Below are positions 1-40,404 of a stretch of DNA of 40,404 bases, one piece after another. A model generated the notes under the pieces. It worked only from the letters and a program-made list of their open reading frames with translations. It had not been told where the DNA came from and searched no databases. The position numbers and the translations under genes are program-made. Position 1 is the first letter of the stretch. Every line of letters begins with the position of its first letter. Source of the DNA: Actinomycetota bacterium (GTDB lineage: Bacteria; Actinomycetota; Actinomycetes; Actinomycetales; Kineosporiaceae); assembly GCA_016213575.1 (NCBI GenBank), contig JACRAB010000265.1:1-40404 (forward strand), given 5' to 3'.

Positions 1-1
1 C

Positions 2-1087
2 GAGCTGTCCGCGGTGACCGCCGGGGTCAAGGACGTCCGGCGGGTCATGGAGGAGGCCCGGGACGCCCGCGACCTGCACCGTCGCGAGACGGTCCTGTTC
101 CTCGACGAGATCCACCGTTTCACCAAGGCCCAGCAGGACGCGCTGCTCCCCGGCGTCGAGAACCGCTGGGTCGTGCTCGTCGCGGCCACGACGGAGAACC
201 CGTCGTTCTCCGTCGTCTCCCCGCTGCTGTCCCGCTCGCTGCTGCTCACCCTGCGCCCGCTCACCGACGAGGACGTCGCCGGCCTCCTGGAGCGGGCGGT
301 CGCGGACGAGCGGGGGCTCGCCGGCGCCGTCCGGCTCGAGGACGACGCCCGCGCGCACCTCGTGCGGATGGCCGGCGGTGACGCCCGGGCCGCGCTCACC
401 GCGCTCGAGGCGGCGGCCGGTGCGGCCCTCGACGAGTCGGTCGCCCGGCCGGCACCGGTCTCGCTCGCGACGACCGAGCGCGCCGTCGACCGGGCCGCCG
501 TCCGCTACGACCGCGCGGGCGACCAGCACTACGACGTCGCGAGCGCCCTCATCAAGTCGATGCGCGGCTCGGACGTCGACGCGTCGCTGCACTACCTCGC
601 CCGGATGCTCGAGGCGGGGGAGGATCCGCGCTTCGTCGCCCGCCGGATCATGATCGCGGCGAGCGAGGACGTCGGCATGGCCGACCCGACCGCGCTCCAG
701 ACCGCCGTCGCGGCCGCCCAGGCGGTCGCCATGATCGGGATGCCGGAGGCGAGGATCATCCTCGCCCAGGCCGTCGTCCACCTCGCGCTCGCCCCGAAGT
801 CGAACGCGTCGTACATGGGCATCAACGCCGCCGTCGCCGACGTCCGCGCCGGCCTCGGCGGGCCGGTCCCGCCGCACCTGCGCGACGCGCACTACGCCGG
901 CGCGAAGAAGATCGGCCACGGCAAGGGGTACGTCTACTCGCACGACGAGCCGCTCGGGGTGGCGTCCCAGCAGTACGCGCCGGACGGCGTCGACGGCCGC
1001 GAGTACTACACCCCGACCGACCGCGGCTTCGAGCGCGAGCTGACGACCCGCCTGCAGCGGCTGCGCGACATCCTGCGCCGCCGCTGA
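2..1087 (+). CDS. rarA: Replication-associated recombination protein A, C-terminal part (5' end outside the window)
   Basis: AAA+ ATPase of the RarA/MgsA/WRNIP1 family, which acts at stalled replication forks. The reading frame is open from base 2 and the first residues, [13 protein letters not shown], match an internal conserved stretch of the family, so the GTG at 14 is not a true start and the Walker A region lies upstream of the window. Visible here are the Walker B/DExH segment (FLDEIHRF), the sensor 1 segment (AATTENPSF), the arginine-finger region (LLSRS) and the long C-terminal tetramerisation domain with YASEDVG-like ([10 protein letters not shown]) and [15 protein letters not shown] motifs. 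About 361 codons are present of an expected 430-460. In related genomes it lies upstream of DUF948 and alaS, as here. The identification is firm. Confidence 0.95.
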
Positions 1088-1099
1088 CCGGGCACTGCT

Positions 1100-1148
1100 G
1101 TTCTGCGGTCGATCGTCCGGCGACGCGGCGGACGATCCACCGCAGAAC
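1100..1148. repeat. 20-bp inverted repeat just after rarA
   Basis: Arms 1100-1119 and 1129-1148 are complementary at 19 of 20 positions around a 9-nt spacer. The left arm reads GTTCTGCGGTCGATCGTCCG. It begins 13 nt after the rarA stop, so in RNA it could act as a terminator hairpin, although no T-run follows. The right arm is repeated about 950 bp downstream (2079-2102), which suggests a dispersed palindromic repeat rather than only a terminator. Confidence 0.8.
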
Positions 1149-1152
1149 CGTG
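1129..1152 (+). repeat. 24-bp direct repeat, left copy
   Basis: Positions 1129-1152 match 2079-2102 at 23 of 24 bases; both contain CCGCAGAACCGTG. The two copies bracket a degraded AbiEi/DUF559-like gene. Whether they are ends of a transposed segment or two members of a dispersed repeat family cannot be told from one window. Confidence 0.8.
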
Positions 1153-2056
1153 GCTCTGCGGTGCCTGTGGACGACGGACGGCGTCGGTGGGCCGGGGTCG
1201 GGCATGCTCTGCGGCCGTGGTGGGTCGGGACCGGAGGTCGGCGGGGCGACGGCACGCGGGTGGAGCGGTGCGGCCCTCGGCGGGACGACGGCACTGTGGC
1301 TGTGGGGTGTGCTCGACGGGCCGCCCGCCGTCATGACCGTCTGCGTGCCAGGGCCGCGGCACGTCGTCCGGCCGCGGGGCATCGGGCGGGTGCGCGTCGT
1401 GCGCAGGCGCCGGCTCGAGGGCCGGGTGCACCCCGCCCCGGCAGCCGCCGCGGCTGCGTCTCGAAGAGGCGGTGCTCGATCTGGCCGACGAGGCCACGCG
1501 GGAGGCCGAGGTCGTCGACCTCGTCATCCGGGCGACCGCGAGCCGGCGGACCAGCCCGGAGCGGCTCCGGGCCGCCCTCGCCGCTCGTGCCCACCACCGG
1601 CACCGCAGGCTGCTCACGGAGGTGCTCGGCGAGACCGCTGAGGGCGTGCTGTCTGCCCTGGAGCGCCGCTACCGCCGCGGTGTCGAACGCCCGCACGGGC
1701 TGCCGCGCGGCCACTGCAACCGGCCCGAGCCCGTGCACGACGCGCGCGGGCGAAAGCTACGCAACCGCTACCGCGACGTCCGGTACCGGCGGTGGGGTCT
1801 CGTCGTCGAGCTCGACGGGCTCGAGGCGCACGTGCGCTGGCTCTCCTGGCTCGACCGCGGCCGGGACAACTCCGTCGCCCTCGTCGGCGACCGCAGCCTC
1901 CAGTACGGCTGGCACGAGACGGTCGACGACCCCTGCGGGATCGCCGTCGAGGTGATCACGGTCCTTCGCCGGTGGGGCTGGCGCGGCGCCCCCACCCCGT
2001 GCGGCCCCTCCTGCCCGGTAGCGCCCCTCGTGCCGTCCACGGATCCGCTCCCTTGA
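1150..2056 (+). pseudogene. Frameshifted, N-terminally eroded AbiEi/DUF559-like protein
   Basis: Two adjacent frames together give one recognisable actinobacterial protein of the AbiEi-like/DUF559 (very-short-patch-repair endonuclease-like) group. Frame 1 carries TALWLWGVLDGPP (about 1288-1326) and a CVPGPRHV segment, and continues to RVHPAP at about 1440. Homology then continues in frame 2 as QPPRLRLEEAVLDLADEATR from 1442. One extra base in the GC run near 1438-1442 explains the shift. The C-terminal part shows the nuclease-like core VELDGLEAHVRW, DRGRDNSVALVGDRSLQYGW. The usual N-terminal winged-helix part before TALWLWG is not recognisable. A shorter product starting at GTG 1472 (194 aa) is possible but would lack half the fold. 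It is probably a decayed gene; a sequencing error at the GC run is the alternative for the frameshift. Confidence 0.6.
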
Positions 2057-2063
2057 GGTCGAA

Positions 2064-2083
2064 GTCCGGCCGTTGTGCCGGAC
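2064..2083. repeat. 7-bp stem hairpin overlapping the right repeat
   Basis: GTCCGGC (2064-2070) and GCCGGAC (2077-2083) form a perfect 7-bp stem with a 6-nt loop, 7 nt after the end of the degraded gene. It may terminate rightward transcription, or leftward transcription from the acetyltransferase gene. Confidence 0.45.
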
Positions 2084-2102
2084 GATCAACCGCAGAACCG
2101 TG
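2079..2102 (+). repeat. 24-bp direct repeat, right copy
   Basis: Second copy of the 1129-1152 repeat, with one difference (A for C at the tenth position). Unlike the left copy it has no inverted partner of 20 bp beside it, only the short 7-bp stem. Confidence 0.8.
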
Positions 2103-2111
2103 CCACGTGCA

Positions 2112-2564
2112 CTACACCGGGCGCTCCAGGGTCAGGAGCACGTCGTCGACCTCGATCGGACCGCTGCGGATCTCGATCGTGCCGTGCACGCGGTACGGCG
2201 GCAGGCCCGTGTCGGTGAAGCCGAGGCGGGCGTAGACGGCGCGGGCCGCTGCGTTGTCCTCGCCCACCGTCAGGCGCAGCCGGTCGCCGCCGAGCGCGCG
2301 CGCCTCGTTCAGCAGCGCCTCGACGAGGGCCCGGCCGTCGCCGCGGCCGCGTGCGCCCTCGGCGACGTGCACGTCCTGCATCTCGGGCGGGTCGGTGAGC
2401 GCGAGGTGGGCGTGCCCGAGCGGTGCGTCACCGTCCCAGGCGACGACGTAGAACCCGGTCGGGGACGTCGTCGCGCCGGGGGAGAGCCGGGAGAGGTCGA
2501 GCGCCTCGAGCACCCGGGGCACCTCGTCGTCCGTGAGCCGTCTGACCTGCGGCACTGCCTCCAC
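2112..2564 (-). CDS. GNAT family N-acetyltransferase
   Basis: Predicted acetyl-CoA-dependent N-acetyltransferase; the substrate is unknown. The central motif A is clear: MQDVHVAEGARGRGDGRALVEAL written in two parts, QDVHVAEGARGRG then DGRALVEAL, with the RGRGDG pyrophosphate-binding loop. It is followed by DNAAARAVYARLGF, the usual motif B. I chose GTG 2564 (150 aa) because a TACGCT box lies exactly 7 nt upstream, as in leaderless actinobacterial genes, and because the family fold starts at VRRLTDDE. An upstream in-frame GTG at 2618 would add 18 residues without homology. The gene stands alone, opposite in strand to its neighbours. Confidence 0.85.
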   Translation of the reverse strand: MEAVPQVRRLTDDEVPRVLEALDLSRLSPGATTSPTGFYVVAWDGDAPLGHAHLALTDPPEMQDVHVAEGARGRGDGRALVEALLNEARALGGDRLRLTVGEDNAAARAVYARLGFTDTGLPPYRVHGTIEIRSGPIEVDDVLLTLERPV

Positions 2565-2571
2565 GCGCGGG

Positions 2572-2577
2572 AGCGTA
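2572..2577 (-). promoter_or_regulatory. -10 box of the GNAT gene, leaderless type
   Basis: TACGCT on the minus strand, 7 nt before GTG 2564, so transcription would begin at or next to the start codon. The -35 region is weak. Confidence 0.45.
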
Positions 2578-2722
2578 CGCCCGTGCCGAGCGGTGCACGA
2601 AGGAGGCGATAAGGTCACCCGATAGCCCGAACGTCGCCCGGACCGCGCCTGCGGACGACGCGCGGGCGTCCCGTCCGTCCGGCCCGCGTGCCGGTCCAGA
2701 ACACCGCACAGGGGAGCAACGC

Positions 2723-3094
2723 ATGTCCCTCGGCGACGTCGCAGGGCTCATCGCGGCCCTCGCGTTCGTGCTGCTCGTCGGCTTCCTCGCCTACCCGCTC
2801 GTCAAGCTGGGCAAGGTCCTCGAGGAGACCCGCGTGACGGTCCGCGGCATCTCCGACGGCACGGTCCCGCTGCTGTCCGAGGTGACGACGACCGTCGCGA
2901 GCACGAACGCCCAGCTCGTCAAGGTCGACTCGATCACCGACAACGTGGCGCAGGTGTCGACGAACGTCTCGGCGCTCACCGCGCTCTTCGCGGCCACCCT
3001 CGGCTCACCGGTCGTCAAGGTCGCCGCGTTCAGCTACGGCGTCCGGCAGGCGATGAACGGCCGGTCCTCGGGCCGCTCGCGCCGGAAGGGCTGA
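2723..3094 (+). CDS. DUF948 domain membrane protein
   Basis: Small protein of 123 aa. Residues 5-28 (AGLIAALAFVLLVGFLAYPLVKLG) form one membrane segment near the N-terminus, followed by a Thr/Val/Ser-rich helical region of DUF948 type (about residues 30-95) and a basic tail (SGRSRRKG). A GGGGAG ribosome binding site lies 7 nt before ATG 2723. The DUF948-DUF6167-alaS order is a conserved actinobacterial arrangement. Function is unknown; DUF948 proteins resemble general-stress and coiled-coil envelope proteins. Probably co-transcribed with the next two genes. Confidence 0.85.
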   Translation: MSLGDVAGLIAALAFVLLVGFLAYPLVKLGKVLEETRVTVRGISDGTVPLLSEVTTTVASTNAQLVKVDSITDNVAQVSTNVSALTALFAATLGSPVVKVAAFSYGVRQAMNGRSSGRSRRKG

Positions 3095-3099
3095 GCGCG

Positions 3100-3378
3100 A
3101 TGAAGCGGCTGTTCTGGATCGCGCTCGGCGCGACCGCCGGCGTCCTCGTGGTGCGCAAGCTGACGAAGACCGTCGACCAGTACTCTCCGGAGGGCGTCGG
3201 GCGCTCGCTGTCGAACCTCGCGGACGCCGTCCGGGACGCCGCGGACGTCGTCCGGGAGGCGATGGACGAGCGGGAGCAGGAGCTGCGCGTCGCCCTCGGC
3301 GTCGACTCCGGGGTCATCACGCAGGACGAGGCGCGGGCGCTGCTGGAGAACCCGACCCGGGGCCGGGGCGACCGCTGA
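3100..3378 (+). CDS. DUF6167-like small protein next to alaS
   Basis: Product of 92 aa starting at ATG 3100, 5 nt after the DUF948 gene, with GGAAGGG as ribosome binding site. The N-terminal hydrophobic stretch LFWIALGATAGVLVV is a probable membrane anchor or signal segment. The body is a charged amphipathic helix (LADAVRDAADVVREAMDERE) and a GVITQDEARALLEN tail. It matches in size, position and pattern the uncharacterised DUF6167 proteins found before alaS in many actinobacteria. The function is not known. Confidence 0.75.
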   Translation: MKRLFWIALGATAGVLVVRKLTKTVDQYSPEGVGRSLSNLADAVRDAADVVREAMDEREQELRVALGVDSGVITQDEARALLENPTRGRGDR

Positions 3379-3474
3379 CCCACGCGCCACGGACGGCGCG
3401 CGAGCACCAGGCACGAGACGAGAACCACCCGACGAGCACCACCGAGCCACACGAACACGACCGGAGGCCCCGAG

Positions 3475-6153
3475 ATGGAGACGGCTGAGATCCGCCGTCG
3501 CTGGCTGCGCTTCTTCGAGTCCCACGGGCACACCGTGGTCCCGAGCGCGCCGCTGCTCTACGACGACCCGACGCTGCTGTTCGTCAACGCCGGCATGGTG
3601 CCCTTCAAGCCGTACTTCCTCGGCCAGGAGACCCCGCCGTACCCGCGCGCGACGAGCGTGCAGAAGTGCGTGCGCACCCTCGACATCGAAGAGGTCGGCA
3701 AGACCACCCGGCACGGCACGTTCTTCCAGATGAACGGGAACTTCTCGTTCGGCGACTACTTCAAGGCCGGCGCCATCGAGCTCGCCTGGCAGCTCGTCAC
3801 GGGCTCGCAGGCCGAGGGCTACTACGGCTTCGACCCGGACACGATCTGGGTCACCGTCTACCAGGACGACGACGAGGCGATCGACCTCTGGAAGAAGATC
3901 GCCGGCCTGCCCGACGAGCGGATCCAGCGCCGCGGCCTGGCGGACAACTACTGGCACATGGGCGTCCCGGGTCCCGGCGGCCCGTGCAGCGAGATCTACG
4001 TCGACCGCGGCCCGGAGTACGGCAAGGACGGCGGCCCGGTCGTCGACGAGGACCGGTACCTCGAGATCTGGAACCTCGTCTTCATGCAGTCCGAGCTGTC
4101 GGCGGTCCGCACGAAGGTCGACTTCGACATCCGCGGCGACCTGCCCGCGAAGAACATCGACACCGGCATGGGCCTCGAGCGCGTCGCCTACCTGCTCCAG
4201 GGCGTCGACAACATGTACGAGATCGACGAGATCTTCCCCGTCATCAAGCGGGTCGAGGAGCTGTCGGGCCGGCGGTACGGCGCGAACCACGAGGACGACG
4301 TCCGGATGCGGGTCGTCGCCGACCACGTCCGCAGCGGCCTCATGCTCATCGGGGACGGCGCCACGCCGTCCAACGAGGCCGGCGGCTACGTGCTGCGCCG
4401 GATCCTGCGCCGCGTCGTCCGGTCGGTCCGGCTCCTCGGCGTCGAGGACCCGGTGCTCGCCGACCTCACGACGGTGAGCAAGGACCGGATGAAGGCGTCG
4501 TACCCCGAGCTCGAGAGCGGCTTCAACCGGATCCGCTCGATCGTCGACGCCGAGGAGGACGCCTTCCGGCGCACCCTCACCGCCGGGACGACGATCCTCG
4601 ACGTCGCGGTGGAGAAGACCAAGGCGGGCGGCGGCGCGACGCTGTCCGGCGCGCAGGCCTTCCAGCTCCACGACACGTACGGCTTCCCGATCGACCTCAC
4701 CCTCGAGATGGCCGGCGAGCAGGGCCTCGCGGTCGACGAGACCGAGTTCCGCCGGCTCATGGCCGAGCAGCGGGACCGGGCCAAGGCCGACGCCAAGGCG
4801 AAGAAGACCGGGCACACCGACCTGTCGAGCTACCGCGCGATCGCGGACTCGATCGGCCGCTCGGTCGAGTTCACCGGCTACGACGAGGTCGTCTCGGTCG
4901 GCCGGGTCGCCGGGCTCGTCGTCGACGGGGTCGCCGCGCAGTCCGCGACGGAGGGCACCAAGGTCGAGGTCGTCCTCGACCGGACGCCGTTCTACGCCGA
5001 GGGCGGCGGCCAGCTCGCCGACGCCGGCCGGATCGAGGTCGACGGCGCGGTGCTCGAGGTCGAGGACGTGCAGTCCCCGATCACCGGGATCGTCGTCCAC
5101 CGGGCCCGGGTCGTCTCCGGCGAGGTCCGGGTCGGCTCCGAGGCGCAGGGCATCGTCGACGTCGAGCGGCGCAAGGCGATCAGCCGCTCGCACACCGCGA
5201 CGCACATGGTGCACAAGGCGATCCGCGAGGCGCTCGGCGACACCGCGACCCAGGCCGGCTCGGAGAACTCCCCGGGGCGCTTCCGGTTCGACTTCCAGTC
5301 CCCGACCGGCCTGCCGGCGAGCGCGCTGCGGGACGTCGAGGCCCGGGTCAACGCGCTGCTCATCGAGGACCTCGAGGTGCACGCGGAGATCATGAGCCAG
5401 GAGCAGGCCCGGGCCGCGGGCGCGATGGCGCTATTCGGCGAGAAGTACGGCGACCAGGTGCGCGTCATCTCGGTCGGCGACTGGGCCCGTGAGCTCTGCG
5501 GCGGCACCCACGCCCGGCGCTCGGGCCAGCTCGGCGTCGTCCGGCTGCTCGGCGAGGGCTCGATCGGCTCCGGCGTCCGCCGGGTCGAGGCGCTCGTCGG
5601 CGCGGACGCGTACGCCTGGTCGGCCCGGGAGCACGTGCTCGTCTCCCAGCTCACCGACGTGCTCAAGGTGCGCCCCGAGGAGCTGCCCGACCGGGTCGCG
5701 GCCCTCGTCGCCCAGCTGCGCGACGCGCAGAAGGAGATCGACCAGATCCGCGCCGGCCAGGTGCTCGCGGTCGCGGGCTCGCTCGCGGCCAAGCCGGTCG
5801 ACGTCTTCGGTGTCGGCGTCGTCACGCACGACGCGGGCGAGGCGACCGCGGACGACCTGCGCACCCTCGCGCTCGACGTCCGCGGCCGGATGCCCGCCGA
5901 CCGGCCGGCCGTCGTCGCCGTCGGCGGCGTCACCAAGGGCCGCCCGGTCGTCGTCGCGGCGACGAACGAGGAGGCCCGGCGCTGGGGCGTCGCGGCCGGT
6001 GATCTCGTCAAGGTCGCGGCCGGGGTGCTCGGCGGCGGTGGCGGCGGCAAGCCGGACGTCGCCCAGGGCGGTGGCACCGACCCGGCCCGGGTCGCCGAGG
6101 CGCTGACCCGGCTCGAGCACGCCGTGGGCGAGCGCGTCACGGCGGGGCGCTGA
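3475..6153 (+). CDS. alaS: Alanine--tRNA ligase
   Basis: Charges tRNA-Ala with alanine in the cytoplasm. The 892-aa length is normal for the family. The class II catalytic core is at residues 1-250 with [19 protein letters not shown] and [14 protein letters not shown]. The editing domain has the zinc-binding HTATH at residues 573-577 and CGGTH at 675-679. The C-terminal part contains the DHHA1 region with [18 protein letters not shown] 3475 follows a GGAGG site. The gene is the third of a co-directional block and is followed closely by ruvX and mltG, the usual actinobacterial order. Confidence 0.98.
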
Positions 6154-6173
6154 CCGGGGAGGCCGGCGGGGAC

Positions 6174-6665
6174 GTGCGCCGCGGCGTACGGCTCGGGGTG
6201 GACGTCGGCTCGGTGCGGGTCGGTGTCGCGCGCAGCGACCCGCACGGCATCCTCGCGACCCCGGTGGAGACCCTCAAGCGGGACAAAAGGGATCGGTCGG
6301 ACATTGTCCGGCTCGTGGATCTTGTCCGTGAATGGGAGGTTCTCGAGGTCGTCGTCGGGCTTCCGACGGGCCTGTCGGGGGCCGAGGGGGCAGCGGCGGG
6401 GGCCGCCCGCGGTTACGCTGACGAGGTCGCACGGGCGGTGTCGCCGGTTCCGGTACGGCTCGTCGACGAACGGTTGTCGACGGTGACGGCGACGGCCGCT
6501 CTGCGTGGTGCCGGGGTGGCGGCCCGTAAGCACCGCGGTGTCGTCGACCAGGCGGCCGCGGTGGTGATCCTGCAGTACGCGCTCGACGCCGAAAGGGCGT
6601 CGGGGCACGCGCCCGGCTCGCTCGTGCGGTCCGGGCAGTCGCCGGAGGAGGCTCGGGAGGCGTGA
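6174..6665 (+). CDS. ruvX: Putative pre-16S rRNA nuclease / Holliday junction resolvase-like protein
   Basis: YqgF/RuvX family protein (163 aa), an RNase H-like nuclease linked to 16S rRNA 5'-end processing. The first catalytic Asp lies in GVDVGSVRVGVARSDP, the glutamate-bearing strand is VVVGLPTGLSG, VRLVDERLSTVTA contains the central acidic residue, and the last Asp is in HRGVVDQAAAVVILQ. GTG 6174 was chosen because GGGGAGG lies about 10 nt upstream. The gene is 20 nt after alaS and 4-7 nt before mltG, so the three are probably one transcript. Confidence 0.95.
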   Translation: MRRGVRLGVDVGSVRVGVARSDPHGILATPVETLKRDKRDRSDIVRLVDLVREWEVLEVVVGLPTGLSGAEGAAAGAARGYADEVARAVSPVPVRLVDERLSTVTATAALRGAGVAARKHRGVVDQAAAVVILQYALDAERASGHAPGSLVRSGQSPEEAREA

Positions 6666-6669
6666 CGAC

Positions 6670-7815
6670 GTGGTGAGCGACGTCGAGTTGCCCGGGCTGC
6701 AGCCACCCACCGGGCGGGTCCGGCGCAGCCAGCGGGCCCAGGAGAAGCGCCGCAAGAAGCGCAAGCGCCGTTCGCGCGTCGCGGTGCTCGTCAGCCTCGT
6801 CATCCTGGCGCTCGCCGGGACGGCCGTGTGGTTCGGCGCCAAGCCGATCATCGCGAGCCTCACCGCGCCGAGCGACTACCCCGGCCCGGGCACCGGCAGC
6901 GTCATGGTGAAGATCCCGGACGGCGCGTCGGGCCGCACGATCGGCCGGATCCTCGCGGAGAAGAAGGTCGTCAAGTCGGCGAAGGCGTTCGTCGACGCCG
7001 CGAACAAGGACCCCCGCGCGCAGAAGATCCGTCCCGGCACGTACGAGCTGCGGCTGCAGATGACGTCGTCGGGGGCCATCGCGCTGCTCGCCGACCCGAA
7101 GAACCGCCAGGTCAAGACGTTCACGGTCGCCGAGGGCAAGCGTGTCACGGAGATCGTCGACATCATCGCCAAGGCCGGGATCCCGAAGAAGGACCTCCAG
7201 GCCGCGCTCAAGGACCCGGCGGCGCTCGGCATCCCCGAGTGGGCCCTCTCGAAGAAGGGGCTCAAGTTCCCCGCCGAGGGCTTCCTCTTCCCCAAGACCT
7301 ACGAGGTCGAGCCCGGGGACACCGCCGTGAGCGTGCTGACGGCGATGGTCACCGAGACCCTCGACGAGCTGACCGCCGCCGGGGTGCCGGCCGGCCAGGA
7401 GTGGAAGGTCCTCACCGAGGCGAGCATCCTCCAGGCCGAGGGTGGCCGCTCGTCGGACTACCCGAAGATCGCCCGGGTGCTCGACAACCGGACGAAGAAG
7501 GGCTGGAAGTTCCAGCTCGACTCGACGACGTCCTACGCCGTCCAGCGCTTCGGCGTGACGACGACCAAGAAGGAACGCGACACGCCGTCGGCGTACAACA
7601 CCTACTACGTCAAGGGCTACCCGCTCGGCCCGATCTGCAACCCGGGCGCGGACGCCATCGAGGCGGCCCTCAACCCGGCCAAGGGGACCTGGATGTACTG
7701 GGTCACCGTGAACCCGGAGACCGGCGAGACGAAGTTCGCCACGACCGACGCCGAGGCGCGCAAGAACACCGCCGAGTTCCAGAAGTGGCTGCGGGACCAC
7801 CCGCAGGGCACCTGA
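6670..7815 (+). CDS. mltG: Endolytic murein transglycosylase
   Basis: Membrane-bound lytic transglycosylase of the MltG/YceG family that cuts nascent glycan strands and so limits peptidoglycan chain length. A basic cytoplasmic segment (residues 16-36, RVRRSQRAQEKRRKKRKRRS) precedes one membrane helix (about 37-58). A LysM-like subdomain follows, then the catalytic YceG domain with PAEGFLFPKTYE and ASILQAEGG; the catalytic glutamate is E257. The start is GTG 6670 or the adjacent GTG 6673, which differ by one residue. It lies only 4 nt after ruvX. Its closeness to the pilus cluster is probably incidental. Confidence 0.95.
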   Translation: MVSDVELPGLQPPTGRVRRSQRAQEKRRKKRKRRSRVAVLVSLVILALAGTAVWFGAKPIIASLTAPSDYPGPGTGSVMVKIPDGASGRTIGRILAEKKVVKSAKAFVDAANKDPRAQKIRPGTYELRLQMTSSGAIALLADPKNRQVKTFTVAEGKRVTEIVDIIAKAGIPKKDLQAALKDPAALGIPEWALSKKGLKFPAEGFLFPKTYEVEPGDTAVSVLTAMVTETLDELTAAGVPAGQEWKVLTEASILQAEGGRSSDYPKIARVLDNRTKKGWKFQLDSTTSYAVQRFGVTTTKKERDTPSAYNTYYVKGYPLGPICNPGADAIEAALNPAKGTWMYWVTVNPETGETKFATTDAEARKNTAEFQKWLRDHPQGT

Positions 7816-7816
7816 C

Positions 7817-8695
7817 GTGACCGGCGCATCCGCCGCACCCCACGGGGTGCGGCGGGCCGCCGTGCTCGGCAGCCCGATCGCGCACTCGCTGTCGCCGACC
7901 CTGCACCGGGCCGCGTACGCGGCGCTCGGGCTGACCGCGTGGCGGTACGACGCCGTCGAGGTCGCCGAGGACGGCATGGCGGCCTTCCTCGCGGGCCTCG
8001 ACGCGTCCTGGGCCGGGCTGTCGCTGACGATGCCGCTCAAGCGGGTCGTCCGGCCGCTGCTCGCCGCGGAGAGCGACCTCGCCCGCGCCGTCGGTGCGGT
8101 GAACACCGTGACCTTCGGGCCGGCCGGCCCAGTCGGTGACAACACCGACGTCCACGGCATCGTCGCCGCGCTGGCCGAGGCCTGGGTCCGGGAGGCCAGC
8201 ACCGCGGCGGTCCTCGGCGGGGGCGCGACGGCGTGCTCGGCGGTCGCGGCGCTGCGCGACCGCGGGGTGCGCGCGCCGCGGGTCCACGTCCGCTCGGCCG
8301 GGCGGTCCGGGGACGTCGTCGCCGCGGGGGAGCGGCTCGGGCTCGACGTCCGGCTCGCGGCGCTCGACGCGGCGGACGTCGTCCACGCGGCGCCGGCGGT
8401 CGTCGTCTCGACGCTGCCCGCAGGGGCGGCGGACGCCCTCGCCGACGACCTCGCGGCCGGCCTCGTCGCCCCCGCGGTCCGGGACGGCGCCCCGCCGCCG
8501 GTGCTCCTCGACGTCGTCTACGCCCCGTGGCCGACCGCGCTGGCGCGGGCCTGGACCGGGGCCGGCGGCCCCGTAGTCTCCGGGCTGGCGATGCTCCTGC
8601 ACCAGGCCGCCGAGCAGGTCCGGCTCATGACCGGGCTCGAGCCCCCGGTGCCGGCGATGCGCGCCGCCGTCGAGGCCGAGGTCGCGCGCCGCTGA
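7817..8695 (+). CDS. aroE: Shikimate dehydrogenase
   Basis: NADP-dependent reduction of 3-dehydroshikimate to shikimate. The shikimate-binding loop GSPIAHSLSPTLHRAAY is at residues 18-34, the catalytic lysine is K75 in LTMPLK, and the second catalytic residue is D111 in GDNTDVHG. The nucleotide-binding turn is LGGGATACSAV. The 292-aa length is slightly above average because of a Gly/Ala/Asp-rich C-terminal half. GTG 7817 is 1 nt after the mltG stop. It is the first of the shikimate genes here; its partners aroC, aroK and aroB lie 14 kb downstream, beyond the pilus cluster. Confidence 0.93.
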   Translation: MTGASAAPHGVRRAAVLGSPIAHSLSPTLHRAAYAALGLTAWRYDAVEVAEDGMAAFLAGLDASWAGLSLTMPLKRVVRPLLAAESDLARAVGAVNTVTFGPAGPVGDNTDVHGIVAALAEAWVREASTAAVLGGGATACSAVAALRDRGVRAPRVHVRSAGRSGDVVAAGERLGLDVRLAALDAADVVHAAPAVVVSTLPAGAADALADDLAAGLVAPAVRDGAPPPVLLDVVYAPWPTALARAWTGAGGPVVSGLAMLLHQAAEQVRLMTGLEPPVPAMRAAVEAEVARR

Positions 8696-8746
8696 CCCGG
8701 CCACCCGGACGGCCCCAGCAGCGGTTGGGCCGAGCGGTGGACCTGC

Positions 8747-8773
8747 TTCAAGCGTGCGGCGCCGGCTGCCGAT
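8747..8773 (+). promoter_or_regulatory. Sigma-28-like promoter before pilB
   Basis: TTCAAG (8747-8752), then 15 nt, then GCCGAT (8768-8773). The predicted start of transcription is near 8780, about 44 nt before the pilB start. It is one of five such motifs in the pilus locus. Family knowledge: FliA/SigD/WhiG promoters share a GCCGAT -10 element with about this spacing. Confidence 0.65.
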
Positions 8774-8823
8774 GACCGCGCCATGACGGCGACCGGCTCC
8801 CTGCCCGCGGAGCGTCGCCGCCG

Positions 8824-10497
8824 GTGGCGCACGTGGTGAAGCAGCTCGCGGAGATCCTCCTCGACGGGGGCCTCGTCGACGAGGCCCAGCTCGCCGCCGC
8901 GTACGACGTCCACCAGCGTGAGGGGCGCAGCCTCGGGCGCGTCCTCGTCGAGCACGGCGTCCTCTCCGAGGCCCAGCTCGTCGCGGCGCTCGCCCACCAG
9001 ATCGGGCTGCCCTTCGTCGACCTCACCGACTACAACGTCGACGGGTCGGCCGTCGCGCTCGTGCCCGCCGCGGTCTGCCGGCGGCACGCCGTCCTGCCGA
9101 TCGGCTACGAGGACGGCAAGCTGCTGCTCGCGATGGCGGACCCGGGCAACGTCTTCGCCCTCGACGACGTCCGCTCGATGACCGGCTGGGAGCCGCGCCC
9201 GGTCGTCGCGACCCGGGACGACCTGCTCGCCGCCGTCGACCGGCTCTGCCGGGCGGAGGCCGACCTCGACGACCTCGGCAGCAGCTTCGCCGTCGAGGAG
9301 GAGGACGACCTCGGCCGCCTCAAGGAGGTGGTCGAGGAGGCGCCGATCGTCAAGTACGTCAACCTCCTCATCACCCAGGCGATCCAGGACCGGGCCTCCG
9401 ACATCCACATCGAGCCCGGCGAGCACGAGCTGCGGGTGCGGTACCGGATCGACGGCGTCCTCCACGACGTCATGCGCTCGCCGCGGTCGATCCAGTCCGG
9501 CGTCATCTCGCGCCTGAAGATCATGGCCGACATCGACATCTCCGAGCGCCCGATCCCGCAGGACGGCCGGCTCTCGGTCTCCACCGGCGGCCAGAAGATC
9601 GACCTGCGCGTCGCGACCCTGCCCACGGTGTGGGGCGAGAAGGTCGTCATGCGCATCCTCGACAACTCCACGGCCCGGCTGGCGCTGTCCGACCTCGGCT
9701 TCACCGACGAGAACTTCACCCGCTACTCGGCGAGCTTCACCAAGCCCTACGGGATGATCCTCGTGACCGGCCCGACCGGCTCCGGGAAGTCGACGACGCT
9801 CTACGCGACGCTCAACCTCGTGGCCCGGCCGGAGATCAACGTCATCACCGTCGAGGACCCGGTTGAGTACCGGCTGCCCGGCATCAACCAGGTGCAGGTG
9901 AACACGAAGGCCGGCCTGACGTTCGCGGCGGCCCTGCGGTCGATCCTGCGCTCGGACCCGGACGTCGTCCTCGTCGGGGAGATCCGCGACCACGAGACGG
10001 CGCAGATCGCCGTCGAGGCCGCCCTCACCGGGCACCTCGTGCTCTCGACGCTCCACACGAACGACGCGCCGTCGGCGATCACCCGGCTCACCGAGATGGG
10101 CATCGAGCCGTTCCTCGTCGGGTCCGCGCTCGACTGCGTGCTCGCCCAGCGGCTCGCGCGGCGGCTCTGCGTGAAGTGCAAGGAGCCCTACGAGCCGACG
10201 CCCGAGGAGCTCCTCGCCGCCCGCTACCCGTGGATCCCCGGCCAGGAGGTGCCCACGCTGCACCGGGCCGCCGGCTGCCCGGCGTGCGCGCGCACCGGCT
10301 ACAAGGGCCGCCTCGCGCTCCACGAGGTCATGGCGGTCACCGAGGACGTCGAGCGGCTCGCCGTGCAGCGGGCGTCGTCGACCGACATCGGGAGCGTCGC
10401 CGGCCGGGAGGGGATGCGCCGGCTGCGCGAGGACGGGATGGCCAAGGTGCGGGACGGCGTGACCTCCATCGAGGAGATCCTCCGCGTCGTCGCCTAG
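8824..10497 (+). CDS. pilB: Type IV pilus assembly ATPase PilB (GspE family)
   Basis: Hexameric ATPase that drives pilus extension at the cytoplasmic face of the membrane. The 557 residues comprise an N-terminal MshEN/GspE-N domain (about 1-150), a linker, then the ATPase. Walker A GPTGSGKST is at 316-324; the Asp box shows DRASDIHIEP, the Walker B is DPDVVLVGEIRD and the His box is GHLVLSTLHTND. A zinc-binding tetracysteine, CVKC and CPAC, distinguishes it from retraction ATPases. GTG 8824 has GGAG 11 nt upstream; GTG 8833 and 8836 are less likely. It is the first gene of the pilus locus and is preceded by the sigma-28-like motif. MshEN domains bind c-di-GMP in some relatives; I did not confirm the required residues here. 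Confidence 0.95.
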   Translation: MAHVVKQLAEILLDGGLVDEAQLAAAYDVHQREGRSLGRVLVEHGVLSEAQLVAALAHQIGLPFVDLTDYNVDGSAVALVPAAVCRRHAVLPIGYEDGKLLLAMADPGNVFALDDVRSMTGWEPRPVVATRDDLLAAVDRLCRAEADLDDLGSSFAVEEEDDLGRLKEVVEEAPIVKYVNLLITQAIQDRASDIHIEPGEHELRVRYRIDGVLHDVMRSPRSIQSGVISRLKIMADIDISERPIPQDGRLSVSTGGQKIDLRVATLPTVWGEKVVMRILDNSTARLALSDLGFTDENFTRYSASFTKPYGMILVTGPTGSGKSTTLYATLNLVARPEINVITVEDPVEYRLPGINQVQVNTKAGLTFAAALRSILRSDPDVVLVGEIRDHETAQIAVEAALTGHLVLSTLHTNDAPSAITRLTEMGIEPFLVGSALDCVLAQRLARRLCVKCKEPYEPTPEELLAARYPWIPGQEVPTLHRAAGCPACARTGYKGRLALHEVMAVTEDVERLAVQRASSTDIGSVAGREGMRRLREDGMAKVRDGVTSIEEILRVVA

Positions 10498-10526
10498 GGC
10501 CCGGCGGGCTTCCCGCGGGGCTCCGG

Positions 10527-10554
10527 ACCCGGACGGCGGCACCCGGACGGCGGC
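10527..10554 (+). repeat. 14-bp tandem duplication between pilB and pilT
   Basis: ACCCGGACGGCGGC occurs twice head to tail (10527-10540 and 10541-10554), immediately upstream of the pilT promoter motif. Confidence 0.8.
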
Positions 10555-10561
10555 ATCCGCG

Positions 10562-10588
10562 CTCAAGCGCGGGAGCCGGACGGCCGAT
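10562..10588 (+). promoter_or_regulatory. Sigma-28-like promoter before pilT
   Basis: CTCAAG (10562-10567), 15 nt, GCCGAT (10583-10588). The predicted transcript would start near 10595, about 37 nt before the pilT GTG. Spacing and both elements are the same as in the pilB copy, apart from one base in the first element. Confidence 0.7.
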
Positions 10589-10631
10589 CGACAGACGAGC
10601 ACGAGTCCAGGGCGCGCGAGGGAGACCATCG

Positions 10632-11990
10632 GTGGAGCAGCAGGGACAGCCGGGCGGGCCGCCGAGGGCCGCCGAGCCGTACGTTCCGGAGCGGTTCGCC
10701 CTCGCCGACCCGGTGCAGCCCGCCGTCCCGGTGCAGCAGCCGGTCCAGCCCGTCGGCGTCCAGCCGGTCCAGCCGGTCCAGCCCGTCGCCGTCCAGCCGG
10801 CCGTCCAGCCCGTCGCCCAGGCGACCGCGCCGCGCCCGCCCGAGCCGCGGGTCGCCGCGGCCGCGGAGGCCGCCTCGGGCGACGCCTACCGGCGGGCGAC
10901 GACCGAGCAGGGCGTCGGCGAGGGCGACCTCGACCTCGGCATGGTGCTCGGCCGCGCGCTCGACATCGGCGCCTCCGACGTCCACCTCTCCGCGGGCGCC
11001 CCGCCCGTCGTCCGGGTCAACGGCGAGCTCGCCGGGCTCGACGAGCTCGGGCCGCTGTCGTCGCAGGTGATCCAGCGGGTCGTCTACGCGATCCTCACGC
11101 AGAAGCAGCGCGAGCGGTTCGAGACCGAGCTCGAGCTCGACTTCGCGTACGCGCTGCCGGGGCGGGCGAGGTTCCGGGTCAACGTGTACCGCCAGCGCGA
11201 GTCGGTCGGGGCCGCCTTCCGGCAGATCCCCTTCGAGATCAAGACCCTCGAGGACCTCGGCGTCCCGCCGGCCGTGAGCAACTTCGCCGGCCTGCCGCGC
11301 GGCATGGTCCTCGTCACCGGGCCGACCGGCTCCGGCAAGTCGACGACGCTCGCCGCGCTCGTCGACCTCGCGAACCGGACCCGCCGCGACCACATCATGA
11401 CCGTCGAGGACCCCATCGAGTTCCTCCACCGGCACAAGGCCTGCCTGGTCAACCAGCGCGAGGTCGGCGAGGACACGCACTCGTTCTCGCAGGCCCTCAA
11501 GCACGTCCTGCGGCAGGACCCCGACATCATCCTCGTCGGCGAGATGCGGGACCTGGAGACGATCTCCGTGGCCCTCACCGCGGCCGAGACCGGTCACCTC
11601 GTCTTCGCGACCCTCCACACGCAGGACGCCGCGCAGACGATCGACCGCGTCATCGACGTCTTCCCGCCGTACCAGCAGACCCAGGTCCGCACCCAGCTCG
11701 CCGGTGCGATCCAGGGCGTCGTGTGCCAGACGCTCTGCAAGACGGCCGACGGCCGCGGCCGGGTCGTCGCGACCGAGGTCATGGTCGCCACCCCGGCCAT
11801 CCGCAACCTCATCCGCGAGGGCAAGACCCACCAGATCTACTCGGCGATGCAGGCCGGGGCCCAGTTCGGCATGCACACGCTCGACCAGCACCTCGCCGAC
11901 CTCGTCCGGACCCGGCGCATCACGTACGAGCACGGCCTCGAGAAGGCCCACCACGTCGAGGACTACACCCGCCTCACCGGCCGGGCCTGA
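10632..11990 (+). CDS. pilT: Type IV pilus retraction ATPase PilT with Pro/Gln/Val-rich N-terminal extension
   Basis: ATPase that depolymerises the pilus and powers twitching. From residue 99 it matches PilT: GASDVHLS, Walker A GPTGSGKST at 230-238, HRHKACLVNQREVG, Walker B DPDIILVGEMRD, His box HLVFATLHT, and the PilT-typical AIRNLIREGKTHQIYS and GMHTLDQHL near the C-terminus. No tetracysteine is present, unlike pilB. GTG 10632 (452 aa) follows a GGGAG site and a sigma-28-like promoter. The frame stays open far upstream but lies inside pilB there. The first 98 residues are unusual: residues 27-64 are built of repeated VQP units. This extension is absent from canonical PilT (about 350 aa). 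Confidence 0.95.
   Translation: MEQQGQPGGPPRAAEPYVPERFALADPVQPAVPVQQPVQPVGVQPVQPVQPVAVQPAVQPVAQATAPRPPEPRVAAAAEAASGDAYRRATTEQGVGEGDLDLGMVLGRALDIGASDVHLSAGAPPVVRVNGELAGLDELGPLSSQVIQRVVYAILTQKQRERFETELELDFAYALPGRARFRVNVYRQRESVGAAFRQIPFEIKTLEDLGVPPAVSNFAGLPRGMVLVTGPTGSGKSTTLAALVDLANRTRRDHIMTVEDPIEFLHRHKACLVNQREVGEDTHSFSQALKHVLRQDPDIILVGEMRDLETISVALTAAETGHLVFATLHTQDAAQTIDRVIDVFPPYQQTQVRTQLAGAIQGVVCQTLCKTADGRGRVVATEVMVATPAIRNLIREGKTHQIYSAMQAGAQFGMHTLDQHLADLVRTRRITYEHGLEKAHHVEDYTRLTGRA
10710..10823 (+). repeat. In-frame VQP-type repeat tract in pilT
   Basis: Irregular 9-bp and 18-bp units of the type GTCCAGCCGGTCCAGCC encode repeated V-Q-P triplets (residues 27-64 of PilT). Such tracts can change length by slippage. 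Confidence 0.75.
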
Positions 11991-12010
11991 GCCGACCTAG
12001 GGAGACGCAC

Positions 12011-13234
12011 ATGGCGACGGCGACGAAGACCTTCGACTACTCGGTCCGCGACCGCAAGGGCCAGCTCGTCAGCGGGCGCCTCGACGCGCCCACCGAGGCG
12101 GCGCTCGTGCAGAAGCTGCGGGGCATGGGCTACGCCCCGGTCAGCATCCGGGAGTCCAACGCGGGCATGAACAAGGAGCTGACCCTGCCGGGCGGCAACC
12201 GGGTCACGCTCAAGGACCTCGCGGTCATGAGCCGGCAGTTCGCGACGATGATCAACTCGGGGCTCTCGCTCCTGCGGGCGCTCGCGATCCTGTCCGAGCA
12301 GACCGAGAGCAAGCCGCTCGCCAAGACCCTCGGCGAGGTCCGCAACGCCGTCGAGACCGGCCAGTCGCTGTCGTCGGCGCTCGGCAAGCACCCCAAGGTC
12401 TTCCCGCCGCTCATGGTGAACATGACGCGCGCCGGCGAGGTCGGCGGCTTCCTCGACGCCGTCCTGCTCCAGATCGCGGCGAACTTCGAGGCCGAGGTCA
12501 AGCTGCGCAGCAAGATCAAGTCGGCGATGACCTACCCGGTCGTCGTCTTCGTCATCGCGATCATCGCCGTCGTCGGCATGCTCCTGTTCATCGTGCCGAT
12601 CTTCGCGAAGATGTTCTCCGACCTCGGCGGCACGCTGCCCGCGCCGACCCGCGTGCTCGTGTTCCTCTCGGCCGCGATGCGCTGGGCCGCACCGATCCTG
12701 CTCGTCCTCGGCATCGTCGGCGCCGTCGTCTGGTCCAAGGTCAAGCACGAGGACCGGGTCCGCTCCGTCGTCGACCCGATCAAGCTCAAGGTGCCGGTCT
12801 TCGGCTCGCTCTTCCAGAAGGTCGCCATCAGCCGGTTCAGCCGCAACCTCGGCACGATGCTCTCCTCGGGCGTGCCGATCCTGCAGAGCCTGGAGATCGT
12901 CGGCGACACGAGCGGCAACATCGTCATCCGCAACGCGGCCCGGGACGTCGAGGAGAGCGTGCGCCGCGGCGAGTCGCTCGCCGGGCCGCTCTCGGAGCAC
13001 AAGGTCTTCCCGCCGATGGTCGTGCAGATGCTCGCCGTCGGCGAGGACACCGGCGCGATGGACACGATGCTCCACAAGATCTCGGACTTCTACGACCAGG
13101 AGGTCGAGGCGACGACCGAGGCCCTCACGAGCCTCATCGAGCCCATCATGATCGCCGTCCTCGGCGGCATCGTCGGCGCGATGATCATCGCCCTCTACAT
13201 GCCGATCTTCTCGGTGTTCGACCTCATCCAGTAG
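12011..13234 (+). CDS. pilC: Type IV pilus inner-membrane platform protein PilC (GspF family)
   Basis: Integral membrane platform that couples the PilB/PilT motors to the growing pilus. The 407 aa hold two GspF domains: about residues 75-200, ending in a membrane segment (VVVFVIAIIAVVGMLLFIVPIF), and about 280-400, ending in MIAVLGGIVGAMIIALYMPIF. A central hydrophobic segment (WAAPILLVLGIVGAVVW) lies between. ATG 12011 is 20 nt after pilT with AGGGAG upstream, so it is probably on the pilT transcript. The stop codon falls in the first unit of a 12-bp tandem repeat; see the repeat entry. Confidence 0.95.
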   Translation: MATATKTFDYSVRDRKGQLVSGRLDAPTEAALVQKLRGMGYAPVSIRESNAGMNKELTLPGGNRVTLKDLAVMSRQFATMINSGLSLLRALAILSEQTESKPLAKTLGEVRNAVETGQSLSSALGKHPKVFPPLMVNMTRAGEVGGFLDAVLLQIAANFEAEVKLRSKIKSAMTYPVVVFVIAIIAVVGMLLFIVPIFAKMFSDLGGTLPAPTRVLVFLSAAMRWAAPILLVLGIVGAVVWSKVKHEDRVRSVVDPIKLKVPVFGSLFQKVAISRFSRNLGTMLSSGVPILQSLEIVGDTSGNIVIRNAARDVEESVRRGESLAGPLSEHKVFPPMVVQMLAVGEDTGAMDTMLHKISDFYDQEVEATTEALTSLIEPIMIAVLGGIVGAMIIALYMPIFSVFDLIQ

Positions 13235-13282
13235 CTCATCCAGCAGCTCATCCAGCAGCTCATCCAGCAGCCCATCCAGGAG
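13223..13282 (+). repeat. Five 12-bp tandem units over the pilC stop codon
   Basis: CTCATCCAGTAG (13223-13234), three exact CTCATCCAGCAG units (13235-13270) and a diverged CCCATCCAGGAG (13271-13282). The first unit supplies the pilC stop (TAG in place of CAG). The last unit supplies part of the ribosome binding site of the next gene (GGAGGAGG). Confidence 0.9.
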
Positions 13283-13290
13283 GAGGACCG

Positions 13291-13752
13291 GTGACCCGCG
13301 CCCTTCGGGCCGCCCGGAGGACGGCGGAGCGCCCCGGCGACGAGGGCTTCACGCTCGTGGAGCTGCTCGTCGTCATGCTCGTCATCGGCATCCTCGCGGC
13401 CATCGCGATCCCGGTCATCGCCGACCAGCGGCAGAAGGCCCGGGACGCCTCGACCCGCTCCGACGTGAACCGGCTCGGCAAGCGCGTCGTCGAGCACTGG
13501 CTCGGGGCGACGGCGCCGCCGACCGTCGTCATCACCGCGGGCCGCTTCGTCGTGGCCGGGGACGACCTCGGCAAGACCAGCCCCGGCGTCGTCGTCGCGG
13601 GCGCCGACCCGGCGACCGTCGACACGACGGGCTGGACGGCGTCCGCCTGGTGCCTGGCGCTGACGCACCCCGACGGCTCGCTCGCCGGCGTCCGGTTCTC
13701 CGCCCAGCAGGGGCTCGAGAGCGGCGTCTGCTCGAGCCCGACCGCGCCCTGA
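13291..13752 (+). CDS. Type IV pilin (first of two adjacent pilin genes)
   Basis: Prepilin of 153 aa. The class III signal peptide ends at G19, followed by FTLVELLVVMLVIGILAAI with F at +1 and Glu at +5 of the mature protein. The hydrophobic N-helix (about 20-42) is the polymerisation domain. The globular part ends with two cysteines, in TASAWCLAL and QQGLESGVC, which likely close a D-region disulfide as in many pilins. GTG 13291 has GGAGGAGG upstream. The protein resembles the product of the next gene in overall plan and C-terminal motif, so one probably arose by duplication. It is likely transcribed with pilT and pilC, and so may be a less abundant subunit. Confidence 0.9.
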   Translation: MTRALRAARRTAERPGDEGFTLVELLVVMLVIGILAAIAIPVIADQRQKARDASTRSDVNRLGKRVVEHWLGATAPPTVVITAGRFVVAGDDLGKTSPGVVVAGADPATVDTTGWTASAWCLALTHPDGSLAGVRFSAQQGLESGVCSSPTAP

Positions 13753-13840
13753 GCGCGGGCCGCGGAGGACCGACGTCCCTGCGGCCTGGGCCGTCCGGGT
13801 GAACCGGCCACCCGAACGCAGCACCGGCCGGCCGGGGAAC

Positions 13841-13866
13841 CTCAAGAACCACCGTGGGGCGCCGAT
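13841..13866 (+). promoter_or_regulatory. Sigma-28-like promoter before the second pilin gene
   Basis: CTCAAG (13841-13846), 14 nt, GCCGAT (13861-13866). The predicted transcript starts near 13873, which supports ATG 13940 as the pilin start. Confidence 0.65.
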
Positions 13867-13939
13867 GCAGGACCGTCATCGTCAACCATCGCGGCGACCG
13901 CCCTCCGGCGGACGCCGAGCCTCGAGAAGGGCCCAGCGC

Positions 13940-14410
13940 ATGCTTGCTCGCATCCGCAAGTCCGTCGACGAGAAGGACTCGGGCTTCACGCTCATCGAGC
14001 TCCTCGTCGTCATGATCATCATCGGCATCCTCGCCGCGATCGCCATCCCCGTCTTCCTCTCGCAGCGGGCCAAGGCGCGCGACACCGCGGTCAAGGCCGA
14101 CGTGTCCACGCTCGGCAAGGAGATCGCGACCTACTTCGTCGACAACACCACGGCCCCCGCGGTGACGCTGACCTCGGGCCGCTACACGGTCGCCGGCTCC
14201 GACGCCGGCAAGGCGAGCAGCGGCGTCGCCGTCGTCACCACCTTCGGTGCGACCGCGACCGCCACCGGCGCCACGGCCACGACGACCGGCTGGACCGCGG
14301 CCGCGTGGTGCATCGCGCTCAACGACACGAACGGCAGCACGAAGACCTTCAAGTACTCGGCGCAGAACGGCCTCGAGTCGGGTCAGTGCGGCACGGCCAC
14401 CACGCCGTGA
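13940..14410 (+). CDS. pilA: Type IV pilin, probable major subunit
   Basis: Prepilin of 156 aa. From ATG 13940 the leader is 15 residues (MLARIRKSVDEKDSG), then FTLIELLVVMIIIGILAAIAI with Glu at +5. Upstream in-frame starts (GTG 13799, ATG 13865) would give an unusually long leader and lie before or on the promoter; AAGGG lies 8 nt before 13940. The globular domain has a Thr/Ala-rich stretch (TATATGATATTT) and two cysteines (AAAWCIAL, GLESGQC). Its own promoter, followed by a strong hairpin right after the gene, is the arrangement expected for the abundant major pilin; that role is inferred. Confidence 0.9.
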   Translation: MLARIRKSVDEKDSGFTLIELLVVMIIIGILAAIAIPVFLSQRAKARDTAVKADVSTLGKEIATYFVDNTTAPAVTLTSGRYTVAGSDAGKASSGVAVVTTFGATATATGATATTTGWTAAAWCIALNDTNGSTKTFKYSAQNGLESGQCGTATTP

Positions 14411-14450
14411 CCTCGGTCCGGTGACCTCGCGGCCCTGGCGGTCGCAGACC

Positions 14451-14495
14451 ACGCCTCAGGGGCGGCTCCCGCAGGGGGAGCCGCCCCTGAGGCGT
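14451..14495 (+). terminator. Perfect 20-bp hairpin after the major pilin gene
   Basis: Arms 14451-14470 and 14476-14495 are fully complementary (ACGCCTCAGGGGCGGCTCCC and its reverse complement) with a 5-nt loop, 41 nt after the pilin stop. No T-run follows, which is common for actinobacterial terminators. It could end or attenuate the pilin transcript and also protect its 3' end. Confidence 0.8.
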
Positions 14496-14606
14496 TGCGG
14501 CGCAACGGATCTCGCGCGCGCCCCGGCGTCGGTCGCCCGTCCGTCGCCGTCCGTCACGACGCACCCGGACGGCGGGAGGCCGGCCGGGCGCACCCCGGTG
14601 ACCGGC

Positions 14607-14633
14607 CTCAAGGGACCGCCCGGTCCGGTCGAT
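14607..14633 (+). promoter_or_regulatory. Sigma-28-like promoter before the minor pilin genes
   Basis: CTCAAG (14607-14612), 15 nt, GTCGAT (14628-14633); one mismatch (T for C) to the -10 element of the other copies. It lies after the hairpin and about 71 nt before ATG 14705. Confidence 0.55.
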
Positions 14634-14704
14634 GACGCAGCGGGGACGGCGCGGGCGCAGCACCGTCGCGTCCCGACCGCACGACAGTCCACGAGGGGGA
14701 GCAC

Positions 14705-15967
14705 ATGCCGCGACGAGGCCGGCCGGACGGCGGGTTCACGCTCGCCGAGGTCCTCGTCGCCATGAGCGTGTTCAGCATCCTCGTGACGGTGGCCCTCGGT
14801 CTCGTGCTGCGGACGACGGGCCTGCTCGCCTCCAACGACCGCCGGGTCGTCGCCGCGAACCTCGCCGACCGCCAGATCGAGTCGGCGCGCTCGCAGCGCG
14901 CCGTCGACATCCCGGACGGCCTCACGACCCGCACCGAGACCGTCGGCGGCGTGACGTACACCGTCAAGCAGACGGCCACCTACGTCCCGTCCGACGCCAC
15001 GTCGAGCGTCTGCACCGCGAGCGGCGCCGGGCTGGCGTACAAGCTCGTGACGGTCACCGTGACGTGGCCCGGGATGGGGCAGGTCAAGGCGGTCCGGGCC
15101 GACACCCTCAAGGCGGTCGGCATCGGCACCGACGGCCTCGACTCGGCGTCGGGGTCGGTCGCGGTGTCGGTCGTCGGGGCGAGCGGGGCCGCCGTCTCCG
15201 ACGTCGTCGTGACGCTCTCCCCGGGCGGGGCGGCGACGACGACCGGCGAGGACGGCTGCGCCGTCTTCACGAGCCTGGCCCCGGGCGCGTACACCGCGGC
15301 CGTCGACGCCGGTGGCTACGTCGGGACGACGAACGCGCAGGCGAGCACGCTGACCAGCCTCGGCGTCTCGGCGGGGACGATCGCCCGCGGCACGCTGCTC
15401 TACGACACCGCGCGCTCGGCCCGGCTCGTGCTCGGCGGGCCGACGGGCTTCACCGCCCCGGCCGGGCTGCGGACGGTGCTGCGCAGCAGCTACGTCTCCG
15501 AGACGGCCTACCCGGTCTGCACCGGTGCGGCCGTCGGCTGCGTGACGGCGCTGCCGGGCAGCGCCGAGCACCTCTTCCCGACCGTGTACGACGTCTGGGC
15601 CGGGACGTGCGCCGACGTGAAGGCGATCAGCGGCGCCGTGGCGACGGTCGACCTCTCGCCGGCGTCCGCCGACGGCACGACCGTCACGGTCGCGACCGGC
15701 TCGGTCCTCGTCGACGTCCGCAGCCTGCTCGGCACGAGCCTGGCCGGCCGGGTCGTCACGGCGACGCACGCCGCGGACGCCGCCGGGCTGGGGCAGCGCT
15801 GCACGACCGGCGAGACCTTCACGCTCCCCGCGACGACCGGCGGCGGGACCGGCGTCCTGCTGCCCGCCGGGACCTGGACGTTCACCGTGGCGAACGGCGT
15901 CGCCCCGGTCACGGCGTCGCTCGACACGTCCGGCCCGAAGACCGTCGTGCTGACGGTGACCGCGTGA
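14705..15967 (+). CDS. Large minor pilin (PilV-like) with a carboxypeptidase-regulatory-like insert
   Basis: 420-aa prepilin-like protein. The leader MPRRGRPDGG is cut after G10, followed by FTLAEVLVAMSVFSILVTVA with Glu at +5. Residues 50-140 look like a pilin beta domain. Residues 149-207 (SGSVAVSVVGASG, AVSDVVVTLSPGG, FTSLAPGAYTAAVDAGGYV) match the pattern of carboxypeptidase-regulatory/Cna-B-like beta sandwiches, and a second beta-rich region fills the rest. GAGGGGGAG precedes ATG 14705. A minor pilin with a large exposed module would fit at the pilus tip, possibly as an adhesin; this is inference. The next gene overlaps its stop by 4 nt. Confidence 0.85.
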   Translation: MPRRGRPDGGFTLAEVLVAMSVFSILVTVALGLVLRTTGLLASNDRRVVAANLADRQIESARSQRAVDIPDGLTTRTETVGGVTYTVKQTATYVPSDATSSVCTASGAGLAYKLVTVTVTWPGMGQVKAVRADTLKAVGIGTDGLDSASGSVAVSVVGASGAAVSDVVVTLSPGGAATTTGEDGCAVFTSLAPGAYTAAVDAGGYVGTTNAQASTLTSLGVSAGTIARGTLLYDTARSARLVLGGPTGFTAPAGLRTVLRSSYVSETAYPVCTGAAVGCVTALPGSAEHLFPTVYDVWAGTCADVKAISGAVATVDLSPASADGTTVTVATGSVLVDVRSLLGTSLAGRVVTATHAADAAGLGQRCTTGETFTLPATTGGGTGVLLPAGTWTFTVANGVAPVTASLDTSGPKTVVLTVTA

Positions 15968-16680
15968 TCCGCCGCATCGCCCGCCGGCTCACGGGCCGAG
16001 CGGGACGCCGCGGCGACGCCGGGGTCTCCGTCGTCGAGCTCGCCGTCACGGCGGCGGTCGGGTCCGTCGTCCTCGTGGGCGTCGCCACCGTCGCGATCGG
16101 CACGATGAACGCCTCCCGCTCGGTCGCCGTCCGGGTGGGGACGTCGGCCGACACCCGGGTCGTCGGCGAGGCCGTCAGCCGCAGCCTGCGGACCGCCGTG
16201 CGGCCGAAGGGTCAGTCCGCCGCCGTCGTCCAGGGCACCGCGACGTCGGTGACGTTCTACGCGCTGCTCAACCGGTCCGGCACCCCGCAGAGCACGGACA
16301 CCGTGGCCTCGCTCGTCGAGCTCGGCTGGGACGGGACCTGCGTGACGCGCCGGATCACCCCGGGCGTCGCGGTGACCGCCCCGGCGGTGACCGGCCCGTT
16401 CTGGACCTGGACGCCGTCCGGCACCCCGGTCTGCCTGGCCCGGACGACGACCCCGCCGGCGTACCGCTACTACGCGACCGCCGTCCTCGCCCAGGGCGGG
16501 GTCGACACCACACCCGTCGCCCTGGTCTCCGGGGCGCTCGCGAGCACCGACCTGCGCGGCGTCCAGAGCATCGAGGTGGCCCTCACCGTGACCGACCCGA
16601 AGCACCCGGAGGTGCCCGGGGCGCCGCTGCTCACCCGGGTGACGCTGTCCAACGTCCTCACCGACTCCGGAGGGGTGTAG
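15964..16680 (+). CDS. Minor pilin (PilW-like)
   Basis: 238-aa prepilin-like protein. The leader is basic (residues 1-20, RRIARRLTGRAGRRGDAG), cut after G20, followed by VSVVELAVTAAVGSVVLVGV: Glu is at +5 although +1 is Val instead of Phe. The rest is a beta-rich globular domain with cysteines in TCVTRR and VCLARTT. GTG 15964 overlaps the preceding stop (GTGA), so translation is probably coupled. By position and size it is the PilW/GspJ-type subunit of the minor pilin set. Confidence 0.82.
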   Translation: MIRRIARRLTGRAGRRGDAGVSVVELAVTAAVGSVVLVGVATVAIGTMNASRSVAVRVGTSADTRVVGEAVSRSLRTAVRPKGQSAAVVQGTATSVTFYALLNRSGTPQSTDTVASLVELGWDGTCVTRRITPGVAVTAPAVTGPFWTWTPSGTPVCLARTTTPPAYRYYATAVLAQGGVDTTPVALVSGALASTDLRGVQSIEVALTVTDPKHPEVPGAPLLTRVTLSNVLTDSGGV

Positions 16681-16683
16681 CCG

Positions 16684-18477
16684 ATGCGCCAGCGAACGGG
16701 CCGCATGGTGCGCCGTCTGCCCGCCGCCGACGAGGGCGTCGCCCTCGTCACGGTGCTCGGCACGATGGCGGTCGTCACGCTCTTCCTGCTGTCCTCGCTC
16801 GCCCTCGTCATCGGGCAGGCGCCGAAGGCCCGCACGGACCAGGACGCCAAGGCGGCCGTCGCCGCCGCGCAGGCCGGGATCGACGAGTACGTCGCGCGGC
16901 TCACCGCGAACGACAGCTACTGGACCCTCGGCGCCGACTCGGCCAACCCGGCCTTCACGCCCGGCCGGACGATCCAGGGCTCGGGCGGCCGGGCGGCGTC
17001 CTACCGCTACCAGCTCCTGTCGACGGCGGAGGACACCGCGCGCAACGGCGTGATCCGGCTCCAGGCCACCGGGACGTCGAGCCCCGGAGCGGGCGCCGCA
17101 CCCGTGAGCCGGACGCTCACGGCGACGTTGCAGCCCAAGGGGTTCCTGCGGTTCATCTACTTCAGCGACGTCGAGGTCCTCGACCCGGAGCTCTTCTACG
17201 CGCGGACCTCCGTCACCGTCAACGGCAGCGCGTACTGGAACAGCGGCACGCACGGCACCCGCTACCGCTACGTGGACGAGGGCGCCGGCGTGCCCGTCGC
17301 CTGCGGCGGCTACTACTACGCGGGCCGGTCCGCGCCCACGTACTCGGCCGCCACGTACCCGGTCCGGGTCCTCGACACCTGGTCGAACAGCCTCACCGGG
17401 ACGGTCGTCAGCACCGGCACCGTCGCGGGGTTCGGCTGCCTGGAGATCCAGTGGGCCTCCGGCGACATCGTCCAGGGGCCGTTGCACAGCAACGACGCCC
17501 TGCAGGTCGGCGGCAGCCCGCTGTTCACCGACCCCGTCACCGAGTCGAGCTGGACCAACCCGCCGGACCCGTCCCGGCGCTGGTGGAACAGCGGCCAGCC
17601 GCTGCTGTCGTCCGGCGGGACGCAGGGCTACTGGCCGGTCTACGCCGCACCGCTGGCGATGCCGAACGGCAACTCCGAGCTGCTCAAGTACGTCGAGCCG
17701 CGGATCGACGACCCGTCCGCGGCCGCCGGGCCGGGCTGCCTCTACACCGGCCAGACCCGGATCACGTTCCAGGGCAGCACGATGCAGGTGTACAGCCCGT
17801 CGACGACGAACGCCCCGTCGCGCTGCCTCGACACCTCCAACCGCGGCAACGTCCAGACGAAGGCGGTCCCGCCCGTCGTCTACGTCAACGACACCGCGAC
17901 GTGCGGCAGCGTCGACACCTCGAAGATGACCGTGCCGCGGTCGGGGGAGTGGACCGGCGGGATCACGACCGACTACTCGTGCAACCGGGGGACCGCCGTC
18001 GTCCAGGGCACCGTGGACGGGCAGGTCACCGTCGCCGCGAAGGACGACGTCGTCGTCACCGGTGACGTGCTCGCCGCCGACGGCGCCACCGGGACGGACA
18101 TGGTCGGCCTCGTCGCCGGCAGCTACGTCTGGGTCTACCACCCGGTCGACTCCTCGGGGAACAACCTGCTCTCGTCGTCCTCGAGCGTCCACACCATCCA
18201 GGCGGCGGTGCTCTCGCTGCGGCACAGCTTCCTCGTGCAGAACTGGCAGTACGGCGCCGCGCTGTCGTCGACGTCGTCCACCTCGTCCAAGCTCAACGTG
18301 CTCGGCTCGATCTCGCAGCGGTACCGGGGGCCGGTCGGCACGGGCAACTCCGGCGGACCGACGAGCGGCTACCTCAAGAACTACGTCTACGACCAGCGCC
18401 TGAAGAACCTCCAGCCGCCGTACTTCCTCAAGCCGGCGGCGACGCCCTGGCAGGTCGTCACGGTCACGGACAAGTGA
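16684..18477 (+). CDS. Large PilX/GspK-like minor pilin protein
   Basis: 597-aa protein with a prepilin-like N-terminus: cleavage after G18 (DEG), then VALVTVLGTMAVVTLFLLSSLALVIG. Position +5 is Thr, not Glu, which is the hallmark of GspK/PilX-type tip subunits that start assembly. The long ectodomain is Ser/Thr/Tyr-rich, with segments such as HSNDALQVGGSPLF and GDVLAADGATGTDMVGLVAG that look like beta-helix or polymer-forming repeats. Six or more cysteines are spread through it. ATG 16684 has CGGAGGGG upstream and is 3 nt after the previous stop. I do not recognise a characterised ectodomain family. Confidence 0.8.
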   Translation: MRQRTGRMVRRLPAADEGVALVTVLGTMAVVTLFLLSSLALVIGQAPKARTDQDAKAAVAAAQAGIDEYVARLTANDSYWTLGADSANPAFTPGRTIQGSGGRAASYRYQLLSTAEDTARNGVIRLQATGTSSPGAGAAPVSRTLTATLQPKGFLRFIYFSDVEVLDPELFYARTSVTVNGSAYWNSGTHGTRYRYVDEGAGVPVACGGYYYAGRSAPTYSAATYPVRVLDTWSNSLTGTVVSTGTVAGFGCLEIQWASGDIVQGPLHSNDALQVGGSPLFTDPVTESSWTNPPDPSRRWWNSGQPLLSSGGTQGYWPVYAAPLAMPNGNSELLKYVEPRIDDPSAAAGPGCLYTGQTRITFQGSTMQVYSPSTTNAPSRCLDTSNRGNVQTKAVPPVVYVNDTATCGSVDTSKMTVPRSGEWTGGITTDYSCNRGTAVVQGTVDGQVTVAAKDDVVVTGDVLAADGATGTDMVGLVAGSYVWVYHPVDSSGNNLLSSSSSVHTIQAAVLSLRHSFLVQNWQYGAALSSTSSTSSKLNVLGSISQRYRGPVGTGNSGGPTSGYLKNYVYDQRLKNLQPPYFLKPAATPWQVVTVTDK

Positions 18478-18496
18478 CGGGTCCGGTGACCGCTGC

Positions 18497-18524
18497 GTGA
18501 CGCAGCGCAGCCGTCCACTACGGT
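18497..18524 (+). promoter_or_regulatory. Promoter of the prepilin peptidase gene, leaderless type
   Basis: GTGACG (18497-18502) and TACGGT (18519-18524) are 16 nt apart; TACGGT ends 7 nt before GTG 18532, so the mRNA would start at the GTG. A 6-bp hairpin (18492-18506) overlaps the -35 element. This is a housekeeping-type promoter, unlike the other pilus promoters here. Confidence 0.55.
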
Positions 18525-18531
18525 TCTCGGC

Positions 18532-19308
18532 GTGCTGATCGCGGTCTGCGGCGTCCTGGGCCTGCTCGTGGGGTCGTTCCTCAACGTCGTCATCGCCCGC
18601 GTGCCCGCGGACCGGTCGGTGGTCAGCCCGCCGAGCGCGTGCCCGCGGTGCGACACCCCGATCGCGCCGCGGGACAACGTCCCGGTCGTCTCCTGGCTGC
18701 TCCTGCGGGGCCGGGCCCGGTGCTGCGGGGAGCCGGTCTCGGTGCGCTACCCGCTCGTCGAGGCGGGCACGGCCGTGGCGTTCGCGCTCGTCGGGTGGTG
18801 GCTCGGCTGGGTCCCCGTGCTCCCGGCGTTCCTCTTCCTCGCGGCGATCAGCATCGCGCTGGCGCTCATCGACATCGACACCTTCCGGCTGCCGTACGTC
18901 ATCGTCGCGCGGTCCTACCCGGTCGCCGCGGTGCTCCTGGGGGCCGCGAGCCTGGCGGCGCGGGACACGTCGTCCGTCGTCCGGATGCTCGCCGGCGGCG
19001 CGGCGCTGTGGCTGTTCTACCGGCTCCTGCACGCGGTGTACCCCCAGGGGATGGGCTACGGGGACGTCCGGCTCGCCGGCGTGCTCGGGATGTACCTCGG
19101 CTGGCTCGGCTGGTCGGAGCTCGTCACCGGGGCGTTCTTCGCCTTCCTCGTCGGCGGGCTCGCCGGGATCGTGATCATGGTCGTCGGCCGGGGGTCGCTG
19201 AAGACCCAGATCCCGTACGGGCCGTACATGATCGTCGGCTCCTGGCTCGGCGCGGTCTGGGGCGCGGACGTCGCCGGGGCCTACCTGCGCGCGGCCGGTC
19301 TCGCCTGA
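18532..19308 (+). CDS. pilD: Prepilin peptidase / N-methyltransferase
   Basis: Aspartic protease of the A24 family that cleaves prepilin leaders and methylates the new N-terminus. The 258 aa are mostly membrane helices. Catalytic aspartates are D114 (ALIDIDTFRLP) and D178 (GMGYGDVRLA). The N-terminal methylase-type loop has C37 and C40 (CPRC), but the second pair is C64-C65 adjacent instead of C-x-x-C, so zinc binding may be altered. GTG 18532 is chosen because TACGGT lies 7 nt upstream. It lies within the pilus locus and has substrates encoded directly upstream. Confidence 0.93.
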   Translation: MLIAVCGVLGLLVGSFLNVVIARVPADRSVVSPPSACPRCDTPIAPRDNVPVVSWLLLRGRARCCGEPVSVRYPLVEAGTAVAFALVGWWLGWVPVLPAFLFLAAISIALALIDIDTFRLPYVIVARSYPVAAVLLGAASLAARDTSSVVRMLAGGAALWLFYRLLHAVYPQGMGYGDVRLAGVLGMYLGWLGWSELVTGAFFAFLVGGLAGIVIMVVGRGSLKTQIPYGPYMIVGSWLGAVWGADVAGAYLRAAGLA

Positions 19309-19314
19309 GCCGCC

Positions 19315-19333
19315 CGGGCCTCCGGGAGGCCCG
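19315..19333 (+). terminator. Hairpin after pilD
   Basis: CGGGCCTC and GAGGCCCG form a perfect 8-bp stem with a 3-nt loop, 6 nt after the pilD stop. It likely separates the first half of the pilus locus from the pilM transcript. Confidence 0.6.
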
Positions 19334-19482
19334 CCCGCGGCTACGCTCGGCGTCGCTGGACCCCGCCCGGCCCCAGCGACGCCACGTCCTCGTCGGGACC
19401 AGTGCGGTGACCCTTCGTGAGACGGGCGCTCCGCCGATCGGACGAAGCGTGCCCCGCCCGGGCTAGTGGGCGGCGCCCACGC

Positions 19483-19509
19483 CTCAAGCGGTCGCCCCCC
19501 GGACCCGAT
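19483..19509 (+). promoter_or_regulatory. Sigma-28-like promoter before pilM
   Basis: CTCAAG (19483-19488), 15 nt, CCCGAT (19504-19509). The transcript would start near 19516, about 52 nt before ATG 19568. One base differs (first C for G) from the pilB and pilT copies. Confidence 0.65.
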
Positions 19510-19567
19510 CTGGACTCGTGAGCCCGGTGCCAACCGCGCCGGGCCGATTCCACGGAGGGGATCATTC

Positions 19568-20617
19568 ATGGCGGGTCGAACCGCGATCGGTCTGGACATC
19601 GGGACCTCGGTCGTCCGCGCCGTCGAGCTGTCCTACGGACGCTCCGGCATCACCCTGGAGCGCTTCGGCCAGGTGGTGCTCCCCGAGGGCGCGGTGCGCG
19701 ACGGCGAGGTCGTCGACCCCGAGCCGGTGACGGCCTCGCTGCGGCAGCTCTGGAGCGCGACGGGCTTCTCGCACAAGCGCGTCGTCATGGGCGTCGCGAA
19801 CCAGCGCGTCATCGTCCGCCAGCTCGAGCTGCCGTGGATGCCCAAGGACGAGCTGCGCGTCAGCCTCCCCTTCCAGGTGCAGGACTTCCTGCCGATGCCC
19901 GTCGACCAGGCGGTGCTCGACTTCTTCCCCGTCGAGGAGACGACGGACGCCTCCGGCGCCCGCGCGCTGCGCGGCCTGCTCGTCGCCGCGGCCCGCGAGA
20001 CCGTGCTCGCGAACGTCCGCTGCGCCGAGAAGGCCGGCCTCACGGCGCTCTCGGTCGACCTCACCTCGTTCGCCGTCCTGCGGGCCATGGGCAAGCAGAC
20101 CGGCTCGGACGTCGAGACCGAGGCGCTCATCGACATCGGCGCCCGGGTGACGAACGTCGTCGTCCACTCCGCCGGGAGCCCGCGCTTCGTCCGCATCCTC
20201 CTCATGGGCGGCCAGGACATCACCGACGCGGTCGCCGACCGGCTCGGCATCACGGTCGCCGAGGCCGAGGCGCTCAAGCAGACCGCGGCCCACACCGGGT
20301 CCAGCGAGGACCTCGCGGCGGTCAACCGGGCGCTCACCGCCACCGCCCAGGAGTTCGTCGACGAGATCCGCAACTCCCTCGACTACTACGCCGCCTCGAC
20401 GCCGGGCGTCCCGCTCGAGCGGATCCTGCTCTCCGGCGGCGGCTCGCGGCTCGACGGTCTCGCCGAGCGGCTCTCCGCCGCGACCCGGCTGCCCGTCGTC
20501 GCGGGCGACCCGCTCGCCTCGCTGAAGATCGGCCGGACCGGCCTGGACGACAACCAGCTCGCGTTCGTCCGCCCGCTCGCGGCCGTCCCGGTCGGACTCG
20601 CCCTGGGAGCCATGTGA
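19568..20617 (+). CDS. pilM: Type IV pilus assembly protein PilM
   Basis: Actin-like ATPase fold protein (349 aa) that sits at the cytoplasmic face and binds the N-terminus of PilN. The phosphate-1 loop is GLDIGTSVVRAVEL near the N-terminus, the second phosphate loop region is ALIDIGARVTNVVV, and the adenosine motif is ILLSGGGSRLDGL. ATG 19568 follows CGGAGGGG. The last codon overlaps the next start (ATGTGATGA), so PilM and PilN are translationally coupled. Upstream in-frame GTG 19466 lies before the promoter and is rejected. Confidence 0.95.
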   Translation: MAGRTAIGLDIGTSVVRAVELSYGRSGITLERFGQVVLPEGAVRDGEVVDPEPVTASLRQLWSATGFSHKRVVMGVANQRVIVRQLELPWMPKDELRVSLPFQVQDFLPMPVDQAVLDFFPVEETTDASGARALRGLLVAAARETVLANVRCAEKAGLTALSVDLTSFAVLRAMGKQTGSDVETEALIDIGARVTNVVVHSAGSPRFVRILLMGGQDITDAVADRLGITVAEAEALKQTAAHTGSSEDLAAVNRALTATAQEFVDEIRNSLDYYAASTPGVPLERILLSGGGSRLDGLAERLSAATRLPVVAGDPLASLKIGRTGLDDNQLAFVRPLAAVPVGLALGAM

Positions 20618-21330
20618 TGACCGTCGACGCCCAGCAGCAGCCGGTCGAGGCCCTCGCCCCCGCCGGGGGCGGGGTCCGGGTCGACTGGGCCCCCGTGCCC
20701 AAGGTCAACCTCCTGCCCCGCGAGGTGCTCGACGCCCGCGCGTTCCGGCGGGTCCAGAAGCTGCTCGCCGGGGCCGTCGTCGGCACCGTCGCGGTGGCCG
20801 GCCTCGCGTTCGCGTGGTCCCTGCACGGGGTGCAGGTCGCGCAGGCGGACCTCGACGTGTCCCGCGCCCGGACCGCCCAGCTCCACACCGAGGAGGCCAA
20901 GTACGCCGACGTGCCGCGGGTGCTGTCCCGGGTCGAGCAGGCCAAGGCCGCGCGGACGGCGGCGCTCGGCTCCGACGTCCTGTGGTACCGGTTCTTCGAC
21001 GACCTCGCGGCGGCGACGCCGGACACGGTGTCGCTGACGAACGTCACGGTCGCGATGGACACCTCGGGCGCGCCGACGACGGCGACCGACCCGCTCACCC
21101 CGTCCGGCCTCGGCGCCGTCACCTTCACCGGCGGCGGCGACCGGTTCCCGGACGTCTCCACCTGGCTGGAGTCCGTGGGCAGCGTCGACGGTCTCGACGG
21201 CTCCACCCTGCAGAGCGCGACCCGGTCGGCCGGCGGCGGCACCGCCGACGACGGCCCGGTGACCTTCTCCTCGAAGATCGTCATCGACTCCAGCGCGCTC
21301 TCGCACCGCTTCGACGGGAAGGCGAGCTGA
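20617..21330 (+). CDS. pilN: Type IV pilus assembly protein PilN
   Basis: Bitopic membrane protein (237 aa) of the PilMNO alignment complex. The cytoplasmic N-terminus carries KVNLLPREV (about residues 29-37), the PilM-binding motif. One membrane helix follows (about 50-68, GAVVGTVAVAGLAFAW), then a coiled coil (VAQADLDVSRARTAQLHTEE) and a ferredoxin-like periplasmic-type domain. Overlaps pilM by one base and is 2 nt before pilO. Confidence 0.92.
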   Translation: MTVDAQQQPVEALAPAGGGVRVDWAPVPKVNLLPREVLDARAFRRVQKLLAGAVVGTVAVAGLAFAWSLHGVQVAQADLDVSRARTAQLHTEEAKYADVPRVLSRVEQAKAARTAALGSDVLWYRFFDDLAAATPDTVSLTNVTVAMDTSGAPTTATDPLTPSGLGAVTFTGGGDRFPDVSTWLESVGSVDGLDGSTLQSATRSAGGGTADDGPVTFSSKIVIDSSALSHRFDGKAS

Positions 21331-21332
21331 CC

Positions 21333-22166
21333 ATGCTGACGAGCCGCACCGCCCGGTGGGTCGCCGGCACGACGCTCCTGTGCGTCGCCCTGCTCGGCCT
21401 GAGCTGGCTGCTCCTGGTGTCGCCGCAGCGCACCGAGGCCGCCGAGCTGCGCGACCAGAACGCCGCGACGCAGAGCCAGAACGACCTGCTCGAGGTGAAG
21501 ATCGCCCAGCTCCGCGCGCAGTTCGCCAAGCTCCCCGAGAGCCAGGCCGAGCTCGCCTCGATCCTCGCGCAGATGCCGCCGGACGCCGGGATGCCGCGGC
21601 TCGTCCGCGACCTCGACGCGATGTCCGAGAGCACCGGGGTGACCCTCTCGAGCGTCACGCCCGGCCCGGCCGTCAGCGTCAGGTCGGGGACCACCGTGCC
21701 GGGCGCGGCCGCCGCGGCGCCCACCGCCGCCGCCACCGCGGCCGCGGCCGCCGGGACCGCCGTCGACGGGTCCACGGTCGTCGCCATCCCGGTCACCGTC
21801 GCGATCGACGGCGACTACTTCCAGACCGTGGCGTTCCTCAAGCAGCTCCAGACCCAGATGCCGAGGGCCTTCCTCGTGACGGCCGTCCAGATGTCCGCCG
21901 GCAGCGCCGGCGGCGCGGACGCCTCGGCGACCGGCGGGAACGTCGCCGTGACGATCACCGGCAAGGTCTTCGCCCTGCCGGGGATGAGCGCCGACGTCCT
22001 CACGACCGGCACGGGCACCACCGGCGGCGCGGCCGGCAGCCCGATGTCCACGGCCACGGCCGGCGCCACCCCCGGCGCGTCCCCCGCAGCCGCCCCGACC
22101 GCCTCCGCCCCCGCGGCGACGGCCACCCCGGCGCCGACCGCCACCGCCACGCAGGAGGTCTCGTGA
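21333..22166 (+). CDS. pilO: Type IV pilus assembly protein PilO
   Basis: Bitopic membrane protein (277 aa) that dimerises with PilN. The membrane helix is near residues 9-28 (WVAGTTLLCVALLGLSWLLL), followed by a coiled coil (AAELRDQNAATQSQNDLLEV) and the PilO ferredoxin-like domain with VTVAIDGDYFQTVAFLKQL. Two additions are unusual: an Ala-rich loop (AAAAAPTAAATAAAAAG) inside the domain, and a Thr/Ala/Pro-rich tail of about 55 residues. The stop overlaps the next GTG. Confidence 0.9.
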   Translation: MLTSRTARWVAGTTLLCVALLGLSWLLLVSPQRTEAAELRDQNAATQSQNDLLEVKIAQLRAQFAKLPESQAELASILAQMPPDAGMPRLVRDLDAMSESTGVTLSSVTPGPAVSVRSGTTVPGAAAAAPTAAATAAAAAGTAVDGSTVVAIPVTVAIDGDYFQTVAFLKQLQTQMPRAFLVTAVQMSAGSAGGADASATGGNVAVTITGKVFALPGMSADVLTTGTGTTGGAAGSPMSTATAGATPGASPAAAPTASAPAATATPAPTATATQEVS

Positions 22167-22909
22167 GCCAGGAGCCGCAGTTCGGGTCCCTCTTCGGTGC
22201 CCCGGCGGGCTCGCCGTCGGCGCCGGTGCCCCCGGTCCCGCCCGGCACGGCCGAGGTCGTCCAGGGCGGCCCGTCGGCCGCCCGGCCCGCGGCCACGGCC
22301 TGGTACCGCCGGCGCGAGGCCGTCGTCGCCGGTGCCGGCCTCGGGGTCGCGGGCGTCCTCGGCGCGGTCGCCTTCGTCGTCCTCGGCGGCGGCGGTGACG
22401 ACCTCACGGCGACCGGGGCCACGGTGGCCCGCTCGCCGCGCAGCGCGACGGCGACCGGGACGGCGGTCCCGACGACCGGCACCGTCCGCCCAGCCAACCG
22501 CAACCCCTTCTCGGGGAAGGCCGCGGCCGCCGGTACCGGTTCGGCCGGCACGACTGCCGCCACCACGACGACGCCCGCCGCGGCGACGACGGTCGTCAAG
22601 ACGGTCAGCTCGGTCGTCACGACGACGAAGACGTCGACGCGGACGACGACGAAGACGAGGACGACGACCGCGACGGCCACCGTCACCGCGACCCCGACCT
22701 ACGTCTACCTGCTCTCCCTGACCGGCGCCGCGGGGGACGCGGTCTTCGTCGTCAACGGCGAGGAGAAGGCGGCGGCCTCCCCGAACGACACCGTCGTGAC
22801 GAACCTGGAGTACACCGGGACCTCGAGCGCCACCTGCGCGAAGGTGTCCTGGAAGGCCGGCGCGGCCCAGACGATCTGCGTCGGGGCGGGGACCCGCGTC
22901 GACGACTGA
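22163..22909 (+). CDS. PilP-like pilus accessory membrane protein
   Basis: 248-aa protein, last of the pilMNO operon. A Pro-rich cytoplasmic segment (1-46), one membrane helix (about 53-76, AVVAGAGLGVAGVLGAVAFVV), an ANRNPF motif at 111-116, a Thr-rich linker (TTKTSTRTTTKTRTTTATAT) and a C-terminal beta domain (about 182-248, YVYLLSLTG, AVFVVNGEE, ICVGAGT). The NPF motif before a beta domain recalls the DPF/NPF of PilP and GspC HR domains. With no outer membrane or secretin its partner is unclear. GTG 22163 overlaps the pilO stop and follows GGAGG. The PilP assignment is inference from position and plan. Confidence 0.7.
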   Translation: MSQEPQFGSLFGAPAGSPSAPVPPVPPGTAEVVQGGPSAARPAATAWYRRREAVVAGAGLGVAGVLGAVAFVVLGGGGDDLTATGATVARSPRSATATGTAVPTTGTVRPANRNPFSGKAAAAGTGSAGTTAATTTTPAAATTVVKTVSSVVTTTKTSTRTTTKTRTTTATATVTATPTYVYLLSLTGAAGDAVFVVNGEEKAAASPNDTVVTNLEYTGTSSATCAKVSWKAGAAQTICVGAGTRVDD

Positions 22910-22923
22910 CGCGGCGGGCGTGG

Positions 22924-22929
22924 GAGGAT
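22924..22929 (+). promoter_or_regulatory. -10 box of aroC, leaderless type
   Basis: GAGGAT, 7 nt before ATG 22937. No convincing -35 element at the right distance. Confidence 0.35.
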
Positions 22930-22936
22930 CGGCCCC

Positions 22937-24136
22937 ATGCTTCGCTGGCTCACGGCGGGGGAGTCCCACGGCCCCGCACTCGTCGGCGTCCTCGAAGGTC
23001 TGCCCGCCGGGGTGCGGGTGACCAGCGACGACGTCCAGGCTGCCCTCGAGCGCCGACGTCTCGGCCACGGCCGGGGCGCGCGCATGAAGTTCGAGCAGGA
23101 CGCCGTCCGCTTCCTCGGCGGGCTCCGGCACGGCCTGACCCAGGGCGGCCCGGTCGCCGTCGAGGTCGGGAACACCGAGTGGCCCAAGTGGGAGACGGTC
23201 ATGTCGGCGGACCCGGTGCCGCAGGACGTCCTCGACGCGCAGGCGCGCAACGCCCCGCTGACCCGGCCGCGGCCGGGCCACGCCGACCTCGTCGGCATGC
23301 AGAAGTACGGCTTCGACGACGCCCGCCCGGTCCTCGAGCGGGCCAGCGCCCGCGAGACCGCGGCCCGGGTCGCGCTCGGCGCCGTGGCGTCGGCGTTCCT
23401 CGAGCAGGCCGCCGGGGTCCGGCTCGTCAGCCACACCGTGGGGATCGGCCCCGTCGAGGTGCCCGAGGGCAGCGACCTGCCCGGCCCGGACGACGTCAAG
23501 GCGCTCGACGCCGACCCGGTGCGCTGCCACGACGCCGCGACGAGCGCCGCGATGGTCGCCGAGATCGACGCCTGCCGCAAGGACGGCGACACCGTCGGCG
23601 GGATCGTCGAGGTCGTCGCCTACGGGCTGCCGCCGGGCCTGGGCAGCCACGTGCACTGGGACCGCCGGCTCGACGCCCGGCTCGCCGGCGCCCTCATGGG
23701 CGTCCAGGCGCTCAAGGGGGTCGAGGTCGGCGACGGCTTCACGACCGCCCGGCGCCGCGGCTCCCCCGCGCACGACGAGATCGAGCGGGTGGACGGCGTC
23801 ATCCGGCGCCGGACCGGGCGCGCCGGTGGCACCGAGGGCGGCATGAGCACGGGCGACGTGCTGCGCGTGCGGGCCGCGATGAAGCCGATCTCGACCGTCC
23901 CGCGGGCGCTCGACACCGTCGACGTCGCGACCGGCGAGGCCGCCGTCGCGATCAACCAGCGCTCCGACGTGTGCGCCGTCCCGGCCGCCGGGGTGGTCGC
24001 CGAGGCGATGGTCGCGCTCGTGCTCGCCGACGCCGTCCTGGAGAAGTTCGGCGGCGACAGCGTCACCGAGACCGCGCGCAACGTCCGCTCCTACCTCGAC
24101 GCGCTGCCGGACCTGCTCCGCAGCGAGGGCTCGTGA
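22937..24136 (+). CDS. aroC: Chorismate synthase
   Basis: Converts 5-enolpyruvylshikimate-3-phosphate to chorismate using reduced FMN. The 399-aa length is standard. Family signatures are visible: [18 protein letters not shown] at the N-terminus with its catalytic His, the [12 protein letters not shown] segment, [16 protein letters not shown], and [21 protein letters not shown] with the FMN region. ATG 22937 is 27 nt after the pilus genes. aroK and aroB follow with overlapping stops, so the three form an operon. Confidence 0.97.
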
Positions 24137-24681
24137 GCGGCGCCGCCCCCGACGACGCCGCAGCGGTCCGCCCCGCCGTCGTGCTCGTCGGCCCGATGGG
24201 CTCGGGCAAGTCGACGGTGGGCCGGCTCGTCGCCGACCGGCTGGGGGTGGCCCTGCGCGACACCGACGCCGACGTCGAGACGGTCGCCGGCAAGTCGGTC
24301 TCCGACGTGTTCGTCGACGACGGCGAGCCGGTGTTCCGGGACCTGGAGCGGGCCGCCGTCGCGACCGCGCTGCGCGAGCACCCCGGTGTGCTCGCGCTCG
24401 GCGGCGGCGCCGTCATGGACCCGCTCACCGAGGACGCCCTGCAGGGCCACACCGTCGTCTTCCTCGACGTCCAGGTCACCGACGCGGCCCGCCGGATCGG
24501 CCTCAACCGGGACCGGCCGCTGCTGCTCGGCAACCCGCGCGCGCAGTGGCTGCGGATCATGGAGCGTCGTCGCCCGGTCTACGAGCGGGTCGCGACCGCC
24601 GTCGTCGCGACCGACGGCCGCAGCCCCGAGGAGGTCGCGGTGGCGGTCCTCGACGCGCTCGGTCTCACGGCGGACGCGTGA
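24133..24681 (+). CDS. aroK: Shikimate kinase
   Basis: ATP-dependent phosphorylation of shikimate at the 3-OH. Walker [10 protein letters not shown] is at residues 20-28, the shikimate-binding Asp is in RDTDAD (42-47), Arg69 in FRDLE, the glycine triplet is LGGGAVM, and the lid/adenine segment carries RPLL. The 182 aa are typical. GTG 24133 overlaps the aroC stop and the gene's own stop overlaps the aroB start, indicating coupled translation. Confidence 0.96.
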
Positions 24682-25778
24682 GCGGCCCGACCCGGCTGCG
24701 CGTCGGCGCCGGTACCGCGGGCGACCCGGCCGGCCCGAACGCCTACGACGTCGTCGTCGGGCACGACCTCCTCGGCGCGCTGCCGGGCCTGCTCGCGGGC
24801 GCGCAGCGGGTGCTCGTCGTCCATCCCGCCGGTCTGCGCGCGCGCGGCGAGGCGGTCCGGGCGGACCTGCTCGCGGCCGGGTTCGAGGCCTATGTCACCG
24901 AGGTCCCGGACGGCGAGGCGGCCAAGACCGCCGGCGTCCTCGCCGACTGCTGGGGCGTGCTCGGGCGGGCCGGCTTCACCCGGACCGACGCGGTCGTCGG
25001 CGTCGGCGGGGGAGCGGTGACCGACCTCGCGGGCTTCGTCGCGTCGACGTGGCTGCGCGGGGTGCGGGTCGTCCAGGTCCCGACGACGCTGCTCGCGATG
25101 GTCGACGCGGCGGTCGGCGGCAAGACCGGCATCAACACCGCGGAGGGCAAGAACCTCGTCGGCGCGTTCCACCCGCCGGCCGGCGTGCTCTGCGACCTGT
25201 CGGCGCTGGCGACCCTGCCGCCGGACGACCTCGTCGCCGGCCTCGCCGAGGTCGTCAAGACCGGCTTCATCGCCGACCCGCGGATCCTCGACCTGATCGA
25301 GGGCGACCGCGCCGCGGCGACGTCCTGGGACTCCCCGGTGCTCCGTGAGCTCGTCGAGCGCAGCGTCGCCGTCAAGGCCCGCGTCGTCACCGAGGACCTC
25401 AAGGAGTCCCACCTGCGAGAGATCCTCAACTACGGCCACACCTTCGGCCACGCCGTCGAGCAGGTCGAGGGGTACACCTGGCGGCACGGCGCGGCGGTGA
25501 GCCTGGGCATGGTCTTCGCCGCCGAGCTCGGGCGGCTCGCCGGGAGCACCCCGGCGGCCCTCGTCGACCGGCACCGTGAGGTGCTCGGCACCCTCGGCCT
25601 CCCGCTGACCTACCCGGCGGGCCGCTGGGAGACCCTGCTCGACGTCATGCGCCGGGACAAGAAGACCCGCGGCGACCTGCTGCGCTTCGTCGTCCTCGAG
25701 GACGTCGGCCGGCCGGTGCGGCTCGAGGGCCCCGACCCCGACCTGCTCGTCGGGGCCTACGCGGCCGTCAGCGCGTAG
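24678..25778 (+). CDS. aroB: 3-dehydroquinate synthase
   Basis: NAD- and metal-dependent cyclisation of DAHP to 3-dehydroquinate. Family motifs are GVGGGAVTDLAGFVAST, the PTTLLAMVDAAVGGKTGIN substrate segment, GLAEVVKTGF with the metal-binding Glu, and NYGHTFGHAVE with the metal-binding His. Length 366 aa. GTG 24678 overlaps the aroK stop. Its last 11 bases overlap the 3' end of the convergent HxlR-type gene. Confidence 0.97.
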   Translation: MSGPTRLRVGAGTAGDPAGPNAYDVVVGHDLLGALPGLLAGAQRVLVVHPAGLRARGEAVRADLLAAGFEAYVTEVPDGEAAKTAGVLADCWGVLGRAGFTRTDAVVGVGGGAVTDLAGFVASTWLRGVRVVQVPTTLLAMVDAAVGGKTGINTAEGKNLVGAFHPPAGVLCDLSALATLPPDDLVAGLAEVVKTGFIADPRILDLIEGDRAAATSWDSPVLRELVERSVAVKARVVTEDLKESHLREILNYGHTFGHAVEQVEGYTWRHGAAVSLGMVFAAELGRLAGSTPAALVDRHREVLGTLGLPLTYPAGRWETLLDVMRRDKKTRGDLLRFVVLEDVGRPVRLEGPDPDLLVGAYAAVSA

Positions 25779-26481
25779 CCCCCGTCCCGACCCGCCCGGC
25801 GGCGGCCGGCGGCCGCGGGACCGCGGCGAACGGCGACCGGGCGAACCAGCCGGGCAGCGCGCGCCGGACGCCGGACGGTGCCTCGACGCTCACCGTGCCG
25901 GACCGCACCAGGGCGGGCCACGACAGGTCCCCGTTCCACCACCGCGTGACGCCGAGCAGCGAGCCGGTGACCGACGCCGCGACCGGGTGCCCGGGGTCGG
26001 CGTCGCAGACGTCCACGTCGTCGGCGCTGATGACGAGCCACCAGTCCCGGTCGACGACGCCGGGGTCGGTGAACCGGAACCGCACGACGGTCCGGGGCCG
26101 CGGGACCGCCGCGAGGTCGACGTTGCGGTGCATGTCCCACAGCAGCAGCTTCGGGTCGAGGTCCGCGTCGCCGATCTCGCCGATCCAGCGGGTGCCCCAC
26201 GCGCCGAGCGCCTCGACGACGGGGCGCAGCTCGCGGCCCGCGTCGGTGAGCACGTAGCGGACGTCGGTGCCGTCCTCGACCCGGCGGACGAGGCCGGCCC
26301 GGGTGAGCTGCTGGAGCCGGCGGGAGAGCAGCGTCGGGGACATCCGCGGCAGCCCGCGGCGCAGGTCGTTGAACCGCTCGCTGCCGGTCACGAGCTCGCG
26401 GACGAGCAGCAGCGTCCAGCGCTCGTCGAGGAGCTCCATCGCCTTCGCCACCGGGCAGAACTGGTGATACGGGGCACCCAT
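25768..26481 (-). CDS. HxlR family transcriptional regulator with a C-terminal extension
   Basis: Winged-helix regulator (237 aa). Residues 1-95 are the HxlR domain, starting MGAPYHQFCPVAKAMELL with the conserved Cys9 seen in redox- or electrophile-responsive members, then ERWTLLLVRELVTG, LSRRLQQLTRAGLV and VRYVLTDAGRELRPV. Residues about 110-225 form an extra domain that resembles SCP2-like sterol-carrier domains attached to some actinobacterial HxlR proteins. ATG 26481 is preferred because TACCGT lies 6 nt upstream. It is divergent from the methyltransferase gene and probably controls it and itself. It is convergent with aroB and overlaps its last 11 bases. Confidence 0.88.
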   Translation of the reverse strand: MGAPYHQFCPVAKAMELLDERWTLLLVRELVTGSERFNDLRRGLPRMSPTLLSRRLQQLTRAGLVRRVEDGTDVRYVLTDAGRELRPVVEALGAWGTRWIGEIGDADLDPKLLLWDMHRNVDLAAVPRPRTVVRFRFTDPGVVDRDWWLVISADDVDVCDADPGHPVAASVTGSLLGVTRWWNGDLSWPALVRSGTVSVEAPSGVRRALPGWFARSPFAAVPRPPAAAGRVGTGATR

Positions 26482-26487
26482 CGCTCC

Positions 26488-26493
26488 ACGGTA
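26488..26493 (-). promoter_or_regulatory. -10 box of the HxlR-type gene, leaderless type
   Basis: TACCGT on the minus strand, 6 nt before ATG 26481. It overlaps the small palindrome CGGTACCG (26489-26496), which could be a regulator half-site. Confidence 0.45.
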
Positions 26494-26517
26494 CCGACCG
26501 GACCGCGGTGCAGAGCG

Positions 26518-26532
26518 GTACAGATCGTGTAC
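26518..26532. promoter_or_regulatory. Candidate operator in the HxlR/methyltransferase intergenic region
   Basis: GTACA-GATCG-TGTAC is a perfect 5-bp dyad with a 5-nt centre, lying next to the expected -35 of the methyltransferase gene. Two more GGTACC palindromes lie at 26489-26496 and 26538-26547. HxlR regulators such as YodB bind dyads with TAC...GTA ends, so autoregulation and control of the divergent gene is plausible. Confidence 0.45.
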
Positions 26533-26555
26533 TAGGTGCGGTACCGCCCTCTTCC

Positions 26556-26561
26556 TACGGT
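26556..26561 (+). promoter_or_regulatory. -10 box of the methyltransferase gene, leaderless type
   Basis: TACGGT, 6 nt before ATG 26568, so the mRNA should start at or just before the ATG. Confidence 0.5.
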
Positions 26562-26567
26562 GGCCGC

Positions 26568-27455
26568 ATGTCCACGAACACCGCGCACCAGCGCGCAGAC
26601 CAGAGTGCACAGTCCGCCACCTACCACGTCGGCGACGACGCCGACCGGGTCCTCAAGGCCCGCCACGCGACGATGTGGGCGCTCGGGGACTTCCCCTCCG
26701 TCGCCCACCGCGTCATCCCGCACCTCGGCGCCGACCTCGTCGAGGCGGCCGGCCTCCGCGCCGGCCAGCGCGTCCTCGACGTCGGGGCCGGGTCCGGCAA
26801 CGCGGCGCTCCCGGCCGCCGTCCGCGGCGCGGCCGTCGTCGCCTCCGACCTCACGCCCGCGCTCCTCGACGCCGGCCGGGCCGAGGCGGCCGCGCTGGGC
26901 GCCGACGTCGCGGCCCGCCTCGACTGGCAGGTCGCCGACGCCGAGGCGCTGCCCTTCGGCGACGGGGAGTTCGACGTCGTCCTGTCGAGCGTCGGCGTCA
27001 TGTTCGCGCCGCACCACCGGGACGCGGCCGCCGAGCTGCTGCGGGTCACCCGCCCCGGCGGCACGATCGCGCTGGCGAACTGGACGCCGCAGGGCTTCGT
27101 CGGCCGGCTGTTCACCGCCATGAAGCCGTTCGCCGCCCCGCCGCCGCCCGGTGCGCAGCCGCCGCCGCTGTGGGGCGACGAGGACCACGTGCGGTCCCTG
27201 CTCGGGGCGGGGGCGGCCGCGCTGCACCTCGAGCGGCGCCAGGTGCGCGTGGAAGGCTTCACCTCGGGTGCGCAGTGGCGGGACCTGTTCAAGGCCGCCT
27301 ACGGGCCCACGGTGGCCGCCTACGCGGCCCTGGCGGACCGGCCGGACGACGTCGCCGCCCTGGACGCCGCCCTGGCCGCTCTCGGCGACGACGCCCTCGA
27401 GGACGGCGTCATGCAGTGGGAGTACCTGCTCGTCGTGGCGGAACGGGGCCGTTAG
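26568..27455 (+). CDS. SAM-dependent methyltransferase (class I, UbiE-like)
   Basis: 295-aa protein. SAM-binding motif I is VLDVGAGSGN (residues 69-78), followed by the acidic post-I segment VVASDLTPALLDAGR, motif II DVVLSSVGVMFAPHH and LLRVTRPGGTIALANW. The C-terminal half is substrate-specific and not recognised. ATG 26568 fits the TACGGT box 6 nt upstream; an upstream in-frame GTG at 26508 is within the operator region and rejected. Paired divergently with an HxlR regulator, so it is likely induced by that regulator's signal. The substrate is unknown. Its stop codon overlaps the -10 box of aroQ. Confidence 0.88.
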   Translation: MSTNTAHQRADQSAQSATYHVGDDADRVLKARHATMWALGDFPSVAHRVIPHLGADLVEAAGLRAGQRVLDVGAGSGNAALPAAVRGAAVVASDLTPALLDAGRAEAAALGADVAARLDWQVADAEALPFGDGEFDVVLSSVGVMFAPHHRDAAAELLRVTRPGGTIALANWTPQGFVGRLFTAMKPFAAPPPPGAQPPPLWGDEDHVRSLLGAGAAALHLERRQVRVEGFTSGAQWRDLFKAAYGPTVAAYAALADRPDDVAALDAALAALGDDALEDGVMQWEYLLVVAERGR

Positions 27456-27458
27456 GCT
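27453..27458 (+). promoter_or_regulatory. Possible -10 box of aroQ
   Basis: TAGGCT, 8 nt before GTG 27467; it includes the methyltransferase stop codon. It would give aroQ expression separate from the HxlR-controlled gene. Confidence 0.35.
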
Positions 27459-27466
27459 CGGCGGCC

Positions 27467-27916
27467 GTGAGCAGCCCGCGCGTCCTCGTCCTCAACGGCC
27501 CCAACCTCGGCCGGCTCGGCACCCGGGAGCCGGAGGTCTACGGCCACGAGACGATCGAGGACCTCGCGGCCCGCTGCCGCGGCGTGGCCGACGAGCTGGG
27601 CCTGGCCGCCGACGTCCGGCAGACCGACGACGAGGCCACGCTCGTCGGCTGGCTGCACGAGGCCGTCGACACCCGCTCCCACGTCGTGCTCAACCCGGCG
27701 GCGTTCACGCACTACAGCTACGCCGTCCGGGACGCGTGCGCGCAGGTCACGAGCGCCGGCCTGACGCTCGTCGAGGTGCACCTGTCGAACCCCGCGACGC
27801 GCGAGACGTTCCGTCACACGAGCGTCGTCGCGGGGGTCTCGACGGGCACCGTCGCCGGGTTCGGCCTCGGCTCGTACGACCTCGCGCTGCGCGCCGTCGC
27901 CGCGCGCGCCCGGTAG
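27467..27916 (+). CDS. aroQ: Type II 3-dehydroquinate dehydratase
   Basis: Trans-dehydration of 3-dehydroquinate to 3-dehydroshikimate. The 149 aa match the dodecameric type II enzyme: LNGPNLGRLGTREPEVYG with the catalytic Arg and Tyr near residues 20-25, NPAAFTHYSYAVRDA, and EVHLSNPATRETFRHTS with the catalytic His. GTG 27467 is 11 nt after the methyltransferase stop. Together with aroB, aroE, aroK and aroC most of the shikimate route is in this window; aroA and DAHP synthase are not. Confidence 0.96.
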   Translation: MSSPRVLVLNGPNLGRLGTREPEVYGHETIEDLAARCRGVADELGLAADVRQTDDEATLVGWLHEAVDTRSHVVLNPAAFTHYSYAVRDACAQVTSAGLTLVEVHLSNPATRETFRHTSVVAGVSTGTVAGFGLGSYDLALRAVAARAR

Positions 27917-28004
27917 GATCTGACGGTCCGCCAGACCCCTGGCACAGACCCTTGACACCTCCGACGGGTGCACGCGTGCCCGCGACACCGATGAAGGCAG
28001 AACC

Positions 28005-28565
28005 GTGGCCACCACCAACGACCTGAAGAACGGCCTCGTGCTCAACCTCGACGGCAACCTCTGGGCCGTCGTCGAGTTCCAGCACGTCAAGCCCGGCAAG
28101 GGCGGCGCGTTCGTCCGCACGAAGCTCAAGAACGTCCTGTCCGGCAAGGTCGTCGACAAGACGTTCAACGCGGGCACGAAGGTCGACACCGCCACCGTCG
28201 ACAAGCGCGACATGCAGTACCTGTACAAGGACGGCACCGACTACGTCTTCATGGACACCAACACGTTCGACCAGCTCCTCGTGCCGGAGGTCACGGTCGG
28301 GGACGCCGCGCACTTCCTCCTGGAGAACATGGAGGCGATGGTCGCGACCCACGACGGGATCCCGCTCTACGTCGAGATGCCGACGTCCGTCGTCCTCGAG
28401 ATCACCTACACCGAGCCGGGTCTGCAGGGTGACCGCTCGACGGGCGGCACGAAGCCGGCGACCGTCGAGACCGGCTACGAGATCCAGGTGCCGCTGTTCC
28501 TCGAGACGGGCACGAAGGTCAAGGTCGACACCCGCGACGGCAGCTACCTCGGCCGGGTGAACTGA
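28005..28565 (+). CDS. efp: Translation elongation factor P
   Basis: Rescues ribosomes stalled at polyproline stretches. The 186 aa show the KOW-like N-domain with the loop KPGKGGAF, in which the tip Lys is K32, a central OB domain ([19 protein letters not shown]) and the C-terminal OB domain ending [21 protein letters not shown]. Lys at the tip instead of Arg fits the unmodified or lysine-type EF-P of actinobacteria. GTG 28005 has an AAGG site upstream. nusB follows after 4 nt. Confidence 0.97.
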
Positions 28566-28569
28566 GCCC

Positions 28570-28977
28570 TTGGGCGCCCGGAGCAAGGCCCGCAAGCGGG
28601 CCCTCGACATCCTCTTCGAGGCCGACCAGCGCGGGCTGGCGGCCCTCGACGTGCTGCGTGAGCGGCGCGAGGCCGCCGAGCCCCCGGTGGGGGACTACTC
28701 GGCGCAGATCGTCGAGGGGGTCGTCGCCGAGCGGGAGCGGATCGACGAGCTGCTGTCGACGTACTCGCACGGCTGGACGCTCGAGCGGATGCCCGGCGTC
28801 GACCGCTGCGTGCTGCGCATCGGCGCCTGGGAGCTGCTCTACAACGACGACGTCCCGGACGCCGTCGCCATCGACGAGGCCGTCGAGCTCGCCCGGTCGC
28901 TGTCGACCGACGAGTCGCCGTCCTTCGTCAACGGCCTGCTCGGCCGGCTGCTCACCGTGGCGGGACGCCCCGCCTGA
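28570..28977 (+). CDS. nusB: Transcription antitermination protein NusB
   Basis: RNA-binding antitermination factor acting on rRNA operons with NusE. The 135 aa are all-helical with the typical N-terminus GARSKARKRALDILFEADQRG and C-terminal VAIDEAVELARSLSTDESPSFVNGLLGRL. The likely start is the rare TTG 28570, 4 nt after the efp stop, with no clear ribosome binding site; translation is probably coupled to efp. No ATG or GTG in frame would give a complete protein. Confidence 0.94.
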   Translation: MGARSKARKRALDILFEADQRGLAALDVLRERREAAEPPVGDYSAQIVEGVVAERERIDELLSTYSHGWTLERMPGVDRCVLRIGAWELLYNDDVPDAVAIDEAVELARSLSTDESPSFVNGLLGRLLTVAGRPA

Positions 28978-29039
28978 CACCGGTGAGACCCGTCGCCGCT
29001 GCGCCCACCGGACGCGCTGGACGACGGGCTGACGGGCTG

Positions 29040-29081
29040 ACGGCCCGGACCGCACCCGCGCAGGCGGGGCGTCCGGGCCGT
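29040..29081. terminator. Bidirectional hairpin between nusB and bldD
   Basis: ACGGCCCGGAC (29040-29050) and GTCCGGGCCGT (29071-29081) form a perfect 11-bp stem with a 20-nt loop, placed between the convergent nusB and bldD genes. It can serve both transcripts. Confidence 0.7.
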
Positions 29082-29091
29082 TCCGCTGCTG

Positions 29092-29589
29092 TCAGTCCTC
29101 GGCGGCGACGGCGCGTCGCGCGTCGGCGTTGAGGACGCCCCACGCGATGAGCTGCTCGGCGAGGACGGCCGGCGGCACGTCGTAGATCACGGCGAGCGTG
29201 CGGAGGTCGTCCGTACGGATGGAGAGCACCTTGCCGTTGTAGTCGCCGCGCTGGCCCTGGATCGTCGCGGCGTACCGCGCGAGGGGACCGGCCTTCTCGG
29301 CGGGGACGGACTGGAGACGCTCGAGGTCGAGGACCAGCTTCGGCGGCGGCTCGCTGCTGCCCGTCGGGGCAGCGTCGGGCAGGAGCGCCTGCACCGGCAC
29401 GCCGTAGAAGTCGGCGAGTTCGGCGAGCCGCTGGACGGTCACGGCGCGGTCACCTCGCTCGTAGGAGCCGACGACGACCGCCTTCCAGCGGCCCTCGGAC
29501 TTCTCCTCGACACCGTGCAGGGACAGACCCTGCTGGGTGCGGATCGCGCGGAGTCGGGCGCCAAGTGCCCGGGCGTAGTCGGAGGCCAT
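29092..29589 (-). CDS. bldD: Developmental transcription factor BldD
   Basis: c-di-GMP-responsive master repressor of actinobacterial development. The 165 aa equal the Streptomyces protein in length. The N-terminal helix-turn-helix (about residues 5-68, LGARLRAIRTQQGLSLHGVE, YERGDRAVTVQRLAEL) is followed by a linker and the C-terminal effector domain. The c-di-GMP signature RXD-X8-RXXD is intact at R114, D116, R125 and D128, the same positions I know from Streptomyces BldD. ATG 29589 starts MASDYARALG. Convergent to nusB and divergent from the pyr operon, as in many relatives. Confidence 0.96.
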   Translation of the reverse strand: MASDYARALGARLRAIRTQQGLSLHGVEEKSEGRWKAVVVGSYERGDRAVTVQRLAELADFYGVPVQALLPDAAPTGSSEPPPKLVLDLERLQSVPAEKAGPLARYAATIQGQRGDYNGKVLSIRTDDLRTLAVIYDVPPAVLAEQLIAWGVLNADARRAVAAED

Positions 29590-29596
29590 GCGCTGA

Positions 29597-29625
29597 TGGT
29601 CACGGAGAGTTACGTTTCTCGTCAA
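29597..29625 (-). promoter_or_regulatory. Possible bldD promoter with an overlapping dyad
   Basis: On the minus strand TTGACG (29625-29620) and TGACCA (29602-29597) are 17 nt apart, placing the mRNA start at the ATG. The imperfect dyad GTCAC-N5-GTTAC (plus strand 29599-29613) overlaps it; BldD autoregulates in Streptomyces through GTnAC-type sites, so it could be an operator. Confidence 0.4.
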
Positions 29626-31481
<1,856 letters not shown>

Positions 31482-31485
<4 letters not shown>

Positions 31486-32822
31486 CCACCACGACGGCCG
31501 GCACGACCTGGCTGGTCCGGCGCTCGCGCGTCCTCGGCGGCCAGCCGACCGACGTCCTCGTCGAGAACGGCGTCGTCGCCGAGATCGGCCCGGGCCTGTC
31601 CGCGGCCGGCGCGAGCGTGCTCGACGCCGACGGCCTCGTCCTCCTGCCGGGCCTCGTCGACCTGCACACCCACCTGCGCGAGCCGGGCCGGGAGGACGCC
31701 GAGACCGTCGAGACCGGCTCCCAGGCGGCCGCCCGCGGCGGCTTCACCGCCGTGCACGCGATGGCGAACACCGACCCGGTCGCGGACACCGCGGGCGTCG
31801 TCGAGCAGGTCTGGCGGCTCGGCCGCCGCTCGGGCTGGGTCGACGTCCGCCCGGTCGGTGCCGTGACGGTGGGCCTGGCGGGGGAGCGGCTCGCCGAGCT
31901 CGGCGCGATGGCCGACTCCGCGGCCGGCGTCCGGGTCTTCTCGGACGACGGGAAGTGCGTCAGCGACGCGGTCCTCATGCGCCGGGCGCTGGAGTACGTC
32001 AAGGCGTTCGACGGCGTCGTCGCCCAGCACGCCCAGGAGCCGCGGCTCACGGACGGCGCCCAGATGCACGAGGGCGCGGTCTCGGCCGTCCTCGGGCTGC
32101 GTGGCTGGCCGGCGGTCGCCGAGGAGGCGATCATCGCCCGCGACGTCCTGCTCGCGGGGCACGTCGGCTCCCGCCTGCACGTGTGCCACCTGTCGACGGC
32201 CGGCTCGGTCGAGATCGTCCGCTGGGCCAAGGGCCGGGGCATCGACGTCACCGCCGAGGTCACCCCGCACCACCTGCTCCTCACCGACGAGGAGGTGCGC
32301 AGCTACGACCCGGTCTTCAAGGTGAACCCGCCGCTGCGCACCGCCGAGGACGTCATGGCGCTGCGCGAGGCCCTCGCCGACGGCACGATCGACATCGTCG
32401 CCACCGACCACGCCCCGCACCCGGTCGAGGACAAGGACTGCGAGTGGGCCGCGGCCGCGATGGGGATGACCGGGCTGGAGACGGCGCTGTCGGTCGTCCA
32501 GCACACGATGGTCGAGACCGGGCTGCTCGACTGGGCCGGCGTCGCGCAGCGGATGTCGGCGGCCCCGGCCCGGATCGGCCGGGTCGCCGACCAGGGCCGC
32601 CCGCTCGTCGTCGGCGAGCCCGCCCACCTCACGCTCGTCGACCCGGCGGCCCGCTGGACCGTCGAGCCGCACACGATGGCCACGATGGGCCGCAACTCGC
32701 CGTTCCGCGGCCGTGAGCTGCCCGGCCAGGTCGTCGCGACGTTCTACGCCGGGCACCCGACGGTCCTCGACGGCAAGCTCGCCGGGCCGCGCCCGGGCAC
32801 CACCCCCGGGAGGGACGCATGA
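31482..32822 (+). CDS. pyrC: Dihydroorotase
   Basis: Zinc amidohydrolase that cyclises carbamoyl aspartate. The 446-aa class I type has [17 protein letters not shown] with the first metal-binding histidines and RVHVCHLST-like [14 protein letters not shown]. It also has the second metal region VTPHHLLLT and catalytic Asp in [15 protein letters not shown] 31482 overlaps the pyrB stop by 4 nt. The carA ATG overlaps its stop directly; the small PH-domain gene often found between pyrC and carA in other actinobacteria is absent. Confidence 0.97.
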
Positions 32823-33993
32823 CCGCGACGACGACCGGCGGCACGACGACCGGCGCGACGACGGGCCCCGGCCCGGCGGTGCTCGTCCTCGAGGACGGCC
32901 GCACCTGGCGCGGGCAGGCCTACGGGGCCGTCGGCTCGACGGTCGGGGAGGCGGTCTTCTCGACCGGCATGACCGGCTACCAGGAGACCCTCACCGACCC
33001 CTCGTACCACCGGCAGGTCGTCGTCATGACGGCGCCGCACATCGGCAACACGGGCGTCAACGACGAGGACGGAGAGTCCCGGCGGATCTGGGTCGCGGGC
33101 TACGTCGTCCGCGACCCGGCCCGGCGCGCGTCGAGCTGGCGCTCGCGCCGCGAGCTCGTCGACGAGCTGGCCGCCCAGGGCGTCGTCGGGATCAGCGGGG
33201 TCGACACCCGCGCGATCACCCGGCACCTGCGCGAGCGCGGCGCGATGCGGGTCGGCGTGTTCTCCGGCGAGGCCGCGCAGCGGCCGGACGACGCCCTGCT
33301 CGCCGAGGTCCGCGGCGCCCCGCAGATGACCGGCGCCGACCTCGCCGGCGAGGTCTCCACGGACGCCGCCTACGTCGTCCCGGCGATCGGCGCGAAGCGT
33401 TTCACGGTCGCCGCGGTCGACCTCGGCATCAAGTCGATGACGCCGCACCGGATGGCGCAGCGCGGGATGGAGGTGCACGTCCTGCCGGCGACCGCGACGC
33501 TCGACGACATCCTGGCGACCGGCGCCGACGGGGTGTTCTTCTCCAACGGCCCCGGCGACCCGGGCGCCGCGACGCACCCCGTCGAGCTGCTCCGCGAGGT
33601 GCTCGGCCGGCGGATCCCGTTCTTCGGCATCTGCTTCGGCTACCAGATCCTCGGCCGGGCGCTCGGGTTCGGCTCGTACATGCTCGGCTACGGCCACCGC
33701 GGGATCAACCAGCCGGTCATGGACCGCACGACCGGCAAGGTCGAGGTCACCGCGCACAACCACGGCTTCGCCGTCGACGCCCCGGTCGACGGGCCCGCCG
33801 ACACGCCCTTCGGCCGCGCCGAGGTGAGCCACGTCTGCCTCAACGACGGCGTCGTCGAGGGCCTGCGCTGCCTCGACGTGCCGGCGTTCTCCGTGCAGTA
33901 CCACCCGGAGGCGGCCGCCGGCCCGCACGACGCCGCGTACCTGTTCGACCGGTTCGCCGACCTCATGGCGGACCAGACCGGGAAGAAGGCCTG

Positions 33994-33994
<1 letters not shown>
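32819..33994 (+). CDS. carA: Carbamoyl-phosphate synthase small subunit
   Basis: Glutamine amidotransferase subunit that supplies ammonia to CarB. The N-terminal CPSase domain has [14 protein letters not shown] and [16 protein letters not shown]. The class I GATase triad is C272 (FFGICFGYQ), H362 and E364 (VQYHPEAA). The residue two after the Cys loop is Tyr where Asn or His is more common (GYQ for GNQ/GHQ). The 391 aa are normal. ATG 32819 overlaps the pyrC stop; its own stop overlaps the carB ATG. Confidence 0.97.
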
Positions 33995-37316
<3,322 letters not shown>

Positions 37317-37320
<4 letters not shown>

Positions 37321-38285
37321 GCGCCGCGACAGGCGGCCCGGCGGCCGGCACCCCGGCCGCCGAGACCCTGGGCGCCCGGGACCGCCGTCCGGACCCGGTC
37401 CAGCTGCGCTGCGCCGTCCTCGCGAACGAGCCGGCCGGTGCGTACCGGCGGCTCGTCCTCGACGCGGGCGAGGCCGCCCGGCGGGCCCTGCCGGGCCAGT
37501 TCGCCGCGCTCGCGGTGGGGGAGCCGCCGACGGCGATGCTGCTGCGCCGCGCGGTGTCGATCCACGCCACGACCCCGGGCGACCGCCGGTTCGACGGCGC
37601 GGACACCCTCGAGATCGTCGTCGCGCCGCACGGCCCGGGCACCGAGTGGGTGACCCGCCGCCGGGCCGGTGACGTGCTCGACGTCGTCGCGCCGCTCGGC
37701 CGGCCGTTCCCCGCGCCCGAGGTCGGGGCGCCGACGGTGCTCGTCGGCGGCGGCTACGGCTCGGCGCCGCTGGTCTGGCTGGCCCGCGACCTGCGCGACG
37801 CCGGGCACCGGGTCGACGTCGTCCTCGGCGCCGCCTCGCGGGACAAGCTCTTCGGCCTCGAGGAGGCCGCAGCCGTCGTCGGGCCCGACCTCGTCCACGT
37901 GACGACGGACGACGGGTCGGCCGGGCTGCGGGGCCGGGTCACCGACGCGCTCGCGTCGCTCGCCCGGGACGGCGTCGTCGTCTACGCGTGCGGCCCGATG
38001 GCCATGCTCCGCGCCGTCCACGAGGTCGCGACCGCCGCCGGCGGCACCTCGTGGCTCGCCGTCGAGGAGTCGATGGCCTGCGGCATCGGGGTCTGCATGA
38101 CGTGCGTGCTGCCCGTGCGCGGCGAGGACGGCGTGACCCGGATGACGCGCTCGTGCGTCGAGGGGCCGACGTTCGACGGCGACCGGGTCCGCTGGGACGC
38201 GATCAGCATCGGCCCGGGCGGCGCGACGAGCGCCGTGCCGGCGGACTGCCTCGGTGCGCCGGTGGCGTCCGGGAAGGGGCACTGA
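37317..38285 (+). CDS. pyrK: Dihydroorotate dehydrogenase B, electron transfer subunit
   Basis: FAD and 2Fe-2S subunit that passes electrons from PyrD to NAD+. The 322 aa are longer than typical PyrK (about 260) because of an N-terminal Ala/Gly/Pro-rich stretch of about 30 residues and a short tail. FAD-binding region RRAVSIH, NAD-binding [17 protein letters not shown] motif [13 protein letters not shown], and the cluster cysteines C255, C260, C263 and C280 (CGIGVCMTC ... RSCVEGP). GTG 37317 overlaps the carB stop. It directly precedes pyrD, as expected for a class 1B pair. Confidence 0.92.
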
Positions 38286-39301
38286 TGACGACCACCGCCA
38301 CCGGCACCAGCGGACCCGCCGGCACCACGGGCACGGCCGTCGGCTTCGACCCGCGGACGGCGATCGGCGCGCTGGAGCTGAGGAACCCGGTGCTCACGGC
38401 GTCCGGTTGCGCCGCCGCCGGCCGCGAGCTCGGCCGGCTCTACGACGTCGCGGCGCTCGGCGCCGTCGTCACGAAGTCGATCCTGCGCGACGCCCGCTCC
38501 GGGCGGCCGACCCCGCGGATGGCCGAGACGCCCTCCGGGATGCTCAACTCGATCGGCCTGCAGGGCCCCGGCATCGACGCGTTCCTCGCCCACGACCTGC
38601 CGTGGCTGCGCGACCACGGCGCGACCGCCGTCGTCTCGATCGCCGGCACCGACGCCGCCGAGTTCGCCGAGCTCGCCGGCCGGCTCGTCGACGAGCCGGG
38701 CGTCGGCGCCGTCGAGGTGAACATCTCCTGCCCGAACGTCGCCAACCGCGGGCTCGTCTTCGCCTGCGACGCCGGGTCGTCGGCCGAGGTGGTGTCCGGG
38801 GTCGTCGACGTCGTCGGCGGCCGGGTGCCGGTGCTCGCCAAGCTCTCGCCGGACGTCACCGACATCGTCGCGATCGCCCGGGCCTGCCTCGACCACGGCG
38901 CCGACGGCCTGGCGATGGTCAACACGACGCTCGGCATGGTCGTCGACACCGACACGATGCGGCCGGTCCTCGCCGGGGTCACCGGGGGCCTGTCCGGCCC
39001 CGCGATCCGGCCGATCGCCGTCCGCTGCGTCTGGCAGGTGCACGCCGCGATGCGCCGCGGCGACCTGCGGACGGCGCCCGGGGTCGGCATCGGCGGCATC
39101 CTCACCGGCCTCGACGCGCTCCAGTTCGTCCTCGCCGGGGCGAGCGCCGTCCAGGTCGGCACCTCGACCTTCCACGACCCGTCGGCGCCGCTGCGCGTCG
39201 GCACCGAGCTCGCGCAGGCGCTCGCCGACCGCGGGTTCGCGAGCGTGGCCGACGCCGTCGGCCCCGCGCACACCGTCCTGGCCCGGGAGGGCGCCCGATG
39301 A
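38285..39301 (+). CDS. pyrD: Dihydroorotate dehydrogenase, class 1B catalytic subunit
   Basis: FMN enzyme oxidising dihydroorotate to orotate. The catalytic base is C149 in NISCPNV, the class 1 residue; class 2 enzymes use Ser and carry an N-terminal membrane helix, which is absent. Other motifs are [48 protein letters not shown] and [15 protein letters not shown]. The 338 aa include a Thr/Gly-rich N-terminal stretch of about 20 residues. ATG 38285 overlaps the pyrK stop. Confidence 0.95.
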
Positions 39302-40167
39302 GCACGTCGACGAGCAGGTCCCCGTTCGGCACCCGGCTGCACGCGGCGATGGCGTCCCGCGGGCCGCTCTGCGTGGGGATCGACCCGCACCCCGGGCTGC
39401 TCGCCGAGTGGGGCCTGGCCGACGACGTCGCCGGGCTGGAGCGGTTCTCGCTCACCGTCGTCGAGGCGCTCGCCGACCGGGTCGCCGTCCTCAAGCCGCA
39501 GGCCGCGTTCTTCGAGCGGCACGGCTCGCGCGGGGTCGCCGTCCTCGAGCGGGTCCTCGCCGAGGCCGCGCAGGCCGGCGCGCTGACGATCGCCGACGCC
39601 AAGCGCGGCGACATCGGCTCGACGATGGCCGCCTACGCCGACGCGTTCGTCGGCGAGGGCTCCCCGCTCGCCGCGGACGCCGTGACGGCCTCGCCGTACC
39701 TCGGCGTCGGCTCGCTGGCACCGCTGCTCGAGCTCGCGGCGAAGACCGGCCGGGGCGTCTTCGTCCTCGCGCTGACGTCCAACCCCGAGGGCCCGCAGGT
39801 GCAGCACGCGCGGGTCGCGGACGGCCGTACCGTCGCGCAGGCGGTCCTCGACGACCTGCGGGCGCTCAACGCGCCCGAGCTCGCCGCGGGCGCCCCGCTG
39901 GGCAGCGTCGGCGCCGTCGTCGGCGCGACGATCGGCGGCTCGGGGCAGGTGCACGACCTGGCGGTCGGCGGCCCGCTCCTCGCGCCGGGGATCGGGGCCC
40001 AGGGCGCCACCGCGGACGACCTGCGCACGGTCTTCGGTGCCGCGCTGCCGGCCGTGCTGCCGAGCTCGAGCCGCGAGGTGCTCCGCGGCGGCCCGGACGT
40101 CGCCGGGCTGCGGGCCGCCGCGGAGCGCACGCTGGACCAGGTCGGGCGGGTGCTCGCAGGCGTCTGA
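39298..40167 (+). CDS. pyrF: Orotidine 5'-phosphate decarboxylase (type 2)
   Basis: Last step of UMP synthesis. The 289 aa and [16 protein letters not shown] start mark the type 2 form found in actinobacteria. The catalytic Asp-Lys-Asp segment is [17 protein letters not shown] (K102). Phosphate-binding residues lie in [17 protein letters not shown] near the C-terminus. ATG 39298 overlaps the pyrD stop. It ends the eight-gene operon, and its stop lies in the loop of a hairpin. Confidence 0.96.
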
Positions 40168-40177
40168 CAGCCTGCGA
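40154..40177 (+). terminator. Hairpin over the pyrF stop codon
   Basis: TCGCAGGC (40154-40161) and GCCTGCGA (40170-40177) form a perfect 8-bp stem with an 8-nt loop that holds the pyrF TGA. A probable operon terminator. Confidence 0.55.
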
Positions 40178-40221
40178 ACGGTCACATTCGAAACGTTCCG
40201 TAGCGTTTGCGTCACGGACCG

Positions 40222-40227
40222 TAGATT
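40222..40227 (+). promoter_or_regulatory. -10 box of the last gene, leaderless type
   Basis: TAGATT, 6 nt before GTG 40234. A small dyad, AAACG-N8-CGTTT (40191-40208), lies where the -35 region should be and could be an operator. Confidence 0.45.
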
Positions 40228-40233
40228 GGCGTC

Positions 40234-40404
40234 GTGCCGACCTACCGAGGGCCCGACGGGGTCACGCTGCACCACGAGGTCCGCGGCGGCGGCCGGCCCA
40301 CCGACCCGCCCGTCGTCGTCCTCGCCGGCGGCGCCGGCCGGCACCCGGACTACCTCGGCGACCTCGCCGGTCTCACCGAGCGCGCGGATCTCGTCGTCCC
40401 GCAC
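40234..40404 (+). CDS. Probable alpha/beta hydrolase, N-terminal part (runs off the window)
   Basis: 57 codons are visible from GTG 40234. The sequence (YRGPDGVTLHHEVRGGG, then PPVVVLAGGAGRHPDYLGDL and AGLTERADLVV) shows the beginning of an alpha/beta-hydrolase fold: substrate-entry strands followed by the oxyanion-hole type strand VVVLAGGAGRHPDYLG. The nucleophile elbow lies beyond the window. The start is supported by TAGATT 6 nt upstream. The exact class (hydrolase, haloperoxidase-like or proline iminopeptidase-like) cannot be told. Confidence 0.7.
   Translation, partial: MPTYRGPDGVTLHHEVRGGGRPTDPPVVVLAGGAGRHPDYLGDLAGLTERADLVVPH

Follow-up and report, generated by a model that had tools for sequence, protein, structure and literature searches.

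The stretch of DNA analysed here, referred to as the window, is the whole 40,404-nucleotide contig JACRAB010000265.1 of a 5.9 Mb genome that is 88.6% complete and has Kineosporia as its near relatives. A pilMNO operon on its forward strand is followed by one further small gene and then by aroC, aroK and aroB:

19568-20617, forward strand: pilM (Pfam PilM_2, 1.2e-52)
20614-21330, forward strand: pilN, with an NLLP motif near the N-terminus (Pfam PilN, 22.7 bits, just under the cut-off of 22.8; motif from the sequence)
21333-22166, forward strand: pilO (Pfam PilO, 2.8e-09, 37.7 bits)
22153-22158, forward strand: AGGAGG ribosome-binding site of the PilP-like gene (from the sequence)
22163-22909, forward strand: PilP-like gene, 248 aa (coding supported by codon differences against relatives)
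22319-22387, forward strand: transmembrane anchor, about residues 53-75 (hydropathy)
22499-22510, forward strand: RNPF motif, residues 113-116 (sequence; conservation in alignments)
22511-22687, forward strand: Thr-rich linker, residues 117-175 (sequence)
22688-22900, forward strand: putative degenerate HR-like C-terminal domain, about residues 176-246, with a Cys225/Cys239 pair (profile comparisons; Cys pair from the sequence)
22937-24136, forward strand: aroC, at the place of the E. coli secretin gene hofQ (Pfam Chorismate_synt, 2.9e-114; E. coli order)
24133-24681, forward strand: aroK, start approximate (open frame; named from sequence and position)
24678-25778, forward strand: aroB, start approximate (open frame; named from sequence and position)

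The NLLP motif of PilN binds PilM. The gene at 22163-22909 closes the operon, with pilM, pilN and pilO ahead of it and aroC next, and it opens with a GTG codon whose reading frame overlaps the end of pilO, stop codon included, by 4 bp. Its product has a single transmembrane segment, and threonine makes up 25 of the 60 residues between positions 117 and 176. The earlier note had described this arrangement of a last pilMNO gene encoding a membrane anchor, an NPF motif, a Thr-rich linker and a C-terminal domain, and all of these elements are present. The cytoplasmic N-terminus (22163-22320) also contains an FG motif (SLFGAP), possibly a second short docking motif; N-terminal motifs of the form xxFGxP or [NS]PF occur in 13 of the 27 order-level members described below and in none of the 57 phylum members (first 40 residues). 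Elsewhere in the same cluster, two major-pilin-like genes stand in tandem at 13291-14410 and encode type IV prepilin leaders; additional pilin-like genes extend up to 18477, all named by eye.

Codon differences against close relatives number 23 synonymous and 10 non-synonymous for L006, and 26 and 11 for L007, and this excess of synonymous change indicates a real gene under purifying selection. The libraries searched, Pfam included, returned no family match or name for the window protein alone, and relatives were therefore sought by position, downstream of pilM. PilM was detected in 77 of 198 genomes of the order and in 209 of 396 genomes of the phylum, and the regions that follow it were compared in 75 order loci and in 60 phylum loci hand-picked for family spread; PilO was detected in 67 and 59 of these, respectively, the phylum exception being L134. 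Phylum members were picked by position after pilO, except in L132 and L184, where the motif guided a second choice of frame; the set leaves out L168 and L171, where the gene was missing or not in frame. Selection of the 27 order-level members relied on the motif itself, so that their motif counts are not independent.

In 57 of the 60 phylum loci the open frame after pilO follows the same plan, consisting of a transmembrane segment or lipobox, about 37-98 residues, a [FY]xx[RK]DPFxPL motif, a linker and, mostly, a C-terminal domain. The anchor is a lipobox in 7 of the 57 and mostly a transmembrane segment otherwise, and aroC follows the gene in most phylum loci, at least 523 bp behind pilO. The core of the motif, [RKN][DN]PF, occurs in 51 of the 57 proteins, against a mean of 0.3 in shuffled copies of the same sequences, and R113 and F116 are invariant in the 28-sequence alignment of the window protein with its 27 motif-picked relatives. 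This RxPF motif is the best conserved part of the family, above the C-terminal domain, and it has counterparts in diderm PilP proteins (RDPFKPP in E. coli HofP, RSPF in Aeromonas PilP and KSPF in Acinetobacter PilP); we read it as a trait that may define the PilP family. In L071-L073 and L077 the RDPF motif is kept and the C-terminal domain is apparently swapped for a probably helical segment ending in ..RTACA or ..RSACS. The f15 group (alignment A3) matched the phylum profile at the motif only.

Profile comparisons connect the C-terminal domain of the phylum members to that of known PilP proteins. A domain profile of 45 phylum members matched the HR domains of seven diderm PilPs with a probability of 77 and an E-value of 2e-5, and its score of 28.6 exceeded that of all 200 column shuffles, the best of which reached 16.6. 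Among curated models, TIGR03021 (pilP_fam) matched the largest number of the 45 members (17, best 8.4e-8), with further matches to T2SSB (7), GspC_delta (5, best 2.7e-6), PF04351 (4, best 1e-4) and T2SSC (1); wherever scores are shown, those for the PilP-family models, GspC_delta and T2SSB lie below the curated cut-off, which for TIGR03021 is 34.65 bits. Where positions are shown, the PilP and T2SSB matches cover the C-terminal domain, the match in L153 beginning at the motif. PF04351 did not exceed its curated cut-off in any of 198 phylum genomes, and its weak matches there, mostly to frames of about 530-650 aa, were set aside. The same model misses the E. coli control although E. coli K-12 has HofP, which marks it as narrow.

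The domain is strongly conserved in the deep lineages of the phylum and seldom recognisable in the order of the window. For an HR HMM, 45 of the 57 phylum members served as input and 12 were held out; of these 12, four (L139, L158, L160 and L185) matched the first HR model at E<1e-3; the domain is recognised in 51 of the 57 phylum members, most of which are in the model, but in 4 of 30 order-level members. The window domain alone reaches an E-value of 0.8 against this HMM, as measured on a near-identical copy in L038, and the window group gives no match when compared directly with the diderm PilP HR domains (probability 0.5). The connection runs instead through near relatives. The set {window, L038, L041} matched {L040, L042, L051, L052} with a probability of 89 (E 2e-6) and the phylum profile with a probability of 30 (E 5.5e-4), with 0/60 shuffles as good in both cases, and {L040, L042, L051, L052} matched the phylum profile with a probability of 98.7 (E 4e-16). 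The corresponding values for the whole window group (probability 99.3, E 8e-21) are probably carried largely by its nearer members. Judged by this chain of profiles, the window domain is a degenerate member of the HR family, joined to it stepwise. That it is a beta domain, as the earlier note had proposed, rests on the same profile homology; an AlphaFold model of the C-terminal 78 residues, computed from 3 near-identical sequences, was of low confidence (pLDDT 46.6).

A Cx12C-type cysteine pair is common to 21 of the 57 phylum members and 6 of the 27 order-level members; it reads CAxxxxGDxxFTLC in the phylum and CAKVSWKAGAAQTIC in the window. Other comparisons of the phylum profile gave a probability of 7 with full-length diderm PilP (a poor, misaligned 4-sequence alignment) and an uninformative result with one E. 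coli GspC. A direct profile comparison with two GspC HR sequences gave no match (probability 1.8). PDB profile searches with the 28-sequence and 45-member alignments returned mostly low-complexity or transmembrane matches, M. xanthus PilP appearing at an E-value of 2.7.

No counterpart of the secretin that PilP holds in diderms was found at the locus or in the genome. Neither a PF00263 secretin at E<=1 nor N0-type domains (PF07660, PF21305) below E 0.48 were found in the 88.6% complete genome of the window, and PF00263 exceeded its cut-off in 1 of 80 operon-bearing genomes, nearly all of which have the PilP-like gene. That sole match (L190, genome G494) lies on a contig other than that of pilM and may be contamination. 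We take the sampled genomes to be monoderm from general knowledge of the phylum. In E. coli the gene order is hofM-N-O-P-Q-aroK-aroB, with aroC elsewhere, and in the window it is pilM-N-O-P-aroC-aroK-aroB: the window gene fills the P slot and the secretin slot is empty. The suggestion in the earlier note of a PilP-like protein in an organism without a secretin is supported, and extends across the phylum through the 57 conserved loci, the near absence of secretins and the HR profile match.

Several known systems come close to the protein. Like diderm type IVa PilP (PF04351; E. coli HofP), members of the family occupy the slot after pilO and combine a membrane anchor, an RxPF-type motif in a disordered arm and a small C-terminal domain. 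Diderm PilP carries a lipobox, whereas the family described here mostly has a transmembrane anchor; it also differs in having no secretin gene next to it, in the Cx12C-type cysteine pair of some members and in Pfam matches that fall under the cut-off. The window protein itself sits in the slot after pilMNO with an RxPF-type motif in an anchored, disordered arm, and shows no match to PF04351 over its cut-off and no secretin in its genome to bind. The plan also resembles that of GspC (T2SSC) of type II secretion, which has a cytoplasmic N-terminus, a transmembrane segment, a linker and an HR domain. Unlike GspC, however, the window protein is encoded in a pilMNO operon without a secretin and has no Pfam domain, T2SSC matches a single one of the 45 members, and no PDZ domain was found in the scanned PilP-like members; the combination that identifies GspC, an HR domain plus a PDZ or coiled-coil C-terminus in a type II operon with GspD, is not seen. 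PilW of Thermus thermophilus is described as a flexible protein in the pilP slot with no sequence similarity to PilP and an HR-like C-terminal domain (PMC13039148). Among known cases of a divergent protein in the P slot it comes nearest as a precedent; its host has an outer membrane and PilQ.

The loci that lack the gene bear on the role of the motif. In 27 order loci aroC lies within 300 bp of pilO, which leaves no room for a PilP-like gene. The last 40 residues of PilO carry the motif [NDS][PVAI]Fx[PGDVR] in 14 of these 27 gene-less loci (for example SRNPFVPVP, ERDPFGVVV and RKNVFAPER) against 1 of 84 gene-bearing loci, the Fisher value of 1e-9 being computed on loci that are not independent events. 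These counts come from the stricter pattern, a looser expression probably mislabelling L049 as carrying and L102 as lacking the motif, and a position-specific score gives a similar division (13/27 against 2/84). Several other gene-less loci have weakened forms (KNPMIPV, KSPYTPV, ANPLVPV), and no NPF-type motif was found in the C-terminal tail of the window PilO, as examined in the near-identical L038. Since the loci with a tail motif come from two families that cluster in what is essentially a single part of the PilM tree, they represent one or two events rather than many. In a sister genus within the family of the window (L044-L049), pilMNO lies beside aroC with neither a PilP-like gene nor a PilO-tail motif; PilM, PilN and PilO are kept there, so that the element must be dispensable in these organisms. 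In another family (L103, L105, L107, L108 and L111), a large open frame follows pilO, which lacks the motif; judged by eye, this frame in L105, L107 and L111 resembles an exported protein with RCC1-type repeats.

On this evidence, we consider it probable (roughly 0.7) that the window gene is an actinobacterial PilP homologue whose motif docks on PilN/PilO and whose HR domain has a partner other than a secretin and is eroding in the order of the window. The homology draws on the operon slot, the conservation of the motif, the homology of the domain (reached step by step for the window protein, which is among the more divergent members), the absence of a secretin and the motif on PilO tails. In Pseudomonas aeruginosa, PilP binds PilNO through its unstructured N-terminal stretch (about residues 18-76) and PilQ through its C-terminal domain (PMC5805733); the RNPF motif lies in the matching arm, which makes it a candidate PilNO-docking element. 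The protein would be anchored in the cytoplasmic membrane, with its [RK]-[DN]-P-F segment outside the membrane docking on the PilN/PilO complex, and this docking may help to hold the PilMNO assembly platform together by stabilising PilNO. The HR-type domain would be carried on a flexible linker, at the end away from the motif. In diderms this domain holds the secretin; with no secretin here, it would be free for another partner, or for none. A docking role fits both the stronger conservation of the motif compared with the HR domain and the fact that the motif turns up again on PilO.

Such a far-end partner might be the cell wall. An HR domain kept without a secretin would need something to hold, the wall is the obvious barrier, and how monoderm pili cross it is left open in a review (PMC6916266). 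The earlier note had seen in the Thr-rich linker a segment suited to spanning the wall, with the protein possibly contacting peptidoglycan or a wall pore protein. The distance from motif to domain, however, varies from 19 to 153 residues among phylum members (median 47), with linkers of merely 27-36 residues in some lipobox-anchored forms, and a wall-spanning linker is for that reason unsupported. Scanning of members of the family revealed no domain that binds the cell wall, and most order-level members have the HR domain in degenerate form or another segment in its place. We therefore regard a wall adaptor as unlikely.

Less likely still is that an unrelated small membrane protein came to occupy the P slot by chance, its RNPF motif and C-terminal domain converging on those of PilP. 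The window protein has no direct PilP sequence match, and PilW shows that the slot can be filled by a protein dissimilar to PilP in sequence; the stepwise profile chain, the shared motif, the lipobox forms, the conserved slot and the pilP_fam matches argue for common descent instead. A decaying relic of an outer-membrane era, with little present function, would suit the scarcity of recognisable HR domains in the order and the 27 gene-less loci, but it is very improbable given the purifying selection on the gene, its retention in 57 of 60 phylum loci and the motif that persists on PilO tails in loci without the gene.

A broader proposal, for which we consider the odds about even, is that PilP did not arise as a diderm invention for holding a secretin, that a PilP with an HR domain is part of the PilMNO module throughout a monoderm phylum that has no secretins, that the [RK][DN]PF peptide is its essential part, and that in some lineages this peptide moved to the PilO tail while the rest of PilP was lost. 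Under this proposal, the gene order common to the window and E. coli points to descent from a diderm that went on to lose both secretin and outer membrane. Two reviews hold that Gram-positive or monoderm piliated bacteria have no PilP. In one, Gram-positive piliated species are said to lack PilP, which is hence thought unlikely to act in filament assembly (PMC4471445); in the other, PilP is reported absent in Streptococcus sanguinis, its absence in monoderms is called logical and its requirement in the minimal assembly machinery is considered probably only indirect (PMC6916266). In the portions of the open-licence literature available to us, no description of PilP in Actinobacteria was found.

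A PilP homologue kept across a phylum that lacks an outer-membrane pore suggests that PilP has a role besides linking the inner machine to the pore. A secretin-free PilP of phylum-wide occurrence would reopen the conclusion drawn from its absence in Gram-positive species, would provide a clean system in which its work at PilNO can be told apart from that at the secretin, and may serve as a marker of outer-membrane loss.
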